From assembly GCF_008084905.1 (NCBI RefSeq), contig NZ_VSFC01000052.1, positions 62,001 to 126,000 of the forward strand: 64,000 nucleotides of DNA. The letters are read 5' to 3'. The notes beneath the pieces were generated by a model that saw only the letters and a program-made list of their open reading frames with translations, made no database searches and had not been told where the DNA came from. Within the stretch, counting starts at the first letter, position 1; each line of letters begins with the position of its first letter. The stretch comes from Xanthomarina maritima. GTDB taxonomy: Bacteria > Bacteroidota > Bacteroidia > Flavobacteriales > Flavobacteriaceae. Made by a program: the position numbers and the translations under genes. Below are positions 1 through 64,000 of this stretch, one piece after another.

Positions 1-3
1 TAA

Positions 4-1014
4 TTATTTGTGTTCGTTTAAATAAATTTTAGACACCTCTTTGATACTTTTTTCTACAGGTTTAAATTTAAAATTTAATGTGCTTTTTATTTTATCATTA
101 CTGTAGATTGATTTAGATTCTAAGGTACTAGCTAATTGCTTGCTTAAACTTCTTCTTTTACCAGTCAATTTACAATATAACCAATCTAGTTTCCATCCAA
201 TACTTAATATTAATGGTCCAGCTTTTTTTGTTGGAGGTTTTACATGAAGAGAATTAGCGATACAATCAATAAAATATTTATAGGTCCAGTTTTCTGAAAT
301 AAGAATAAAACGTTGGTTTTTAATATTGCTTTCCATTAGCCTTGTCATACTATTTACGACGTCAAACACATCAACATAGCCAATAACTCCAGTTGTATAA
401 TGTGTTAGACCTTTAGCAACTTTTTTAAAAATGTTACCACTGCCATAACACCAAATACCAGGACCAATAATTACACCTGGATTAACAATTACTGAATTTA
501 ACCCTTCCTGAGTTCCACGCCAAACTTCTATTTCAGCACCATATTTTGTAATGCCATATATACCATTATCAGCTTCAGGATTCCAGTGCGTATCCTCGTC
601 AATATCTTGATTATTATTTGTGGTTCCTATAGCTGCAATTGAACTAACATAACATAATTTTTTAATATTATTTGCTATACTTAGATTAACAATATTGGCA
701 GTTCCTTCAATATTAGTTTTTCGTAATAAATGGTATTTATCTGGTTCTAAAGATACAAAAGCAGCACAATGATAAACATAAGTTACATCTTTAAAAGCTT
801 CTGTTAGTAAAGGAATATCTAATATATCTGCTTGAACCCAATCAATTTTATTATATAGTTCGTCAGGATTTTCATTATAATAAGAAAATACTTTTTTAAC
901 AATAGACAGCTTTTTTTCATTCCTATAAATGGCTTTTACAGGTTTATTCCCTTTTGTAAGCTCATATAATAAATGAGATCCTACCAATCCAGTGCCTCCA
1001 GTAACTAATATCAT
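4..1014 (-). CDS. NAD-dependent epimerase/dehydratase (extended SDR)
   Basis: A 336-aa short-chain dehydrogenase/reductase of the extended (nucleotide-sugar epimerase/3-beta-HSD-like) class. The chosen ATG gives the N-terminus MILVTGGTGLVGSHLL, with the Rossmann motif TGGTGLVG at residues 4-11. An upstream in-frame ATG would add 22 hydrophobic residues ahead of the fold and is unlikely. The catalytic triad is visible as S in CYVSSIAAIG and YGITKYGAE (YxxxK, about residues 155-160). Substrate cannot be told from sequence; family members act on nucleotide sugars, steroid-like or flavonoid-like alcohols. It diverges from tyrS with an 88-bp shared upstream region. Confidence 0.85.
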   Translation of the reverse strand: MILVTGGTGLVGSHLLYELTKGNKPVKAIYRNEKKLSIVKKVFSYYNENPDELYNKIDWVQADILDIPLLTEAFKDVTYVYHCAAFVSLEPDKYHLLRKTNIEGTANIVNLSIANNIKKLCYVSSIAAIGTTNNNQDIDEDTHWNPEADNGIYGITKYGAEIEVWRGTQEGLNSVIVNPGVIIGPGIWCYGSGNIFKKVAKGLTHYTTGVIGYVDVFDVVNSMTRLMESNIKNQRFILISENWTYKYFIDCIANSLHVKPPTKKAGPLILSIGWKLDWLYCKLTGKRRSLSKQLASTLESKSIYSNDKIKSTLNFKFKPVEKSIKEVSKIYLNEHK

Positions 1015-1067
1015 GTAACTAAAATAAAGAATTATAAATAAAGAGAGAGTAATTATTCTTTGATTTT

Positions 1068-1075
1068 TATCTTTG
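1068..1075 (+). promoter_or_regulatory. -7 box (TATCTTTG) of the tyrS promoter
   Basis: Exact match to the Bacteroidota TAnnTTTG -7 element, 27 bp ahead of the tyrS ATG. I see no clear TTTG -33 box at 19-21 bp upstream, so this is a half-supported promoter. Confidence 0.45.
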
Positions 1076-1102
1076 CCCAAATTAATTTATAAATATAGGA
1101 AA

Positions 1103-2410
1103 ATGACCAATACATTTGTTGAAGAACTACGCTGGAGAGGAATGCTACACGATATCATGCCAGGAACAGAAGAGCAGTTAAATAAAGAAATGACTACAGG
1201 TTATGTGGGATTTGATCCTACTTCAGATTCTTTACATATTGGAAGTTTGGTTCCTATCATATTATTAGTGCATCTTGAAAAAGCTGGCCACAAGCCTATT
1301 GCTTTAGTAGGTGGAGCAACTGGAATGATTGGAGACCCTTCAGGAAAGAGTGATGAACGTAATTTGCTAACAGAAGATATTTTAAATCATAATGTGGAAG
1401 GTATTAAAAATGTACTTTCTCGTTTTTTAAATTTTAATTCAAGAGAAACAAATGCGCCTATTTTAGTAAATAATTACGATTGGATGAAATCTTTCTCATT
1501 TATCGATTTTGCTAGAGAAGTAGGAAAACGAATTACTGTCAACTACATGATGGCTAAAGATTCTGTTAAAAAACGATTATCTGGAGAAGAAGGTAGTGTA
1601 GGAATGTCTTTTACTGAATTTACCTATCAATTAATTCAAGGTTACGATTTTTACCATTTACAGAAAAATTACAATTGCTTGTTGCAAATGGGAGGCAGTG
1701 ATCAATGGGGAAATATTACAACTGGAACCGAATTAGTAAGACGTATGAATGTTGGAGAAGAAGTTAAAGCGTTTGCCATGACATGTCCTTTAATAACTAA
1801 AGCAGACGGTTCTAAATTTGGTAAAAGTGAAGGTGAAAATATCTGGTTAGATGCTGATAAAACTTCAGTTTATAAATTCTATCAGTTTTGGTTAAATACT
1901 AGCGATGAAGATGCTGAAAAGTATATAAAAATCTTTACTTTTTTAGATAAAGAAACAATTGATACTTTAATTGAAGAACATAAAAACATGCCTCATTTAA
2001 GGTTGTTGCAAAAACGGTTAGCTGAAGAAGTTACAACCTTTGTACATTCTAAAGAAGATTTTGAAAATGCTGAAAAAGCATCGAATATTCTTTTTAGTAA
2101 ATCGTTTAAAGAAGATATAAAAACTTTAAATGAAGCTACCTTTTTAGATGTTTTTGAAGGTGTCCCTCAAGCAGAGATTTCTCAATCAGATTTTAATGAA
2201 GGTTTAGACATGATTGCTGCTTTAAATGCTAAAACTAACTTTTTAGCATCAAATAGTGAGGCAAGAAGAGCTTTGAGAGAAAATGCTGTTTCTGTAAATA
2301 AGGAGAAGGTTAATGAAAAATATCTGTTAACTTCAGAAGATTTAATAAATAATAAATATATTATTCTTAATAAAGGGAAGAAAAATACATACATTATTAA
2401 AGTAGTTTAA
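1103..2410 (+). CDS. tyrS: Tyrosyl-tRNA synthetase
   Basis: Class I aminoacyl-tRNA synthetase of 435 aa that charges tRNA-Tyr in the cytoplasm. The HIGH-type signature is HIGS at residues 45-48 and the KMSKS-type loop is KFGKSEG near residue 238. The tyrosine pocket segment [10 protein letters not shown] is intact. The C-terminal 70 residues (from about [13 protein letters not shown]) form the S4-like RNA-binding domain. The ATG giving [13 protein letters not shown] matches the usual N-terminus; an upstream in-frame start would add only ten odd residues. Single gene, closed by a strong terminator. Confidence 0.97.
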
Positions 2411-2414
2411 AAGT

Positions 2415-2450
2415 AAAACGCCTGATGCTATAAAATCAGGCGTTTTGTTT
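2415..2450 (+). terminator. Rho-independent terminator of tyrS
   Basis: A 12-bp perfect stem (AAAACGCCTGAT / ATCAGGCGTTTT) with an 8-nt loop, followed by TGTTTTAA, starting 5 bp after the tyrS stop. Confidence 0.9.
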
Positions 2451-2518
2451 TAATAACTAACTAAAAACTATGTTCTCTTTTTCAGAGCAATTATGTAGTC
2501 GTATTATAAATAATAAAC

Positions 2519-3499
2519 TTACAAAGCCATTAAATTACATCCTCGAATATCAGAATTATCAAACCTTCCAATTATTTCAAACGTACCATTGTTATTTACA
2601 TGTCCTAAATCTTGAGTAGCAATAAACGAACAGGAATTGACATTTGCTAAGTCAATAATATTGATGCCTCCAGTTTTATTTTGATTTAATATAGTAAGTG
2701 CATCTTCAGTATCACGAGTAAAAACTTTCATTGTACTTGAGCAATCAAAAACACCATTTCCTTTAGAGTAAGCCTGACTTAATAATTCTGTCATTCCATA
2801 TTCACTATGTATGTTACTCACCCCAAATCCATTTTTTAATTTAGTATGAAGCTCTTCTCTAATAAGTTCTTTTCTTCGACCCTTCATACCACCTGTTTCC
2901 ATAACTATTGTATTATTTAATTGGAATTGATGGGCTTCTATTAGATCTAATAATGCAAATGATACTCCAATTAAGAGAACTTTTTCACCAGATTGATCCA
3001 ATTGAATTACTGTATCATTTAATTCAGATAGGTTGTCTAAATAAAAACCACTTTTAGGTTTACCAGATTGTTTAATTAAAGAGTCAACCATATAAATTAA
3101 TGAAGAGTCATCACGTTCCAAATAACTAGGTAATAAGGCCAAAATGGTATAATCTTCTATATTTCCATAAAACTGTTTAAATCCTTTATTAAAACTCGCT
3201 TCATAGATTTTTAGATTAGTAACATGGTGTTTGCTTGTAGTGTTCCCTGTTGTTCCTGAACTACTAAATGTTTTTTGGATACTATGTTTCGTGCTTAATA
3301 TTTGATGTGATTTAAAAAACTGAATTGGAAGAAAAGGAATGTCCTTTATAACTTTTATATCACATGGATTTTTATAAAGTAAATCGCAAAAAGAACGATA
3401 TACAGTATTGTGTTCAAACTGAAAATTGAATATATTTAAAGCTATTGCTTCAAACTCTTCTTCACTTCTAATATTAAAAATGTTTGATATATCTATCAT
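2519..3499 (-). CDS. LuxE/PaaK-family acyl-protein synthetase
   Basis: A 326-aa ANL-superfamily-like protein related to LuxE acyl-protein synthetases. Characteristic features are the Ser/Thr/Gly phosphate loop FSSSGTTGNTTSKHH (about residues 76-90), LLIGVSFALLDLI, METGGMKGRRKE and SEYGMTEL. In LuxE the protein activates a fatty acid with ATP and carries it as a thioester; in flavobacteria the homologue is usually a lone gene of unknown substrate, and there is no lux operon here. The start chosen is the ATG giving MIDISNIFNIRSEEEF; a longer reading adds a Cys/Phe-rich stretch across the neighbouring terminator. Confidence 0.82.
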   Translation of the reverse strand: MIDISNIFNIRSEEEFEAIALNIFNFQFEHNTVYRSFCDLLYKNPCDIKVIKDIPFLPIQFFKSHQILSTKHSIQKTFSSSGTTGNTTSKHHVTNLKIYEASFNKGFKQFYGNIEDYTILALLPSYLERDDSSLIYMVDSLIKQSGKPKSGFYLDNLSELNDTVIQLDQSGEKVLLIGVSFALLDLIEAHQFQLNNTIVMETGGMKGRRKELIREELHTKLKNGFGVSNIHSEYGMTELLSQAYSKGNGVFDCSSTMKVFTRDTEDALTILNQNKTGGINIIDLANVNSCSFIATQDLGHVNNNGTFEIIGRFDNSDIRGCNLMAL

Positions 3500-3532
3500 A
3501 TAAAATAAGTCACAACAAAAGTATATAAAATA

Positions 3533-3563
3533 AAAAAGCGTTACCAATTTTGATAACGCTTTT
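3533..3563 (-). terminator. Terminator of the lamin-tail/T9SS gene
   Basis: Inverted repeat AAAAAGCGTTA...TAACGCTTTT about 22 bp beyond the stop of the gene to the right; leftward transcription ends in a T-rich run. It sits just upstream of the acyl-protein synthetase start, so it separates the two transcripts. Confidence 0.75.
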
Positions 3564-3584
3564 AAAATGTAATATTAGAAATGT

Positions 3585-5720
3585 TTATCTAACCACTAAT
3601 TTTTTAGTAATTGTATTTCCATTTTGAGATAATTTCATAATGTAAACACCAGTATTTAGTGTCGAAACATTAAGTCTGTTATTGTTTACGGTATTATTTA
3701 TTACTTGTTTTCCAAGGATATCGAATACAGCAACTTTTATAGCTTCATTAGATTTGCTTGTAATATTTACAAACCCAGATGTAACTGGATTTGGGTATAC
3801 GTTTAAGCCATCTATATCATAAGAAGCAGTAGATAAAGTTAAAGGAGTAACTTGAGCCCAAGTTGTTCCAAGTCTTAATTCGTCTACATCCATAAATCCA
3901 GTTTCAGTAGTACTATCTTGTCTTAGAGCAAATTGATTAATACTAGAAACTGGGCCTCCATCCATTATTGTAATTGAGACAGCAGGTGCAGAACCTTCAA
4001 AATCAGTACTAGAAGGATTAATCCAAGCATTCATTAAACCAGTAGTTGTTTCATAACTCATAACTACAAAAACCTCATCATCAAGATCGTGAGTATCTGC
4101 GTTTATAATATCAGCAGAATTTGTATTATAACCTAATCCTACCTGGTATTGTGTAGCACCAGAAGGAACTACCCATAATCTACCATCAAAATTTCCTAAA
4201 AAGGCAAAGTATCCTCCATCAACATCTGAAACACTAGTTAAATCTGTAACTCTCATTATAAATGAAGCATAAACTGTTCCAGTAGTTATTGGAGCAAACA
4301 TAATAGCAGTATCACTACCACCACCATCAAAACTAGCTTTATTCCCAGATGAAGCTGCAAGTCCAGAATAAGATAAATTTCCTGAAGTAATTAAAATTTC
4401 ATCTGTAGATACAGAAACATTTTCCCAGTTAGGAGCATCAGAAAGATTTGAGCCATTTCCATAAGTAAATCCATCATATAAAGGTAAAACTAATTCAGGG
4501 TCACAATCTGGACTATTAATATTTCTTGTAAAGTTACAACCACTATTTCCAGGGTCTCCTGTAAATGTTACTACAAAATTTGTGTTTTCTACAACTCCAG
4601 TTATTGTAATAGTTCCAGAAGCAACACTTGAAGGATTATCTCCGCCAACTGTTCCATTTCCTTCTGTATCTATTGTATATGTAGAAGTGTTACCACCTGT
4701 AAAATCTATTGTAGTAGTGTAAGTGTCTGTAGATCCACCTGTAATAGCATCACAAGTAGTTGTTATAGTTCCAACTTGTAAATCGCAAGGTAAAGCTACA
4801 GAAAATGTAACAGTTGCATTTACTGCAGGAACAATAGGAGTATGCGAGTTATCAACCAATTGCATAAAAACTGTGTAAGATTGTCCATCTACAACAGGAA
4901 TAGATATTGGATCTGTATCATACTTCATAGTAGTACTACCACCATTTAATGTCCAGTGAATATGACCATCTCCGGTTCCACCATTACTAGGTAATTCATC
5001 CACATCAAAATTTTGCACATCAATTGTAATATCAACGTTAGTAGTTCCAGAAGCAATAATAGCAGCATCAGCAGGAGAAACTATTGTTAAAACTGGGTCA
5101 GAAACACAACCTGTGTGCATGCCAAGTTCTGCCCAACCACTGTCTTGAGGACCAACTATCCACTCAGAGTCAGAAGCATCAGTGCCAAAAGAACCTAATT
5201 CAGTAGGGTTTGGATCGCAAATAGAACTTTTTCTAGTTAAAGTATGATCTACAGTCGCATTTGATACACCAGCAACTTCCCATCCTGATCCATCAACAAC
5301 AGCTAAATCACCTAGCATATCAATAATAGTGTAAGTGCTAGCAGTTGCTCCAGCAAGAGTAAGAGCAAAAGCATCATCACCATTGCTTAAAAAAGTAAAA
5401 GTAACATCAGCCATTGCAAGAATAGTTGCATCTGCACTTGGGTGCGCAATAACGTAAACATCATTATTAGCTAACATTGTGCCAGGAGCAAATGTTAAAG
5501 TATCTGGAAAATCAAATTCGTTAACTACATTACATCCATTAGAACAAGAAGATAAAGAATATCCACTTAAATCAACAGGAGCTCCAGTTCCGTTATAAAT
5601 TTCTAGAAACTTATTATTGCTAGAACCTTCGCCATACATACTAAAATATAAGTCTGAAGCTTGTCCAAACGTAAGTGAAGTAGCAATTAATGTAAATAAT
5701 AAAAAGTAAATTTTTTTCAT
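3585..5720 (-). CDS. Secreted lamin-tail-domain protein with T9SS type A sorting tail
   Basis: A 711-aa exported protein. Residues 1-19 are a Sec signal peptide ending ...TFGQA. Residues about 20-135 form a lamin tail domain (YFSMYGEGSSNNKFLEIYN, DLSGYSLS). The middle has beta-sandwich segments (GDGHIHWTLNGG region; CDLQVG Ser/Thr-rich repeats) and a lectin/laminin-like stretch near 415-620. The last ~75 residues are the Por secretion tail: NVYPNPV, FDILGKQV, LNTGVYIMKL, ending KKLVVR. It should cross the outer membrane by type IX secretion and be anchored or released. Such lamin-tail proteins often accompany extracellular nucleases, but no nuclease motif is visible here, so function is unknown. 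Confidence 0.88.
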   Translation of the reverse strand: MKKIYFLLFTLIATSLTFGQASDLYFSMYGEGSSNNKFLEIYNGTGAPVDLSGYSLSSCSNGCNVVNEFDFPDTLTFAPGTMLANNDVYVIAHPSADATILAMADVTFTFLSNGDDAFALTLAGATASTYTIIDMLGDLAVVDGSGWEVAGVSNATVDHTLTRKSSICDPNPTELGSFGTDASDSEWIVGPQDSGWAELGMHTGCVSDPVLTIVSPADAAIIASGTTNVDITIDVQNFDVDELPSNGGTGDGHIHWTLNGGSTTMKYDTDPISIPVVDGQSYTVFMQLVDNSHTPIVPAVNATVTFSVALPCDLQVGTITTTCDAITGGSTDTYTTTIDFTGGNTSTYTIDTEGNGTVGGDNPSSVASGTITITGVVENTNFVVTFTGDPGNSGCNFTRNINSPDCDPELVLPLYDGFTYGNGSNLSDAPNWENVSVSTDEILITSGNLSYSGLAASSGNKASFDGGGSDTAIMFAPITTGTVYASFIMRVTDLTSVSDVDGGYFAFLGNFDGRLWVVPSGATQYQVGLGYNTNSADIINADTHDLDDEVFVVMSYETTTGLMNAWINPSSTDFEGSAPAVSITIMDGGPVSSINQFALRQDSTTETGFMDVDELRLGTTWAQVTPLTLSTASYDIDGLNVYPNPVTSGFVNITSKSNEAIKVAVFDILGKQVINNTVNNNRLNVSTLNTGVYIMKLSQNGNTITKKLVVR

Positions 5721-5748
5721 AATTGATTTATATATAAAATTAGGTTAA

Positions 5749-5756
5749 CAAATATA
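5749..5756 (-). promoter_or_regulatory. -7 box (TATATTTG) of the lamin-tail gene promoter
   Basis: Exact TAnnTTTG on the minus strand, 29 bp before the ATG of the lamin-tail gene and downstream of the terminator of the preceding gene. No clear -33 box. Confidence 0.45.
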
Positions 5757-5778
5757 AGGAGATTTTAGCTTTTTAACT

Positions 5779-5806
5779 AAAAAAGGATTTAATTAAATCC
5801 TTTTTT
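5779..5806 (-). terminator. Terminator of the short T9SS-tail gene
   Basis: AT-rich palindrome AAAAGGATTTA / TAAATCCTTTT with flanking A/T runs, 25 bp beyond the stop of the 110-aa T9SS-tail gene. The symmetric A and T runs mean it could work in both directions. Confidence 0.7.
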
Positions 5807-5830
5807 ACAATTATATAACATTAATAGCCA

Positions 5831-6163
5831 TTACTTAACAATTAGCTTCCTTGTTGCTGAAATGTTATTCTCTGTAATTTTTATAATATAAACTCCTGCT
5901 TTTAGTTTAGAAATATTCAATTCTCTTTGTGTAATTATAACTGTTTGAATATTCTTACCTAAAACATTAAAGATTTCAATTTTCTTTGGAGCATTATTTT
6001 TTGATGTTATATAAATTTTTCCTTGACTTACAGGATTAGGGTAAACTGACAAGTTTTCTATATCTGTATAATCATTTTCAATTAATTCTTGAGTCTGACA
6101 GAAACTTGAAAAGCTATATAGACACATTATAATAGTTAGAAATAATAAGTATTGTTTTTTCAT
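5831..6163 (-). CDS. Short exported protein that is almost only a T9SS sorting tail
   Basis: A 110-aa protein. Residues 1-22 are a Sec signal peptide (hydrophobic LLFLTIIMCLYSFSSF, cut near CQT). A linker of only ~15 residues leads straight into a complete Por secretion tail: LSVYPNPVSQGKIYI, IFNVLGKNIQ, LKAGVYIIKI, ending RKLIVK. No cargo domain is present. It may be a remnant of a larger secreted protein, a peptide that occupies or regulates the type IX machinery, or a very small surface anchor. The tail closely resembles that of the lamin-tail gene downstream, suggesting local duplication. Confidence 0.8.
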   Translation of the reverse strand: MKKQYLLFLTIIMCLYSFSSFCQTQELIENDYTDIENLSVYPNPVSQGKIYITSKNNAPKKIEIFNVLGKNIQTVIITQRELNISKLKAGVYIIKITENNISATRKLIVK

Positions 6164-6218
6164 TCAAATAGAATTTATATAAATTTAAGGAATATTGACA
6201 ATAATTGTACCAAAAAAA

Positions 6219-6255
6219 GTGTTAAACATGAATTTTGAATTTTTCATGTTAACAC
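6219..6255. repeat. Imperfect inverted repeat between divergent genes
   Basis: Arms GTGTTAAACATGAA and TTCATGTTAACAC pair over 13 positions with one bulged T; spacer of about 10 nt. It lies between the T9SS-tail gene and the response regulator. It has no T run, so an operator or mRNA structure is likelier than a terminator. Confidence 0.45.
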
Positions 6256-6356
6256 ATTGTAATTAACAGGTTACCTAAATGTTATTTGTCTTTTTTTAAT
6301 CTAAAATCTTTGCTAATAATACTATATTTACGCTTTAAAAGTAATTTTTATATTAA

Positions 6357-7040
6357 ATGAACGAAAAGGATATTAAAATTCTTCTAGTGGATGATGAACC
6401 AGATATTTTAGAAATTGTAGGTTACAATTTATCTAATGAAGGATATCAAGTTTTTACAGCCGAGAATGGAATTAAAGCTATTAAAAAAGCAAAAAAAGAA
6501 AAGCCTCAGCTAATTATTCTAGATGTAATGATGCCTGAAATGGATGGTATTGAAGCTTGTGAAAACATTAGAAGAATTCCTGAATTAAAAGATACTATTA
6601 TTACTTTTCTAACAGCAAGAGGGGAAGATTATTCTCAAGTAGCTGGATTTGATGCAGGAGCTGATGATTATATTACTAAACCTATAAAACCTAAAGTATT
6701 AATAAGTAAAGTAAAAGCTTTATTACGAAGAATAAAAGACACAGAAATAGATGAATCTATTGTAAAAATTGGAAACCTAATTATTAATAGAGAAGAATAT
6801 AAAATTACTTTAAAGAACGAAGAAATTATTTTGCCTAGAAAAGAATTCGAATTACTGTCTCTTTTAGCGTCTAAACCTGGAAAAGTTTTTAAAAGAGAAG
6901 AAATACTTGATAAAGTTTGGGGTAATGAAGTTGTAGTTGGTGGAAGAACTATTGATGTTCATATTAGAAAACTTCGTGAGAAAATTGGGGACGATTCTTT
7001 TAAAACCGTGAAAGGTGTTGGATATAAGTTTGTAGATTAA
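6357..7040 (+). CDS. OmpR/PhoB-family response regulator
   Basis: A 227-aa regulator. The receiver domain (1-120) has the acidic pair D12-D13, phospho-acceptor D56 in LDVMMPEMDG, and the switch lysine in DYITKPIKP. The C-terminal winged helix (about 130-226) reads IILPRKEFELLSLLASKPG...VVGGRTIDVHIRKLREKIG, typical of PhoB-type DNA binding. It overlaps the kinase gene by one base (TAATG), so the two are translationally coupled. Homologues in flavobacteria are often called PhoB-like, but nothing here proves phosphate control. Confidence 0.94.
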   Translation: MNEKDIKILLVDDEPDILEIVGYNLSNEGYQVFTAENGIKAIKKAKKEKPQLIILDVMMPEMDGIEACENIRRIPELKDTIITFLTARGEDYSQVAGFDAGADDYITKPIKPKVLISKVKALLRRIKDTEIDESIVKIGNLIINREEYKITLKNEEIILPRKEFELLSLLASKPGKVFKREEILDKVWGNEVVVGGRTIDVHIRKLREKIGDDSFKTVKGVGYKFVD

Positions 7041-8077
7041 TGCAAAAAATAAAAAAAACATACAAGTTTGCTATTAAAACAGCATTATACATCTCTATAT
7101 CATTAACACTCCTATTGAGTGTTTTTTTATATGTTATTGAAATTCTTAATGCACATGTTCTGCTATTTGGAGTTTTATGTTACTTCATTTGTTTTTTCAT
7201 AATACAATATCGAGTTGAACGCTTTATTTATAGACGAGTAAAAAAAATATACGACGATCTAACACTACTCGAATCAACCTCTTTAACTAAGCAGCCTATA
7301 ACAACAGATATGGCTACGCTTACTAAGGAAATAGATAAATATGCAAAAGACAAAAAGCTTGAAATTGAAACCCTAAAAATTAGAGAAGAATATAGAAAAG
7401 AATTTATTGGTAATGTATCTCACGAATTAAAAACTCCACTATTTACAGTTCAAGGATATCTTTTAACTTTAATAGATGGAGCTATAAACGATAAAAAAAT
7501 TAGAGATAAATATTTAAATAGAGCAAATAAAGGAGTTGAAAGACTAATCTATATTGTTAAGGATTTAGATATGATTACTAAATTTGAAGCAGGTGATTTA
7601 AGACTAAACTTCACTACGTTTGATATTGTAGAATTAATTAAAAGTGTGTTCGACCTTCTTGAAATGAAAGCAGCCAAGAAAAAAATTACTTTAACTTTTG
7701 ATGCAAATTACAAAAAACCAATTTTAGTAAATGCTGATATGGAACGTATTCAGCAAGTTTTAACCAATTTAATAGTTAATTCAATTAAATATGGAAGAGA
7801 AAAAGGAACTACAGAAATTAGTATAGAGAACCTAATTAAAAATAAAGTCATTATTAGAATAACAGATAATGGCGAAGGTATTGCTGAAACAAATTTGGCT
7901 AGAGTTTTTGAAAGATTTTATAGAGTAGATAAAAGTGGTTCAAGAAAAGAAGGAGGTTCTGGCTTAGGCTTATCTATTGTCAAACATATTATAGAAGCTC
8001 ACGACGAAAAAATATATATAGAAAGTGAATTAGATGTAGGAAGTGAATTTTCATTTAGCCTTGAAAAGGCTGAATAA
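7040..8077 (+). CDS. Sensor histidine kinase (PhoR-like)
   Basis: A 345-aa membrane kinase partner of the upstream regulator. Two transmembrane helices (about 13-32 and 38-57) with almost no periplasmic loop are followed by a short HAMP-like/coiled linker, the HisKA dimerisation domain with the phospho-accepting H128 in FIGNVSHELKTP, and HATPase_c with the N box (VLTNLIVNSIKYG), G1 (DNGEGI), F box (FERFYRVDKSGSR) and G2 (GGSGLGLSIVKHI). The lack of a sizeable extracytoplasmic domain suggests sensing in the membrane or through a partner. The 3' end overlaps the convergent glycosyltransferase gene by 27 bp. Confidence 0.94.
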   Translation: MQKIKKTYKFAIKTALYISISLTLLLSVFLYVIEILNAHVLLFGVLCYFICFFIIQYRVERFIYRRVKKIYDDLTLLESTSLTKQPITTDMATLTKEIDKYAKDKKLEIETLKIREEYRKEFIGNVSHELKTPLFTVQGYLLTLIDGAINDKKIRDKYLNRANKGVERLIYIVKDLDMITKFEAGDLRLNFTTFDIVELIKSVFDLLEMKAAKKKITLTFDANYKKPILVNADMERIQQVLTNLIVNSIKYGREKGTTEISIENLIKNKVIIRITDNGEGIAETNLARVFERFYRVDKSGSRKEGGSGLGLSIVKHIIEAHDEKIYIESELDVGSEFSFSLEKAE

Positions 8078-9106
8078 TTTTTTGTAATTTATTTCAAATT
8101 CAAAATCACTTAAACCAGTATATTCATTACATTTGTTAAGTTCGTTTAAATTAAAAGTGTCCTGACTGCAACTTGGAACTAACTTTAATTTATCTAATCT
8201 TTGAGCTAAATATTCTTGTTCAAATTGTCCAGGAGTAGGGATAAAAAATGCTTTTTTGTTCAATTTAGCTAAATCCATTATGGTAGTATAACCAGACCTT
8301 GAAATAATAAGTTGACTTTCATTTATAGATGTTTCTAATTGCTCCGAAGTCATATAATTATAAACAATAATATGGTTTATTTTTTCAACAGTTTGCTTTT
8401 CCTCAACAACACCTTTTACAAATAAAACAGTTCCAGAAAAGTGCATTAATTGCTCAAATAATTTTTTTTCAAGCATGGTTCTTTGTGGTTCAGGACCAGA
8501 AAGTAAAACCATAATCTTATTTTTAATAGCATAATCTTTTTTAGTAAACCTGCTTAAAGGGCCAATATATTTAGCTTTAATTACATGTGTATCCTTATGT
8601 CCTAATGCTCCACTTAAATTAGTTTCATCTTGAAGATCTGGAATCCAGCATTTATGAAATTTTTTCATAAATTTTTCATGTAGTTTCGTGCTTAACCAAG
8701 TAGTATTCCCACTTAATACATGCAATTGATGTGTTATAAAAACCGATGGCATATGTTTACTGTAAACACCAAACCTGTTATCTGATATAATTCCAGTAAT
8801 ATTATATTCTTTAACAATCTGTTTTACAGCTTCTTTTTCAGCTTTTATACTCTTAAATATTTTAGGTGAGTCTATAAGTAGTTTATATTTAAAACCAATT
8901 CTACTTTTAGAATATTTAATATTATAAGAAGGTAATTCTAGAGTAATAAGTTCAGGGAATTCTTTTTTAAGAAGTTCAAGAGCTACACCATCACTAGCAA
9001 TAATTGGGTTAAAATTAAATTTAATTAAAGCATTAATAATAGGAATACACCTTGTGGCATGACCCAATCCCCAATTTAAAGGTGCAACTAAAATTCTATT
9101 AATCAT
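8051..9106 (-). CDS. GT28/MurG-like glycosyltransferase
   Basis: A 351-aa GT-B fold protein. The N-terminal motif NWGLGHATRC (about 11-20) resembles the GxGGH acceptor loop of MurG-like enzymes. The C-terminal half has VLLSGPEPQRTMLE, VYNYMTSEQL and the donor-binding segment ISRSGYTTIMDLAKLNKKAFFIPTPGQFEQEYLA in separate motifs. No signal peptide. It is related to proteins annotated as UDP-glycosyltransferase-like in Bacteroidota; the sugar and acceptor are unknown. Convergent with the histidine kinase and overlapping its last nine codons. Confidence 0.8.
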   Translation of the reverse strand: MINRILVAPLNWGLGHATRCIPIINALIKFNFNPIIASDGVALELLKKEFPELITLELPSYNIKYSKSRIGFKYKLLIDSPKIFKSIKAEKEAVKQIVKEYNITGIISDNRFGVYSKHMPSVFITHQLHVLSGNTTWLSTKLHEKFMKKFHKCWIPDLQDETNLSGALGHKDTHVIKAKYIGPLSRFTKKDYAIKNKIMVLLSGPEPQRTMLEKKLFEQLMHFSGTVLFVKGVVEEKQTVEKINHIIVYNYMTSEQLETSINESQLIISRSGYTTIMDLAKLNKKAFFIPTPGQFEQEYLAQRLDKLKLVPSCSQDTFNLNELNKCNEYTGLSDFEFEINYKKLFSLFKAK

Positions 9107-9118
9107 ATGGTTTATTAT

Positions 9119-9204
9119 GGCGTGCCTTTTGCAAGCAAAAGTCAGGCTTTACGTTAAATTTTTTTAGATAAATCTAAAAAAGATATCACTTCAATCCTTC
9201 ACGC
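9119..9204. repeat. Structured dispersed repeat of flavobacterial type
   Basis: Outer arms GCGTG (9120-9124) and CACGC (9200-9204) enclose two hairpins: CTTTTG-CAAG-CAAAAG (9126-9141) and TTTTTTAGA-TAAA-TCTAAAAAA (about 9151-9176). Between them is GTCAGGCTTTACG and after them a GATATCACTTCAATCC segment. From memory this layout (GGCGTxCC, hairpin, GTCGGGCTTTxCG, hairpin, ATCC-TCACGC) recurs between genes in many Flavobacteriia. Only one copy is in this window, so the repeat status rests on recall. Confidence 0.5.
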
Positions 9205-9220
9205 AAATTTTTACTAAAAA

Positions 9221-9228
9221 CAAAGATA
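9221..9228 (-). promoter_or_regulatory. -7 box (TATCTTTG), possible promoter of the glycosyltransferase
   Basis: Exact TAnnTTTG on the minus strand 115 bp upstream of the glycosyltransferase ATG. If used, the leader would contain the whole structured repeat. No TTTG at the -33 position. Confidence 0.35.
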
Positions 9229-9296
9229 AGCATAATACCACTTGCATATATTTCCTTAATTTTACCGAATTATATTTTAATTGTAAAATTAATTCG

Positions 9297-9971
9297 GTGG
9301 GAAGTAAAAATAAATTAAAACGCTTTAAAGAAAACGAAACCTTTACTAATGTGTTTCAACCAACAAGAGATCGGTTGGTAAATAATCAATACAGTTTAAA
9401 AGGAAATTGGAATGCCACTTTCTTTAAAAATAATAACCCTTTAGTTTTAGAGTTAGGCTGTGGTAAAGGCGAATATTCTGTTGCATTAGCTAAAAAATAT
9501 CCAAATAAGAATTTTATAGGAATAGATATTAAAGGAGCAAGATTCTGGAGAGGAGCAAAAACTGCCATTGAGGAAAAATTACCAAATGTTGCTTTTTTAA
9601 GAACTCAAATCGAATTAATCGATTATGCTTTTGCTCAAGAAGAAGTAGATGAAATCTGGATTACATTTCCAGACCCTCAAATAAAATATAAACGTACAAA
9701 ACATAGAATGACAAATTCTGAGTTTTTAAAAAGATACAAAACTATTTTAAAGCCAGATGGTGTTGTTAATTTAAAAACAGATAGCGAGTTTATGCATGGT
9801 TACACGCTTGGGTTGCTTCATGGCGAAGGACATGAAATACTTTATGCAAACCATAATGTGTATAAACAAGAAGGAAGTCCGGACGAAGTTACTAGTATTC
9901 AGACGTTTTATGAGAGTCAATATTTAGAACAAAACAAACCAATTACGTATATTCGGTTTAAAATAAAATAA
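9297..9971 (+). CDS. trmB: tRNA (guanine-N7-)-methyltransferase
   Basis: A 224-aa SAM-dependent enzyme that makes m7G46 in the variable loop of tRNAs. The start is GTG, giving MGSKNKLKRFKENETF, the usual N-terminus in this group; there is no in-frame ATG nearby. SAM motif I is LELGCGKGEYS (about 52-62), followed by NFIGIDIKGARFWRGA. The TrmB signature DEIWITFPDPQIKYKRTKHR and the C-terminal TSIQTFYE are intact. The LysE-type gene follows after 2 bp. Confidence 0.95.
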   Translation: MGSKNKLKRFKENETFTNVFQPTRDRLVNNQYSLKGNWNATFFKNNNPLVLELGCGKGEYSVALAKKYPNKNFIGIDIKGARFWRGAKTAIEEKLPNVAFLRTQIELIDYAFAQEEVDEIWITFPDPQIKYKRTKHRMTNSEFLKRYKTILKPDGVVNLKTDSEFMHGYTLGLLHGEGHEILYANHNVYKQEGSPDEVTSIQTFYESQYLEQNKPITYIRFKIK

Positions 9972-9973
9972 AA

Positions 9974-10606
9974 TTGAGTTTACCAGCCATCTTTTTAATA
10001 GCCATGCTTGTTGCATTTTTAGCTGCAGTGCCACCAGGACTGTTAAACATGACAGCTGCAAAAATAAGCCTAAAAGAAGGTTATGCTAGAGGTGTGATGT
10101 TTTCGGTTGGTGCAGCTCTGGTATTTTTATTCCAAACACTAATAGCCACTGTGTTTGCTAGATATTTAAGCAAACACCCAGATGTTATAGATATTTTGCA
10201 ACAGGTAGCATTTGTTATTTTTGTTTTAATTACCATTTACTTCTTATTAATTGCTAAAAAACAGAGTAAACCAGATACAGAATTAGAATCTAAAAGCAAG
10301 CGAAGCCGTTTTTTTCAAGGCATGTTTTTGTCAAGTATTAATATGTTTCCAATTCCATTTCAAGCATATATGACTATTACTTTTGCTTCTTTTGGATGGT
10401 TAACGTTTGATGCGTCTGAAATTTCTACTTATGTGGCTGGTGCTGCAATGGGCTCTTTTGTAAATTTATATGTATATATTTTCTTTTTTGATAAGATAAA
10501 AAAGACCAAAGAAACCTCTCAAAAAAAGATGAATTTTCTTATTGGAATTATTACAGGAATTATTTCTATTATTACATTAATAAGCATTCTTAAAAAATAT
10601 TATTGA
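9974..10606 (+). CDS. LysE-family exporter
   Basis: A 210-aa inner membrane protein with about six hydrophobic helices, starting at a TTG (MSLPAIFLIAMLVAF) 2 bp after trmB; an internal ATG ten codons on is the alternative. The motif AAVPPGLLNMTAAKISLKEGYARG corresponds to the PGP loop region of LysE/RhtB transporters, which export amino acids or their derivatives. The second half begins with GMFLSSINMFPIPFQAYM. Substrate unknown. Likely co-transcribed with trmB and the following ATL gene. Confidence 0.8.
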   Translation: MSLPAIFLIAMLVAFLAAVPPGLLNMTAAKISLKEGYARGVMFSVGAALVFLFQTLIATVFARYLSKHPDVIDILQQVAFVIFVLITIYFLLIAKKQSKPDTELESKSKRSRFFQGMFLSSINMFPIPFQAYMTITFASFGWLTFDASEISTYVAGAAMGSFVNLYVYIFFFDKIKKTKETSQKKMNFLIGIITGIISIITLISILKKYY

Positions 10607-10613
10607 TCACTTC

Positions 10614-10943
10614 ATGCAGCCAGAAACACTTAGTTTTTTTGATAAAGTATTTCAAGTAGCAAAACAAATACCTTACGGCCGTGTTACCAGTTATGGAGCT
10701 ATAGCAAACTATCTTGGAGCAGTAAGAAGTGCTAGAATGGTTGGTTACGCCATGAATGGTTCGCATAATAAAGATGTACCTGCTCACCGAGTGGTAAACA
10801 GAAAAGGCTTGTTAACTGGGAAACATCATTTTGATGGCACTAAATTAATGCAGCAACTTTTGGAGAGTGAGGGTATTCAGGTTAAAGATAATCAAATTCA
10901 AGAGTTTGAAATTGTGTTTTGGGATCCTTCAAAAGAATTATAA
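10614..10943 (+). CDS. Alkyltransferase-like protein (ATL, MGMT family)
   Basis: A 109-aa protein covering only the DNA-binding domain of O6-methylguanine-DNA methyltransferases. The winged-helix recognition part is IPYGRVTSYGAIANYLG and the asparagine hinge is AMNGS. Where methyltransferases have PCHRV with the acceptor cysteine, this one has PAHRVVN (about residues 56-62). The protein therefore cannot take up an alkyl group itself. Known ATLs (including one with alanine at this place in Thermus) bind alkylated bases and hand them to nucleotide excision repair. It starts 7 bp after the LysE-type gene. Confidence 0.88.
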   Translation: MQPETLSFFDKVFQVAKQIPYGRVTSYGAIANYLGAVRSARMVGYAMNGSHNKDVPAHRVVNRKGLLTGKHHFDGTKLMQQLLESEGIQVKDNQIQEFEIVFWDPSKEL

Positions 10944-10986
10944 ATTTTAAAAATAACCCATCAATCATTTCAATTAATCTTCTTCA

Positions 10987-11025
10987 AATTCTAAACAATT
11001 CGCTGTATATTTGCTGTTTAGAATT
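10987..11025 (+). promoter_or_regulatory. Promoter of mrp-nifU inside an 11-bp inverted repeat
   Basis: TATATTTG (11006-11013) is an exact Bacteroidota -7 box. It lies between perfect 11-bp inverted arms AATTCTAAACA (10987-10997) and TGTTTAGAATT (11015-11025). A repressor dimer bound here would cover the promoter. No T run follows, so it is not a terminator of the preceding gene. Confidence 0.55.
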
Positions 11026-11090
11026 AATCTTAATAAAAATCGAAAATACTCTCTATTCTCTAGATTTTATTTTCAATAGTTTTTCAAATA

Positions 11091-12227
11091 ATGAAACTTA
11101 ATAAACAAGACATATTAAAAGCTTTAGAATCCATTTCTGCTCCAGGAGAAGGGCAAAACATGGTAGAAAGTGGAGCAATTAAAAATGTAGTTACTTTTGC
11201 TGATGAAGTGATTGTAGATATTACCATAAACAACCCAAGTTTACAAGCTAAAAAGAAAACCGAAGTCGATATCATGAAAACCATTCATGATTTGGTTTAT
11301 GAGAAAGCTAAAATTACAGTCAATGTAAAAGTAGAAGCAGCAACAGCAAAATCGAAAAATGAAATTAAAGGGAAAGCCATTCCTGGAATTCAAAATATTA
11401 TAGCAGTAGCTTCAGGTAAAGGTGGAGTTGGGAAATCTACAGTAACATCCAATTTAGCTGTTACTTTAGCTAAAATGGGTTTCAAAGTAGGTGTTTTAGA
11501 TGCTGATATTTATGGACCATCTGTGCCAATTATGTTTCAAGTTGAAAATGAGAAGCCTTTAGCTGTAAATATTGATGGTAAATCTAAAATGAAACCAATT
11601 GAAAGTTATGGTGTAAAGATATTATCAATAGGCTTCTTTACAAAACCAGATCAAGCAGTTGTATGGAGAGGTCCAATGGCTGCAAAAGCATTAAATCAAA
11701 TGATTTTCGATGCACATTGGGGAGAATTAGATTTTATGCTTATAGATTTGCCGCCAGGAACAGGAGATATCCATTTAAGTATCATGCAATCTTTACCAAT
11801 TACAGGAGCTGTTGTGGTTAGTACACCTCAAAATGTGGCTCTATCAGATGCTAAAAAAGGCGTTGCCATGTTCCAGCAAGCGAGCATCAACGTTCCAGTT
11901 TTAGGAATCATCGAAAACATGGCATATTTTACACCAGAAGAATTACCAAATAATAAATATTATATCTTTGGAAAAGAAGGAGCTAAACATTTAGCTGAAG
12001 ATTTAAAAGTGCCATTTTTAGGAGATATTCCATTGGTACAAAGTATTCGTGAGGCTGGAGATGTTGGTCGTCCAGCAGCTTTACAAACGGCAACTCCTTT
12101 AGAGGAAGCTTTTGAGAAGTTAACACAAAATGTGGTTCAAGAAGTGGTAAATAGAAATACAGCATTACCTCCAACTGAAGCAATAAAAATTACAACTATG
12201 GCTGGTTGTTCAGCAGTTAAAAAATAG
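11091..12227 (+). CDS. apbC: Mrp/NBP35-family Fe-S cluster carrier ATPase
   Basis: A 378-aa P-loop ATPase that assembles and delivers Fe-S clusters. The N-terminal ~85 residues are a MIP18/DUF59 domain (MKLNKQDILKALESIS). The deviant Walker A, GKGGVGKST, lies near residues 107-115, with VGVLDADIYGPSVP and LIDLPPGTGDIHL following. Mrp proteins usually have a CxxC in the C-terminal half; the segment here (IENMAYFTPEELPNNKYYIFG) has no cysteine pair, while a C occurs near the end (MAGCSAVKK). The next gene, nifU-like, is 3 bp downstream, so they form an Fe-S assembly operon. Confidence 0.93.
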   Translation: MKLNKQDILKALESISAPGEGQNMVESGAIKNVVTFADEVIVDITINNPSLQAKKKTEVDIMKTIHDLVYEKAKITVNVKVEAATAKSKNEIKGKAIPGIQNIIAVASGKGGVGKSTVTSNLAVTLAKMGFKVGVLDADIYGPSVPIMFQVENEKPLAVNIDGKSKMKPIESYGVKILSIGFFTKPDQAVVWRGPMAAKALNQMIFDAHWGELDFMLIDLPPGTGDIHLSIMQSLPITGAVVVSTPQNVALSDAKKGVAMFQQASINVPVLGIIENMAYFTPEELPNNKYYIFGKEGAKHLAEDLKVPFLGDIPLVQSIREAGDVGRPAALQTATPLEEAFEKLTQNVVQEVVNRNTALPPTEAIKITTMAGCSAVKK

Positions 12228-12230
12228 GTT

Positions 12231-12473
12231 ATGACTACAGAAGAATTAAAAATAAATATTGAAAAAGCGCTAGACGAAATTCGTCCGTTTTTACAAAGCG
12301 ATGGTGGCGATATTTCATTGTTGTCAATTGAAGATGATAAACTTGTAAAAGTACAACTCCAAGGAGCTTGTGTAGGTTGTTCTGTAAATCAAATGACATT
12401 AAAGTCTGGTGTAGAGATGACTATAAAAAAATATGCACCACAAATCGAACAAGTTATTAATATTGAAGCTTAA
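12231..12473 (+). CDS. NifU-like Fe-S scaffold
   Basis: An 80-aa protein equal to the C-terminal NifU/Nfu domain. The cluster-binding CxxC is in GACVGCSVNQMTLKSG (about residues 45-48), preceded by FLQSDGGDISLL. Nfu proteins hold a 4Fe-4S cluster bridged between two monomers and pass it to client enzymes. Placement 3 bp behind apbC fits a carrier/scaffold pair. Confidence 0.93.
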   Translation: MTTEELKINIEKALDEIRPFLQSDGGDISLLSIEDDKLVKVQLQGACVGCSVNQMTLKSGVEMTIKKYAPQIEQVINIEA

Positions 12474-12518
12474 TGTGACTTTTGTCACATTATATTAATA
12501 AAGTAAATAATAACTTTG
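12473..12518 (+). promoter_or_regulatory. Crp/Fnr-type palindrome and -7 box ahead of ferredoxin reductase
   Basis: ATGTGACTTTTGTCACAT (12473-12490) is a perfect palindrome matching TGTGA-N6-TCACA. It begins on the last base of the nifU-like stop codon. TAACTTTG (12511-12518) is an exact -7 box with no -33 box. With a start about 5 nt after the box, the palindrome centre lies near -41.5, the class II activator position. Confidence 0.6.
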
Positions 12519-12538
12519 TCTCTTGATATTTACAATTC

Positions 12539-13600
12539 ATGATTAAAACAGATATTCTTATTATTGGAGCTGGTCCAACTGGCTTATTTACCGTTTTCGA
12601 AGCCGGATTATTAAAATTAAAATGCCATCTTATTGATGCTTTGCCTCAGGCAGGAGGCCAATGTTCAGAAATTTACCCTAAAAAACCTATTTATGATATT
12701 CCTGCATATCCAGAAATTCTTGCAGGAGATTTAACCGAAAAATTACTAGAGCAATGTAAGCAGTTCGAACCAGGATTTACACTTGGAGAAAGAGCAGAAA
12801 CGATTGAGAAACAAGAAGACGGTTCATTTATTGTAACAACAAATAGAGGCACAAAACATCAAGCTCCAGTAGTAGCAATTGCAGGTGGTTTAGGCAGTTT
12901 TGAGCCTAGAAAACCTTTAATCGATAATATTTTAAGCTTTGAAGATAAAGGCGTTGAGTATATAATTAAAAATCCAGAAATTTATAGAAACAAACGTGTT
13001 GTAATAGCAGGTGGTGGAGATTCTGCATTAGATTGGAGTATCTTTTTAAGTGATGTTGCTAAAGAAGTAACTTTAATTCATAGAAGAAACGAATTTCGTG
13101 GGCATTTAGATTCTGTTGAAAAAGTTCAAGAATTAAAAAATAAAGGAAAAATAAATTTAGTAACTCCAGCTGAGGTAATGAATATAGTTGGTCATCATAA
13201 AGTTGAAGCAGTTGTAGTTTCGCAATCGCAACACATTGAAAAAGAATTCGAAATTGAATGCGATCATTTTATTCCTCTTTTCGGTTTGTCACCAAAACTT
13301 GGACCTATAGCAAATTGGGGACTGGAAATTGAAAAGAATGCCATTAAAGTAAATAATGCTTTAGATTATCAAACCAATATACCAGGTATTTTCGCCATTG
13401 GTGATGTGAATACTTATCCAGGCAAATTAAAATTGATTTTATGTGGTTTTCATGAAGCTACTTTGATGTGTCAGGCAGCTTATCAAATTATTAATCCTGG
13501 AAAAAAATATGTCTTAAAATATACAACTGTTAGTGGCATAGATGGTTTTGATGGAACACGAAAAGAAGCGCCAAAAGCTGTTGTAAAAGCAATTGAATAG
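12539..13600 (+). CDS. Ferredoxin/flavodoxin--NADP reductase, thioredoxin-reductase-like type
   Basis: A 353-aa flavoprotein. FAD is bound by the GAGPTGL motif (residues 8-14) and ATG-like GIFAIGDVNTYPG near 283-295; the NADPH domain has VVIAGGGDSALDW (about 155-167). The redox CxxC of thioredoxin reductases is absent, which marks the YumC-type ferredoxin-NADP reductases. It would move electrons between NADPH and the 2Fe-2S ferredoxin encoded directly behind it, whose start overlaps this stop by one base. The CRP/FNR-like site upstream suggests global or redox control. Confidence 0.92.
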   Translation: MIKTDILIIGAGPTGLFTVFEAGLLKLKCHLIDALPQAGGQCSEIYPKKPIYDIPAYPEILAGDLTEKLLEQCKQFEPGFTLGERAETIEKQEDGSFIVTTNRGTKHQAPVVAIAGGLGSFEPRKPLIDNILSFEDKGVEYIIKNPEIYRNKRVVIAGGGDSALDWSIFLSDVAKEVTLIHRRNEFRGHLDSVEKVQELKNKGKINLVTPAEVMNIVGHHKVEAVVVSQSQHIEKEFEIECDHFIPLFGLSPKLGPIANWGLEIEKNAIKVNNALDYQTNIPGIFAIGDVNTYPGKLKLILCGFHEATLMCQAAYQIINPGKKYVLKYTTVSGIDGFDGTRKEAPKAVVKAIE

Positions 13601-13935
13601 TGGAACAACAAGATGTAAACATAAAAATAACTGATAGAGATGGTGTAACCCATGAAATTGTTGCACCAACAGATATGGCAATGAATTTAATGGAGGTTGT
13701 TCGATCTTACGAGCTAGCTCCAGATGGTACCATTGGCATTTGTGGTGGAATGGCTATGTGTGCTTCCTGTCAATGTTATGTGTTATCAAAACATGAACTT
13801 CCAGAAATGCAAGATGATGAAGAAGCTATGTTATCAGAAGCATTCTATGTAAAAGATAATTCTCGCTTAGGATGTCAAATTCAAATCACTCCAGAAATGG
13901 AAGGTTTGGAAGTAGAATTGGCTCCAGAATCATAA
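13600..13935 (+). CDS. 2Fe-2S ferredoxin (adrenodoxin-like)
   Basis: A 111-aa ferredoxin starting with GTG inside the stop of the reductase gene (TAGTG overlap). Cluster cysteines are in ICGGMAMCASCQCYV (C-x5-C-x2-C) with the fourth in RLGCQIQ about 36 residues on, the spacing of vertebrate/bacterial adrenodoxin-type ferredoxins. The acidic interaction segment MQDDEEAML follows the cluster loop. It is the likely redox partner of the reductase and may serve Fe-S assembly or mono-oxygenases. Confidence 0.92.
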   Translation: MEQQDVNIKITDRDGVTHEIVAPTDMAMNLMEVVRSYELAPDGTIGICGGMAMCASCQCYVLSKHELPEMQDDEEAMLSEAFYVKDNSRLGCQIQITPEMEGLEVELAPES

Positions 13936-13988
13936 TAAATTACTGTGAAGACAGGAATATCATATTTCATTAGAAAAGGTCTTTTTAG

Positions 13989-14888
13989 TTATTCTGTTTT
14001 ATAATCCATCAATTTCCTAGGGCCTTCTAATAAAACTCTAACAATTTGGAGAGTACCGTTTTCTGTGGTATCTATATACCATTTAATTAAGGAAATTTCA
14101 CCTTTTTCAATTTCAATTCCAGTTATACTTCTTGGATGCACACAACTCCCATCATTAAAAAATGCAATATCTCCTGGATTTGGAAAACGAGGTCTATGTG
14201 TATGACCAACTATAGTAATTAAATTATTGTTATCAATAATCCATTTTTTAGTTCTACGCTCTACTTTTATAAGTTCTTTGTAGTTTTTAGCAGGACTAGT
14301 TGGATCTGCAATTCCCATAACATTTAGAGGTTTCCATAACACGCGAACCATAAACCTACTCCATTTCCAAAAGGTATAATTCCACCAGTCTGCTTGATGT
14401 CCATGAGTTAAAAATAATTCTTGATTAGTTTCAGAATGTTTTAAAATAAGCCCTTCATGATATTTTAAGTTGCAAAATAAATCCACATCTTTTTCAAGTT
14501 TAGGGTCGAAATAAGTTGATAGGTGTTTTTCTACATAGTCAGGGTTTCTGTAGACCATATCATGATTTCCCCAAATCATATGCAATCTGTTTTGGTCATG
14601 AAAAAGTTTCATAAGCAAATACACATTCTTATGAGCTTCAAAAATGGGTTGAAAAGATAAGTTTTCCCAAAGTTCATCTCCATCTCCAAGCTCACAATAC
14701 TGAAAACCTTCAGCATAATAATGTTTTAAAGCATGAAAATAAATGTTTCGGTTATTTGCAAAATCGTCTGCAAAACTGTTATCGCCTCGATGACAATCAC
14801 TAAATAGTATAAATTTACTAGAATCATCAAAGTTGATGATTTTCGCATGTTTAAAAGCCTTGTCTAATCGTTTTTTGGATGAAAACAT
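13989..14888 (-). CDS. Calcineurin-like metallophosphoesterase
   Basis: A 299-aa cytoplasmic protein with the metal-binding motifs of the family in order: FSDCHRGDNSF (D-x-H, about 29-39), GDGDELWEN (GDxxE), WGNHDMVY (GNHD, near 108), LTHGHQADWW and VGHTHRP (GHTH, near 227). The set is complete so it should be an active di-metal phosphoesterase. UDP-diacylglucosamine pyrophosphatase-like and Ser/Thr phosphatase-like activities both occur in this group; substrate is not inferable. Convergent with the ferredoxin gene. Confidence 0.85.
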   Translation of the reverse strand: MFSSKKRLDKAFKHAKIINFDDSSKFILFSDCHRGDNSFADDFANNRNIYFHALKHYYAEGFQYCELGDGDELWENLSFQPIFEAHKNVYLLMKLFHDQNRLHMIWGNHDMVYRNPDYVEKHLSTYFDPKLEKDVDLFCNLKYHEGLILKHSETNQELFLTHGHQADWWNYTFWKWSRFMVRVLWKPLNVMGIADPTSPAKNYKELIKVERRTKKWIIDNNNLITIVGHTHRPRFPNPGDIAFFNDGSCVHPRSITGIEIEKGEISLIKWYIDTTENGTLQIVRVLLEGPRKLMDYKTE

Positions 14889-14918
14889 ATCAAGTAAATG
14901 TAATCAAATTTCAATAAA

Positions 14919-14947
14919 AAATGCTCCTCAATTTTTAAGGAGCATTC
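14919..14947 (-). terminator. Terminator of the acyl-CoA dehydrogenase gene
   Basis: Stem AATGCTCCT / AGGAGCATT with a 9-nt loop and, in leftward reading, a T-rich tail. It lies about 60 bp beyond the dehydrogenase stop and before the phosphoesterase start. Confidence 0.75.
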
Positions 14948-15007
14948 TTATAATTTTTAGAGTAACCCAGTTTCCGACCGAGTGAGATTTTAAATAAGCC
15001 TTAGGCT

Positions 15008-16186
15008 TTATTTGAAAGCGTTTAAGCCAGTAACATCCATTCCAGTAATCAATAAATGGATATCGTGAGTACCTTCATAGGTAATGACACTTTCAAGGTT
15101 CATAGAATGTCTCATGATTGAGTATTCACCAGTAATTCCCATACCACCTAACATTTGTCTTGCTTCACGAGCAATATTGATAGCCATATCTACATTGTTT
15201 CGTTTTGCCATAGATATTTGTGCAGAAGTTGCTTTGCCATCGTTACGTAATACACCAAGTCTCCAAGTTAATAATTGGGCTTTGGTGATTTCGGTAATCA
15301 TTTCTGCTAGTTTCTTTTGTTGTAATTGAAATTGACCAATAGGTTTTCCGAATTGAATACGCTCTTTACTATAACGCAAAGCTGTATCATAGCAATCCAT
15401 TGCTGCGCCAATGGCTCCCCAAGCAATACCATAACGAGCCGAATCTAAGCATCCAAGTGGAGCACCTAATCCAGATTTGTTAGGTAGTAGATTTTCTTTA
15501 GGAACTTTTACATTATCAAAAATAAGTTCTCCAGTTGCCGAAGCACGAAGTGACCATTTATTGTGTGTTTCTGGAGTTGAAAAACCTTCCATACCACGTT
15601 CCACAATTAAACCATGAATTCTACCTTCTTCGTTTTTAGCCCAAACAACTGCCACTTGTGCAAAAGGCGCATTTGAGATCCACATTTTAGCACCATTTAA
15701 AAGATAGTGATCTCCCATATCTTTAAAGTTGGTTACCATGCCTCCAGGATTTGAACCATGATCTGGCTCTGTTAGTCCAAAACAACCCATCCATTCTCCA
15801 GAAGCTAATTTTGGTAAGTATTTTTGACGTTGTTCTTCGTTTCCATATTTCCATATTGGATACATTACTAAAGAAGACTGGACCGAAGCTGTACTTCTCA
15901 CGCCTGAATCACCACGCTCGATCTCTTGCATAATCAAACCATAAGAAATTTGGTCTAATCCTGCTCCTCCATATTCATGAGGAATATAAGGGCCAAAAGC
16001 ACCAATTTCAGCTAAACCGTTTATAATTTGTGTTGGAAATTCTGCTTTTTGAGCATATTCCTCTATAATAGGAGATACGTCACGTTTTACCCATTCTCTG
16101 GCAGCATCACGTACCAATTTATGTTCGTCGGTTAATAATTCGTCTAGATTATAATAATCAGGAGCTTCAAATAAATCAGGCTTCAT
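15008..16186 (-). CDS. Glutaryl-CoA dehydrogenase-like acyl-CoA dehydrogenase
   Basis: A 392-aa FAD enzyme. ACAD signatures are CFGLTEPDHGSNPGGM (about 130-145), NGAKMWISNAP and the C-terminal QMLGGMGITGEYSIMRH. The catalytic base is placed as in glutaryl-CoA dehydrogenases: the Glu in VITYEGTHDIHLLI near residue 372, together with the family-typical GxxxTG end. These enzymes oxidise and decarboxylate glutaryl-CoA to crotonyl-CoA in lysine and tryptophan breakdown. A general short-chain acyl-CoA dehydrogenase is the alternative. A TACATTTG box (16211-16218, minus) is a possible promoter. Confidence 0.88.
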   Translation of the reverse strand: MKPDLFEAPDYYNLDELLTDEHKLVRDAAREWVKRDVSPIIEEYAQKAEFPTQIINGLAEIGAFGPYIPHEYGGAGLDQISYGLIMQEIERGDSGVRSTASVQSSLVMYPIWKYGNEEQRQKYLPKLASGEWMGCFGLTEPDHGSNPGGMVTNFKDMGDHYLLNGAKMWISNAPFAQVAVVWAKNEEGRIHGLIVERGMEGFSTPETHNKWSLRASATGELIFDNVKVPKENLLPNKSGLGAPLGCLDSARYGIAWGAIGAAMDCYDTALRYSKERIQFGKPIGQFQLQQKKLAEMITEITKAQLLTWRLGVLRNDGKATSAQISMAKRNNVDMAINIAREARQMLGGMGITGEYSIMRHSMNLESVITYEGTHDIHLLITGMDVTGLNAFK

Positions 16187-16226
16187 TGTTATATCATTTT
16201 GTTAGAAAAGCAAATGTAACAAAATG

Positions 16227-16943
16227 CTACATTTTAAGATAGAATTCTTTAGTCAAATTTATATAGTCTGAAGTGTATTGGTGTCTGGAAGATTCTATGA
16301 TAAGTTCTTCAGTTAGAATTTCAGTTTTATTAAATGAAAATTCAATAAGACTTCTTTTTGTCTTAGAAGTTGAAGTTCCTTTTACATGTAATATTCTATT
16401 TGGAAATAGGCTGACTTCTAAAGCTAACGAAATTAAGTTTTCTTCTTCCTTTGAAGGAATTATTAATGAAAAACTACCACTTTTTAACAATAGTTTCGAA
16501 ACACTTTCAATTAGATGATTAAAAGGCATGGCATCTTCAAAACGAGCTAAATCACGTTGGTTATTTTCCGTTTTGTAGTCTTCGGAATAAAATGGAGGAT
16601 TTGAAATAATCAAATCGTACTTATCTTCAATTTCATTTGTAAATTCATCTAGCGATGCATGATAACAAAAGAGTCTGTCACTCCAAGAAGAATTTTCAAA
16701 GTTTTCAACACATTGCTCGTATGCATTCTCATCAATTTCTATTGCATCAATAAGTTCAGCATAACTTCTTTGAGCTAGCATTAAAGCTATAATGCCAGTT
16801 CCAGAACCAATATCTAAAATTGAAAACGGATTTTTTTCTAAAGAAACCCATGCTCCAAGTAACACACTATCTGTGCCAATTTTCATAGCACAACGATCTT
16901 GATTTATTGAGAATTGTTTGAATTTGAAAGGTTTTATTGACAC
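16227..16943 (-). CDS. trmN: tRNA1(Val) A37 N6-methyltransferase
   Basis: A 238-aa class I methyltransferase of the YfiC/TrmN6 type. It has SAM motif I as LDIGSGTGIIALMLAQR and the amino-methylating NPPF motif in LIISNPPFYSEDYK, and the N-terminal family segment FKFKQFSINQDRCAMKIGTDSVLLGAW. It should methylate N6 of A37 in tRNA-Val. The start lies 2 bp after the rimM stop, so it is read in the rpsP-rimM-trmN transcription unit. Confidence 0.9.
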   Translation of the reverse strand: MSIKPFKFKQFSINQDRCAMKIGTDSVLLGAWVSLEKNPFSILDIGSGTGIIALMLAQRSYAELIDAIEIDENAYEQCVENFENSSWSDRLFCYHASLDEFTNEIEDKYDLIISNPPFYSEDYKTENNQRDLARFEDAMPFNHLIESVSKLLLKSGSFSLIIPSKEEENLISLALEVSLFPNRILHVKGTSTSKTKRSLIEFSFNKTEILTEELIIESSRHQYTSDYINLTKEFYLKM

Positions 16944-16945
16944 AG

Positions 16946-17476
16946 TTATTCTTCTAAATATAAATCTATAAGTCCTTCGGGTGTATCAACAAATACAGTC
17001 TTGTTAGGTTTATCAATTTTTTTTATAAAATGGTCATTCATTGGAATTAAAATTTCAATGCCATCTTTATCAATTTCAAAAAGAGCTTGAGCTGTAGAGT
17101 CGTTAATAGCTTTAATAATACCTATACTTCCATGATGCAAATCCTCTACTTTAAATCCAATAACTTCATGGAAATAAAATTTATCTCCTTCTAATTTTGG
17201 TAAGAATTCAAGGGGTAAATATAAATCACATTTTAGAAGGGCATCAGCATCAGCTTCAATATCTATGTCTTCAAACTTTATTCTAAGAAGTTCGGATTTA
17301 TGCAATTGTGAATTTTCAATAAAAAAAGGAACTAAATTACCCCTAAGATCAATAAACACAGAATCTAGACCATCGTAAATATCTGGCTCATCAGTATCTA
17401 ATTTTATAAGTAATTCGCCTTTAAAACTGTATTTTTTAACAATTTTACCAAGATAAAAACAGTCTTTTTTTCGCAT
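16946..17476 (-). CDS. rimM: 16S rRNA processing protein RimM
   Basis: A 176-aa ribosome maturation factor for the 30S head. The N-terminal RimM barrel reads CFYLGKIVKKYSFKGELLIKL; the C-terminal PRC-like barrel contains FYFHEVIGFKVED, ILIPMNDHFIKKID and the closing VDTPEGLIDLYLEE. It lies behind rpsP, as in most bacteria; RimM binds ribosomal protein S19 during assembly. Confidence 0.96.
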   Translation of the reverse strand: MRKKDCFYLGKIVKKYSFKGELLIKLDTDEPDIYDGLDSVFIDLRGNLVPFFIENSQLHKSELLRIKFEDIDIEADADALLKCDLYLPLEFLPKLEGDKFYFHEVIGFKVEDLHHGSIGIIKAINDSTAQALFEIDKDGIEILIPMNDHFIKKIDKPNKTVFVDTPEGLIDLYLEE

Positions 17477-17501
17477 TGAAAATGTAATTTATTAAAACAA
17501 A

Positions 17502-17526
17502 AAACTCCGATAATTTATCGGAGTTT
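17502..17526 (-). terminator. Terminator/attenuator between rpsP and rimM
   Basis: Stem AAACTCCGAT / ATCGGAGTTT (plus one A-T pair) with a 3-nt loop, 23 bp beyond the rpsP stop and 26 bp before the rimM start. It probably lowers rimM-trmN expression relative to rpsP. Confidence 0.75.
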
Positions 17527-17548
17527 AAAAGTATAAAAAATAATTTTT

Positions 17549-18109
17549 TTATTCTTCTTCGTTTGAAGCTTCTTTTGCATTAGCAGCTTCTTCAGTTGTT
17601 TCTTCAACAACTTCTTCAGTAGTAGTTTCAGCTTCAACAGCTTCTTCGGTAGCATCTTCAACTGGAGCTGCTGCAGCAACACGTGCTTCATTTACTGCTT
17701 TTTCAGCTTCTAATGCTTTAGCTTTAGCATCTGCATCAGCTTTAGCTAAACCTTCTGCTTTTGCACCAACTTTACCAGCTTTTTCTTCTAACCAAGCAGT
17801 AAATTTAGCTTCTGCTTGCTCTTCAGTTAAAGCACCTTTTCTAACTCCACCAGCTAGGTGGTTTTTTAGTAAAGCACCTTTGTATGATAAAATTGCTTTA
17901 GCAGTATCAGTAGGTTGTGCACCATTCTGTAACCATTTAACAGCACTATCAACATCTAATTCGATAGTTGCTGGGTTTGTGTTTGGATTGTAAGCACCTA
18001 TTTTTTCTAAGTATTTACCATCTCTTTTTGATCTTGCATCTGCTGCAATAATCCAGTAATAAGGTTTACCTTTTTTACCGTGTCTTTGTAATCTAATTTT
18101 AACTGACAT
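17549..18109 (-). CDS. rpsP: 30S ribosomal protein S16 with long acidic tail
   Basis: A 186-aa S16. Residues 1-80 are the conserved ribosomal core (MSVKIRLQRHGKKGKPYYWI, YLEKIGAYNPN, WLQNGAQPTDTA). The remaining ~100 residues are an Ala/Glu-rich extension ending in a run of Glu and Thr with many alternating acidic residues. E. coli S16 is about 82 aa; such extensions are usual in Bacteroidota. First gene of the rpsP-rimM-trmN unit. Confidence 0.97.
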   Translation of the reverse strand: MSVKIRLQRHGKKGKPYYWIIAADARSKRDGKYLEKIGAYNPNTNPATIELDVDSAVKWLQNGAQPTDTAKAILSYKGALLKNHLAGGVRKGALTEEQAEAKFTAWLEEKAGKVGAKAEGLAKADADAKAKALEAEKAVNEARVAAAAPVEDATEEAVEAETTTEEVVEETTEEAANAKEASNEEE

Positions 18110-18155
18110 AAAAATTAATTAGTGAGGTTCGCGACCTCGATTATTAATAAGTGTG

Positions 18156-18184
18156 CAAAGATACTATATTTTTTTAATTTTCAA
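18156..18184 (-). promoter_or_regulatory. Promoter of rpsP with a leader hairpin
   Basis: Leftward -33 TTG (18182-18184), 18-bp spacer and exact -7 TATCTTTG (18156-18163). In the leader, GAGGT-TCGCG-ACCTC (18124-18138) can form a hairpin 15 nt ahead of the start codon, a possible site for autogenous control. Confidence 0.7.
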
Positions 18185-18256
18185 CTTTTTATCAAAAAAC
18201 TAATTGTTTATTTTTTTTGTCATATTTTTGAATTCTTATAAATATCAAAGTTGATT

Positions 18257-18940
18257 ATGAAAAAAATATTTGTATTTGCAATAACTATATTAACTGCTGT
18301 AAGTTGTAGCGATGATATAGAATTTAATTCCCCAGCCATGCAAGGCAAAAAAGATGGTAATAATTGGAAGGCACTTTCTTATTCTGCCGATATAGATTAT
18401 GGAGGTTTTATTATTGAAGGAGTTGATAATTTTGGAACCGTTCAATTAATAACTAGTAATGATGCACGTGGAACTTTTGAATTAGGAGAAGGAAGTACAA
18501 GTGAGGCAATCTTTATAGACGATCAAGGAGAAGTTTATTCAACAGCTTTCAATCCTGACCCAAGTATATCATTATATCCTGCTGATGGAGAAATTATTAT
18601 AGAAGATATTATAAATACAGATCCGAAAACTCTTAAAGGAACATTTTGGTTCAACGCTTATACTGTTGATGGTTTAAAAACCGTAAACTTTAGTAAAGGT
18701 ATAGTATATAAAGTACCATTATTAGGTGGCCTGGTCTCAGAAGGTAGTAGTTGTTTAGAAGTTACCCAAGCAGCAAATATTGCAGGACAAAATTTTGCTG
18801 CAACAGACCCAACAATGCCAGAATATACAGATCTTTGCAACGCTTATAAAAACGCTTTAATAGCTCAAATTGCAGCCTGTGGAGATACTTCAGGAGGGTT
18901 ACAAGCTATTATAGATTCGTTAGGAGATTGTATGCCATAA
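18257..18940 (+). CDS. DUF6252-family lipoprotein
   Basis: A 227-aa protein exported as a lipoprotein: MKKIFVFAITILTAVSC with the lipobox cysteine at residue 17, followed by SDD. The mature part matches the flavobacterial DUF6252 pattern (SPAMQGKKDGNNWKA, a beta-rich middle, and GTFWFNAYTVDG). C-terminal cysteines (SSCLEVTQA, DLCNAY, AACGD, GDCMP) may form disulfides in the periplasm or outside. No function known. A TTG two codons upstream is possible but the ATG fits the signal peptide. Confidence 0.8.
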   Translation: MKKIFVFAITILTAVSCSDDIEFNSPAMQGKKDGNNWKALSYSADIDYGGFIIEGVDNFGTVQLITSNDARGTFELGEGSTSEAIFIDDQGEVYSTAFNPDPSISLYPADGEIIIEDIINTDPKTLKGTFWFNAYTVDGLKTVNFSKGIVYKVPLLGGLVSEGSSCLEVTQAANIAGQNFAATDPTMPEYTDLCNAYKNALIAQIAACGDTSGGLQAIIDSLGDCMP

Positions 18941-18962
18941 TAAAAAGTATAATTAAATCTTA

Positions 18963-18989
18963 AAAAGCAACCAATGAGTTGCTTTTTTT
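18963..18989 (+). terminator. Terminator of the DUF6252 gene
   Basis: Stem AAAAGCAAC / GTTGCTTTT with a 6-nt loop, followed by a T run, 23 bp after the stop. Confidence 0.85.
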
Positions 18990-19030
18990 GTTAATGAATC
19001 TTAAAGTTTTTAAATTAACAACCATAATAC

Positions 19031-19059
19031 TTGACTTGAAGCTATCTATTCGTTATACT
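19031..19059 (+). promoter_or_regulatory. Sigma70-like promoter ahead of the four-helix-bundle gene
   Basis: TTGACT (19031-19036), 17-bp spacer, TATACT (19054-19059). This is the E. coli-like layout rather than the TTTG/TAnnTTTG layout seen elsewhere here. Just downstream is an inverted repeat AGATGTG-N8-CACATCT (19068-19089). A chance match cannot be excluded. Confidence 0.35.
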
Positions 19060-19125
19060 ATATATGCAGATGTGAAACAATACACATCTTTAAAGAAATT
19101 ATTGAAATTTAAAATGCAAAAGATT

Positions 19126-19575
19126 ATGAGTTATTCAGAAGAAATTTCAAAAAAGTTAAACGAACTATTAGTAAAAAATTATGATGCCGAAAAAGGCTAT
19201 ATTGATGCAATGAACAATGTGGAGAGTCCAAATTTAAAAATGTTTTTTAAACGTCGTGCTACAGAAAGAAGTCAATTTGCTAAAGAATTAAGAACTGAAA
19301 TTTTACAATATGGTGAAATACCTGAAAATTCTGGTAGTTTAAAAGGAACAATGCACAGAAATTGGATGAAATTAAAATCTACTTTTACTTCAAATAATGA
19401 AGAAGTTGTTTTAGAAGAAGCTATTAGAGGAGAGAAAGCAAGTCTTGAAGAATATAAAGATATTTTAAAAGAAAGTAATTTACCTCCAAGTATAGATTCG
19501 TTGCTGATTAAGCATAAAAATGCTATTCAAGCAGCCATAAATACAGAAAAAGTTCATGAAGAATTAGTTTCTTAA
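19126..19575 (+). CDS. PA2169-family four-helix-bundle protein (DUF2383)
   Basis: A 149-aa helical protein beginning MSYSEEISKKLNELLVKNYDAEKGY, typical of the ferritin-like PA2169/DUF2383 family. Conserved features include the KMFFKRRATERSQFAKELRTEI segment and GSLKGTMHRNWMKLK, then EAIRGEKASLEEYKDIL. The acidic/His residues that could bind metal are in helices 1, 2 and 4. Family members are stress- or stationary-phase-associated in several bacteria; activity is unknown. An ATG four codons upstream (19114) is an alternative start. Confidence 0.85.
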   Translation: MSYSEEISKKLNELLVKNYDAEKGYIDAMNNVESPNLKMFFKRRATERSQFAKELRTEILQYGEIPENSGSLKGTMHRNWMKLKSTFTSNNEEVVLEEAIRGEKASLEEYKDILKESNLPPSIDSLLIKHKNAIQAAINTEKVHEELVS

Positions 19576-19596
19576 TACGAATAATATTTAGATGTT

Positions 19597-19627
19597 AAAA
19601 TGCAACTCAAAAGAGCTGCATTTTTTG
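19597..19627 (+). terminator. Terminator of the PA2169-family gene
   Basis: AAATGCAACTC / GAGCTGCATTT stem with one mismatch, 4-nt loop, and a T-rich tail. Confidence 0.75.
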
Positions 19628-19645
19628 TTTATAACTGTTTATAAC
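19626..19645 (+). repeat. Tandem 10-bp repeat upstream of dnaE
   Basis: TGTTTATAAC occurs twice head-to-tail without a gap, 68 bp before the dnaE start. One repeat per helical turn suits cooperative binding by a regulator. It does not match the DnaA box. Confidence 0.4.
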
Positions 19646-19712
19646 TTCACTTTAAAAAAGCATTAATTATATGTAATTTTAACGTTCTTATTTTTTTGAA
19701 TAAAACTTCTTT

Positions 19713-22700
19713 ATGTACTTAATTTTCGATACAGAAACCACAGGTTTGCCTAAACGTTGGGATGCACCAATTACAGATACAGATAATTGGCCAAGATGTA
19801 TTCAGATAGCTTGGCAGCTGCATGATGAGATGGGAAGATGTATCGAACATCAAGATTATTTAATCCAACCCGAAGGGTTTAATATTCCTTATGATGCTGA
19901 GAAAATTCATGGGATTTCTACAGAATTAGCGCAAGAGCAAGGTGTGCCTTTGTTAGAGGTTTTAGAAAAGTTTAATGAAGCGTTAAGAAAAACCAAATTT
20001 GTAGTTGGGCAAAATGTTAAGTTTGATCTTAATATTATGGGAGCTGAATTTGTTCGAGAAGATGTCGTAAATCCACTTCAGGAATTACCAGTTTTGGATA
20101 CTTGTACTGAACATACGGCTGAACTTTGTCAACTTCCTGGTGGTCGCTATGGAAAATTCAAACTACCTACTTTAACAGAGCTACATCAATTTTTATTCAA
20201 CCAACCTTTTGCCGAAGCACATAATGCTACTGCAGATGTGGAAGCAACCACGCGTTGTTTTTTAGAATTAATAAGAAGAAAAGAATACACAAAAGAAGAG
20301 TTAAACGTCCAACCAGATTATTTTAAGAATTTTTCTGAAGCAAATCCGGAAGAAATTCAGCTTATAGGTTTAAAACATATTAACCTAAAACAAGAAAGTT
20401 CAAAAATTAATAAAAGATTGCAAAAGGAGCAATCTGATGATCTTTCAGAAGCTGAGATAAAAGAAAACATCTCAGAATTAGCTGAGATAGATTTTGTTCA
20501 TCTTCATAATCATTCTCAGTTTTCTGTATTACAATCAACAATCAGTATTCCTGACTTAGTGTCTGTTGCTGCAGATCAAAATATGCCAGCTGTTGCATTA
20601 ACAGATCATGCCAATATGATGGGAGCTTTTCATTTTGTGAAAGCTGTAACCCTTCATAATAAAAGTGTTCAAGCTAAAAATGCTAAATTAAAAGAAGAAG
20701 GGAAAGAAGCAAATATTCAAGAAATAAAACCCATTATTGGTTGCGAATTTTTTGTTTGTGAAGATCATTTAGATAAATCCAGAAAAGATAATGGGTATCA
20801 AATAGTGCTCCTTGCTAAAACTAAAAAAGGGTATCATAATTTAGCCAAACTATCATCTTATGCCTATACAGATGGATTTTATTATGTACCCAGAATCGAC
20901 AAAAAACTCATTCAGCAATACAAAGAAGATCTGATTGTATTGACTGGAAATCTTTATGGCGAAGTGCCAAGTAAGGTTTTAAATATTGGTGAGAACCAAG
21001 CTGAAGAAGCCTTGCTATGGTGGAAACAAGAGTTTGGAGAAGATTTATACATTGAATTGATGCGTCATAATCAAGAAGATGAAAATCGAGTAATCCCAGT
21101 GCTTATTGAGTTTTCTAAAAAGCATCGTGTCAAGCTTGTAGCAACAAATAATACCTATTATTGTAAAAAAGAAGATGCCAATGCACATGACATTTTACTA
21201 TGTGTAAAAGAAGGTGAAAAACAAGCTACTCCTATAGGTCGTGGTCGTGGTTATCGTTATGGTTTGCCAAATCAAGAATATTATTTTAAGTCTTCTAAAG
21301 AGATGAAAGACCTCTTTAAAGATTTACCTGAAGCTATTTCAAACACTCAAGAAGTAGTTGATAAAATTGAAAATTTTCAACTTGCTAGAGAAGTCTTATT
21401 GCCTGCGTTTGATATTCCAAACGAGTTTAAAAATGAAGAAGACACTATAGATGGAGGTAAACGTGGTGAAAATGCTTACTTACGTCATTTAACCTATGAA
21501 GGAGCCAAGAAAAGATATGCCGAACTTTCAGAAGAAATCACCGAAAGGTTAAATTTTGAGTTAGAGGTTATAGAAAACACAGGATATCCAGGATATTTTT
21601 TAATTGTTGAAGATTTTATTCGAGAAGCAAGAAAGATGGATGTATCTGTAGGTCCTGGTCGTGGTTCTGCTGCAGGTTCTGTTGTGGCCTATTGTCTTAA
21701 AATAACAAATATAGATCCACTAAAATACAATTTGCTTTTTGAGCGTTTTTTAAATCCAGATCGTATTAGCATGCCAGATATCGATATCGATTTTGACGAC
21801 GAAGGTAGAAGTCGTGTCATGGATTATGTTATTCAGAAATATGGAAGTAATCAAGTAGCGCAAATTATTACTTATGGAACTATGGCTGCCAAATCTTCCA
21901 TTCGAGATACTGCCAGAGTTTTAGATTTACCACTTTTTGATGCAGATAGAATAGCGAAGTTAATTCCAACCATGTCCAAATTACACAAAATTTTTGGTGC
22001 AGATGAAAAAAACCTCAAAAATATGTTTAGAGCTGAAGACTTAGAAAAAGTCAATCAACTTTTAAACATTTCCGAAGGCGAAGATCTGGAAGCAGAAACA
22101 GTAAATTTGGCTAGAACTCTGGAAGGATCTGTTAGAAATACAGGGATTCACGCTTGTGGTGTAATTATTACACCAGATGATATTACTAAGTTTGTTCCAG
22201 TAGCAACTGCCAAAGATTCCGATTTGTATGTCACCCAATTCGACAACTCGGTTGTGGAAGATGCAGGTTTGTTAAAGATGGATTTTTTAGGCTTGAAAAC
22301 CTTGACTTTAATTAAAGACACGGTAAAAATTGTAAAAGCCAAACACAATATCACTCTCGATCCTGATACCTTTCCATTAGACGATGAAAAAACGTATGAG
22401 CTCTTTCAAAAAGGAGAAACTGTTGGAGTTTTTCAATATGAATCTCCTGGAATGCAGAAACACTTAAAAGAGCTAAAACCAACCGTTTTTGAGGATTTAA
22501 TTGCCATGAACGCCTTGTATCGTCCTGGACCAATGGAATACATACCAAGTTTTACCAGACGTAAACATGGCGACGAAGAGATTGATTACGACCTTCCTGC
22601 TATGGAAGAGTACCTTAAAGAAACTTATGGTATTACTGTGTATCAAGAGCAAGTAATGCTTTTGTCCCAAAAACTGGCAGGTTTTACGAAAGGTGAAGCA

Positions 22701-24098
22701 GATGTCCTCAGAAAGGCTATGGGTAAAAAACAAATAGCAGTTCTAGATAAAATGAAACCTCAATTTATTGAGCAAGCAGGAGCAAAAGGACATGATAAAG
22801 ACAAATTGGAAAAAATCTGGAAAGATTGGGAAGCTTTTGCTAGTTATGCCTTTAACAAATCACATTCTACTTGTTATGCATGGATTGCTTATCAGACAGC
22901 TTATTTAAAAGCGCATTATCCTGCAGAATATATGGCAGCTGTTTTATCAAATAACATGAATGATATAAAGCAAGTGACTTTCTTTATGGAAGAATGTAAA
23001 CGAATGAAATTAAATGTGCTTGGGCCAGATATTAATGAATCATATTATAAATTCTCTGTAAATAAAGATAATGCTGTTCGTTTTGGAATGGGAGCCATAA
23101 AAGGTGTTGGTCATGGAGCTGTAAAAACAATTGTTAAGAATAGAAAAGAAGATGGAAACTACAAATCCATTTTCGATTTTGCAAAACGAATTGATTTAAG
23201 AGCAGCCAATAAAAAGGCCTTTGAAAATTTAGCTTTAGCAGGAGGATTTGACTGTTTTAAAGAAACGCATAGAGCTCAATATTTTCAAGATGAAGGAGAT
23301 GGAATCACATTTCTGGAAAAAGCCATAAAATATGGCGCTAAACATCAAGAAAATGAAAACTCAGCACAAGTAAGTTTATTTGGCGAATCTAGCGATGTAC
23401 AGATAGCAGAACCATTAGTGCCACCTTGCGAAGAATGGGGAACTATGGAAAAATTAGCTCGAGAAAAAGAAGTAGTTGGTATTTATATTTCTGGTCATCC
23501 GTTAGACGATTTTAAAATAGAAATGAAAACATTCTGTAATGCCAATTTGGCATTATTGCAAGATTTAGAACCATTTATAAATAGGGAGTTAACTTTTGGT
23601 GGTGTTGTAACAGATGTACAGCATAGAGTAAGTAAACAAGGGAAAGGTTGGGCTTTATTTACAGTAGATGATTATACTGATAGTTTCGAATTTAGAATAT
23701 TTGGAGAAGAATATTTAAAGTTTAGGCATTTCTTATTAAAAAACTCTTTTGTTTATGTAAAACTATTTGTTCGAGAAGGTTGGATTAATAGAGAAACAGG
23801 TAAAAAAAGTGATCCTAGAATTCAGTTTAATAGCTTCCAGTTATTACATGATGTTATGGATACCTATGCGAAAAAACTATCTATTCAAATAAATATTTCG
23901 GATTTACAAGACATACGCATTACAAAACTCAAGGAGTTATTTAAAATACATAATGGAGAACATATGCTAAATTTTATTATCTATGATAATGAAGAACAAA
24001 TAAAACTCAATATGCCAAGTAGAAAACAAAAAGTAAAAATTTCTCAAGAGTTATTAGATGAGTTAGATTTGAATGATGTTTTTTATAAATTAAATTAG
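19713..24098 (+). CDS. dnaE: DNA polymerase III alpha subunit with fused N-terminal exonuclease
   Basis: A 1461-aa replicative polymerase. Residues 1-185 are a DEDDh 3'-5' exonuclease like DnaQ: DTETTG at 6-11, VVGQNVKFDLNIMG, and HNATADVEAT near 170. A PHP domain starts near 262 (HLHNHSQFSVLQS). The polymerase core follows with GPGRGSAAGSVVAY and the catalytic aspartates in PDIDIDFDDEGR near 687, then the helix-hairpin-helix/beta-binding region and a C-terminal OB fold (about 1290-1345). Ordinary DnaE is about 1160 aa; the extra length is the proofreading domain, fused in the same chain, a known arrangement in Bacteroidota. Confidence 0.96.
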   Translation: MYLIFDTETTGLPKRWDAPITDTDNWPRCIQIAWQLHDEMGRCIEHQDYLIQPEGFNIPYDAEKIHGISTELAQEQGVPLLEVLEKFNEALRKTKFVVGQNVKFDLNIMGAEFVREDVVNPLQELPVLDTCTEHTAELCQLPGGRYGKFKLPTLTELHQFLFNQPFAEAHNATADVEATTRCFLELIRRKEYTKEELNVQPDYFKNFSEANPEEIQLIGLKHINLKQESSKINKRLQKEQSDDLSEAEIKENISELAEIDFVHLHNHSQFSVLQSTISIPDLVSVAADQNMPAVALTDHANMMGAFHFVKAVTLHNKSVQAKNAKLKEEGKEANIQEIKPIIGCEFFVCEDHLDKSRKDNGYQIVLLAKTKKGYHNLAKLSSYAYTDGFYYVPRIDKKLIQQYKEDLIVLTGNLYGEVPSKVLNIGENQAEEALLWWKQEFGEDLYIELMRHNQEDENRVIPVLIEFSKKHRVKLVATNNTYYCKKEDANAHDILLCVKEGEKQATPIGRGRGYRYGLPNQEYYFKSSKEMKDLFKDLPEAISNTQEVVDKIENFQLAREVLLPAFDIPNEFKNEEDTIDGGKRGENAYLRHLTYEGAKKRYAELSEEITERLNFELEVIENTGYPGYFLIVEDFIREARKMDVSVGPGRGSAAGSVVAYCLKITNIDPLKYNLLFERFLNPDRISMPDIDIDFDDEGRSRVMDYVIQKYGSNQVAQIITYGTMAAKSSIRDTARVLDLPLFDADRIAKLIPTMSKLHKIFGADEKNLKNMFRAEDLEKVNQLLNISEGEDLEAETVNLARTLEGSVRNTGIHACGVIITPDDITKFVPVATAKDSDLYVTQFDNSVVEDAGLLKMDFLGLKTLTLIKDTVKIVKAKHNITLDPDTFPLDDEKTYELFQKGETVGVFQYESPGMQKHLKELKPTVFEDLIAMNALYRPGPMEYIPSFTRRKHGDEEIDYDLPAMEEYLKETYGITVYQEQVMLLSQKLAGFTKGEADVLRKAMGKKQIAVLDKMKPQFIEQAGAKGHDKDKLEKIWKDWEAFASYAFNKSHSTCYAWIAYQTAYLKAHYPAEYMAAVLSNNMNDIKQVTFFMEECKRMKLNVLGPDINESYYKFSVNKDNAVRFGMGAIKGVGHGAVKTIVKNRKEDGNYKSIFDFAKRIDLRAANKKAFENLALAGGFDCFKETHRAQYFQDEGDGITFLEKAIKYGAKHQENENSAQVSLFGESSDVQIAEPLVPPCEEWGTMEKLAREKEVVGIYISGHPLDDFKIEMKTFCNANLALLQDLEPFINRELTFGGVVTDVQHRVSKQGKGWALFTVDDYTDSFEFRIFGEEYLKFRHFLLKNSFVYVKLFVREGWINRETGKKSDPRIQFNSFQLLHDVMDTYAKKLSIQINISDLQDIRITKLKELFKIHNGEHMLNFIIYDNEEQIKLNMPSRKQKVKISQELLDELDLNDVFYKLN

Positions 24099-24239
24099 AA
24101 TTCTTGAGATGTCAAGAAACATATATAAAGTGAAACAATGCATTCATAAACAAAACAAATTGTCAGGGTGTAAGCTTTGGCAGAATTTTTGACTAATATT
24201 GTATAATAATTAGAAGTAGAACTTATTAAATTATAAATT

Positions 24240-24557
24240 ATGGCATTAGAAATAACAGATGCAACGTTTGAAGAAACAGTATTAAAAAGTGATAAACCAG
24301 TAATGGTAGATTTTTGGGCAGCTTGGTGTGGTCCATGTAGAATGGTTGGCCCAATCATTGATGAAATAAGTACAGAATACGAAGGTAAAGCTGTTGTTGG
24401 GAAAGTAGATGTAGATGCAAACCAAGAATTTGCTGCAAAATATGGTGTACGTAACATACCAACAGTTTTAGTTTTTCAAAATGGAGAAGTGGTAGGTCGT
24501 CAAGTTGGTGTGGCACAAAAAAGTGCTTATACAGAAGCTATTGACTCACTTTTATAA
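24240..24557 (+). CDS. trxA: Thioredoxin
   Basis: A 105-aa thioredoxin with the redox motif WCGPCR (C30, C33) after VMVDFWAAW and the cis-proline loop RNIPTVLVF. It reduces disulfides in the cytoplasm. The 141-bp gap behind dnaE holds TTCTTGA-GATG-TCAAGAA (24101-24118), a 7-bp inverted repeat without a T run that could be an operator or a weak dnaE stop signal. Confidence 0.96.
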   Translation: MALEITDATFEETVLKSDKPVMVDFWAAWCGPCRMVGPIIDEISTEYEGKAVVGKVDVDANQEFAAKYGVRNIPTVLVFQNGEVVGRQVGVAQKSAYTEAIDSLL

Positions 24558-24580
24558 AATACTTTTTAAAAGAAAAGATA

Positions 24581-24608
24581 AAAGGTTTGCTTTAACGGCA
24601 AACCTTTT
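24581..24608 (+). terminator. Terminator of trxA
   Basis: Stem AAAGGTTTGC / GCAAACCTTT with a 7-nt loop and a T run. Confidence 0.9.
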
Positions 24609-24624
24609 TTAGTTTAGAGACTTC

Positions 24625-25554
24625 ATGGATATACAACAAGAACTTAATAAAACTGGAGGATTTAAAAACTTAGACTTACTTGCTAAGCAAGTAGTAGAAG
24701 GGTTTATTGCAGGTATGCATAAAAGTCCGTTTCATGGATTTTCAGCAGAATTTGCAGAACATAAAATCTATAATCAGGGAGAAAGTACCAAGCATATAGA
24801 TTGGAAACTGTATGCAAAAACAGATAAACTTTTTACCAAGCGTTATGAAGAGGAGACTAATTTACGATGTCATTTAATTATAGATAATAGTAGTTCGATG
24901 CATTTTCCTGAACTAAAATTATTTTCTATAGGAAATTTAAATAAAATAGCCTTTTCTGCTTTAGCTTCTGCCTCATTAATGCACATGTTGAAAAAGCAAA
25001 GAGATGCGGTAGGATTAAGTGTTTATAGTGACTCTTATGATTATTATTCACCTGAAAAAGGTAGTGAAAGACATCATCAAATGCTTTTACATCAATTAAG
25101 TGAGCTTGTACTTTCTAAACCTGAAAAAAAACAAACTAAAACATATACGTATCTTCATCAAATAGCTGAAAAAATTAAAAGACGTTCCCTAATTTTTTTC
25201 TTTACAGATATGTTACAAACATTTGTAGATCAAGATAAATTATTTGAAGCCTTAAGACATTTAAAACATAATAAGCATGAAGTAGTTTTGTTTCATGTGT
25301 TTGATAATGAAAAAGAAGTACTATTTGATTTTGATAATACACCAAAAAAATATGTAGATGTTGAAACAGGTGAGTATATAAATTTATATGCCGAAAACAT
25401 AAAGGATAATTATAAAAAATTAGTTAATGATTATTTTGAGACGATAAGGCTAAAATGTGGGCAATATAAAATAAAGTATGTTGAGGCAGATATTAATAAA
25501 AAATTTGATAATATACTCACAACGTACATGATAGAGAGACAAAGATTTCTGTAA
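24625..25554 (+). CDS. DUF58 domain protein (vWA-like)
   Basis: A 309-aa cytoplasmic protein of the DUF58 family. The family region is GFSAEFAEHKIYNQGESTKHIDWKLYA in parts, followed by a von Willebrand A-like fold with the MIDAS-type sequence IDNSSSMHF (D-x-S-x-S) and FFFTDMLQ. DUF58 proteins normally sit with MoxR ATPases and batA-like membrane proteins. Neither is adjacent here, so partner genes must be elsewhere. It starts just beyond the trxA terminator and ends 80 bp before tRNA-Asp. Confidence 0.9.
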   Translation: MDIQQELNKTGGFKNLDLLAKQVVEGFIAGMHKSPFHGFSAEFAEHKIYNQGESTKHIDWKLYAKTDKLFTKRYEEETNLRCHLIIDNSSSMHFPELKLFSIGNLNKIAFSALASASLMHMLKKQRDAVGLSVYSDSYDYYSPEKGSERHHQMLLHQLSELVLSKPEKKQTKTYTYLHQIAEKIKRRSLIFFFTDMLQTFVDQDKLFEALRHLKHNKHEVVLFHVFDNEKEVLFDFDNTPKKYVDVETGEYINLYAENIKDNYKKLVNDYFETIRLKCGQYKIKYVEADINKKFDNILTTYMIERQRFL

Positions 25555-25585
25555 TAAAAAAAAACTAAAAAAACTTTAAAAAAGG

Positions 25586-25616
25586 TTTGACTTATAAAAA
25601 AAGGCGCTTATATTTG
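25586..25616 (+). promoter_or_regulatory. Promoter of tRNA-Asp
   Basis: TTTG (25586-25589), 19-bp spacer, TATATTTG (25609-25616): a complete Bacteroidota consensus promoter 18 bp before the tRNA. Confidence 0.85.
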
Positions 25617-25634
25617 CATCCGCAATAAAGCAAC

Positions 25635-25708
25635 GGTCTGGTAGTTCAGTTGGTTAGAATGTCGCCCTGTCACGGCGAAGGTCGCGGGTTCGAGTCCCGT
25701 CCAGACCG
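25635..25708 (+). tRNA. tRNA-Asp (GTC)
   Basis: Complete cloverleaf of 74 nt: acceptor GGTCTGG/CCAGACC with discriminator G, D arm with GTTCAGTTGGTTAGA, anticodon stem TCGCC/GGCGA with loop CT-GTC-AC, and T arm GCGGGTTCGAGTCCCGT. No encoded CCA. Its 3' end is the insertion site of the integrative element. Confidence 0.97.
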
Positions 25709-25889
25709 CTAAAATTGCTAAAGCTCCAAGAAGTTGGAGCTTTTTTTAGCAATTAAAATTAGTTGTGTTGTTTTGACAGATGTAGTAGTCTGTCAATGGT
25801 AGTAGAGCTGATTAATTCAGTTTTATCCAATGGAAAGCTTTCCTTTTTTCTTTATAGAAGATTGGGATGCTTTTTTGTTTTAGAGAGGT
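25694..25889 (+). repeat. Left end: attL core plus 180-bp flanking homology
   Basis: The 17-bp core is followed by a region matching the right-hand copy imperfectly to the end of TTTTTTGTTTTAG. It holds the tRNA terminator, a hairpin TTGACAGA-TGTAGTAG-TCTGTCAA (25773-25796) and the palindrome GGAAAGCTTTCC (25832-25843). It is 16 nt longer than the right copy because of a divergent insert before the palindrome. Being next to the intact tRNA, the part after the core is element DNA. Confidence 0.85.
25720..25747 (+). terminator. Terminator of tRNA-Asp (element copy)
   Basis: AAGCTCCAA-GAAG-TTGGAGCTT followed by a T run. The same hairpin exists in the right-hand copy, so the element restores both the tRNA 3' end and its terminator. 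Confidence 0.85.
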
Positions 25890-25923
25890 ACTAATCTTCA
25901 AAAACTTTCAATTCTTCAAAATA

Positions 25924-25965
25924 AGGTGTCCTTTTAGGTGTCCCACTTTTTTTCTTCAGGTGTCC
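25924..25965 (+). repeat. Three AGGTGTCC repeats upstream of the integrase
   Basis: AGGTGTCC at 25924-25931, 25936-25943 and 25958-25965, spaced 12 and 22 bp, that is roughly one and two helical turns. They end 22 bp before the integrase ATG. Position and phasing suit arm-type binding sites of the integrase, or an operator for int. Confidence 0.55.
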
Positions 25966-25986
25966 CAAAATTAAAACCACAAAAAA

Positions 25987-27204
25987 ATGAAAATCAGAAC
26001 ATTAAGTATTTTGTACTATATACAGAAGTCTAAGATAAATAAACAAGGTAAGTGCCCCATTCAAGCAAGATTGACATATCTTAAAAGAAGAAAAGAGTTT
26101 TCTACAGGATTATTTACTGAACCTGATAACTGGAATAGACTACAGCAGATTATAGAGTCACTAGATAAAGAACATAATTATAAGAACACACAATTAAGCC
26201 TGATTTCAGCAAAACTGAATCAGGCTTTTTTAATGCTTCAAGTTAATCAAGTAAGTTTTGATGTAGAGGATATTTATAGACAGTATAAAGGAGTAAAGGT
26301 TAAAAAAGATGTAGGAGTCTATGAAGTTTATAATATGTTTTTAAAATACCTTGAAAGGTTAATAGGTAAGGAGTTGAATGAAAATACTCATAAGAAATAT
26401 ATAGCCTATGGTAAACATTTAAAGAGTTTTATTAAATGGAAATACAAATCTAAGGATATAAAGCTCTCTACTGTTAAAGGCAGTTTTGTGATTCATTATG
26501 AATATTACCTTAAAACAGAAAAGAACTTTGCTCAAATTACTTTAAATAAGGTAATTCAGAGGTTTAGGAGGTCAATAAAGTATGCAATTGCAGAAGATTA
26601 TTTAGACAAAGACCCTTTTATGCTTTACAAAGCAAAACGAGTCAAAAAAGACATTATATATCTTTCTCAAGATGAACTTCTAAATTTGGAAAAGCAAACT
26701 TTTGAAATTCAAAGAGTGCAACAAATTAAAGATATGTTTGTGTTCTGTTGTTATACAGGATTAGCTTTCAAAGAAATGATAGGGTTAAAGAAATCTGATG
26801 TTGTAGTTGAATTTGATGATAATCTTTGGATTGTTGTGCATAGGATTAAAACTTCAAGAAGTTATAAAGTTCCATTAATGCCACAAGCAAAAATGATAAT
26901 GGAAAAATATAATCAAGATGAATCAGATTATGTGTTTCCAAGGATTTCTAATCCAAAGTTCAATGCCTATCTGAAGGAAATAGCAGATGTTACAGGTATC
27001 AAAATCAATCTGACTCATCATATTGCCAGAAAAACTTTTGCAACAACTGTATTGCTTTATAATGATGTGCCTATGGAAATAGTGTCAAAATTATTAGGTC
27101 ACAGTAAGATGCAAACTACTCAAGAACATTATGGTGAAGTTGTGCAAAAAAAGATAAGTGAGGAAATGAGTAAGTTAAGTAATAAATTGAAGAAAAAAGG
27201 ATGA
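25987..27204 (+). CDS. int: Tyrosine recombinase (integrase)
   Basis: A 405-aa site-specific recombinase. Residues 1-90 form the arm-DNA-binding domain, about 100-210 the SAM-like core-binding domain (phage_int_SAM_5 type), and 220-400 the catalytic domain. Catalytic residues seen: H-x-x-R in THHIARKTFATT (near 345), H in LLGHSKMQTTQ and the nucleophile Y in EHYGEV (near 381). The first catalytic Arg of the family is replaced in CYTGLAFKEM; several Bacteroidota integrases, including the CTnDOT one, also lack it. It should catalyse integration and excision at tRNA-Asp. Confidence 0.93.
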   Translation: MKIRTLSILYYIQKSKINKQGKCPIQARLTYLKRRKEFSTGLFTEPDNWNRLQQIIESLDKEHNYKNTQLSLISAKLNQAFLMLQVNQVSFDVEDIYRQYKGVKVKKDVGVYEVYNMFLKYLERLIGKELNENTHKKYIAYGKHLKSFIKWKYKSKDIKLSTVKGSFVIHYEYYLKTEKNFAQITLNKVIQRFRRSIKYAIAEDYLDKDPFMLYKAKRVKKDIIYLSQDELLNLEKQTFEIQRVQQIKDMFVFCCYTGLAFKEMIGLKKSDVVVEFDDNLWIVVHRIKTSRSYKVPLMPQAKMIMEKYNQDESDYVFPRISNPKFNAYLKEIADVTGIKINLTHHIARKTFATTVLLYNDVPMEIVSKLLGHSKMQTTQEHYGEVVQKKISEEMSKLSNKLKKKG

Positions 27205-27251
27205 TTAATAACTGTGTTGTAATACATTTATGGCACAGTTAAATTTTCCAA

Positions 27252-29684
27252 ATGATTTTACCTAACATCTACTTTGAAGGAGCTACAATAGAGTTCAAAG
27301 AAATAAATCCAAAAGATTTTGATAACAACCTTTATAATGTAAAGTCAAAAGAGGTTGTAGAACCAAATGAAAAAGGATATATAAGTGATGATTTAAGCGC
27401 CAAGCTTAAAACAGACCTTAATAACCAAAATACTACTATTATTAATGCTGGTGTAGGACAAGGAAAAACTAGAGCTATAATAGAAGTTCTAACTAAATAT
27501 GCTAGGAATCCAGATTACATTATTATAATAGCGGTTCCTTATAAGAGTCTAATAGAACAATACGTTAAAGACTGCTCAAAGTATATCTCAAAAGATGAAA
27601 TTTTCAACTTATCTAAATATGAAACCAATATTAAAAAAGGTGTAAATAAGACCAAAAAAGAAAGTTGGGGGTTTACAAATGACGTTGACATGTTGCCTAT
27701 TACATCTAGATTAAGTAGTAAAATACACGTTATGACTATTAATGCTTTAATAGGTAATCCAGGAGATGATAACCTGTTTACTTCTAAAATCAGGAGTAAC
27801 TACTTTAAATTATTAAAAAATTATTGTCAGGGCACTGATAAAAAGGTGATTTGGTTAATGGATGAGATACATGATAGTATTCATAACTTTAAAGAGCAGT
27901 TTGTTTTCAACCTTTGGAATTTTCAAGGTTTAGTGCATAAGGCATATATTATAAGTGCTACATTTAATGAAGCCTCAAAAGAGGTAATAAAGTATGTGTC
28001 TGAATTTACAGATAAAAACATATTTATAATTGAATCTAAAAGGTTGCCAAAACCTTTAAGACAGAGTAATCTACATCTTAACTTTTATGTAGACCAAAAA
28101 CTATATCAAGATTCTAATTTGGTTAGTTTGGTTTCAAGTTTAGTTAAAAAAAAGAAGCCTTTTGATATTTTGGTTTACTCAAAGACTTTAGCTGAAAAGC
28201 TTATAAATATTAATAAAACATCAAACTCAAAAGTCAAGAAAGTTAGTGATGTTCTTAAAGACCAAATCCATCAAGTTAATAGATGTTATTCAGATGCTTT
28301 TAATCCAAAAGCAAATAAAAAATACAATGATAATAAAGATGTAATCAACATAGGGACAAACTTTAGTACAGGAGTTAATATTGAGCAAGAAAAACATACT
28401 TTAATTATACTATTTCCTAAAGACTTATCAGTTGACTATGTAAATAATAAAGGTGTGTTTACAAATGGTTCAAATGTTATTGTACAGGCTTTAGCTAGAC
28501 AAAGAAAAAATGGAGATATTCACATTTTTCTACCCAGTCCTAATGGTTTAAGTTTAGAGTCTTTACCTTATACTGAAATTCAAAATAAAGAAATGTATGA
28601 ATGTTTTGAAACTTATAAACGAGGTATTGATAAGTACTCAAATTACTCTTCAATTAATGGTCAATCTAAACTTTTAGAGAATGCCTATGAGAAGTTGATT
28701 GATGATGTAAGTTATGCAGAAGAAAAGCTAAGAACAACTAACAGGGCAGGTTTAAATCGATTACTGTATCCTGCAAAAGAGATATTTATCCTTAATCAAG
28801 GAGAAAAATATATTACAAAAGAATTTTTTGGAGGAAATTTATCTGCTTACATACTTTGGGCAAGTTTGAGTAATCAGTTTTTAAACTGTAAATTAAATTC
28901 CATAAAAGCTTCAACTAAATTGAATTTTGATAAAGAAAACTTATTAGATGATGTTAAAAGCTTTTTAAATTTTGAGTTAGAAGAACTTAATAACACATTT
29001 GAAGAGTTCAATCTTTATGATAGCTTTAGTGCTTATGAAAAGTTAGAATTTATAGAGAAATTAACAGGGCAAATGTTGGTTGATTTAGATTTTAAAAAGG
29101 CTACTCAAGCAGAAATGAATAAGATTTTGTTAATGATTTTAAGTGCTGTGTTCTCTGAATCAAATGACTTTGTTTTAAGGGAAGCTAAAGTAGAAATGTA
29201 TAAGCTTTATCTAAAGTCATGCTTATTTTATAGTAATAACCTTTATGAAGTTAATGACAATCTTAAAACTAGAGATTTAACTAGTGTGAAGGTCTTTAAG
29301 AAATGGTATCAACTTATAGAGTTGATTGATAAATCTAAAATAGAAAAGGATGATGGTGTTTTTAGATTGCCAATAATTCCTAGTGATAAGTTTGAAGCAG
29401 AGTTTTATAAGATTGATTTTAAAGAGAATTTAGATTATCTTCTAAATAATGATTTCCTACTTGGAACAGATGTATTTCAGTTTAAGAATACAATTATTAA
29501 TGCTATAAAGAACAAGACTCTAGTTGATACATTTTACAAGGTTTGTGTTAAGGTGTGCTATGAACCTATAACAAAACAAACTTCTAAAAATGGAAAAAAA
29601 GTTAGCTACTATGAAGTAGCATCACTTAATTTCAAAAACTTACCTAATCTACTTTACAAACCATTACCAGAAGTAATTTTGTAA
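27252..29684 (+). CDS. SF2-like DEAD/DEAH helicase of the element
   Basis: An 810-aa protein of unknown precise role. Walker A is GVGQGKT (67-73), then IIIIAVPYKSLIEQYV (motif Ia region), a DExH box as WLMDEIHDS (near 203), motif III-like IISATFNEAS, and in the second RecA-like lobe INIGTNFSTGVNIEQ and VQALARQRKNGDIHIF (motif VI-like with R). The C-terminal 350 residues resemble nothing I know. The layout suits a replication-origin or element-processing helicase such as herpes UL9-like origin-binding types. It follows int by 47 bp and ends in a distinctive hairpin shared with the RadC-like gene. Confidence 0.7.
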   Translation: MILPNIYFEGATIEFKEINPKDFDNNLYNVKSKEVVEPNEKGYISDDLSAKLKTDLNNQNTTIINAGVGQGKTRAIIEVLTKYARNPDYIIIIAVPYKSLIEQYVKDCSKYISKDEIFNLSKYETNIKKGVNKTKKESWGFTNDVDMLPITSRLSSKIHVMTINALIGNPGDDNLFTSKIRSNYFKLLKNYCQGTDKKVIWLMDEIHDSIHNFKEQFVFNLWNFQGLVHKAYIISATFNEASKEVIKYVSEFTDKNIFIIESKRLPKPLRQSNLHLNFYVDQKLYQDSNLVSLVSSLVKKKKPFDILVYSKTLAEKLININKTSNSKVKKVSDVLKDQIHQVNRCYSDAFNPKANKKYNDNKDVINIGTNFSTGVNIEQEKHTLIILFPKDLSVDYVNNKGVFTNGSNVIVQALARQRKNGDIHIFLPSPNGLSLESLPYTEIQNKEMYECFETYKRGIDKYSNYSSINGQSKLLENAYEKLIDDVSYAEEKLRTTNRAGLNRLLYPAKEIFILNQGEKYITKEFFGGNLSAYILWASLSNQFLNCKLNSIKASTKLNFDKENLLDDVKSFLNFELEELNNTFEEFNLYDSFSAYEKLEFIEKLTGQMLVDLDFKKATQAEMNKILLMILSAVFSESNDFVLREAKVEMYKLYLKSCLFYSNNLYEVNDNLKTRDLTSVKVFKKWYQLIELIDKSKIEKDDGVFRLPIIPSDKFEAEFYKIDFKENLDYLLNNDFLLGTDVFQFKNTIINAIKNKTLVDTFYKVCVKVCYEPITKQTSKNGKKVSYYEVASLNFKNLPNLLYKPLPEVIL

Positions 29685-29685
29685 T

Positions 29686-29740
29686 AGTCCTTCTTTTTCC
29701 AATTTACTATATAGGATTAAGGAAAAATAAGGACTTTTCT
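29686..29740 (+). terminator. Element-specific long-stem terminator, copy 1
   Basis: Arms AGTCCTTCTTTTTCC (29686-29700) and GGAAAAATAAGGACT (29721-29735) pair with one mismatch around a 20-nt loop, followed by TTTCT. A near copy follows the RadC-like gene. A second smaller hairpin, AGACTCTCATTTTATGAGGGTCT (written as stem AGAC.CTC / GAG.GTCT), lies at about 29752-29775. Confidence 0.75.
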
Positions 29741-29853
29741 AAACCATTTTAAAGACTCTCATTTTATGAGGGTCTTTTTCATTATGTACTGAATCTATTC
29801 AGATTCAACATACAATTATTCAATTTAATATTAACCTTCAAAAACATAAGATT

Positions 29854-30717
29854 ATGCAATTAAGACAATCAGAAAGAAAACAAGCAAAAATTAAAATGGC
29901 TCTGCAAGGTTCATCAGGTTCAGGTAAGAGTCTAAGCTCTCTTTTACTCGCAAAAGGACTAACTAATGACAATCTAGCCAAAGTAGCTGTAATTGACACA
30001 GAAAATGGCTCAGCAGACCTTTATGCTCATTTAGGTGATTATAATGTATTGGCTTTACAACCACCTTATACACCAGAGAAATTCATCGAGGCTATAGAGG
30101 TTTGTGAAAAAGCAGGAATGGAAGTGATAATTTTAGATTCCATATCCCAAGTCTGGGATGAACTCTTGGATTTTCATTCAAAACTTCCTGGCAATTCATT
30201 TGCTAATTGGTCCAAAGTAACACCAAGGCAGAAAGCATTTATCAATAAGATTTTACAATGTGATGCTCATGTTATAGCTACTATGAGAACAAAGCAAGAT
30301 TATGTTTTGCAACAGAAAGATGGAAAGTTTGTCCCTGAAAAAGTAGGACTTAAAGCTGTACAAAGAGATGATGTTTCTTATGAATTTACCATAGTATTTG
30401 ATATAGACATCAAGCACTTTGCAGTAGCAAGTAAAGATAGAACCAATTTGTTTTCTGGTAAGCCAGAATTTATGATAAATAGTGCCACAGGAAAACGCAT
30501 TTTAGATTGGTGTACATCACCTATAAAAGAGCTAGATGTAAAACAGAAAATAGAAGATTGCCTATCTGTAAGTCAGTTAATGGAGCTGTATAAAGAACAT
30601 CCAAGTTTTCAGTTACCATTAAAAGCTTTGTATCAAGCTAAAAAAGACCAATTAGAACAATTAGTTAACCCACAAAACTTTTCACAAAATGGAAATAATA
30701 CCAGTAGTAGAGTATAA
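29854..30717 (+). CDS. Phage-type AAA ATPase (AAA_24/Sak4-like)
   Basis: A 287-aa RecA-fold ATPase. Walker A is GSSGSGKS (19-26) and Walker B is VIILDSISQVWDEL (near 95). The segments VAVIDTENGSADLYAHLG and IATMRTKQDYVLQ are typical of phage nucleotide-binding AAA_24 proteins, a group that includes Sak4 single-strand annealing ATPases. It likely helps replication or recombination of the element. The ~165-bp upstream gap holds two hairpins and no gene. Its 3' end overlaps the next gene by 29 bp. Confidence 0.8.
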   Translation: MQLRQSERKQAKIKMALQGSSGSGKSLSSLLLAKGLTNDNLAKVAVIDTENGSADLYAHLGDYNVLALQPPYTPEKFIEAIEVCEKAGMEVIILDSISQVWDELLDFHSKLPGNSFANWSKVTPRQKAFINKILQCDAHVIATMRTKQDYVLQQKDGKFVPEKVGLKAVQRDDVSYEFTIVFDIDIKHFAVASKDRTNLFSGKPEFMINSATGKRILDWCTSPIKELDVKQKIEDCLSVSQLMELYKEHPSFQLPLKALYQAKKDQLEQLVNPQNFSQNGNNTSSRV

Positions 30718-31723
30718 CAAGCAAAGTAATGGAGTATTTAATTTGCCTGAAGGTCAGTCACAAGTTGTTCATAATTTAGAAATACCTTCAGAAAATAAAG
30801 TATATCAACATAACCCATTTATAGAGGCTAACACAAAAGAGGTTAGCCTTTCTACTTTAAAGCATGATTGCATCATTCCAGTATTTTCAAAAGATAACGA
30901 AAAGACTCTAGCACATCAAGAGTTTATAGAAATAGCTCAAGATTGTGTGGGTAAAGTGTTTTCACATCATACAATAGAAGCACCAGAAGTGAGAGTTTCT
31001 CATCAGATTAAAGGAAGGACAGCAGATGCTATTTATAAGCCTGTAAAAGAACTTTTAGACCATGAGAAAACGCAGTACTTTGAGAGGATGGCATTTATTA
31101 TAAGAATTCCTTCTATTACTGAAAACATTAATGGGAATGAAGTTTCATTGACTGTTGGAGGAGTTAGAGCTTACAACCAAGAAAACCTTTATAACAGGAA
31201 AACTTATGAGAAATTTAAGTTCTTTATAGGTTTTCAAAACATGGTGTGTTGTAATCTATGTATTTCTACAGATGGTTATCAAGATGAAATGCGAGTTGGA
31301 AACTATTCTGAATTACAGTCAAAAATTATGGACTTAGTAGAGAATTACAATGCTCAATCCCATTTACAGGAAATGAAGCAGTTATCTCAACAGAGTATCA
31401 CAGAACAACAATTTGCTCAACTTGTTGGTAGAGCAAGATTATATAACTTTTTACCTAAAGAAGAAAAATCTCAAATACCAGAATTATTGCTTAATGATGG
31501 ACAGATTTCTACAGTAGCAAAAGACTATTATCAAGATGAAAGCTTTTGTAGAAACGAGAATGGAGACATCAACTTATGGAAAGTATATAATCTTTTCACT
31601 AGAGCCAATAAGAGCTCTTATATAGACTCTTTTCTATCAAGAAATGTCAATGCCTTTGATTTCACAAAAGGTCTGGCTAATGCTATCAATGATGATTCTA
31701 AACATCGTTGGTTTTTGAGTTGA
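30689..31723 (+). CDS. DUF3871-family protein
   Basis: A 344-aa protein of the DUF3871 family, found mainly on Bacteroidota mobile elements and similar in layout to phage DUF932 proteins. Recognisable parts are RVSHQIKGRTADAI, FIIRIPSITENINGNEVSL, GGVRAYNQENLY, KFKFFIGFQNMVCCNLCISTDG and the C-terminal NLWKVYNLFTRANKSSYIDSF. No enzymatic motif is visible. The ATG inside the end of the AAA gene implies coupled translation, so both proteins probably act together on element DNA. Confidence 0.82.
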   Translation: MEIIPVVEYNKQSNGVFNLPEGQSQVVHNLEIPSENKVYQHNPFIEANTKEVSLSTLKHDCIIPVFSKDNEKTLAHQEFIEIAQDCVGKVFSHHTIEAPEVRVSHQIKGRTADAIYKPVKELLDHEKTQYFERMAFIIRIPSITENINGNEVSLTVGGVRAYNQENLYNRKTYEKFKFFIGFQNMVCCNLCISTDGYQDEMRVGNYSELQSKIMDLVENYNAQSHLQEMKQLSQQSITEQQFAQLVGRARLYNFLPKEEKSQIPELLLNDGQISTVAKDYYQDESFCRNENGDINLWKVYNLFTRANKSSYIDSFLSRNVNAFDFTKGLANAINDDSKHRWFLS

Positions 31724-31729
31724 GTGATG

Positions 31730-31760
31730 CCCAATCTCTATTAATTTAGAGGTTGGGTTT
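31730..31760 (+). terminator. Terminator of the AAA/DUF3871 unit (repeat copy 1)
   Basis: Stem CCCAATCTCT / AGAGGTTGGG (one T-G wobble) with an 8-nt loop and TTT tail, 6 bp after the DUF3871 stop. The first 26 nt recur exactly beyond the YwqK gene. Confidence 0.85.
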
Positions 31761-31883
31761 TCAATAAACATTGGATTATTAAGTTGTTAATATACTTTTT
31801 TCAATTTTTTTCATAAGTAGTAAAGAAGCCTAAAAAGAAAAAAGTTTTTATTTATCTTTATGGATAGATAATTATATAAAATA

Positions 31884-32699
31884 ATGACAGAGGAATATAT
31901 AAATTATAGCGATATAAAAATAATAGATAAAATTGCCTATCTGAAACGTGATATGAGTTTAGTGACTGGGGAAGTTGTAAATCGGTTTTCAAATGGTTAT
32001 ATACAATTTATACATAATTTTAAGGATGGTAAAGAAGTGGTAGTTAAGAGACAAGACATTGTGATTTTTTCAGGTATAGCTTCTCTAAAAGAGAAAGCGG
32101 TTTTAGTAACAGGAAAAATTAGAGGTTGGTGGAAAAATGGTCAATTAGCTGAAGAGGGAACATATTTTCATGGTAGAAGTGTTGGTGTTTGGAGACATTG
32201 GGACCGATTTGGTAAATTATGTTCTGAAGAAATAATCATTGATTCCGAACATATAATTAGAATAGATGGTATTACTTACCTTAAACACGATATGAGTTTA
32301 GTGACCGGTAAAGTTCGAGAGTGGCGTGGAGATGAAGGTATATGGTATGGAGCAGGAGAGCCATTATTCGAGGAAATTACTTATAAAGAGGGGAAAGAAA
32401 ATGGTCCTAATAAACGTTGGGATGATAATGACCAATTAAGATTTGAAGGAATTTGGAAGGATGGAAAAAAGTATGGTGTTCATAAAAAGTATAATAAAGA
32501 TGGTCAGTTATTCGAGGAAATTCCATATAGAGATGGTAATATAGATGGAATTCTGAAAATGTACAATGTAGATGGTAAGATAGTCTCAGAAGCAAATTAC
32601 AAAGAAGGTAAACAAGATGGAGTTCATACACTTTGGAACGAAGAAGGTGAAATATTGTTTGAAATCTTCTATAAAGATGGTGAAGTTATAAGTTTATAA
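31884..32699 (+). CDS. YwqK/MORN-repeat protein (cargo gene)
   Basis: A 271-aa protein built of MORN-like repeats of the YwqK type: units such as YFHGRSVGVWRHWDRFGKL, YKEGKENGPNKRWDDNDQL, WKDGKKYGVHKKYNKDGQL, YRDGNIDGILKMYNVDGK and YKEGKQDGVHTLWNEEGE. The N-terminal third carries a duplicated segment (YLKRDMSLVTGEV and YLKHDMSLVTGKV). YwqK of Bacillus is the antitoxin of a polymorphic toxin, but no toxin gene is next to this one. No signal peptide. It stands alone between two copies of the same terminator sequence, which suggests it was inserted as a cassette. Confidence 0.8.
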   Translation: MTEEYINYSDIKIIDKIAYLKRDMSLVTGEVVNRFSNGYIQFIHNFKDGKEVVVKRQDIVIFSGIASLKEKAVLVTGKIRGWWKNGQLAEEGTYFHGRSVGVWRHWDRFGKLCSEEIIIDSEHIIRIDGITYLKHDMSLVTGKVREWRGDEGIWYGAGEPLFEEITYKEGKENGPNKRWDDNDQLRFEGIWKDGKKYGVHKKYNKDGQLFEEIPYRDGNIDGILKMYNVDGKIVSEANYKEGKQDGVHTLWNEEGEILFEIFYKDGEVISL

Positions 32700-32746
32700 A
32701 CTAAAAACAATTTTAATTTTTTGGTTTCAAGAAGTAATAACCTAGA

Positions 32747-32775
32747 CCCAATCTCTATTAATTTAGAGGTTGTGT
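32747..32775 (+). terminator. Terminator of the YwqK gene (repeat copy 2)
   Basis: Repeats exactly 26 nt of the terminator found after the DUF3871 gene, 48 bp after the YwqK stop. The base of the stem has one mismatch in this copy, and the tail is TTATTTTAA. Confidence 0.75.
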
Positions 32776-32794
32776 TATTTTAAGTTTATACCAA

Positions 32795-32879
32795 TAAAAA
32801 AGCCCAGAGCAAGTCTGGGCAATTTTACTTTTTTTAAGTGCAGCACTAATGCAAATGACTAGCTGGGCACTATAAATGT
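32795..32879 (-). ncRNA. Putative small RNA linked to the Abi gene
   Basis: Leftward transcript of about 80 nt predicted between a -7 box at 32884-32891 and a strong terminator GCCCAGA-GCAAG-TCTGGGC (32802-32820) followed by T6. It contains no ORF. The 5' half can pair AGTGC with GCACT around CCAGCTAG...TTAGTGCT, and GCCCAG occurs both in the 5' half and in the terminator, so alternative or pseudoknot pairings are possible. It lies directly beyond the Abi_2-family gene on the same strand. I recall ncRNAs being associated with AbiF-type genes, but have not compared sequences. Confidence 0.5.
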
Positions 32880-32883
32880 TATA

Positions 32884-32913
32884 CAAAGATACGAAATACT
32901 TTCATATTTGAAA
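32884..32913 (-). promoter_or_regulatory. Promoter for the putative small RNA, inside a hairpin
   Basis: Exact -7 TATCTTTG (32884-32891, minus) with a TTTC -33-like box (32910-32913) at 18-19 bp. The -33 side overlaps a 10-bp inverted repeat AAATACTTTC-ATATTT-GAAAGTATTT (32894-32919) that reaches into the Abi stop codon; this may be an operator. Confidence 0.5.
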
Positions 32914-32918
32914 GTATT

Positions 32919-33791
32919 TTAACAAAAATCATATCCTATTTTATTTTCAATAATATTTTTAATCTCTTGATTGTGTTTGTGTTGAGTGTATAATTTCTCT
33001 ATACCTTTTTCTAAATCTACTTTTCTGTTAGTTGAAATTTTTCCTAAAAAATGGATAATAACTTGAATAGCAGTATTCAATGAATGTCTATTGTTATTAT
33101 TTATTTTAATAAGTGGAGTTGGTTTAATAGCTAATGGTGAGTTAGCATCATAAAGCAGTCCACTATGAGCACAAATGTTTCTTATAAAAATAATGGTTCT
33201 GAAATAGTTGATAAAAACATCAACTTTTTTGATTCCATAATGCTGAATGATTTTCTTTTTTAAAGTGTCATCTTTTAGATTGTAAAAAATACTATAGATA
33301 CTACCAAAAGTTAAGAATTCTAAAGTTTTCCAAGCTGGAGCATAAATGTCGTTTATGTATTTGTTGTGATGCTCTTTTATAGGTTTATTGTTTTCAATAA
33401 ATTTATAGTCATAAAATTTAGGGAAATCTTGAATAAATTTAGGTTTCATTACTTTAGGGTCAGAGAACCAAGTAGGGCTATTTTTATAGTTATTTGATAC
33501 CTGATAAATAATTTGAGTCCTGATGTTAATTTCAATTCTATTTAATGCCCTCATTAGTAGATACCTTAAATCAACATCTAAATAGTATAAGTTTATAACA
33601 GTTGAAAAATTTGTGTCTTTTTTGAAGTTGTGTTGGTTATCTATTTCAAAAGGATTCCAATAAAATCCAAGCCTATAATAGCCAATGTCAAGCAAGTGTT
33701 CTTTAGCTTTTTGTTCCCCACAGTCTAATACTAATCCTCTATCTGTTAGTAATTTTATTTGTTTATCAACTGTTGTTGCTATTCTTCCCAT
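32919..33791 (-). CDS. Abi_2-family abortive infection protein (AbiD/AbiF-like HEPN RNase)
   Basis: A 290-aa protein of the Abi_2 family. The N-terminal pattern DKQIKLLTDRGLVL...LLDIGYYRLGFYWNPF and the LRYLLMRALNRIEINIRTQI helix are typical. The HEPN catalytic motif R-x4-H is RNICAH (R204, H209), followed by SGLLYD. Known relatives (AbiD, AbiF) halt growth of phage-infected cells, probably by cutting RNA. The start is 2 bp beyond the Res stop, so it is translated from the restriction operon as its last gene. A putative small RNA is encoded immediately downstream. Confidence 0.9.
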   Translation of the reverse strand: MGRIATTVDKQIKLLTDRGLVLDCGEQKAKEHLLDIGYYRLGFYWNPFEIDNQHNFKKDTNFSTVINLYYLDVDLRYLLMRALNRIEINIRTQIIYQVSNNYKNSPTWFSDPKVMKPKFIQDFPKFYDYKFIENNKPIKEHHNKYINDIYAPAWKTLEFLTFGSIYSIFYNLKDDTLKKKIIQHYGIKKVDVFINYFRTIIFIRNICAHSGLLYDANSPLAIKPTPLIKINNNNRHSLNTAIQVIIHFLGKISTNRKVDLEKGIEKLYTQHKHNQEIKNIIENKIGYDFC

Positions 33792-33793
33792 TG

Positions 33794-36532
33794 TTAGTAT
33801 GTTTTTTCAAATTTATTTACCAAATTTTGAAAACTAGAAGTCTTGTCTACTTGGTCATGGGGAATTAATAAATAACGCCAAGTTTTACCTTCATTTTTAC
33901 TAGTAAATTCATTAGCATATTGACAGTATTTTAAAGCTGCTTTCATTTTTAACTGTACTTCTTCAGTTTCTATTTCTTTAGCTTTTTTAGGTTCACACAT
34001 AAAGATTGAATCTTCAGTTTCTACTATAAAGTCAGGTTCATATTTGTTAGAGTTTTTACCCCAATAAATTCTAAATTGATTTGTAGCAGGTCTTAACCAT
34101 TTTATTACAGAAGCATCATTTTCTATTACAAATGAAAAATCTTTTTCTGTGTTAGAATCAAATTTATACTCTGGATGACAAGATTTTTCAAAACCTCTAT
34201 AGACATATTTTGTTACAAGACTTAAAGGTGTGATTACATCAGTATAGTGTTTGTAACCATTCTCTTTCGGTACTGTAAAGTTCCAATCTTCTATTTTTAC
34301 AAAAGGTAAAATAGTTGGTGGTATATAATCAGGGTTACTCATTTTAAAATGAGTTTTTAACTGGTCATAAATCTTACCTGCAATCACTTTTCTGTACTGT
34401 CTAATCAATACAGGAAGCTGTTTTTTATCTGATAAGTTTTCTGATAGTTTTTCTAAAGCTTGAGTAACTAATTTATGTAATAAATCTGCACTCTCATCAT
34501 AATCAATTTCAGGGAAGTTAATAAGTTCGGCTATAACTTGGTTTACAGGTGTTTCATTTACAAAAGCACCTTGTTTTACTCCAAGAGAGTCTATTTTAGA
34601 TTGGTCTTTTAAATCCATTCTTAAAATCTCTTCTTGCATGATGTTTAAATCAAAACCTTTGGTTGTGTCTAAATCAAAATCTTCAAACCAAGTTTCTACT
34701 TCTTCTAGAACTAAATCCATTCTTGGGATTTCTATAATCTGACTTTTGAAATTAGCAATTACGGAATCATATTGAGCCTCTGCTTCTGCAACAATTTGAG
34801 GCATGAAAATATTTTGCTGTCCTCTAGATAAAGTGTCTTTTATCTTTTGAAGTGCCTTTTGTTTTACTTCAGGTTTGGATAAATCATTTACACTATTTAC
34901 ACCTTCATTAGATGAAAAGGTAGGGATAGCATTAACAATAGCTTTTTTAGCTTCTAAAGCGTGTGTTAATTCTAGTTTCTTTTCAGGATTAACAACAGCA
35001 TTTATTTTAGCTTGTTCTCTTCTTATTTCTGCATTAATCTTAGTTTCAGAAGTAACAATTGTAGATTCTGTTTTTAAGTCTTCTTCGTCTAACTCTATAA
35101 ATGTTAGTTTGTTTAATACAGAATCTGGATTTTTAGCTTCTTGAATAACTCTGTTAAAATTATCATGAGCTAAAACAGTGAGTTTATCTACTTTATCAAC
35201 CCCTGTTCTTTTACCATTATAGGGTAATCTTAAACCTCTACCAATAGTTTGCTCAATTAATACAGAAGCATTGGCTGCTCTTAAAGGAACAATAGTATAT
35301 AGGTTGGTTACATCCCAACCTTCTTTTAGCATGTTTACATGGATTACAATTTCAATCTCATTATCTGGACTTTCTAAGGATAAAAATTGCCTTTCAATTT
35401 CTTCAACTTTTTTAGTTGATGAGTCTATCTGTAAAACTCTACCTTCATATTTACCATTATAAAAAGCATTAGAACTTATGTAATCATAAACTTCTGAAGC
35501 ATGATTAATATCTTTACAAACAACAAGTATAAATGGTTTTACAAGTTGAACATTATTATTTCTAGCATATAACTCTAATTCATTTTTAGTGTCTTCATGT
35601 ACTGAAATAGCATCTTCTAATTTAAACTGTTCCACCTCTTTAGGTGTTAAGTTTTTCTTGTCAAAATCTTTACGAGTTGCTATTGCAGGGGCTTTTACAT
35701 ATTTCCCATCTTCTAAAGCTTGGGCTAAATTATACTCATACACAACATTTTTAAATGCTTTTCCTTTTTCGTCTATTGGTGTGGCTGTAAGTTCTAAACC
35801 TAGAACAGGCTTTAGTTCATTAATTGCTTTTTTAGAGGCATCTGCATGATACCTATGAGCTTCATCCATTAAAATAACTAAATCATCTAGTCCTGCAAGA
35901 TAGTTCCAATAGGACTGACCTAAATACTCTGATAACCTTTTCATTTTTGGAGGTTTTCCTTTATCATCTTTTCCTTTTCCTAATTTGATGTCTGAATTAA
36001 ATTTTGAAATATTAAAAATGTTAATTCTAACCTCTTGGTCTCCAAAAAGATTACCTTTTTCAGCATAATTATCACCATTGATAATTACTGGTCTGTTTGT
36101 AACAAACTCACTAATACCTTTAAACACATATTTTTTGTAGTTTGGATTTCCAAAGTCTTCAATTAGTTTGTCGTAGATAGTTAGGTTAGGGGCTAAAATG
36201 AAAAAATTACGAATCCCTTTTTTAAGATATAAATAGGTAATAAAAGCACCCATTAATCTGGTTTTACCAACACCTGTAGCAATAGAAAAACAAAGGGAAA
36301 CAAAATCCCTTTCAAAGTCTTTACAACTAGGATAATGTTTTTTTATTTTTTTTAATTCTGCTTTTAAATCAACTTCTTTTTTTAGCTCCAATTCTTCTGT
36401 TAAATAAGCCACCAATTGTAAAGAATCTCTTAAAGGGTCTCTTAATGATAATCTATTGTTTATTCTGTTAACAATAGTATCTACACTTGGGTTGGCTTGT
36501 TCTATAATATAATCTCTAGTACTATTCTCCAT
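33794..36532 (-). CDS. Type III restriction enzyme Res-like helicase-endonuclease
   Basis: A 912-aa SF2 helicase with nuclease end. Walker A is ATGVGKT (85-91), DEAH box LMDEAHRYHAD (near 224), motif III LTATP, motif VI IGRGLRLPYNGKR. The C-terminus has a PD-(D/E)xK site: YEPDFIVETEDSIFMCEPKKA (PDF...E-x-K read in two parts, near 835-855). Type III Res proteins translocate or slide along DNA after ATP hydrolysis and cut when two complexes meet. It overlaps mod by 11 bp, the usual mod-res order in the direction of transcription. Confidence 0.92.
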   Translation of the reverse strand: MENSTRDYIIEQANPSVDTIVNRINNRLSLRDPLRDSLQLVAYLTEELELKKEVDLKAELKKIKKHYPSCKDFERDFVSLCFSIATGVGKTRLMGAFITYLYLKKGIRNFFILAPNLTIYDKLIEDFGNPNYKKYVFKGISEFVTNRPVIINGDNYAEKGNLFGDQEVRINIFNISKFNSDIKLGKGKDDKGKPPKMKRLSEYLGQSYWNYLAGLDDLVILMDEAHRYHADASKKAINELKPVLGLELTATPIDEKGKAFKNVVYEYNLAQALEDGKYVKAPAIATRKDFDKKNLTPKEVEQFKLEDAISVHEDTKNELELYARNNNVQLVKPFILVVCKDINHASEVYDYISSNAFYNGKYEGRVLQIDSSTKKVEEIERQFLSLESPDNEIEIVIHVNMLKEGWDVTNLYTIVPLRAANASVLIEQTIGRGLRLPYNGKRTGVDKVDKLTVLAHDNFNRVIQEAKNPDSVLNKLTFIELDEEDLKTESTIVTSETKINAEIRREQAKINAVVNPEKKLELTHALEAKKAIVNAIPTFSSNEGVNSVNDLSKPEVKQKALQKIKDTLSRGQQNIFMPQIVAEAEAQYDSVIANFKSQIIEIPRMDLVLEEVETWFEDFDLDTTKGFDLNIMQEEILRMDLKDQSKIDSLGVKQGAFVNETPVNQVIAELINFPEIDYDESADLLHKLVTQALEKLSENLSDKKQLPVLIRQYRKVIAGKIYDQLKTHFKMSNPDYIPPTILPFVKIEDWNFTVPKENGYKHYTDVITPLSLVTKYVYRGFEKSCHPEYKFDSNTEKDFSFVIENDASVIKWLRPATNQFRIYWGKNSNKYEPDFIVETEDSIFMCEPKKAKEIETEEVQLKMKAALKYCQYANEFTSKNEGKTWRYLLIPHDQVDKTSSFQNLVNKFEKTY

Positions 36533-38282
36533 CTGCTAATTCTTCATCGGTTAATACTGGTGGATTGATAATATTTAGACTATAATCATCTTTACCAAAT
36601 TCACACTTACCTAATAACATTTTAGGTATTTTTTTTAGTACAATATTTTTGAACTTATTGTGGCATTCTGGTTGGAATTTTTTAGCACAAATAAGTAAAC
36701 TTTCTCCTTCCTGTAATTGGTCTTGTAGTTGGTCTAATAACTCTACTGTTACAAATTGTGTAGTGGTAAAAATAAAGTCTTGTTCTGCACTATAACCTTG
36801 TTTCCAATAATTGTCTTTATCTGGTGCATACCTAAACCCTTCTTGTTTAGCCATTGCAGCAGCTAACATATCAGCATTATACTCTTTGCTAATTACCCAA
36901 TTGTCATATTTATCTTTATTTAATAAACTTGGTGCTAATTCATAAAACTTAAAGCCTCCACCACCTTCCCAGTTTACTGCTTTAGTTATTCCAGCGGTAT
37001 CCTTATTTTTAATAACTTTTTTAAATCTAGGGACACAGTGGGTTAGAGCATGGTCACCGAGTTCAACCCCAATAAATTTTCTGCCCATTTTCATTGCAGC
37101 AGCAGCAGTGGTTCCCGAACCTAAAAATGAATCTAAAACAAAATCTCCTTTTTGAGTTGCCAGAGATAATACCTTCTGAATAAGCGCTTCAGGTTTTTTT
37201 CCATGAGGAAATTTTACTCCTCCTTCTTTTGTTAAATTATTTAAAGGGAACCCATCCCAGTAAGTTCCTGCTTTTTCAAGTTTTACTAGAGATTTGCCTT
37301 TTTTGATACAAACATCACTTAACCATGCAATCAAATCACAATTATTACCTTTATAGTAAAGCGTGGTAAGTTTGTTCTTATTTTTACCTGATTTAGGTAT
37401 ATAATCAATAGAGAAAAAATCACCATTTCCTTCAGTAGCCTCCATAACTCTTGTTCGTATTGAACTTTGAGCATTAGTATCTCTAAAGACCTTGTCATGA
37501 TACTTTACATAACATTCTTCTTCAGTTAAGTCATCTTGTTTCATTAACTCTTTGATGGTTTTAAAGACAATATTATTATGTTTGAAAATTTTAATTATAT
37601 CTCCAGAACCGTCTTTTGTTTCACCAAAATATTCTCTTTCTTCCAAACCAGAATAAATAACTCGTGTGTATTTCCAGCTTTTTCCTTGGTCTCTCATTTC
37701 TTTGATTAAATCAAATAAATTCGTTTCATCATAAAGAGGATTGAAAGATTGGAAATGATTTTTATCTTTTGAGTATATAAGTAAGTATTCAATATTCTTT
37801 TTTAACTTTTTGTCTTCACCACCACCACTAGCACCCGATGTTTGCTTCATTTTAGCACTAACTTGATTTAAAAAATTTTCTCTACCAAATATCTCATCGA
37901 GTATCACTCTACAATAAGCAACTTCATTATCATCTAATTGAACAAACAAGGTACCATCATTAGTTAAAAGGTTTCTTAACAATCTAAATCTTTGACTCAT
38001 TAAATCAAGCCAAATAGAATGTTCTAAACCATCATCATAATGTTCAAATGCTTGTCCAGTATTATAAGGTGGGTCTATATAGATACACTTTATCTTTCCT
38101 GTATAGTCTTGCTCTAAAGCTTTTAAAGCTAGAAGATTATCTCCATGAATCAGCAGGTTTTCTGTATTAGGGTCTCCATAACTGTACTCAGGGTTTTCTA
38201 TTAAAATTCTCGGTTCTAGAGCTGGTTCTTCTCCTTTACCTATCCACGTTAACTCTAGTTTTTGTTGTTTTTTGTTTGCCAT
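36522..38282 (-). CDS. Type III Mod-like DNA methyltransferase
   Basis: A 586-aa beta-class amino-methyltransferase. Catalytic DPPY is at 70-73 (IYIDPPYNTGQAF); the SAM-binding motif comes later, DSFLGSGTTAAAAMKMG near 385, the order typical of type III Mod and N6-adenine enzymes. The stretch between (about 130-360) is the target recognition domain (KMKQTSGASGGGEDKK and onwards). It should methylate one strand of an asymmetric site and give Res its specificity. It ends inside res and follows the SNF2 gene by 4 bp. Confidence 0.92.
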   Translation of the reverse strand: MANKKQQKLELTWIGKGEEPALEPRILIENPEYSYGDPNTENLLIHGDNLLALKALEQDYTGKIKCIYIDPPYNTGQAFEHYDDGLEHSIWLDLMSQRFRLLRNLLTNDGTLFVQLDDNEVAYCRVILDEIFGRENFLNQVSAKMKQTSGASGGGEDKKLKKNIEYLLIYSKDKNHFQSFNPLYDETNLFDLIKEMRDQGKSWKYTRVIYSGLEEREYFGETKDGSGDIIKIFKHNNIVFKTIKELMKQDDLTEEECYVKYHDKVFRDTNAQSSIRTRVMEATEGNGDFFSIDYIPKSGKNKNKLTTLYYKGNNCDLIAWLSDVCIKKGKSLVKLEKAGTYWDGFPLNNLTKEGGVKFPHGKKPEALIQKVLSLATQKGDFVLDSFLGSGTTAAAAMKMGRKFIGVELGDHALTHCVPRFKKVIKNKDTAGITKAVNWEGGGGFKFYELAPSLLNKDKYDNWVISKEYNADMLAAAMAKQEGFRYAPDKDNYWKQGYSAEQDFIFTTTQFVTVELLDQLQDQLQEGESLLICAKKFQPECHNKFKNIVLKKIPKMLLGKCEFGKDDYSLNIINPPVLTDEELADGE

Positions 38283-38286
38283 AATT

Positions 38287-41175
38287 TTATATCAATTCCC
38301 ACTCAATGGTAAATAATTCTTGTTCTACTATACGTTGTGCTAAACGCTCTTCTATATTACTTAAAACATCATCTTTTTTATCATCTATTTGGTCTTGTGC
38401 TTCAAAAAGATGTTTTCTTTTTTCATTACGTTTTTTTTCTAACTCTTTAATAGCACGTTGTTCTTTTACTTTTGTTTGTAAATCTAACTTTTTTCTAGCT
38501 TCTGCTTTGCGTAATTTTATTTCTGCATCAATATCTTGTATTTCCCTTTCAAGGCTAATCTTCATATCATCAGCCCACTTATCTAGCTTATCATACTCTT
38601 GGTCAAAAAACTCTGCATTACGTTGTAAGTTATCTTCTAAAACTACTTGTTTTTGAGCTTTAAATATTTTTTTTAGTAACTGGTCTATATCATAGGAGAT
38701 AGAATTGATGTTTTTTGTTTTTGCAGGTAAGCTAAACATTTTTTGAGCTATTTCACTATCTATTTTATTATCTTGTTTATCTATAATCTGTATTAATAAA
38801 TAATCTTCTTCTTCAAAAGATAAAATGCTTAATTGGTTAACTCTTAAAGTACCTGTGCTACCTATATAATCTTCTAAAATAGCCATGTTTTTAGGGTGGT
38901 TAGAATAATCAAAAATTACTTTTTGCACCTCTAATTGTTTTGTTTTACAAGCTTCTACTATTTGTTTGGCTAGAGGGTGACCAATTCTGTATAAATTTGC
39001 ATCATTATCTAGTTCTTGTTGAGATTTCTTAATAGAATCCCCACTTTTTAAAAGTTGATATGGACCTTCATTAATTTTAAATTGGGGAAATGGATTTTTT
39101 TTAAGTCTGAAAATATCTCTTTTAAAATCAAACTCTGCATAACCTTTTAAATAGTGTTTAGTAACAGCCCATAACCAGTTTTCATATTGGTTTAAGTAGC
39201 TTTTTCCTTTCTCAAGGTTTACTTTAAGTTTTTGGTGTACTTCATCATCAAAATGTTCTAATAACTGCTCTCTAGTTTCATCAATTCTAGTATTAATACT
39301 TTCATCCATTTCTTGTTGGAGTGTATCAAAAGCATTTTTAATTTCTGAAGGTTGTCTGCATTCTTGATATATTTGAGCTATTCTTTTTTCAAAATCAACA
39401 CCAGAACTGATACTACCTAAAACTTCGTCTGAAGCACCAAAAACCCCATTAAAAAGCTGAAATTTTTGGTCTAGTAGTTCATAAACTCTTTGGTCTGCTT
39501 CATTAGATTTGTTTAAGAAATTAATAACAACAACATCATGTTTTTGCCCATACCTGTGCACTCTACCAATTCGTTGTTCTATTCTCTGTGGATTCCAAGG
39601 CATATCATAATTTACTAACAAAGAACAAAATTGCAGATTAATACCTTCAGCAGCAGCTTCTGTAGCAATTAAAATGGTAGCCGTGTTTCTAAAGTAATCG
39701 ACAATAGCTTGTCTAATATCAGCAGCTTTTGCACCACTAACTCTATCAGTACCATTATGTTCTTCAATCCAATCTTTGTATATCTGTCTTGATTTAACGT
39801 CGTTATTGGAACCATTAAATAGTACAATTTTATCATTGTAGCCATTACTAGATAAGTGGTCAAGTAAATATTTCTGTGTTCTAGTAGATTCTGTAAAGAT
39901 GATAGCTTTTTGGTTAGCTCCTAATTCTTCAAGTTTCTCAAAGCCTTTATTTAATGCAGTTAGCAATTTTTCTCCTTTAGCATTTTTTTCAATGGAAACA
40001 GCTAGCTCTCTAAATGTTGAGACATTATCTAGCTCAGCTTGTACTTCAGCTAATTCTTCATCAGTTAGTAATTCAAAAGAATTAAGTTCTTCATCTCCCC
40101 ATTCCTCTTCAAGTTCATCAATGGTTTCAAATTCAGTGCCAAGTTCAACCTTTTCATTGAGAAATTTTTGGTCAGCTAAAATAGCTTTCAACTTGTTTTC
40201 TAAAGCCTCTAAAGTACCTGAAATAGCATAAGTAGATGAAGCTAATAACTTTCTTAAAATTAAAGTCATTAACTGTCTTTGACTATTAGGTAAAGCATAT
40301 AATTTGGGTGTTTGTAAATACTCTGATACTAAATCATATAGAATCTTTTCATCTTGAAAAGGAAAGTACTCTTCAACAATTGCAATTCTATTGGTGTAGT
40401 TTATATATTCTAATACTTGCCTTCTTAAAGTTCTTATGCAAACTGGTTTTAATCTTTCCTTTAATTCTAAAAAAGAATCTTCTGTAGTTATTCTACCAAA
40501 TTGTGTTTTAAAACTTTTTAAATCTCCAAAAGCATATTCATCAATAAAGCTAACAAGTCCATATAGTTCTAAAATTGAGTTTTGTAATGGGGTAGCAGTC
40601 AGAAGGATTTTAGGTGCATGCTGAATAGCTGACTTTATTGCATTAGCTATTTTGTTTTTAGGTTTGTATACATTTCTTAATCTATGAGCTTCATCAATAA
40701 TAACTAAATCCCAATCTATCATTCTAACAAACTCCTCTTTAGACCTTATAAATTGAAAAGATGCTAAAATTATCTGTTCTTGGTTAAATGGGTTTTTTTT
40801 ACCTTGTTTTTTTAATTGGGTAAAAGATTTTGACTCTAATACAGTTGAAGGAATAAAGAACTTATCAGATAACTCTTGATTCCATTGTTTTCTTAAATTT
40901 GCTGGGCAAATAATAAGTAGCTTCCTTTTCCTTTCAGCCCATTTCTGTGAGATAATAATACCAGCTTCAATAGTCTTTCCAAGGCCAACTTCATCAGCAA
41001 GAAGAGCTCCTTTTGACAAAGGAGATTGAAAAGCAAACAATGCAGCTTCTACTTGATGTGGGTTCATATCTACTTGGGCATCTTGTAAAGATGCAGTAAA
41101 CTTACCAATATCATTAGCAGGAAGTCTTCTAGTTAATTCGTGAGCAAAGTATTTAGCTTGGTAATCTGTAATCAT
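38287..41175 (-). CDS. SNF2/RapA-family helicase of the defence operon
   Basis: A 962-aa Swi2/Snf2 ATPase: DEVGLGKT (61-68), DEAH (161-164), LLTATPLQNS, and the second lobe with ATEAAAEGINLQF and PWNPQRIEQRIGRVHRYGQ. The last 350 residues are charged and coiled-coil-rich (RKAEARKKLDLQTKVKEQ). RapA-like and DISARM DrmD-like proteins have this build; such ATPases move along duplex DNA and displace bound proteins. Placing one between a nuclease gene and a type III mod gene is not the standard type III layout. It overlaps the DUF2779 gene by 4 bp (ATGA). Confidence 0.9.
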   Translation of the reverse strand: MITDYQAKYFAHELTRRLPANDIGKFTASLQDAQVDMNPHQVEAALFAFQSPLSKGALLADEVGLGKTIEAGIIISQKWAERKRKLLIICPANLRKQWNQELSDKFFIPSTVLESKSFTQLKKQGKKNPFNQEQIILASFQFIRSKEEFVRMIDWDLVIIDEAHRLRNVYKPKNKIANAIKSAIQHAPKILLTATPLQNSILELYGLVSFIDEYAFGDLKSFKTQFGRITTEDSFLELKERLKPVCIRTLRRQVLEYINYTNRIAIVEEYFPFQDEKILYDLVSEYLQTPKLYALPNSQRQLMTLILRKLLASSTYAISGTLEALENKLKAILADQKFLNEKVELGTEFETIDELEEEWGDEELNSFELLTDEELAEVQAELDNVSTFRELAVSIEKNAKGEKLLTALNKGFEKLEELGANQKAIIFTESTRTQKYLLDHLSSNGYNDKIVLFNGSNNDVKSRQIYKDWIEEHNGTDRVSGAKAADIRQAIVDYFRNTATILIATEAAAEGINLQFCSLLVNYDMPWNPQRIEQRIGRVHRYGQKHDVVVINFLNKSNEADQRVYELLDQKFQLFNGVFGASDEVLGSISSGVDFEKRIAQIYQECRQPSEIKNAFDTLQQEMDESINTRIDETREQLLEHFDDEVHQKLKVNLEKGKSYLNQYENWLWAVTKHYLKGYAEFDFKRDIFRLKKNPFPQFKINEGPYQLLKSGDSIKKSQQELDNDANLYRIGHPLAKQIVEACKTKQLEVQKVIFDYSNHPKNMAILEDYIGSTGTLRVNQLSILSFEEEDYLLIQIIDKQDNKIDSEIAQKMFSLPAKTKNINSISYDIDQLLKKIFKAQKQVVLEDNLQRNAEFFDQEYDKLDKWADDMKISLEREIQDIDAEIKLRKAEARKKLDLQTKVKEQRAIKELEKKRNEKRKHLFEAQDQIDDKKDDVLSNIEERLAQRIVEQELFTIEWELI

Positions 41176-42632
41176 TGATTCTTTAATTCTTTATAAATTT
41201 CTACCATAGCTAAAGTGTCCAATTTACAATATTCTAATAAGTTTTTTCTTGTTTGTTCTACATCTTCATTAAAATTAGGGTCAGATACCATTCTGCCCCA
41301 AGTATCTAATGCCATTGTGCCATCTTGAACTTCTAAATCTGAATATGAAAGTTGCGGACATAAAACAGGTAGTACCTTTTTAATAGAAGTAGAGCCGTGA
41401 AACCTATAATCAACATAATCTGTTTTAAAAATGTTCATTAAATCAAACATATGAGTATTCATATAGTTTAAGTATTCTGTAAATTGTGGAATCCAAACCA
41501 ACATATCTTTATTTCTGCTTATCTCAAATGGTGCATTCCATGATATAAAAGTACCTATCAGACCAGTAAAATCCTGCATTTGTTTAAGCATGTCAATAGG
41601 TTGTTCTAGTTTACTCCCTAACCATTCAAAATGAGTTATTTCACCATTTTCCTTCATAGTGTGAATAGACACTTGAAAGACTAGGTGATTATGAGGTCCC
41701 ATATTGTCCAACTTTGGTACAGCTGTTGGGAAAGTTTCATAATCTACAAAGTGTAAAGGGAATTTGAGATTATTTAAGGTTTGCTGAATTCTAGATTTAT
41801 TAATTAAGACAAGTTCTTTTCTTACAGATTCAACTTGTGCTTGTTGAATTACACTTAACTCAAAGTCAAGAGGAATGTCTAAAATACTTAATTGGCTATT
41901 GTCAGCTAGCTTACCTATTTTTTTAGATGAAATTCTGGCGATTTCATAGATACTGAAATCTGGAACATCTTTATTAAAGTATTTAAAACTATCACAATGG
42001 TTGCTTCTTGTTTTGTATCTACAAGAGCATTCATCTTCGCTAATTGATTCTTTATTTATGAAGTTTGAAGCTGCATTAATGTCATTTACAACGGAAGAAT
42101 ATAAGTTATCCACTTGTTCAGTTACATCTATAATTTCTAATAATTTATTTGGGATAATCCCTCCTTGTTTAACATAATCTTTATTAAGGTGGATAATGGA
42201 AATTTTTGAAACAATATAACCACACTCTTGCAACACGTATTTTTGAAAACAAGCATCTTCTAATTTACCTTTTTTTATACTTGAAGCAGATTTAATTTCA
42301 TAAATATGATATGTCCCATTAACCAATTTTTCTAAAACATCAATTCTTGCAAATACTCCTTTCTGGGTTGAAAATGATGGTTGAAAAAACACTTTACTAT
42401 TTGAGCTTAATTGTTGTAGTGTAAACTGAGGGCTACTATTTTCTGGTAAGTCAACTCCATTTGGAAATAATAGTTTTGCATGTTCCTCAACTTCATAGCC
42501 TTCTTTAATCAACTTTTCTAAAAACAATGAAAATTCTCCCCTAGGATATTCATTAGGCTTATTTTTTAGAAGCCATAATGATTCAGGGCAATTAAGATAT
42601 TGTATAAAGTCTGTTTTAGTTAGTTGATGCAT
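41172..42632 (-). CDS. DUF2779 protein: Cas4/RecB-like nuclease plus DEDDy exonuclease
   Basis: A 486-aa two-domain protein. Residues 1-215 show RecB/Cas4-type nuclease features: LNCPESLWLL (C15), D98 in ARIDVLEK, E112-x-K114 in YEIKSAS and Q130/Y132 in FQKYVL. Cysteines C202, C204 and C213 (DECSCRYKTRSNHC) with C15 could hold a 4Fe-4S cluster as in Cas4. Residues 290-480 look like a DEDDy exonuclease: FVDYETF (D297, E299), SWNAPFE, D397 in HMFDLMN, and Y468-x3-D472 in EYCKLD. It is probably a DNA end-processing enzyme acting with the SNF2 and restriction subunits. Confidence 0.82.
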   Translation of the reverse strand: MHQLTKTDFIQYLNCPESLWLLKNKPNEYPRGEFSLFLEKLIKEGYEVEEHAKLLFPNGVDLPENSSPQFTLQQLSSNSKVFFQPSFSTQKGVFARIDVLEKLVNGTYHIYEIKSASSIKKGKLEDACFQKYVLQECGYIVSKISIIHLNKDYVKQGGIIPNKLLEIIDVTEQVDNLYSSVVNDINAASNFINKESISEDECSCRYKTRSNHCDSFKYFNKDVPDFSIYEIARISSKKIGKLADNSQLSILDIPLDFELSVIQQAQVESVRKELVLINKSRIQQTLNNLKFPLHFVDYETFPTAVPKLDNMGPHNHLVFQVSIHTMKENGEITHFEWLGSKLEQPIDMLKQMQDFTGLIGTFISWNAPFEISRNKDMLVWIPQFTEYLNYMNTHMFDLMNIFKTDYVDYRFHGSTSIKKVLPVLCPQLSYSDLEVQDGTMALDTWGRMVSDPNFNEDVEQTRKNLLEYCKLDTLAMVEIYKELKNQ

Positions 42633-42637
42633 TTAGA

Positions 42638-43204
42638 TTAAGGTGTAATTATTTCTTGAAATTGTTCTTTAGTTAAAATCATAAAGTTTGTGGTGTCATA
42701 GGTGTTCTTTTCTACTCTTTTTAAGAATGCCATATAATTAAGTATTCTGACAAAAGTTCTTTTTACAGATTCATTGTATGCAATACCTATTCCTATTCTA
42801 CCTAATGAAGCAGCATTTATCATGCTACCCATTATGTGTTTTCTTGTACTTGAGTTCTCAATTTCTATTGCTAAAAAGCATCTTGCATTTTGATTTTTTC
42901 TTGTTAGAAAGTCAAATTCAGGAATTTTAATCTCATTTAACCATTCTTCACCAATGTTTTCTACATGACAATCATAGATTTGTTTTAAAAAAGCATCAAT
43001 ATTATCATTTCGTAAAATATTATTATACTCAGCTGTTTGGTTGTTATATGGTGCTACGCTAAAAGGTCCAGCTGCTATGTCTACTCTTGGAGAATACTGA
43101 TAATTAACTCCTGTAAATGCTCTCCATTCTTCTACCACATCAAGACCTTCAAGTTTATTTGATAATAATGGTGATACTAAATTTTGATATTGTGTTGCTG
43201 TCAT
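42638..43204 (-). CDS. Conserved 188-aa protein of the defence operon, possibly nuclease-like
   Basis: I cannot assign a family with certainty. Visible features are SPRVDIAAGPFSV (39-51), PEFDFLTRKN (95-104), the hydrophobic strand CFLAIEIENSSTRKHIMGS (109-127) and AASLGRIGIGIAYN. A D...(E-x-E) arrangement with D42 or D98 and E113/E115 in consecutive beta strands would fit a PD-(D/E)xK-like fold with the lysine replaced, but this is tentative. Second gene of the operon, 7 bp after the XRE regulator and 5 bp before the DUF2779 gene, so it is likely a core component. Confidence 0.6.
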   Translation of the reverse strand: MTATQYQNLVSPLLSNKLEGLDVVEEWRAFTGVNYQYSPRVDIAAGPFSVAPYNNQTAEYNNILRNDNIDAFLKQIYDCHVENIGEEWLNEIKIPEFDFLTRKNQNARCFLAIEIENSSTRKHIMGSMINAASLGRIGIGIAYNESVKRTFVRILNYMAFLKRVEKNTYDTTNFMILTKEQFQEIITP

Positions 43205-43211
43205 TATAAGA

Positions 43212-43502
43212 TTATTGCTTATCTGATTTTACTCTTTTTAGAGCTAATTTTATTGCATCAATTGCCATTTCTTCCCCATTTACTTCTTCATATACTTTTT
43301 CACTTAACCAAAGGGTTAATAGTTTATTATATTCAATATCAAGAGCTAAAGCAAGTTTTTCAATTTGTTCTCTAGTTGGCTTTCTATCTCCTTTTTCAAT
43401 TTTACTTATTAAAGCAGTATCCGTATCTATCATAGAAGCTACTTCGCGCAGTAATAGGTTTTTAGTTTCTCTTTTAGATTTTAGAAATTCTGAGAGTATC
43501 AT
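43212..43502 (-). CDS. XRE-family regulator of the defence operon
   Basis: A 96-aa helix-turn-helix protein. The HTH_3 domain spans 1-65 (EFLKSKRETKNLLLREVASM, then DTALISKIEKGDRKPTREQIEKLALAL). The remaining 30 residues are a charged tail (VYEEVNGEEMAIDAI). As first gene of the seven-gene operon it resembles the C proteins that time restriction-modification expression. Palindromic sequence just upstream of its start is a probable operator. Confidence 0.88.
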   Translation of the reverse strand: MILSEFLKSKRETKNLLLREVASMIDTDTALISKIEKGDRKPTREQIEKLALALDIEYNKLLTLWLSEKVYEEVNGEEMAIDAIKLALKRVKSDKQ

Positions 43503-43525
43503 TTGGTAGTCAAATTAGTTCTTGT

Positions 43526-43553
43526 CAAAGATTGTCTAAATCTAGCTAGAATT
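43526..43553 (-). promoter_or_regulatory. Probable promoter and operator of the defence operon
   Basis: AATCTTTG on the minus strand (43526-43533) matches 7 of 8 of the -7 box, 24 bp before the XRE start. The palindrome TCTAGCTAGA (43541-43550), with partial flanking symmetry, lies where the -33/-7 spacer would be. A direct repeat TTGTC at 43523 and 43533 overlaps the -7 box. Confidence 0.4.
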
Positions 43554-43600
43554 ATTGGTATAAAAAATTTTTGAAAAATATTTTTTTTTTTGAAAGCCTT

Positions 43601-43680
43601 GTGAGAGAGCAGAGTACCTTACTCTGAGACCCGCACCCATTCACAGGTGGAAAACTCCCCCTACCACTTTTTTAGAAAGG
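43601..43680. other. GC-richer structured patch in a 283-bp gene-free gap
   Basis: Between the divergent XRE and 131-aa genes. It has a perfect hairpin CAGAGTA-CCT-TACTCTG (43610-43626), then ACCCGCACCC and GGTGG...CCCCCTACCAC, much richer in G and C than its surroundings (a run of T precedes it). No ORF. Candidates are an origin of transfer recognised by another element, an element origin or terminus, or a structured RNA. Confidence 0.35.
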
Positions 43681-43785
43681 AAATTTTACAGGCAGGATAA
43701 TAAATTCAAGGTGATAGTTGAGATTTATTTTCTGTAGGTAATTTGTTTTCTATGTGGTTTACTACAACTCAAAAATTTTAGAAAG

Positions 43786-44181
43786 ATGGTTAGAATTATT
43801 AATTACAAAGAGAGACTGAAAGAGGATGGAACATCATTCTTTGTTCTCGAACTCCAAGGTGGCATTGAAATGGTGCAATCTAAAGAGACTGGCAACTTTT
43901 ATGCTACTGCAAAAAAGGCATTTATATCTTCAACATTTGATGAACAGGTATGTACAAGTTTAATTGGTACAGAAATGCCAGGAAGCATCATTAAAGAGGA
44001 CTGTGAGCCTTTTGATTATATTGTAAAGGAAACAGGGGAGGAAATAACCTTGAGTCATAGATGGATGTATGTTCCAGATGATGCTGTTAATCAAAAACAG
44101 CAACCTGTTAAGAATGAACTGGATTTTGTTTCAAACTCCGCTTTGTTTTCTAAAAATGGCATATTAGAACATGCAGAGTAA
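43786..44181 (+). CDS. Conserved 131-aa mobile-element protein
   Basis: Unknown function. The N-terminal two thirds (VRIINYKERLKEDGTSFFVL, GNFYATAKKAFISSTFDE, LIGTEMPGSI, DYIVKETGEEITLSHRWMYVP) are well-ordered beta-rich sequence that I associate with Bacteroidota mobile elements, often near radC-like genes, as here. The last 30 residues look disordered. No membrane segment or catalytic motif. It is the first gene of a rightward unit that ends in a hairpin terminator. Confidence 0.7.
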   Translation: MVRIINYKERLKEDGTSFFVLELQGGIEMVQSKETGNFYATAKKAFISSTFDEQVCTSLIGTEMPGSIIKEDCEPFDYIVKETGEEITLSHRWMYVPDDAVNQKQQPVKNELDFVSNSALFSKNGILEHAE

Positions 44182-44186
44182 AATAT

Positions 44187-44225
44187 GAGCCTAGTCTATT
44201 TGTATAGATTAGGCTTTGTTTTTTA
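44187..44225 (+). terminator. Terminator of the 131-aa gene
   Basis: Stem AGCCTAGTCTAT / ATAGATTAGGCT (one G-T wobble) with a 4-nt loop and a TTTGTTTTTT tail. Confidence 0.85.
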
Positions 44226-44531
44226 AACTTTAAAATAATTATGCTTGATTGCCAAATACCTTCATAAAAAAATAGTCTAGCTGTAGCCAGTTAAGTCTAT
44301 TATTATAAGGATATAATTAATCTTGAAGGTAAGAGTATTTCAGGGTGTCATTTTTAAATCTTCCAAAGAAAGAAACCGTGATTCCTTTCCTCTAATTTAT
44401 ATTTATAAAAGTTTGTTAAGAATTTTTTCGGAAGTGTACGAAAGAAACTTTCTGTTACAAAGTTATATATTCTAAAATTAAGATGCAAGTAATTAGGCAA
44501 TTATTTTCCTAGGAAACTAAATTTAAAAAAC
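44226..44531 (+). other. Gene-free 306 bp before the RadC-like gene
   Basis: No ORF or clear promoter consensus. The only structure I see is TTTCG-N8-CGAAA (about 44427-44444), a short inverted repeat about 90 bp before the RadC-like start, and a lone GGTGTC resembling the repeats upstream of int. Confidence 0.4.
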
Positions 44532-44969
44532 ATGAAAATATCAGAAATAAGTGTCTCGTACTCAAATAATAGGAGTAATAGAATAAAAATAAGTAATAGT
44601 AAACAGTCTTATGATGTTTTAAGATCCTGTTGGTGTGATGCTACAATAGAATTGCAAGAGGAGTTTAAGATATTAATGCTTAATAGGTATAATCAGGTGT
44701 TGGGTATTTATCCTCTCTCTAAAGGAGGAGTATCTTCAACTGTGGTGGATGCAAAATTGGTGTTTAGTGTTGCTCTTAAATGCAATGCATCAAACATTAT
44801 TATTGCACATAATCATCCTTCAGGCAATTTAAATCCAAGTGAGGTAGATAAGAACCTCACTCAAAAGCTAAAACAAGCAGGTCAGTATTTAGATATTGTA
44901 CTGTTAGACCATTTAATAGTAATTAAAGATGATTTTTATAGTTTTGCTGATAATGGATTGTTAAAATAG
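44532..44969 (+). CDS. RadC-like JAB/MPN domain protein
   Basis: A 145-aa protein made of the RadC JAB1/MPN fold. The zinc-site motif is IIIAHNHPSGNLNPSEVD (H-x-H...D, near 93-106), with the acidic residue supplied by EEFKILMLN. The N-terminal helix-hairpin-helix part of chromosomal RadC is missing, as is usual for copies on Bacteroidota integrative elements. Despite the name, RadC has no proven repair role; mobile copies are thought to assist the element. Followed directly by a long-stem terminator. Confidence 0.9.
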   Translation: MKISEISVSYSNNRSNRIKISNSKQSYDVLRSCWCDATIELQEEFKILMLNRYNQVLGIYPLSKGGVSSTVVDAKLVFSVALKCNASNIIIAHNHPSGNLNPSEVDKNLTQKLKQAGQYLDIVLLDHLIVIKDDFYSFADNGLLK

Positions 44970-45022
44970 TCCTGTTTTTTCCATTTCTATATATAGTGAT
45001 TTGGAAAAAGTGGGACTTTTTG
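44968..45022 (+). terminator. Element-specific long-stem terminator, copy 2
   Basis: Arms AGTCCTGTTTTTTCC (44968-44982) and GGAAAAAGTGGGACT (45003-45017) pair fully when G-T wobbles are allowed; a TTTTTG tail follows. The stem begins inside the RadC-like TAG stop. It is a diverged copy of the hairpin at the end of the helicase gene. Confidence 0.75.
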
Positions 45023-45117
45023 TCTTTTGTTTATTTATGAATGAGTGTGTGAGTAGGCTTTTTAAGCAAAAAATTTACAGTTTGGAAGTAGTATAGATTA
45101 GTATTAATAGCTAAATC

Positions 45118-45348
45118 TTACTTCTTATCCTCAAGGTTTACAATGTCACATAAGCTAATACCTAAATTATCAGCAATTCTTTTTAATGTGTATAAAGTAG
45201 GGTTGGTTCCTCCAGCTTCTAAACGACTTAAATTAGATTTTTCTATGTTGCATTTAGCGGCAAGGTCTTGTTGAGGAATATCTCTTTCTTCTCTTAAACT
45301 TTTTACTCGCTTTCCAATTGCTAACTGAAGTTGTTCCTTATCATCCAT
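45118..45348 (-). CDS. XRE-family repressor
   Basis: A 76-aa HTH protein consisting of one HTH_3 domain: KRVKSLREERDIPQQDLAAK, NIEKSNLSRLEAGGTNPTLYTLKRIADNLGIS in consecutive helices. Divergent from the TerB-like operon, with two identical-arm palindromes in the shared upstream region. It most likely represses both directions. Confidence 0.9.
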   Translation of the reverse strand: MDDKEQLQLAIGKRVKSLREERDIPQQDLAAKCNIEKSNLSRLEAGGTNPTLYTLKRIADNLGISLCDIVNLEDKK

Positions 45349-45369
45349 TTTATTCTATCTAATATCTAG

Positions 45370-45433
45370 TTATCAAAAATGATAATTAAGTGTACTATTT
45401 TGGTTATCATAAATGATAAAATAAGTATGTTTG
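45370..45433. promoter_or_regulatory. Twin operators TTATCA-N4-TGATAA and rightward promoter
   Basis: TTATCA-AAAA-TGATAA (45370-45385) and TTATCA-TAAA-TGATAA (45404-45419) have centres 34 bp apart, about three helical turns. A rightward -7 box TATGTTTG (45426-45433) with TTTG at 45399-45402 brackets the second operator. The first lies where a leftward promoter for the XRE gene is expected. Confidence 0.75.
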
Positions 45434-45459
45434 TTGTGTAACGTTAAAATTATTATCGA

Positions 45460-46329
45460 ATGAAACTATTGAATCTGTTTAAAAAGAAATATGATAATTC
45501 TGAAACTATCAAAATATTGCTTTATCTAGCAAAATCTGATGGAGATATATCGGTAGATGAAATGGAATTAATATCAAAGATATCAGTTCAATTTAGCGTA
45601 CCTCTAAAAACTATTAAATCTATTATTGATGATGTGCTATCAACTCCTTTCGAGAAAGCAAAAATAAGCCTACCGAAAAAGGAAGAAGATATTAGACAGT
45701 TATTAAATATCCTTGTTTCTCTTATGATTACAGATGGTAAAATAGATGTAAGAGAGTTTTTATTCTGTCGTAAGCTTGCACTAAAATTGAACCAAAATAT
45801 CAATGTTATTGACGATATACTTAAGCCATTTATTTATGGTGACAAACTTAAAGGTTTCAGTGAAGCTAAAGTTCAATTAAAAGATGATTATGAAGCTATG
45901 AAGGCAAAGATGTGGAAACCAACGAGTCAAACTACTAAAGTGAATGAAGTAGTTGCGCTTACTGATATAACAATAATATTGATAGACAAATACCAAGAAA
46001 AAATGCCATATAGAATTGTATATGACTTGGCAGTTAAGTGCTATGAACAAGGTGTTAAAAGGGCGAGCAGTAAATCATATTCTGAAGGACTATATTGGAA
46101 AGATATATCTAAATTGGAAGATAATATGTTACCCCCAAGCCCATACATAGAAACAGACTTAATGAATGTAGTCCGTGCAATGACTTTAATTAAAGAATCA
46201 GCAATTCAAATAGAGGGCAAAATTGACATTGTGAAAAATGATTGGAAAGATTTGGGCATGGAATGGAAGCAAAAAGTTGCTCAAAATTTACTAGAAGGTA
46301 CTATTGATTTTGTGGCTAACGAAGTTTAA
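45460..46329 (+). CDS. TerB-like domain protein
   Basis: A 289-aa protein. Residues about 12-130 form a TerB-like helical domain with two acidic metal-binding-type loops: AKSDGDISVDEMELI and MITDGKIDVREFLF. The rest is helical with no known motif (YRIVYDLAVKCYEQGVKRAS). TerB domains occur in tellurite resistance and in stress or phage-response systems. It is under the twin-operator promoter and is followed after 1 bp by the next gene, so the operon is probably repressed until a signal frees the XRE repressor. Confidence 0.75.
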   Translation: MKLLNLFKKKYDNSETIKILLYLAKSDGDISVDEMELISKISVQFSVPLKTIKSIIDDVLSTPFEKAKISLPKKEEDIRQLLNILVSLMITDGKIDVREFLFCRKLALKLNQNINVIDDILKPFIYGDKLKGFSEAKVQLKDDYEAMKAKMWKPTSQTTKVNEVVALTDITIILIDKYQEKMPYRIVYDLAVKCYEQGVKRASSKSYSEGLYWKDISKLEDNMLPPSPYIETDLMNVVRAMTLIKESAIQIEGKIDIVKNDWKDLGMEWKQKVAQNLLEGTIDFVANEV

Positions 46330-46330
46330 T

Positions 46331-47119
46331 GTGAGGTGTTTTACGTTAATTAAAGAGTTAGAATCTCTATCATCTATTGAAGGTTTTTACTCTAGAGATA
46401 AAATTGCTTGGTGGTTACTTAAACATGAAGAAGAATATCATTCACAAGTAAGCTTTTTTGATACCTTATCAACAGCATGTGATAGTCCTAGAAACTTGAC
46501 AAAGTTCAGTAAAGAGGCGCAATTTCTTGATTTGTATGAAGCTTTAAGCAAAGTTTTAGAGTTCTATAAAGAAGAAGCTTATTACAAAGATAAACTGGAG
46601 GTTTATGATTTAGTGAAAAACAATGTAGAGCAATTAAATGCTTGGTTTGAGCTTCATAAAATAGATAATAGTTATAAGTATAATCAGTTTGTTTCTTTAT
46701 TTCAGAATAATAGCACTATCAGTGGGTTTAAGCTTGAAATAGGCTATCCTTTGTCCTTGCCAGTAAAAGTAAAATTAGATGAATCAGAATTTCACTATAC
46801 ACTTAAGTTTCTGGAATTATTAGAAAGGTCTAGTAAAATCGAGATTATTGGTGTTATTGAAACTATAAATATTTTGGAAGTTATTAAATTAAACCAATAT
46901 CAAGTTTATAATAGGCAATCTATTGTAGTATATGTAGATGATTTTAATCAAAGTAAATTACTGGTTAGGTTTTTAAAAGGTAAAATAGGATTACTTGATA
47001 AACTTAAAGTAGGACAGAAAGTAAAGGTTTACGCAGACTTGACAGGGGGCAGAAATGAAACTGACAAACAAGGATATTCATTAAGTCTTGCAGGTTGGGA
47101 TATCAAAATTTTAAACTAA
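46331..47119 (+). CDS. Unknown protein with C-terminal DUF3127-like OB fold
   Basis: A 262-aa protein (GTG start 1 bp after the TerB gene, giving VRCFTLIKELESLSS; an ATG 27 bp upstream inside the previous gene is the alternative). The N-terminal ~170 residues are helical and unknown. The last ~90 residues align by eye with the whole of the next gene product: IEIIGVIE, RQSIVVYVDD, LLVRFLKGKIGLLD, VGQKVKVYADL, and the ending GWDIKILN against GWRIELLN. That product is DUF3127-like, an OB-fold group. The two may bind single-stranded DNA together. Confidence 0.6.
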   Translation: MRCFTLIKELESLSSIEGFYSRDKIAWWLLKHEEEYHSQVSFFDTLSTACDSPRNLTKFSKEAQFLDLYEALSKVLEFYKEEAYYKDKLEVYDLVKNNVEQLNAWFELHKIDNSYKYNQFVSLFQNNSTISGFKLEIGYPLSLPVKVKLDESEFHYTLKFLELLERSSKIEIIGVIETINILEVIKLNQYQVYNRQSIVVYVDDFNQSKLLVRFLKGKIGLLDKLKVGQKVKVYADLTGGRNETDKQGYSLSLAGWDIKILN

Positions 47120-47126
47120 TTAAACA

Positions 47127-47486
47127 ATGGAAATAAAAGGAACAATAAAAGTTTTAAACGAGACTCAAAGTATAGGTGGCAATGGCTTTAGAAAAAGAGA
47201 AGTTGTTATCACTACAGAAGAACAGTACCCACAGCATATTTTAGTAGAATTCATTCAAGATAAATGTGATTTGCTAGATAATTTTGTTGTAAGTCAGGAA
47301 GTCAAAATAGACCTCAATTTAAGAGGTAGAGAATGGATAAATCCAGAAGGAGTAGCAAAATACTTTAACGCTATTCAAGGCTGGAGAATTGAGCTTTTAA
47401 ATAGCGAACAACCTACAACAATTAATATGTCAAAATTAGAACCAGCAAGTTTTATAGATGAAAAAGATAATGACTTACCATTTTAA
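47127..47486 (+). CDS. DUF3127-family OB-fold protein
   Basis: A 119-aa protein. The DUF3127 pattern is visible: MEIKGTIKVLNETQSIG, FRKREVVITTEEQYPQHI, VEFIQDKCDLLD, SQEVKIDLNLRGREW, NAIQGWRIELLN. The acidic, Asp/Leu/Pro-containing end (EKDNDLPF) is like the C-terminal tip of single-stranded DNA-binding proteins (SSB ends in DDIPF). It is 7 bp after the previous gene, in the TerB operon. Confidence 0.8.
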   Translation: MEIKGTIKVLNETQSIGGNGFRKREVVITTEEQYPQHILVEFIQDKCDLLDNFVVSQEVKIDLNLRGREWINPEGVAKYFNAIQGWRIELLNSEQPTTINMSKLEPASFIDEKDNDLPF

Positions 47487-47517
47487 AAAAATTAAACAAA
47501 CAATAAAAACCCAAATT

Positions 47518-47910
47518 ATGAAGAACACATTTTTAGTATTAATAGCTATTTTATCGTTAACAGCTTGCTCAAGTGATGATGATAACCAAGAAGAGCAAGA
47601 ACAACCAATAAGTCAATCCCACATTGTTGAGTTTACAACAGGAATTCTTGAAAGTTGGGTAACGGTAATTTTAACTACTACAATTACTTTAGAAGATGGT
47701 ACACAATCTACTATTAATTCAGATTTTGATTATGCTTTAAATATTGTAAGTGTTGAGATTCCAGAGAACACAGCTAGTTTTGATTTGGAATTTTATATAG
47801 AAGATTCATCTCAAGCTGAAATGCGCTTTTATGGTTCTGTAGATAATGTTAATGTGTATCAAGAAACCATAAACCAACAAAGTTTCCAATATCAATATAC
47901 TTTTAATTAA
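47518..47910 (+). CDS. Small lipoprotein
   Basis: A 130-aa exported lipoprotein: MKNTFLVLIAILSLTAC with lipobox Cys17, then a Ser/Asp/Glu-rich linker (SSDDDNQEEQEQ) and a beta-rich domain of ~100 residues (VEFTTGILESWVTVIL, FDLEFYIEDSSQAEMRFYG). Function unknown. The ATG chosen gives a clean signal peptide; a longer reading overlaps the OB-fold gene. As cargo near the right end it may alter the host surface. Confidence 0.75.
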   Translation: MKNTFLVLIAILSLTACSSDDDNQEEQEQPISQSHIVEFTTGILESWVTVILTTTITLEDGTQSTINSDFDYALNIVSVEIPENTASFDLEFYIEDSSQAEMRFYGSVDNVNVYQETINQQSFQYQYTFN

Positions 47911-47913
47911 GGT

Positions 47914-48258
47914 ATGTGTAATTCCTTATTAAAAGAATTTCGCTTTAAGATTGGAGAACAGTATGAATTAAATGAGTTTAATCTTAAGAGTCTTAAATCA
48001 ACTTTTAGTAATGGATTAGAGTATGAAAATTACGAGTATATAAAAGGAGATTTTAATACACTTTTTGGAATAGATTTTTTTAGTAATCCAATCTTACAGT
48101 ATAATGGAGATATACTCTATAGCATAATTTGCGAGTTTGAGCTATCTCATTACAGTTATCTTAAATCTAAAGTTAATCAGTGTACATTTAAAGAGGTAAC
48201 TATTGATGTATTAATTAATGATGAAGTTACTTGTAATTTAATAGTTAAGAAGAGCTAA
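47914..48258 (+). CDS. Hypothetical protein, last gene of the element
   Basis: A 114-aa protein that I do not recognise. It begins MCNSLLKEFRFKIGEQYELNEF; no signal peptide, membrane segment or catalytic motif. The ATG is 3 bp after the lipoprotein stop, suggesting co-expression. The 81 bp to the right-end repeat hold nothing recognisable. Confidence 0.55.
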   Translation: MCNSLLKEFRFKIGEQYELNEFNLKSLKSTFSNGLEYENYEYIKGDFNTLFGIDFFSNPILQYNGDILYSIICEFELSHYSYLKSKVNQCTFKEVTIDVLINDEVTCNLIVKKS

Positions 48259-48339
48259 AAGGGTATGTTTAAAGGCATGCTATTAATAATAAATCAATGA
48301 GAACACTAGTAGAAAGTAGGATTATAACTATAATTAATT

Positions 48340-48519
48340 GTCCCGTCCAGACCGCTAAATTGCTAAAGCTCCAAGAAGTTGGAGCTTTTTTTGGCAATAA
48401 AATTTAGTTGTGTTGTTTTGATAGATGTAGTAGTCTATCAATAGGTTAAGTAGTTAACCAATGGAAAGCTTTCCTTTTTTCTTTAATGAAAATTGGGATG
48501 CTTTTTTGTTTTAGGGTGG
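48340..48519 (+). repeat. Right end: attR core plus flanking homology
   Basis: Carries the 17-bp tRNA-Asp 3' core (48340-48356), a copy of the tRNA terminator (48365-48392), the hairpin TTGATAGA-TGTAGTAG-TCTATCAA (48418-48441) and GGAAAGCTTTCC (48463-48474). After the core this should be the original chromosomal DNA downstream of tRNA-Asp. Relative to the left copy the hairpin stem has a paired C-G to T-A change. Confidence 0.85.
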
Positions 48520-48875
48520 TTTTGAATTTTTTATAAAACTAAATATAAAATCAATCTTTTTTACTTATAAAAATAATATATACGCAATTCATCGATTAAA
48601 TAGTACATTTTAACGATTATTTATCAATTATGACTCAAGTTTGAATTATATTAGCAGTCCTTCTTAAGTCCCTAAATCGAAACCCAACTTAAAAAGGTTA
48701 ATTATTCCATTCAAGACAGTTTAGTCTTATTCCCTCATGTTCTTAAAATATGTTTGTAATTAATTTATACGTGTATTTTAAAAATTAATAATCCATCTTT
48801 TCCCTCAATTAAGTTTTGCCTGAAGCAGGACTTGTTAAACATTATTTATTTGTTAAACTTAAAAATTGAGAACAT
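48520..48875 (+). other. Gene-free 356 bp upstream of the small secreted peptide
   Basis: No ORF. TATGTTTG (48749-48756) is an exact -7 box without a clear -33 box. TTGTTAAAC is repeated at 48832-48840 and 48850-48858, 18 bp apart, close to the start of the peptide gene. A short hairpin CCTG-AAG-CAGG lies at about 48819-48829. The long leader could hold a regulatory RNA. Confidence 0.4.
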
Positions 48876-49064
48876 ATGAAATCCCTAACAATTACATTAT
48901 TAGTAGCATTATTTTGTGTAACCGTATCTGGAATTAACCTACAAGAGACTACAGTTGCTAAAACAACCAAAGAAAAAACTATTTCTAAAACAGACAACTT
49001 TGAATATAATTTTGAAGTAAATAGGCATGTTAAAAAAGGACAAAGTCTTCCTTCAAACGGATAG
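48876..49064 (+). CDS. Small secreted peptide
   Basis: A 62-aa protein with a clear signal peptide (MKSLTITLLVALFCVTVSG, cut near residues 19-20) and a 40-residue mature part rich in Lys and Thr (TTVAKTTKEKTISKTDNFE), ending GQSLPSNG. No family known. It lies alone upstream of a TPR histidine kinase, so a role as exported signal or stress peptide is possible but unproven. Confidence 0.6.
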   Translation: MKSLTITLLVALFCVTVSGINLQETTVAKTTKEKTISKTDNFEYNFEVNRHVKKGQSLPSNG

Positions 49065-49095
49065 AATAAACATTATACATTTTATGATGGGAACG

Positions 49096-49125
49096 CACAC
49101 TTTTTATTAATAAAGGTGTGATTTT
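49096..49125 (+). terminator. Terminator of the small peptide gene
   Basis: Stem CACACTTTT / AAAGGTGTG (one T-G wobble) with an AT-rich loop, followed by ATTTTCC; weak T run. Confidence 0.55.
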
Positions 49126-49223
49126 CCATGTCCATATATATAATATTTTAATCATATTATATGATACTTTGCATTCATGTCATAAAATATTTTAAATTTG
49201 GATGACATTGAAATAAACTTGTA

Positions 49224-51242
49224 TTGTATCAGAAAATAATCTTCATACTCACTTTATTATTTTTCTTACCATTAAATGCACAAAACACGTCTTTTAATAG
49301 GCAATTGGATAGTATTTATTTTTACAGAAAATTAGCAGATAAATCTTCAAATACTAAAGAAGGAATAAATTATGCTAAATATGCCATAAAATTATCGAAA
49401 GAAACTAAACTAGATTCTACAATTTTAAACAGCAAAAGACTTCTTGCAACTCTTTATATCAGAGAGAGAAATGTTGATTCTTTATTTAACTTAAATCATG
49501 AAAATTTAAAACTGGCTACTAAATTGCATGATTCTTTAGCTATTGCAAATATAACCAATGTTTTAGGTTGGTATCATGAGCAAAAAGCTCAAATAGATAG
49601 TTCTTATTATTATTATTATTCTACATATAAAATTTTTAAGGCTCTTAATGAAGTAGAAAGAGAAGCTGAATCTTTATTTTTTATGGCTAATATTCAATTT
49701 AGTCAACGAGATTATATAGGTTGTGAACAAAATGCTGTAGCATCTATTAGATTATTACAAACATTACCAATAACTGATAAGTCATTAGATTATTTATGGG
49801 CATTGCATAATTTAATTGCAATTGCCTCTGATGAATTAGGGCTTTATGATAAAGCTATAGAATATCATGAAAAGGCTTTAACTTATAGTAATCAGCTTGA
49901 AAATAATTTTATATATACTTTATACTCTAATAGCAATATTGCATTAATTTACAAAGAGTTAAAACAATATAGTAAAGCTTTAGTAATCTATGAAGAATTA
50001 TTTCAAAATAAAGAGATACTATTGAAAGAGCCAAATAATTATGCTCTTATTTTAGGTGATTATGCATATATAAAACATTTATCTAAGAATTATAAAATAG
50101 ATGATATTTCAAGGATGTTTTCCGAAGCTTATAAATTAAGCGATAGTTTAAATGACCTTTATAGTATTATGTCTGTTAGTTTAAATACTTCAGAATTTTA
50201 TAAAGATATTGAATATAAAGATTCTGCTCTTTTCTTTGCCAATAGAGCATATAATCTTGGTAAAGAAACTAATACTAATGATGTGATTTTGCAAGCTCTT
50301 ATGTTAAAATCAAACATTGAAGATCCTACAAAATCTAAATTATATTTAAATGAATATGTGCATTTAAGTGATAGTCTCCAGAATAAAGAACGTGCCATTA
50401 GAAACAAATTTGCTAGAATAGAATTTGAAACAGATCAAATAGTTGAACGAAGCAAACAAATAGCAAAAGAAAGACTATGGCTATTGATTCTTTCAATAGG
50501 ATTGATTTTTACTTTACTATTATTATACATCATTATCACTCAAAGAAATAAAAATAAGGAGTTGAGATTTAATCAACAACAACAGGAAACAAACGAGGAA
50601 ATCTATAACTTGATGCTTTCTCAACAAGATAAAATAGATGAAGCCAGAGTTGCTGAGAAAAAACGAATTTCTCAAGAAATGCATGATGGAATTTTAGGAA
50701 GACTTTTTGGAATCAGGTTAAGTTTGGATAGTTTAAATATGAGTACTCAACCAGAAGCTATCAAGTCTAGAGAAAAATATTTAGAAGATTTAAAAGAGAT
50801 TGAACAAGATATTCGTAAAGTTTCTCATGAACTGAATACAGATTTTGTATCTGGTTCAAATTATATAAATATTATCAGAACTCTTCTAGATAACCAAACA
50901 AAAGCTTATAAACTTGAATATATTTTAAGAAATGACGATAACATTGATTGGGATAGTGTGTCTAATAAAACTAAAATTCATTATTACAGAATTATTCAAG
51001 AAGCGCTTCAAAATATATATAAGCATGCTAATGCTTCAGAAGTTCATATTAGTTTTAAACAAAAAAATAATGTAATTTGCTTATCGATTTCAGATAATGG
51101 TGTTGGTTTCGACGTAAGCAAAGCAAGAAAAGGCATTGGTTTAAAAAATATAAACTCTAGAGTAAACGAAATTAATGGTGAACTAGAAATTAAATCGACT
51201 ATAGATTCTGGAACAGAATTAATCATTAAAGCCCCAATCTAA
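49224..51242 (+). CDS. TPR-containing sensor histidine kinase (HisKA_3 type)
   Basis: A 672-aa kinase with a TTG start; a stop four codons upstream excludes a longer frame and the TTG gives a full signal peptide (MYQKIIFILTLLFFLPLNAQ). Residues 25-400 are periplasmic tetratricopeptide repeats (e.g. LYDKAIEYHEKALTYSNQLE). A transmembrane helix lies near 418-440 and a coiled coil follows. The dimerisation/phospho-acceptor box is KKRISQEMHDGILGRLFG (His near 486), then HATPase with HYYRIIQEALQNIYKHANAS and DNGVGFD, KGIGLKNI. It pairs with the regulator 14 bp downstream. Confidence 0.93.
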   Translation: MYQKIIFILTLLFFLPLNAQNTSFNRQLDSIYFYRKLADKSSNTKEGINYAKYAIKLSKETKLDSTILNSKRLLATLYIRERNVDSLFNLNHENLKLATKLHDSLAIANITNVLGWYHEQKAQIDSSYYYYYSTYKIFKALNEVEREAESLFFMANIQFSQRDYIGCEQNAVASIRLLQTLPITDKSLDYLWALHNLIAIASDELGLYDKAIEYHEKALTYSNQLENNFIYTLYSNSNIALIYKELKQYSKALVIYEELFQNKEILLKEPNNYALILGDYAYIKHLSKNYKIDDISRMFSEAYKLSDSLNDLYSIMSVSLNTSEFYKDIEYKDSALFFANRAYNLGKETNTNDVILQALMLKSNIEDPTKSKLYLNEYVHLSDSLQNKERAIRNKFARIEFETDQIVERSKQIAKERLWLLILSIGLIFTLLLLYIIITQRNKNKELRFNQQQQETNEEIYNLMLSQQDKIDEARVAEKKRISQEMHDGILGRLFGIRLSLDSLNMSTQPEAIKSREKYLEDLKEIEQDIRKVSHELNTDFVSGSNYINIIRTLLDNQTKAYKLEYILRNDDNIDWDSVSNKTKIHYYRIIQEALQNIYKHANASEVHISFKQKNNVICLSISDNGVGFDVSKARKGIGLKNINSRVNEINGELEIKSTIDSGTELIIKAPI

Positions 51243-51256
51243 AAACTAAATTACTC

Positions 51257-51931
51257 ATGCAAGAAACTATTCGCATATTAATGACAGACGATCATCCAAT
51301 GATTATTGAGGGATATCAAAACACATTAATAGCGACTAAAAAAGAGCATCAAGATCTAAAAATTGATATAGCAAATAGTTGCGATGAATCTATAAAGTTT
51401 ATGAATAAAGCCATTTCGTTAGAAAACCCTTACGATATGCTATTCATGGACATTAGTTTACCCCCTTCAAGTGATGGAAAATATACGTCTGGTGAAGATT
51501 TAGCAATTTATGCCAGAAAGATTATGCCTAAAGCAAAAATAGTCATTCTTACCATGTTTAATGAGTCTTATAGAATACATAATATTGTAAAAACAATTAA
51601 TCCTGAAGGGTTTTTAATAAAAAGCGATTTAACTTCAAGAGAGTTATCAAGCGCATTTCAGGCAGTAATAAATAATCCACCCTTTTATAGTGGAACTGTA
51701 AATAGTATTATAAGGAAAAACATTTCTAACGATATTATTGTTGATGAAATAAACAGAAAAATACTTCACTTACTATCTCAAGGTGTAAAAACTAAGAGTT
51801 TAACAGACCATATAAACTTATCTATGAGTGCTATAGAAAAACGTAAAAAGCATTTAAAAGAATTATTTATGGTAGAAGATGGAAGCGATGAAACTTTGTT
51901 AAATGAAGCTAGAATCAAAGGATTTGTATAA
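51257..51931 (+). CDS. NarL/FixJ-family response regulator
   Basis: A 224-aa regulator. Receiver domain with D11-D12, phospho-acceptor D65 in LFMDISLPP, and the switch lysine in FLIKSDL. The C-terminal LuxR-type HTH is LHLLSQGVKTKSLTDHINLSMSAIEKRKKHLKELF split over helices 8-9. Partner of the TPR histidine kinase. The palindrome TTACGG-N5-CCGTAA about 80 bp beyond its stop could be its own binding site. Confidence 0.92.
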   Translation: MQETIRILMTDDHPMIIEGYQNTLIATKKEHQDLKIDIANSCDESIKFMNKAISLENPYDMLFMDISLPPSSDGKYTSGEDLAIYARKIMPKAKIVILTMFNESYRIHNIVKTINPEGFLIKSDLTSRELSSAFQAVINNPPFYSGTVNSIIRKNISNDIIVDEINRKILHLLSQGVKTKSLTDHINLSMSAIEKRKKHLKELFMVEDGSDETLLNEARIKGFV

Positions 51932-52008
51932 TTTTATCAAATAAAAAGTGTTAAAATCACTCTTCATTATAACTTTAAACTCTCTGTAAAAGGTTGATAT
52001 TATTGACT

Positions 52009-52077
52009 ATTACGGTTTTTCCGTAATTAATTTGTGGTTTTACCGTAACAAAATTTTAAAAGTTCGTATTATATTTG
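52009..52077 (+). promoter_or_regulatory. Activator-type promoter for a probable small RNA
   Basis: Palindrome ATTACGG-TTTTT-CCGTAAT (52009-52027), a further half-site ACCGTAA (52042-52048) and an exact -7 box TATATTTG (52070-52077) without a -33 TTTG. The missing -33 box with upstream half-sites points to activator dependence, perhaps by the adjacent LuxR-type regulator. Confidence 0.5.
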
Positions 52078-52082
52078 AAGTA

Positions 52083-52188
52083 TCAACAACAATTAGTTAA
52101 TCCCTCAAAAGATATTTCGTTGATAATAGCATTTACACTAACCTCGTGACTTTTATTCCTTAATAATAGTCATGAGGTTTCTTTTTTT
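52083..52188 (+). ncRNA. Probable ~105-nt small RNA downstream of the two-component genes
   Basis: Bounded by the promoter just described and by the terminator AACCTCGTGAC / GTCATGAGGTT (52140-52150, 52169-52179, one G-T wobble) with a T7 tail. The 5' part can close TATCAAC (52081-52087) with GTTGATA (52119-52125), leaving an unpaired TTAATCCCTCAAAAGAT loop. No ORF. The T tail overlaps the stop codon of the convergent DUF456 gene. Confidence 0.5.
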
Positions 52189-52696
52189 AGAAAGTAAAGA
52201 TGCTGCTTTTATATTCCCAGACTTTCATAATAAAAAACCCAAAGTAGATTATAGCTACAATAAACTTTATAAAAGTACCAGTTAAAAAACCTAAAAATGA
52301 ACCAAAAGCTGCCTTTACTGCTGTTTTAGAATTAGTTTTATTAATTTTTTCTCCAATAAAAGCACCAACAAAAGGCCAGATAATAATACCAAAAACTCCC
52401 AGTATTGGAAAAACTATAGCAACTAATAAACCAAGTGTTGTACCAAAAACACCATGCCTACTTCCTCCAAATTTTTTAGTTCCTAAAGACGGAATAATAT
52501 AGTCTAGCGCAAAAACCATTATTGCAATAGCAAGAGTAATACCTAAAAACAACCAATTATTAGGAACAGCATTTGTTAAATAGAGTAATAGTAAACCAAT
52601 CCAACTTAATGGAGGTCCAGGTAAAACAGGTAAAAAGCTTCCTAAAACACCTGTTAGCATAAATAATAAACCAATAAGGGTTAATAAAATGTCCAT
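52187..52696 (-). CDS. DUF456 membrane protein
   Basis: A 169-aa inner membrane protein of the DUF456 family: N-terminal FMLTGVLGSFLPVLPGPPLSWIGLLLLY in pieces, then IPSLGTKKFGGSRHGVFGTTLG and FPILGVFGIIIWPFVGAFIGE, with four to five glycine-rich helices. Function unknown; the glycine-zipper pattern suggests tight helix packing. Divergent from blaI. Confidence 0.88.
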   Translation of the reverse strand: MDILLTLIGLLFMLTGVLGSFLPVLPGPPLSWIGLLLLYLTNAVPNNWLFLGITLAIAIMVFALDYIIPSLGTKKFGGSRHGVFGTTLGLLVAIVFPILGVFGIIIWPFVGAFIGEKINKTNSKTAVKAAFGSFLGFLTGTFIKFIVAIIYFGFFIMKVWEYKSSIFTF

Positions 52697-52743
52697 ATAA
52701 TTTTCTTTATAAGACGAAGATATAAAATGATTATCACATTTTT

Positions 52744-52805
52744 AACTAAAAAATTAGTTCAAACTAAAATTTTAGTTATATTTGTGTTCAACTAAAATTT
52801 TAGTT
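52744..52805 (+). promoter_or_regulatory. Three BlaI operators around the blaI promoter
   Basis: AACTAA-N4-TTAGTT at 52744-52759 and two perfect 16-bp palindromes AACTAAAATTTTAGTT at 52762-52777 and 52790-52805. The -7 box TATATTTG (52777-52784) lies between the second and third. BlaI/MecI repressors bind such dyads; occupancy would block the promoter, giving autorepression. Confidence 0.85.
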
Positions 52806-52826
52806 TTAAAATAATTCATATTAATT

Positions 52827-53195
52827 ATGCATCATACAAAACAGCTTACCAAGGCAGAAGAAGAAATCATGCAAATGTTATGGCGGCTTGAAAAAGCCAA
52901 TGTCAAACAAATTATTGATTTATTGCCTGAACCAAAACCAGCTTATAATACAGTTTCTACAATAGTTAGAATTTTAGAAAGTAAAGGATTTGTAGATTAT
53001 GAAAAACAAGGGAAAGGACATGTGTATTTTCCAATTGTTAAAAAACAAGATTATAGCAATCAGAGTTTAAATACGTTGGTAGATAACTATTTTCAAGGTT
53101 CATTTAAAAGCATGGTATCTTTTTTTGTGAAGAAAAACGACATCAGTTTACAAGAGTTGGAATCTGTTTTAAAAGACATTAATAAAAAAGACTAA
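52827..53195 (+). CDS. BlaI/MecI/CopY-family repressor
   Basis: A 122-aa winged-helix repressor: LTKAEEEIMQMLWRLEKANV (helix 1), PAYNTVSTIVRILESKGFVDYEKQG (recognition helix and wing), GHVYFPIVKKQDY, and a C-terminal dimerisation part. The proteolytic site of staphylococcal BlaI (N-F in the middle) is not obvious. It is 2 bp before the M56 peptidase gene whose product probably inactivates it. Confidence 0.94.
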   Translation: MHHTKQLTKAEEEIMQMLWRLEKANVKQIIDLLPEPKPAYNTVSTIVRILESKGFVDYEKQGKGHVYFPIVKKQDYSNQSLNTLVDNYFQGSFKSMVSFFVKKNDISLQELESVLKDINKKD

Positions 53196-53197
53196 TT

Positions 53198-54787
53198 ATG
53201 GTAACTTATATCATTCAAACAATTGCATTTCAGTTATTCTTTTTATTAGTTTACGATGTATTCTTAAAAAAGGAAACTTTCTTTAATTGGAATAGAGCCT
53301 ATCTTTTAATAACAGCTATATTATCTTTTGTATTACCAACTATTAAAATCGAGATGTTTAAAAACATCGTACCACAACAATATATAATTACACTTCCTGA
53401 AGTTGTAATTGGAAAACAAAACCCAATAGTTTTAGATGAAGTATTCATTGAGGGAACTAATCAAATCTCAAGCTTTTCATGGTCTTGGATGTATCTGTTC
53501 TATCTAGGTTCTGCAATTGCTTTTGTAATTTTTGTTTATAAGCTGAAAAATATCATCCAATTGATTTTTAGCAATCAAAAACATCAAGAACAAAATCTAA
53601 AAATTATCACTTTAGAAGACAGTCGTGATGCCTTTTCATTTTTCAACTTCATATTTATTGGTAAGCAATTGGAAAATGAAGAAAGAGAAACCATTTTAAA
53701 ACATGAGCTAGTACATGTAAAGCAAAAGCACACGTTCGATATGTTGTTTTTCGAAATTCTACGTGTCTTGTTTTGGTTCAATCCACTTATTTATATGTAT
53801 CAAAACCGGATTTCTGTAGTACACGAATTTATTGCAGATGCCGAAGCTGTAAAGCACAATAAAACACAATATTATCAAAACCTGTTATCGCAAGTGTTTC
53901 ATGCCAAGCAGGTATCATTTATCAATCCATTTTTTAAAGAATCATTAATCAAAAAACGAATCGTTATGTTACAAAAATCAAAATCAAAACAAATTCAATT
54001 AGTAAGGTATGCACTCTTAATTCCCATGGTAATTGGCATGTTAATTTATTCATCGTGTTCAGATGAAAATCAAAAACGAGAAGATCTAATGGAAGAAAAT
54101 TCAATAAAAGAACTTTCAATATTAGAACAAATTGAAGCAATTAAAAAGGAAATTGAAATACAAGGAGAAGTTACACAAGAAGGAGAAAAAGGCTTGTTTT
54201 TATTATTAGGAAGAACAACTTTTAATATAAACCAAGATTTCCTCGATAAAGTAGATGAATATAATGAAGCAGAAAATAAGAATGAAATTCATAAAAAAAT
54301 AACATACTTGTTTAAGTCACTTCCAACAGAAGGAAGTATAACAGATGAAGAGATTTTCGCAATAAAAAAACTAATAACAATAACACAAGGATCTTCATTA
54401 AATTCATCAGAGTATGAAGGAAAATCCGAAGTACCGTTTTCAGTAATTAGTCAAGTCCCTGTTTTTCCAGGTTGCAACTCACAGGCAGATGAAGCTGGAA
54501 AAAAAGTTTGTTTTAATGAGGGAATAAGTAATTTTGTTGCTAAAAACTTCAATGCAGATTTAGCTAAAACCTTAGATTTAAAAGGGTCTATTAAAATATC
54601 TGTTTTCTTTAAAATAGATAACCAAGGTAATATTATTGAAGCCAAAGCAAGAGCTCCAAAACCAGAACTGGAAGTAGAAGCTGTTCGCGTTGTCAATATG
54701 CTACCAAAAATGACACCAGGAATGCATGGAGGAAAGGCAGTAAACGTACCTTATTACTTGCCTATTAAATTTGAAATTAAAGAATAA
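53198..54787 (+). CDS. BlaR1-like M56 peptidase with TonB C-terminal domain
   Basis: A 529-aa membrane protein. Helices at about 1-20, 33-50 and 92-115 precede the cytoplasmic zinc peptidase with HExxH as HELVHVKQKH (near 168) and the third ligand region FIADAEAVKH. A further helix (ALLIPMVIGMLIYSSC) leads to an extracytoplasmic part ending in a TonB C-terminal-like domain (GSIKISVFFKIDNQGNI, MTPGMHGGKAVNVPYYLPIKF). In the BlaR1 model the sensor part triggers cleavage of BlaI. The TonB-like domain replaces the penicillin-binding sensor, a common Bacteroidota variant; the signal is unknown. Confidence 0.9.
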   Translation: MVTYIIQTIAFQLFFLLVYDVFLKKETFFNWNRAYLLITAILSFVLPTIKIEMFKNIVPQQYIITLPEVVIGKQNPIVLDEVFIEGTNQISSFSWSWMYLFYLGSAIAFVIFVYKLKNIIQLIFSNQKHQEQNLKIITLEDSRDAFSFFNFIFIGKQLENEERETILKHELVHVKQKHTFDMLFFEILRVLFWFNPLIYMYQNRISVVHEFIADAEAVKHNKTQYYQNLLSQVFHAKQVSFINPFFKESLIKKRIVMLQKSKSKQIQLVRYALLIPMVIGMLIYSSCSDENQKREDLMEENSIKELSILEQIEAIKKEIEIQGEVTQEGEKGLFLLLGRTTFNINQDFLDKVDEYNEAENKNEIHKKITYLFKSLPTEGSITDEEIFAIKKLITITQGSSLNSSEYEGKSEVPFSVISQVPVFPGCNSQADEAGKKVCFNEGISNFVAKNFNADLAKTLDLKGSIKISVFFKIDNQGNIIEAKARAPKPELEVEAVRVVNMLPKMTPGMHGGKAVNVPYYLPIKFEIKE

Positions 54788-54804
54788 GTGTTATAAAACA
54801 TAAA

Positions 54805-54834
54805 AAAACCGAAGACTTAACTTCGGTTTTTTTT
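54805..54834 (+). terminator. Terminator of the blaI-M56 operon
   Basis: Perfect stem AAAACCGAAG / CTTCGGTTTT with a 6-nt loop and T8, 17 bp after the stop. Confidence 0.92.
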
Positions 54835-54901
54835 ATGTTTAAATTGTTTCATTTATGTAGGATTATCAAAAAAATTGTACTTTTCCATTTCAAATCTGTG
54901 T

Positions 54902-55378
54902 ATGAAACATTTGTACCTTTTATTTGGTTTATTGTTGCTGGTTTCTTGCAATTATTTTGATGTCAAGAAAACAACATCAGACGCCATTTTAAATGAAGAA
55001 TTAAAAACATTTAATTGGAGTGAAGTAGACGAATATCCTTCTTTTGCATCTTGTAATGACGAAGTCTCCAAAGAGGAAAAAAAACGTTGTTTTCAAAATT
55101 CCTTAACAGCCATTATTGCCAATAAAATTCAAAGAGACACCATAGTAGTTTCACAAGATGTTAAGGATACCATTTATATTAAATTTCAAATTTCCGAAAC
55201 TGGAACCTTGTCCTTGTTGGAAGCCAAAGTAGATTCTGTAACTCAAAATGAAATTCCAAATATCGATCAACTTATTGCAAGTAGTTTAGATTCGTTGCCA
55301 GAAATTTATCCAGCCATTAAACGAGGACAACAAGTAAAAACAGCTTTTACTTTACCTGTAATTATTCAAGTAAATTAA
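54902..55378 (+). CDS. TonB-C-like lipoprotein
   Basis: A 158-aa lipoprotein (MKHLYLLFGLLLLVSC, lipobox Cys16). The body resembles the C-terminal half of the upstream M56 protein: ASCNDEVSKEEKKRCFQNSL corresponds to the GCNSQ...KKVCFNEG segment there, and IKFQISETGTLSLLEAKVDS to its TonB-like repeat. It therefore looks like a freestanding copy of that sensor domain. The start chosen gives a proper signal peptide; a longer frame adds nine residues. Confidence 0.78.
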   Translation: MKHLYLLFGLLLLVSCNYFDVKKTTSDAILNEELKTFNWSEVDEYPSFASCNDEVSKEEKKRCFQNSLTAIIANKIQRDTIVVSQDVKDTIYIKFQISETGTLSLLEAKVDSVTQNEIPNIDQLIASSLDSLPEIYPAIKRGQQVKTAFTLPVIIQVN

Positions 55379-55430
55379 AGTTGTTACACGAAGCTTGAAG
55401 AAGTGTCTTGTTCAGTGCAGAATAAAATGA

Positions 55431-56162
55431 TTAAAACCTAATGGCCATTTTCTTCATCAACCTTAATATTTCAACATACAACCATATAAGAGTAACTAAA
55501 AGTCCCCAAGTTGCCAACCATTCTTTGTCTTTTGGTGCTTTGTTTTTATGTTCTTCAATAAAATCGAAATCCAAAAGTAAAGCCAAGGAAGCAAAAACAG
55601 CTGCCAGCATATTAAAGATAATAGCAACCCAAGATGTTCCCCAAATAAAGGTTTTTATGCCAAAAAAACTTAAAATCCATGAAATTAAATAAACTAAAAA
55701 GATACTAGCACATACTATAATAATTACACTTCTAAGTTTTTTTGTAACTACAATTATTCGAGTCTGATAAAGCATTAACATGACAAAAAAAGTAATGATT
55801 GTAACTCCAATAGCTTGAAAAGGAAGATTAGGAAATTTAGCATGTGCATAACTACTTATGCCACCAAGAAAAAACCCTTTAGCTATTGCATAGAGTGGTA
55901 CTAGATATTTTGCCCATTCTTTTCTAACTGAAATGACAATACTAATTACAATAGCAGAAACCATACCTCCTGTTACAAACCACTTTATATTTGTTCCTTT
56001 AGAATATAATTGCCAGACATAAACTGTTATAGAGGCAATAATTAAAATTGAAAAAAGTGATTTTAAAATAATTCCACGAACACTCAACTTTTCTGAAGTA
56101 CTTTTATCGCTCTCCCAAAAATAATTGTTAAATGCAGGATTAGATGTTTTGTCTAAACGCAT
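55431..56162 (-). CDS. Bax inhibitor-1/YccA-family membrane protein
   Basis: A 243-aa protein with seven hydrophobic helices. The N-terminal SNPAFNNYFWE and internal AKGFFLGGISSYAHAKFP, LYQTRIIVV, and VFASLALLLDFDFIEEHKNKAPKDKEW match the YccA/Bax inhibitor group in Bacteroidota. Homologues form proton-sensitive calcium leak channels; no role is established here. It starts 3 bp after the stop of the beta-barrel gene. Confidence 0.88.
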   Translation of the reverse strand: MRLDKTSNPAFNNYFWESDKSTSEKLSVRGIILKSLFSILIIASITVYVWQLYSKGTNIKWFVTGGMVSAIVISIVISVRKEWAKYLVPLYAIAKGFFLGGISSYAHAKFPNLPFQAIGVTIITFFVMLMLYQTRIIVVTKKLRSVIIIVCASIFLVYLISWILSFFGIKTFIWGTSWVAIIFNMLAAVFASLALLLDFDFIEEHKNKAPKDKEWLATWGLLVTLIWLYVEILRLMKKMAIRF

Positions 56163-56165
56163 CTA

Positions 56166-57053
56166 TTATAAGTTAAATTTAAAACCAACAGCAAAATCTA
56201 TTGGAAAATTTCCTTGGTTTTCAATAAAAATGGCAAATAGATTATTATATGCAATTGTAATAAAACCGTTCTTAGTTACTTTTATATCGCTTCCTAAACC
56301 AAAAATAAATGGTGCTTCAAGGTTTGAGCCAGATTCATCTTCTGTAATATAAGTACCAGGATTTAGTGGGTCTTCAAAACTAATAGTTTCATTGAAAAAA
56401 GTATAAGTAACAAAAGTTAAATTGCCATAAATACTAAAGTTGCTTTTATTGATAAAACGAAATCTGTAACCTAAACCTAATTCTGTAGAGGCATATTGAA
56501 AATCATTAGATTCTAAAGCAGTCTTTAAACTAAAATATCCAGCATGACGTTTAAAACGTGTGTCACCATAAACTTCAAATTCTGCTCCAAAAAACGGAAC
56601 AGATGTATTTTCTGGGTTATTAACAAAAGGTTGATTTGTAATGCCTCCAAAAACACCTAATCGTGATTTAAGTTTAGCTCGTGGCTCATAACTATAGTTT
56701 AAATCTGTGGTTGAATTATATGTATTTATATAATCTTTTAAACTAGCAAGAGTTAAATTTACTTTTTCGGCATTTAGGTTATATTCTTTTGTTAAATTGT
56801 TTAATGTAGTTTTGTATTGTTCTTGATATTTTTTTGTGTCTGGATTTTTAGTATTTACTAATTCTTGAATAGATCCATCTTCTGTTTTTACAAAATATCT
56901 GAATTGTCCATCAAACGTATTCCATAATAAATCTAAATTGCCTTCAACTTCAGTTTTTAATTGAAGTGTTTCACCATTTATAGTGTAAGTTTCTTGAGCT
57001 TTAAGAGATGAAAAACTTAAAAACAAACATAATAGAATAACTAACTTTTTCAT
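56166..57053 (-). CDS. Outer membrane beta-barrel protein
   Basis: A 295-aa exported protein: signal peptide MKKLVILLCLFLSFSSLKAQ, an N-terminal ~100-residue helical/plug-like part with a fibre of short strands (TYTINGETLQLKTEVEGN), then alternating aromatic beta strands (RLGVFGGITNQPF, FFGAEFEVYG, GYFSLKTAL, LGLGYRFRF, FSIYGNLTFVTYTFF) ending FPIDFAVGFKFNL with the C-terminal aromatic pattern of outer membrane barrels. Function unknown. Confidence 0.75.
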   Translation of the reverse strand: MKKLVILLCLFLSFSSLKAQETYTINGETLQLKTEVEGNLDLLWNTFDGQFRYFVKTEDGSIQELVNTKNPDTKKYQEQYKTTLNNLTKEYNLNAEKVNLTLASLKDYINTYNSTTDLNYSYEPRAKLKSRLGVFGGITNQPFVNNPENTSVPFFGAEFEVYGDTRFKRHAGYFSLKTALESNDFQYASTELGLGYRFRFINKSNFSIYGNLTFVTYTFFNETISFEDPLNPGTYITEDESGSNLEAPFIFGLGSDIKVTKNGFITIAYNNLFAIFIENQGNFPIDFAVGFKFNL

Positions 57054-57107
57054 TAGATTGAGGTTTTACAATTCTTGTAAATCTAGCAAAAATAAATGAT
57101 TCTTGCA

Positions 57108-58232
57108 CTATTTTCGATATCTCCTATTTTTCCATTTGTAGTTTGGAAAAAGTGAAATAATAACAATATAGACACTAAAAAAAGGATAAAATATTGAACT
57201 AATAAGATAGCTTTTTAATAAGTATTTCTGATTAAAAAATGAAGTGGTTTTAAATAGAAGCATATAGTCTATGATTATTTTTATAGTAAAAGTAATCAAC
57301 AGATATTTGAAGCTAAAAGCGTTAAATAATGTAAGAAGAATAGAAGAAACTAAAGCAGTATTCATTAACAAAACAACAAATCCAGTTAGTTTTCCGAAGC
57401 TATTTTTATAGTGAGTTGTTTTTGAAGCCCAACGAACACGTTGTGATATTAGACTTTTAAAATTTGGTTGAGATTTTGTTAAAACAATGGCTTTTTTTGC
57501 TTTTAAAAATAATACTGATTTAGGATGTTTTTTTATGGCTTTTTGTAATAAAAAAACATCGTCTCCACTAGCAATATCATTATTTCCTTCAAAACCATTT
57601 AGTATTTTAAAAACATCTTTTTTGTACGCTAAATTGGCTCCATTGCAAATAAAAGGCTTTTTTAATCCGAAGCCTCCAACAGTAGCTCCAATTAAACTTA
57701 AAAAATCCAGAGTTTGAAATATGTCTAAAAAAGAATTGATATTATAATAAGTTACAGGAGCAGCAATGAGATTACAATTTGTTTTATGTATAAAATTGCT
57801 ATAACAAGTAAGCCAATATTTTGGTAATAAACAATCGGCATCTGTAGTAATAATCCACTCGTAAGATGCAAGTTCAATTGCTCTAGAAATAGCATCTTTC
57901 TTCGGAGAATTTGAAATTCTTTTATTTTGAATGATTTTAAAATTAATATTAGTGTTTTCGAGTTTTTTTTTAATAATTTCTTCTGAAGGATCTTCAGATG
58001 CATCGTTTATAAATAAAATTTCGAAGTTTGCGACTGGATATCTAAGTTTTAAAATCGAATTCAATAAAACTGGAAGGTTTTCAGCTTCATTTCGAAAAGG
58101 TATTACAACCGAAAATTTGATTTTTTCGGTTTCTACTTGACAAATAAAGTTAGGAATTTTATTAAAACCATAGATAAAGCTTCCTATTAATAACAGATAA
58201 CAAAATGTGATGCAAAAAATTAAAATCATCAT
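57108..58232 (-). CDS. Membrane GT2 family glycosyltransferase
   Basis: A 374-aa enzyme. An N-terminal helix (1-22) precedes the GT-A domain with SVVIPFRNEAENLPVLL, ILFINDASEDPS, TTDADCLLPKYW (DxD-like) and the QRVRWASKT (QxxRW) motif near 270. Three hydrophobic helices follow (about 285-365). This resembles processive or lipid-linked glycosyltransferases; acceptor unknown. It overlaps the flippase-like gene by 4 bp (ATGA), so they are one functional unit. Confidence 0.87.
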   Translation of the reverse strand: MMILIFCITFCYLLLIGSFIYGFNKIPNFICQVETEKIKFSVVIPFRNEAENLPVLLNSILKLRYPVANFEILFINDASEDPSEEIIKKKLENTNINFKIIQNKRISNSPKKDAISRAIELASYEWIITTDADCLLPKYWLTCYSNFIHKTNCNLIAAPVTYYNINSFLDIFQTLDFLSLIGATVGGFGLKKPFICNGANLAYKKDVFKILNGFEGNNDIASGDDVFLLQKAIKKHPKSVLFLKAKKAIVLTKSQPNFKSLISQRVRWASKTTHYKNSFGKLTGFVVLLMNTALVSSILLTLFNAFSFKYLLITFTIKIIIDYMLLFKTTSFFNQKYLLKSYLISSIFYPFFSVYIVIISLFPNYKWKNRRYRK

Positions 58233-59200
58233 AGTTGCACAGGTTTTGGAAGTTTAAACTTTAACACAAACACACTGCCAATAATACTTGGAAACACAAA
58301 ATTTAACAGCCACATAAAAGTTACAATGCTTAAAGTGGTTAATTCGTTTACTCCTACTATGGAGAATAAATATACAGCCACACTACCTTTTATAATCACA
58401 TCGAAAATGAATATTGATGGAATTATAGAAGCTAATAAATACATGGAACTAATAACTATCATGGCGTTTTTATAAGATACCTCTACACCAAATAATTGTA
58501 ATAAAAAATAAAACTGAAATGAAAAAATAAAGTAACGTAAAACAGAAAAGTTGAAACAAAATAGATACTTTTTGAATGAAATGTTTTTAAAAAAATTCAA
58601 TACTTTTTCTATGGAAATACTTTTAATAGTAACTTCCTTTTTCTTTAATCCCCAAAAAGTGAATGTTGATATTAAAACTAGAATAATTAAAAATCTAGCC
58701 GACTTATGATAATTAATATCTACTTGATATTTAGTAATAAAATAGTATAAACCAAAAACACCAAAACATATAGTAACTAGCATTTGCATCATATTACCAA
58801 GAAAATTTAAAAGCACAATTTTTTTTTGAAACCCTGAAACATAAAACATTGCTTTAGCTCCATATTCTCCAATTCGGTTTGGAGTAAATAAAGACACAGT
58901 TAAAGATCCTAAACTTTGTTGAAGTGTTTCTTTAAATGTTATTTTTTTAATAATGGATACTAAATTTTGCCATTTTGCAATTTCAAAAAACAAATTAAAA
59001 CTGCTTAATATGAATAAAAAAGTGATGTTTTTTAATGAAAAAATCTTGTTTTTGGATAAAAATTCACTAAAAACCTTAAAATCCAATTGATGGTTTGTAG
59101 TCAGTTTGTTGTAAATAAAATAAAAAGCACCAACAACGATGCTAAATTTAAGTAGCACAAAAAAGAATTGTTTAGTTTTGTAAGGTAAGGCTCTATACAT
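58229..59200 (-). CDS. LPG synthase TM/YbhN-like flippase-domain protein
   Basis: A 323-aa integral membrane protein with about eight helices, related to the transmembrane part of lysylphosphatidylglycerol synthase (UPF0104/YbhN). Typical segments are FKETLQQSLGSLTVSLFTPNRIGEYGAKAMFY in parts and FIFDVIIKGSVAVYLF. These proteins are thought to move or modify polar lipids; coupling with a GT2 enzyme suggests export or tailoring of a glycolipid. Confidence 0.82.
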   Translation of the reverse strand: MYRALPYKTKQFFFVLLKFSIVVGAFYFIYNKLTTNHQLDFKVFSEFLSKNKIFSLKNITFLFILSSFNLFFEIAKWQNLVSIIKKITFKETLQQSLGSLTVSLFTPNRIGEYGAKAMFYVSGFQKKIVLLNFLGNMMQMLVTICFGVFGLYYFITKYQVDINYHKSARFLIILVLISTFTFWGLKKKEVTIKSISIEKVLNFFKNISFKKYLFCFNFSVLRYFIFSFQFYFLLQLFGVEVSYKNAMIVISSMYLLASIIPSIFIFDVIIKGSVAVYLFSIVGVNELTTLSIVTFMWLLNFVFPSIIGSVFVLKFKLPKPVQL

Positions 59201-59248
59201 TTATAGTATGACTATTTTATTTGCCGCAAATTAAACAATATCCTTTAT

Positions 59249-59887
59249 ATGAACGCATATTATATAAACTTCAAACAAGCTTCGGTTTCTATTATTTTTT
59301 TGCTCATCACATTTTTAGGTTTTGGTCAAGCTGAAACTAGCAAATGGAAAGTGCAATTTGCAGTAGGAATTAATAGTCCAAGTTCCAGTGGTTTTGTTAC
59401 GGGATTTGAAGCCAATTCTATTAACTTCCCAACAATTAATTTAGGAGTTCAACACATGTTTAAAAGACAGTTTGGAGCTAAATTGGATTTTGGATACAAT
59501 AGATTCTCGAATGTAGATTCTTCACCAAATTTTAAAGTAAATTACACAAGAATAAATGCTCAATTTATATACGATCCAACACCAGTTATAACATTTTTAC
59601 CAGTTGGAATGGGAGTAGTTGCTCATGCAGGACCTGGCCTTAGTATCATTAAACCTTTAGATATTTATACAGATAATAATACTTCTTTTTTAAATATTAT
59701 GGCTGGTATTGAATTTCATTACAGTATAACTCAATTGTTAACCATTTATTTAGACACTTCTTATATCTATGGATTTAGTAGTGATTTCGACCCTGTTTCT
59801 GAAGGATATGGATCTTTTAATGGAAATTTATTAACTGCAACTATTGGTGTGTCTTACTCTCTTAGTGGTTGCTATTATTGCGATTAA
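59249..59887 (+). CDS. Outer membrane beta-barrel (OmpA-like barrel) protein
   Basis: A 212-aa exported protein: signal peptide to FLGFGQ|AE (about residue 28), then short beta strands with alternating hydrophobic residues (WKVQFAVGINSPS, GAKLDFGYNRFSN, TRINAQFIYD, IMAGIEFHYSIT, LTIYLDTSYIYGF, LTATIGVSYSLSG). It ends in GCYYCD with an unusual Cys pair. No plug or enzyme motif. The stop overlaps the ruvC start by one base. Confidence 0.75.
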   Translation: MNAYYINFKQASVSIIFLLITFLGFGQAETSKWKVQFAVGINSPSSSGFVTGFEANSINFPTINLGVQHMFKRQFGAKLDFGYNRFSNVDSSPNFKVNYTRINAQFIYDPTPVITFLPVGMGVVAHAGPGLSIIKPLDIYTDNNTSFLNIMAGIEFHYSITQLLTIYLDTSYIYGFSSDFDPVSEGYGSFNGNLLTATIGVSYSLSGCYYCD

Positions 59888-60441
59888 TGAGTAAAGAAAA
59901 AATAATTTTAGGTATTGATCCAGGAACAACCATTATGGGATTTGGTCTCATAAAAGTAGTTGGAAAAACCATGTTGTTTATGCAATTAAACGAATTGGAT
60001 TTAAAAAAATACGATGATCATTATTTAAAACTAAAACTCATATTTGAACGTACAATAGAACTTATTGAAACGCATCATCCAGACGAAATTGCTATTGAAG
60101 CACCTTTCTTTGGTAAGAATGTACAAAGTATGCTAAAATTAGGAAGAGCTCAAGGAGTTGCAATGGCAGCAGGTTTAAGTAGAGAAATTCCAATAACAGA
60201 ATATTCGCCTAAAAAAATTAAAATGGCTATAACTGGAAACGGAAATGCTAGTAAAGAACAAGTGGCTAAAATGCTTCAAAGTTTGTTAGGTATTAAAACA
60301 CTTCCAAAAAACTTAGATTCCATGGATGGTTTGGCAGCTGCAGTTTGTCATTTTTATAATGAAGGAAGAATTGAAGTTGGTAAAAGTTATTCTGGTTGGG
60401 CAAGTTTTGTAAAACAGAATGAAGGACGAGTTAAAAAGTAA
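59887..60441 (+). CDS. ruvC: Holliday junction resolvase RuvC
   Basis: A 184-aa endonuclease that resolves Holliday junctions with RuvAB. The acidic residues are in LGIDPGTTIMGFG (D near 10), EIAIEAPFFGKNVQS (E near 70) and DSMDGLAAAVCHF (D near 141). The ATG in TAATGAG overlaps the preceding stop and gives MSKEKIILGIDPG; upstream residues in the same frame belong to the previous gene. Confidence 0.95.
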   Translation: MSKEKIILGIDPGTTIMGFGLIKVVGKTMLFMQLNELDLKKYDDHYLKLKLIFERTIELIETHHPDEIAIEAPFFGKNVQSMLKLGRAQGVAMAAGLSREIPITEYSPKKIKMAITGNGNASKEQVAKMLQSLLGIKTLPKNLDSMDGLAAAVCHFYNEGRIEVGKSYSGWASFVKQNEGRVKK

Positions 60442-60458
60442 TTCAAAAAATTAAAATC

Positions 60459-61583
60459 ATCGCAGGAATTTACATTCACATACCGTTTTGCAAGCAAGCC
60501 TGTTATTATTGCGATTTTCATTTTTCAACTTCTTTGAAGAAAAAAGATGAATTGATTCAAGCATTAGTAAAAGAACTGGCTTTAAGAAAAGACGAATTCC
60601 GTAACCTAACAGTTGAAACCATATATTTTGGAGGAGGAACACCTTCATTATTGTCGAATGATGAATTGAGTTTGTTAATTGATGCAGTTTATAAAAACTA
60701 TCATGTAATTGATAATCCAGAAATTACTCTAGAAGCCAATCCAGATGATTTAAATGAAAACCGAATAATAGAATTATCTAAAAGACCAATAAATAGATTA
60801 AGTATTGGTATTCAATCTTTTTTTGAAGACGATTTAAAATCCATGAATCGTGCTCATTCTTCCGAAGAAGCGAAAAATTGTTTGACTATAGCAACTCAAT
60901 ATTTCGATAATATAACAATTGATTTAATTTACGGAATACCAAACATGAGTTTGGAAAAATGGCATGAAAATTTACAGATAGCTTTCAGTTATGGAGTGAA
61001 TCATATTTCTAGTTATGCTTTAACGGTAGAGCCTAAAACTGCTTTGGACACTTTTATAAAAAAAGGACAATATCCTCCAATGGATGACGAGTTGGCGCAG
61101 CTTCATTTTAATCATTTAATATCTGAAACTGAAAAACAAGGCTTTGTTCATTATGAGATTTCAAATTTTGGAAAACCTCATTACTTCTCAAAACACAATA
61201 CGAGCTATTGGCAAGGGAAACCTTATTTAGGAATTGGACCTTCAGCACATTCATTTCATGGAAATATTAGAAGTTGGAATGTCTCTAATAATACCAAATA
61301 CATAAAAAGTATTGAGGGAAATAGTTTGCCACAAACTCAAGAAATTTTAACAGTACAAGAGCAGTATAACGAATACGTTATGACAGGTTTAAGAACTATT
61401 TGGGGAGTTTCTATTGATAAAGTAGCGCAAGACTTTGGTGATAATTTTAGAACCTATCTTTTAGAACAGTCTGAAGAATTTATTAATCAGCAATTATTGT
61501 ATATTGATGAAGGTAAATTGTTAGTAACTAAAAAAGGAAAATTTTTAAGCGATGGAATTGCTTCAGAAATTTTTATGATTTAA
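60459..61583 (+). CDS. hemW: HemW (radical SAM heme chaperone) with non-AUG start
   Basis: A 374-aa HemW/CPO-like radical SAM protein. The cluster motif C-x3-C-x2-C is in IPFCKQACYYCDFHF (about 9-23), preceded by GIYIH. The frame opens at 60435 after a stop, and no ATG, GTG or TTG precedes the cluster motif; the first standard start (TTG, 60534) would delete it. The start must be ATC (60459 or 60456) or ATT (60450 or 60441); ATC at 60459 aligns best with homologues that begin M-(S/A)-GIYIHIPFC. Other motifs are GGGTPSLL, ITLEANPDD, SIGIQSF, YGIPN and HYEISNF. HemW inserts heme into respiratory enzymes. Confidence 0.88.
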   Translation: MAGIYIHIPFCKQACYYCDFHFSTSLKKKDELIQALVKELALRKDEFRNLTVETIYFGGGTPSLLSNDELSLLIDAVYKNYHVIDNPEITLEANPDDLNENRIIELSKRPINRLSIGIQSFFEDDLKSMNRAHSSEEAKNCLTIATQYFDNITIDLIYGIPNMSLEKWHENLQIAFSYGVNHISSYALTVEPKTALDTFIKKGQYPPMDDELAQLHFNHLISETEKQGFVHYEISNFGKPHYFSKHNTSYWQGKPYLGIGPSAHSFHGNIRSWNVSNNTKYIKSIEGNSLPQTQEILTVQEQYNEYVMTGLRTIWGVSIDKVAQDFGDNFRTYLLEQSEEFINQQLLYIDEGKLLVTKKGKFLSDGIASEIFMI

Positions 61584-61595
61584 TTATATTTGAGC

Positions 61596-62345
61596 ATGAT
61601 TGCTACTATAGAAACCAATTCGAAAAAATATAAAATAGATTTATCAAAACCTTTAGATATTTCAATTCCTTTAAAAGCCTCTAAAACTAATGTCAATGCA
61701 TGGTATTTAGATGAGCCTAAAATTGAACCAGTAAAAGATGGCGAGTGGATTGCAAGTGTTGCAGAAGGAGCTGATGTTAATTTTAATAATATTTGGTTTA
61801 ATCCGCATGCACATGGCACTCATACCGAATGTGTAGGACATATTACCAAAAAAGTACATTCTATCAATCAGAATTTAAAGCAGTTCTTCTTTTTAGCTGA
61901 AGTGATAACGGTTGCTCCAGAAAAGAAAGGAAAAGACTTTGTAATATCTAAAAAACAACTTCAGTTTGCTTTGGGCAATAAAAAAAGAGATGCTGTTGTT
62001 ATTAAAACCATTCCTAATACAAACGAAAAATTATCCCAACAATATTCAAATACCAACCCTCCTTATTTATTATCTGAAGCTGCAATATATTTACGAGAAA
62101 AAGGTGTAAAACATTTGCTTATAGATTTACCAAGTATCGATAAAGAAAAAGATGATGGAGAATTATTAGCTCATAACGAATTTTGGAATACAGCAGGAAG
62201 AACAAGAATGGATGCAACTATTACTGAGTTTATTTTTGTGCCAAATTCTGTTTTAGATGGTACTTATTTTTTAAATCTGCAAATAGCTCCTTTTGAAAAC
62301 GATGCTTCACCAAGTAAACCTGTTTTGTATGAAATTATTGAGTAG
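61596..62345 (+). CDS. Cyclase family protein (kynurenine formamidase-like)
   Basis: A 249-aa metal-dependent hydrolase of the cyclase/KynB fold. The metal motif is NPHAHGTHTECVGH (H-x-x-G-T-H, near 70-83), with LDISIPLKA and LLIDLPSIDKEKDDGELLAHNEFWN further on. Relatives hydrolyse N-formylkynurenine or related amides; this subgroup is uncharacterised in flavobacteria. The ATG at 61596 is preferred over a TTG six bases upstream. Confidence 0.85.
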   Translation: MIATIETNSKKYKIDLSKPLDISIPLKASKTNVNAWYLDEPKIEPVKDGEWIASVAEGADVNFNNIWFNPHAHGTHTECVGHITKKVHSINQNLKQFFFLAEVITVAPEKKGKDFVISKKQLQFALGNKKRDAVVIKTIPNTNEKLSQQYSNTNPPYLLSEAAIYLREKGVKHLLIDLPSIDKEKDDGELLAHNEFWNTAGRTRMDATITEFIFVPNSVLDGTYFLNLQIAPFENDASPSKPVLYEIIE

Positions 62346-62354
62346 TTTTAAAAT

Positions 62355-62717
62355 ATGAACATAGAACAATTTCGCACATATTGTTTAAATAAAAAAGGCA
62401 CTACAGAACATTTTCCATTTGATAATGATGTTTTGGTTTTTAAAGTGTTAGATAAAATGTTTGCATTAGCTTCATTGAAACAATGGGAAAGTGGTGATGG
62501 TTATATTAACTTAAAATGTAATCCAGATTACGCCATAGAATTAAGGGAGTCTTATGAAAGTATACAACCAGGATACCATATGCATAAACAGCAATGGAAT
62601 AGTGTTTATATTCATCGAGGAGAGTTGCCACCTCAATTAATCTTTGAACTAATAGACCATTCTTATGATATGGTTGTAAAAGGTATGACCAAAAAAATGC
62701 TAGATTCTCTTCAATAA
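62355..62717 (+). CDS. MmcQ/YjbR-family protein
   Basis: A 120-aa protein of the YjbR/CyaY-like fold: MNIEQFRTYCLNKKGTTEHF, FKVLDKMFALASL, GYINLKCNPDYAIELRE, PGYHMHKQQWNSVYIHRGELP and the C-terminal SYDMVVKGMTKK. Members have a DNA-binding-like double-wing fold but no proven role. Short 9-bp gap from the cyclase gene. Confidence 0.9.
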   Translation: MNIEQFRTYCLNKKGTTEHFPFDNDVLVFKVLDKMFALASLKQWESGDGYINLKCNPDYAIELRESYESIQPGYHMHKQQWNSVYIHRGELPPQLIFELIDHSYDMVVKGMTKKMLDSLQ

Positions 62718-62781
62718 AATAGTATGTTTGCAGTTTAGAAATATTAATTCTGAAAATCAACAATTAAAAATCCAAAATAAC

Positions 62782-63360
62782 ATGAGCGTATTGCAAACAT
62801 TACAAGAAAGAAGTAATAATACTTGCGAATTATGTACTACTATCGAAGATTTATCACAATACACTTTGCCTCCTTCATTAAATGAAAATGTAGATAATAG
62901 TGTATTGGTTTGTAAAACTTGTTTAGATCAAATAGAAGGAAATGTAGATATGGATGCAAATCATTGGCGTTGTTTAAATGATTGTATGTGGAACGAACAT
63001 GTTGCAGTGCAAATTTTATCTTGGAGAATGTTACAAAGACTAAGAAATGAAGGCTGGCCAAAAGACTTGCTAGATATGATGTATTTAGACGATGAAGCTC
63101 TAGCATTAGCAAGAGCCACTGGCGAACATGAAGATGAAGCAAGTAAAATAATTCATAGAGATTCTAATGGTGTTATTTTAGAACATGGAGATTCTGTTGT
63201 GTTGATTAAAGATTTAAAAGTGAAAGGTTCTAGTATGGTAGCTAAACAAGGAACTGCAGTAAGAAATATTCGTTTAGACCATGAAAATGCTGAATATATT
63301 GAAGGTAAAGTAGAAGGGCAGAATATTGTTATTATAACTAAATTTGTTAAGAAAACGTAG
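62782..63360 (+). CDS. PhnA-domain protein
   Basis: A 192-aa protein. The N-terminal zinc ribbon-like part has CELCTT (C-x2-C) and CKTCLDQ (C-x2-C); the C-terminal SH3-like PhnA domain reads RDSNGVILEHGDSVVLIKDLKVKGSSMVAKQGT in pieces, closing with IVIITKFVKKT. Named after a gene near the phosphonate operon, but PhnA itself has no proven role in phosphonate use. The ATG giving MSVLQTLQERSNNTC is the natural start. Confidence 0.88.
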   Translation: MSVLQTLQERSNNTCELCTTIEDLSQYTLPPSLNENVDNSVLVCKTCLDQIEGNVDMDANHWRCLNDCMWNEHVAVQILSWRMLQRLRNEGWPKDLLDMMYLDDEALALARATGEHEDEASKIIHRDSNGVILEHGDSVVLIKDLKVKGSSMVAKQGTAVRNIRLDHENAEYIEGKVEGQNIVIITKFVKKT

Positions 63361-63568
63361 AATTTAATATTCTTAATTTGCAGGATTTTAATTAATAATA
63401 GTTTCAAAATAAGTAGATTGTCGAATAATAAAACTTTAATTTTTCATTCAACTAATTCTTGGGGTTTTTATCGATTTTATTATTTGAAAATCACTAATCA
63501 GTATATATTTACTTCATCGAACCTGATTAATAGCATAACCAGATTTACAAATTTTAATTTATGTTATT

Positions 63569-63847
63569 ATGAATCTTACAATTACTCATTACAACAACTT
63601 TTTTAAAGTTAAAGGTATTTTAAACAGACAATCTGTTGGAATATTCCAAAAAGAATTCCAAGATGTATTTGAAAAGCTAAATGCAATTACGATAAGCATT
63701 GAAGGTATAGAAAGTATAGATAGAGATGGTGTAAATGCTTTAGCAAAATTACATAACGAATCAATTATCCAAAAGAAACAATTGTCCATTATTGGTTTTG
63801 GATGTAAAGACTTATACGAGCATTTTAAATCTAATGATACTGCTTAA
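63569..63847 (+). CDS. STAS-domain protein
   Basis: A 92-aa single-domain protein resembling anti-sigma factor antagonists: FFKVKGILNRQSVGIFQKEFQ, ITISIEGIESIDRDGVNALAKLH, LSIIGFGCKDLYEHF. The phosphorylatable Ser of SpoIIAA lies after IDS in the classical motif; here the corresponding place reads SIDRDGV, so a phospho-switch is doubtful. The 208-bp gap upstream holds no gene I can support. Confidence 0.75.
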   Translation: MNLTITHYNNFFKVKGILNRQSVGIFQKEFQDVFEKLNAITISIEGIESIDRDGVNALAKLHNESIIQKKQLSIIGFGCKDLYEHFKSNDTA

Positions 63848-64000
63848 TTAACAGGACATATCTGCTATGATTTTCCATTCACCTTTAATTTTTTTAAAGA
63901 TAATTATAAAAACGCCATTGGCATTACCAACATCTCTAGTTAAATGGTATTCACCTATAACCCAATAACTTTCTCCTTCAATTTTAGAGATATCGTTAAT
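63848..64000 (-). CDS. NTF2-like (DUF4440/SnoaL-type) protein, C-terminal part
   Basis: Only the last 50 residues lie in the window. They read ...ESYWVIGEYHLTRDVGNANG, VFIIIFKKIKGEWKIIADMSC, the usual last three strands of a SnoaL/DUF4440 NTF2-like fold (W-K-I-x-x-D near the end). The stop codon abuts the STAS stop. The rest lies beyond the right edge. Confidence 0.7.
   Translation of the reverse strand: MNDISKIEGESYWVIGEYHLTRDVGNANGVFIIIFKKIKGEWKIIADMSC

Follow-up and report, generated by a model that had tools for sequence, protein, structure and literature searches.

Immediately downstream of an abi gene of Xanthomarina maritima lies a small structured RNA, which was analyzed together with the window around it (the whole stretch of 64,000 nucleotides). 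Judged from its sequence, the RNA forms a separate, genuinely conserved family with a new gene order. The gene and the RNA very likely constitute a two-gene toxin-antitoxin (TA) module, in which a HEPN RNase (AbiF/AbiFr-like, type III-like) would be paired with a downstream RNA antitoxin, and, by analogy with known systems, the copies of the RNA found in phages would act as decoys.

The abi gene and its downstream RNA unit

The Abi protein of the window contained the Abi_2 domain (Pfam accession PF07751, E-value 3.3e-41), matched AbiD in PADLOC (1.2e-46), and carried the HEPN catalytic motif R-x4-H as RNICAH (R204 to H209). The pattern R-N-x-x-x-H was also present in all 20 proteins examined from clade A, the group of close relatives described below. 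By Foldseek, the AlphaFold model of the protein (pLDDT 91) had a sole significant match in the PDB, the PbAbiF-ncRNA structure 8vz6 (TM 0.86, E-value 6.3e-12), which identifies an AbiF fold. R204 and H209 aligned with R210 and H215 of 8vz6, residues that are required for activity, the double mutant being inactive (PMC12373285).

Downstream of the abi stop codon (32919-32921 in plus-strand coordinates), an inverted repeat, a -7 box, a hairpin, an A-rich linker, a terminator, and a T6 run follow in this order on the minus strand. The features of the region are as follows:

33794..36532, minus strand, type III restriction subunit (Pfam ResIII 2.2e-22, PADLOC REase_III 4.4e-168)
32919..33791, minus strand, abi gene, Abi_2/AbiD-AbiF-type HEPN RNase of 290 aa (Pfam, PADLOC, Foldseek)
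32894..32919, no strand, 11-bp inverted repeat that reaches the abi stop and overlaps the promoter, arms 32894-32904 and 32909-32919 (sequence)
32884..32891, minus strand, Bacteroidota-type -7 box TATCTTTG of the RNA's own promoter (TAnnTTTG at homologous loci)
32796..32879, minus strand, predicted RNA of about 80 nt, from about 5-8 nt past the -7 box to the T-run (sequence anatomy, folding)
32837..32871, minus strand, two-step core hairpin of about 35 nt (R1 model match, covariation)
32802..32820, minus strand, intrinsic terminator stem GCCCAGA-5-TCTGGGC, 7 bp (folding, homologous loci)
32796-32801, minus strand, T6 run (sequence)

The core hairpin is composed of P1 (AGUGC/GCACU), J (CCA/GCU), and P2 (GCUAGU/AUUAGU), topped by a mini-stem C(A)..(U)G with an invariant bulged C. 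The R1 model matched the window at 32828-32874 with 68.9 bits, and only one copy of an R1-type RNA was found in the host genome. The stretch 32780-32925, which includes the terminator and the inverted repeat, folded better than 200 of 200 shuffles (z -4.6), and the RNA alone had a z of -2.5.

The restriction subunit gene ends 2 nt before abi, hence abi is probably in the same operon. A SNF2/DrmD-like helicase, a type III methyltransferase, the restriction subunit, and abi are arranged head-to-tail, a few bases apart (33794-41175, minus strand), and the helicase, type III RM, and abi genes probably form one defence operon. A restriction gene was likewise located directly upstream of abi at a related locus (L004). 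A tRNA-Asp followed by a tyrosine recombinase gene was observed at 25635-27204 of the window, and the block of type III RM, DrmD-like helicase, and Abi genes is probably part of an island inserted at this tRNA. In addition, a terminator-like repeat, cccaatctctattaatttagaggttg, occurs at 31729-31760 and 32748-32778, on either side of a MORN-repeat gene (31884-32699). The MORN gene looks like swapped-in cargo, since the Abi RNA in L004 and L013 directly abuts the sequence that precedes the insert. Rfam also identified a Flavo-1 RNA (9136-9209) and an S16 ribosomal protein leader (18114-18148), both on the minus strand and both ordinary for Flavobacteriia.

Conservation and covariation of the RNAs

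Related abi genes were gathered from the Flavobacteriaceae, its order, and its class. Clade A comprises a close group of 21 related genes with a readable 3' flank, whose proteins range in identity from 94% to about 40%. A promoter-hairpin-terminator unit was found 3' of abi on the same strand in all 21 loci, which confirms the proposal of an earlier note on this DNA that such a unit lies just past the Abi stop. The promoter box and the 7-bp terminator described there were also borne out: TAnnTTTG occurred 4-15 nt before the hairpin at 19 of 19 scored loci (by chance expected in 3.7% of 48-nt windows); all of these loci also had a terminator after the hairpin. The inverted repeat at the promoter is real (11 bp), but L013, the nearest relative, retains it only in part, and others lack it. 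Similarly, GCCCAG does occur in both the RNA body and the terminator of the window, but the pairing between them is not conserved, being absent in nine of 19 loci and reaching at least 5 bp in only six. The proposed alternative-pairing switch therefore has no support.

The compensating changes that the earlier note had suggested looking for downstream of Abi homologues were found. In the bacterial alignment (n = 17), 90.5% of the cells were paired and double-sided changes were observed at eight of 13 pairs; none of 500 shuffles was as good, and slid controls collapsed. Pairing stayed at 90.4% when 17 distinct viral RNAs were joined to the alignment, and the bacterial and viral alignment (n = 37) included compensatory changes at nine of 13 pairs, with 0 of 500 shuffles as good. 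In the consensus, a 3+3 internal loop separates P1 (AGUGY/GCACU) from P2 (4-6 bp), and the loop CAUU..G, closed by a mini-stem, precedes the invariant bulged C. The conserved parts are the loop (CAUU..GC), the bulged C, and an AAAA tail, while the stems are variable. Four loci were divergent: L021 and L041 share a separate subtype, and the model gave low scores to L045 and L046. At these four loci the RNA was recognized by eye from its position, promoter, AGUG..CACU stem, and terminator, its model score not being significant. The clade-A abi gene of L041 (G507) has an internal TAG, yet its promoter-RNA-terminator unit, of the L021 subtype, is intact.

Rfam scans of the window RNA at gathering and permissive thresholds returned no real match. 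A MicC match at 18.7 bits, for which the cut-off is 90, was rejected as chance. The earlier note had asked for a search with the Abi-associated RNA families, and the abiF family (RF03085) did not match the window RNA even at E-values up to 10, nor did it have a match above the cut-off across 32 whole genomes with related abi genes. The best-placed weak RF03085 matches (22.5 and 18.8 bits) were located just upstream of distant abi genes (G256 and G198:C4) and not at the window RNA.

A sister clade of abi genes, clade B (about 35% identity), was found to have a different structured RNA upstream, for example CAGUACACACCACGCUACCCAUUAGAACAGCGUCCCAGGGUGUGUC. This uncatalogued and strongly covarying RNA, with the core ACGCUACCC..AGAACAGCGUCCCAG, was observed at loci L005-L012, L023, and L025-L033. 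In its alignment (n = 18, including 12 viral sequences), 97.7% of the cells were paired and 39 were double-change cells. The corresponding model, R2, had nine matches in 119 bacterial genomes, eight of them directly upstream of abi. In a maximum-likelihood tree of 38 Abi proteins, which has some long branches and unsure details within each clade, one branch (100/100) split the genes with a downstream RNA from those with an upstream RNA, and protein clade coincided fully with RNA type and position. Both the type and the position of the RNA thus track the lineage of the toxin, as would be expected of cognate partners.

Copies of the RNAs without abi genes

A scan of 397 Flavobacteriaceae genomes with R1 identified 15 matches of at least 37 bits, of which 10 were downstream of a clade-A abi gene. 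The other five had no adjacent abi: L053, L060, L061, and two decayed copies in the genome G023. L060 (G053) retained an intact promoter and terminator, and the RNA of L061, with a compensated P1, adjoins phage tail-completion/neck and DNA-methyltransferase genes. The solitary full-length RNA genes of L053 (G037) and L060 are either kept antitoxins or relics. No toxin gene was found that lacked the RNA, yet the RNA occurred without the toxin in bacteria and phages, an asymmetry expected of a toxin and its antitoxin.

Among viruses, the clade-A RNA was found in 34 contigs, including 32 from a pattern scan of IMG/VR and two of the L061 type from a second scan, and these copies scored 41-68 bits against the bacterial model, equal to the abi-linked copies. 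The clade-B core was found in 80 viral contigs (a count of matching loci; 86 stretches were reported). The contigs are metagenomic, and several are copies of one phage group. A tblastn and profile search of 113 viral loci, covering fetched stretches of about 1-15 kb, identified no abi gene, with positive bacterial controls, and a peptide-pattern search of viral contigs found no relatives of the window Abi protein. Abi relatives in phages and plasmids had only 24-34% identity among the matches listed. As in a phage mimic, the putative antitoxin RNA was thus encoded without its toxin in the 34 and 80 contigs.

Only one of 31 viral copies had a -7 box of its own. Where it could be read, the upstream gene frequently encoded the major head protein (phrog_11589), and the RNA lay 9-188 nt past its stop on the same strand; other RNAs were 3' of a tail gene (L074) or of different genes, and many clade-B copies were within phage tRNA arrays. 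Clade-A and clade-B RNAs occurred in tandem, some 100-180 nt apart, in at least nine contigs (L072, L073, L077, L082, L084, L086, L094, L095, and L096), and weakly so in L081 and L090. The sheath protein of L074 has relatives in phages of Winogradskyella and Flavobacterium. For the phage group with the major-head location, no close isolate was found, so its hosts are suggested only by the RNA. Searched with blastn, the region of the viral array had no match among INPHARED phages. In the open-access literature searched, phage arrays of Abi antitoxin RNAs were not described, though a description may exist elsewhere. A third structured RNA was observed within the same intergenic region, about 55 nt after the phage RNA array and just before a gene starting MGKxGKISTIK (L093, L094, L072, L082, L130, L184, and others). 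It has a three-way junction, an outer stem that varies (GAGUG/CACUC, UAGAUAG/CUAUCUA), and a UUCRAU loop, with no match in Rfam. Its sequences aligned poorly, and it might be a leader of the gene that follows or a further antitoxin mimic.

The viral distribution also bears on a different explanation, namely that the phage hairpins are regulatory or processing elements of the phages themselves and that Abi is built to sense such RNA as a trigger. It would account for the phage copies being commoner than abi genes in virus scans and for their fixed late-operon places in one phage group. We consider it unlikely, as in bacteria the RNAs usually accompany abi (10 of 15 for R1, eight of nine for R2), the phage copies are inserted at different sites (in major-head and tail operons, in tRNA arrays, and elsewhere), a single regulatory role does not predict the RNAs of two Abi clades in tandem, and related AbiF ncRNAs inhibit rather than activate. 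We instead read the phage RNAs as decoy antitoxins, by analogy a natural, multi-target form of the mimicry by pseudo-ToxI repeats, with which the phage PhiTE defeats ToxIN and by which a phage with antitoxin mimics escapes (PMC3475682). In contrast to pseudo-ToxI, the copies described here are seemingly long-established, are spread over many phages, and would target two Abi clades. An Abi-type ncRNA motif was also noted in the genome of the cyanophage S-CREM1, with no mechanism given; it differs from the present copies in being a member of RF03085, in having no array, and in that no decoy function was proposed (PMC9964418).

Relation to known systems and proposed mechanism

The window pair resembles both PbAbiF-AbiFr (8vz6) and the C. 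difficile AbiF-RCd22 in combining an Abi_2 HEPN RNase with the R-x4-H motif and a small structured ncRNA of similar size, and it shares the fold of PbAbiF at the TM noted above (0.86). RCd22 neutralizes its toxin in cis and in trans by direct binding (PMC12373285). However, the window RNA belongs to another structural family than AbiFr and RCd22 and is located downstream of the toxin with its own promoter, whereas RCd22 is upstream, co-transcribed, and contains two abiF motifs. The Rfam abiF RNA is likewise a hairpin motif of 36-37 nt linked to Abi_2 genes, but its loop and stem layout is different. Type III TA systems such as ToxIN also pair an RNA antitoxin with an RNase abortive-infection toxin, while the window pair differs in its unrelated toxin fold, single-unit antitoxin, and toxin-first order. 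The canonical type III layout, an upstream RNA in one transcript with an internal terminator, was replaced by a downstream RNA with its own promoter in 21 of 21 loci, and in place of tandem antitoxin repeats there was a single unit in one genome copy.

The analysis shows the structure of the RNA, its constant pairing with clade-A abi genes, its separate promoter, and its occurrence away from abi in many unrelated viral contigs. For the window pair and the phage RNAs, we infer transcription, binding, neutralization, trigger, and decoy function. By analogy with the PbAbiF and RCd22 precedents, the RNA would bind and neutralize the toxic RNase, a type III-like function. The core hairpin is likely the Abi-binding antitoxin domain, and its likely points of contact are the loop, the bulged C, and the AAAA tail, all of them conserved. 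AbiF toxins of C. difficile and Prevotellaceae are neutralized by direct ncRNA binding (PMC12373285, PMC12737573), and bulge nucleotides of AbiFr are reported to act as the inhibitors (PMC12737573). The Abi ribonuclease would be harmless while bound to the hairpin RNA, which would be constantly transcribed from a separate promoter just past abi. Once the RNA was lost or no longer supplied, as might happen upon shut-off of host transcription by a phage, the RNase would be freed, and it would cut RNA and stop the infected cell. Phages would keep the RNase occupied by expressing clade-A and clade-B hairpins in highly expressed late or tRNA transcripts. The earlier note's suggestion of an RNA antitoxin for the HEPN RNase thus gains strong, if inferential, support from the constant pairing, the covariation, and the likeness to the PbAbiF fold. 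Points against the TA reading are the missing RF03085 match, the gene order unlike that of the C. difficile abiF, a possible phage-internal role of the phage copies, and the divergence of the RNA at L021, L041, L045, and L046.

The earlier note had alternatively suggested a guide. AbiF has been proposed as the ancestor of Cas13 and its ncRNA as that of the crRNA (PMC12737573), and a pre-Cas13 guide or activator could steer the Abi RNase to its targets. Such a role is very improbable, since the RNA has no free variable, spacer-like segment, its loop, bulged C, and AAAA tail are conserved, and its variable stems covary internally; nor would a guide account for the RNA-only copies in phages when no toxin gene lacking the RNA was found. 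Alternatively, the RNA might act purely in cis, as the 3' end of an mRNA or as an attenuator of the abi operon. Such a role would fit its place right behind the abi stop and its terminator, but is very improbable given the promoter box in 19 of 19 loci, the orphan L060 with promoter and terminator, and the copies in unrelated phage contexts.

The TA reading adds to the AbiF systems an uncatalogued family of antitoxin RNA with a reversed gene order. Natural variants in every abi-RNA pair mean that RNA-protein recognition can be mapped, and the abi-free phage copies permit a direct test of the hairpin behind the major-head gene against abortive infection. Phages of Bacteroidota-type hosts probably carry stocks of Abi antitoxin RNAs in major-head or tRNA transcripts, some in tandem against two Abi clades, which would amount to a widespread counter-defence based on RNA, comparable to RNA anti-CRISPRs. 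If the hairpin behind the major-head gene does block abortive infection, small RNAs between late phage genes would be a searchable store of counter-defence, and RNA antitoxins could in general be recognized as structured RNAs that accompany a toxin in bacteria but stand alone in phages.
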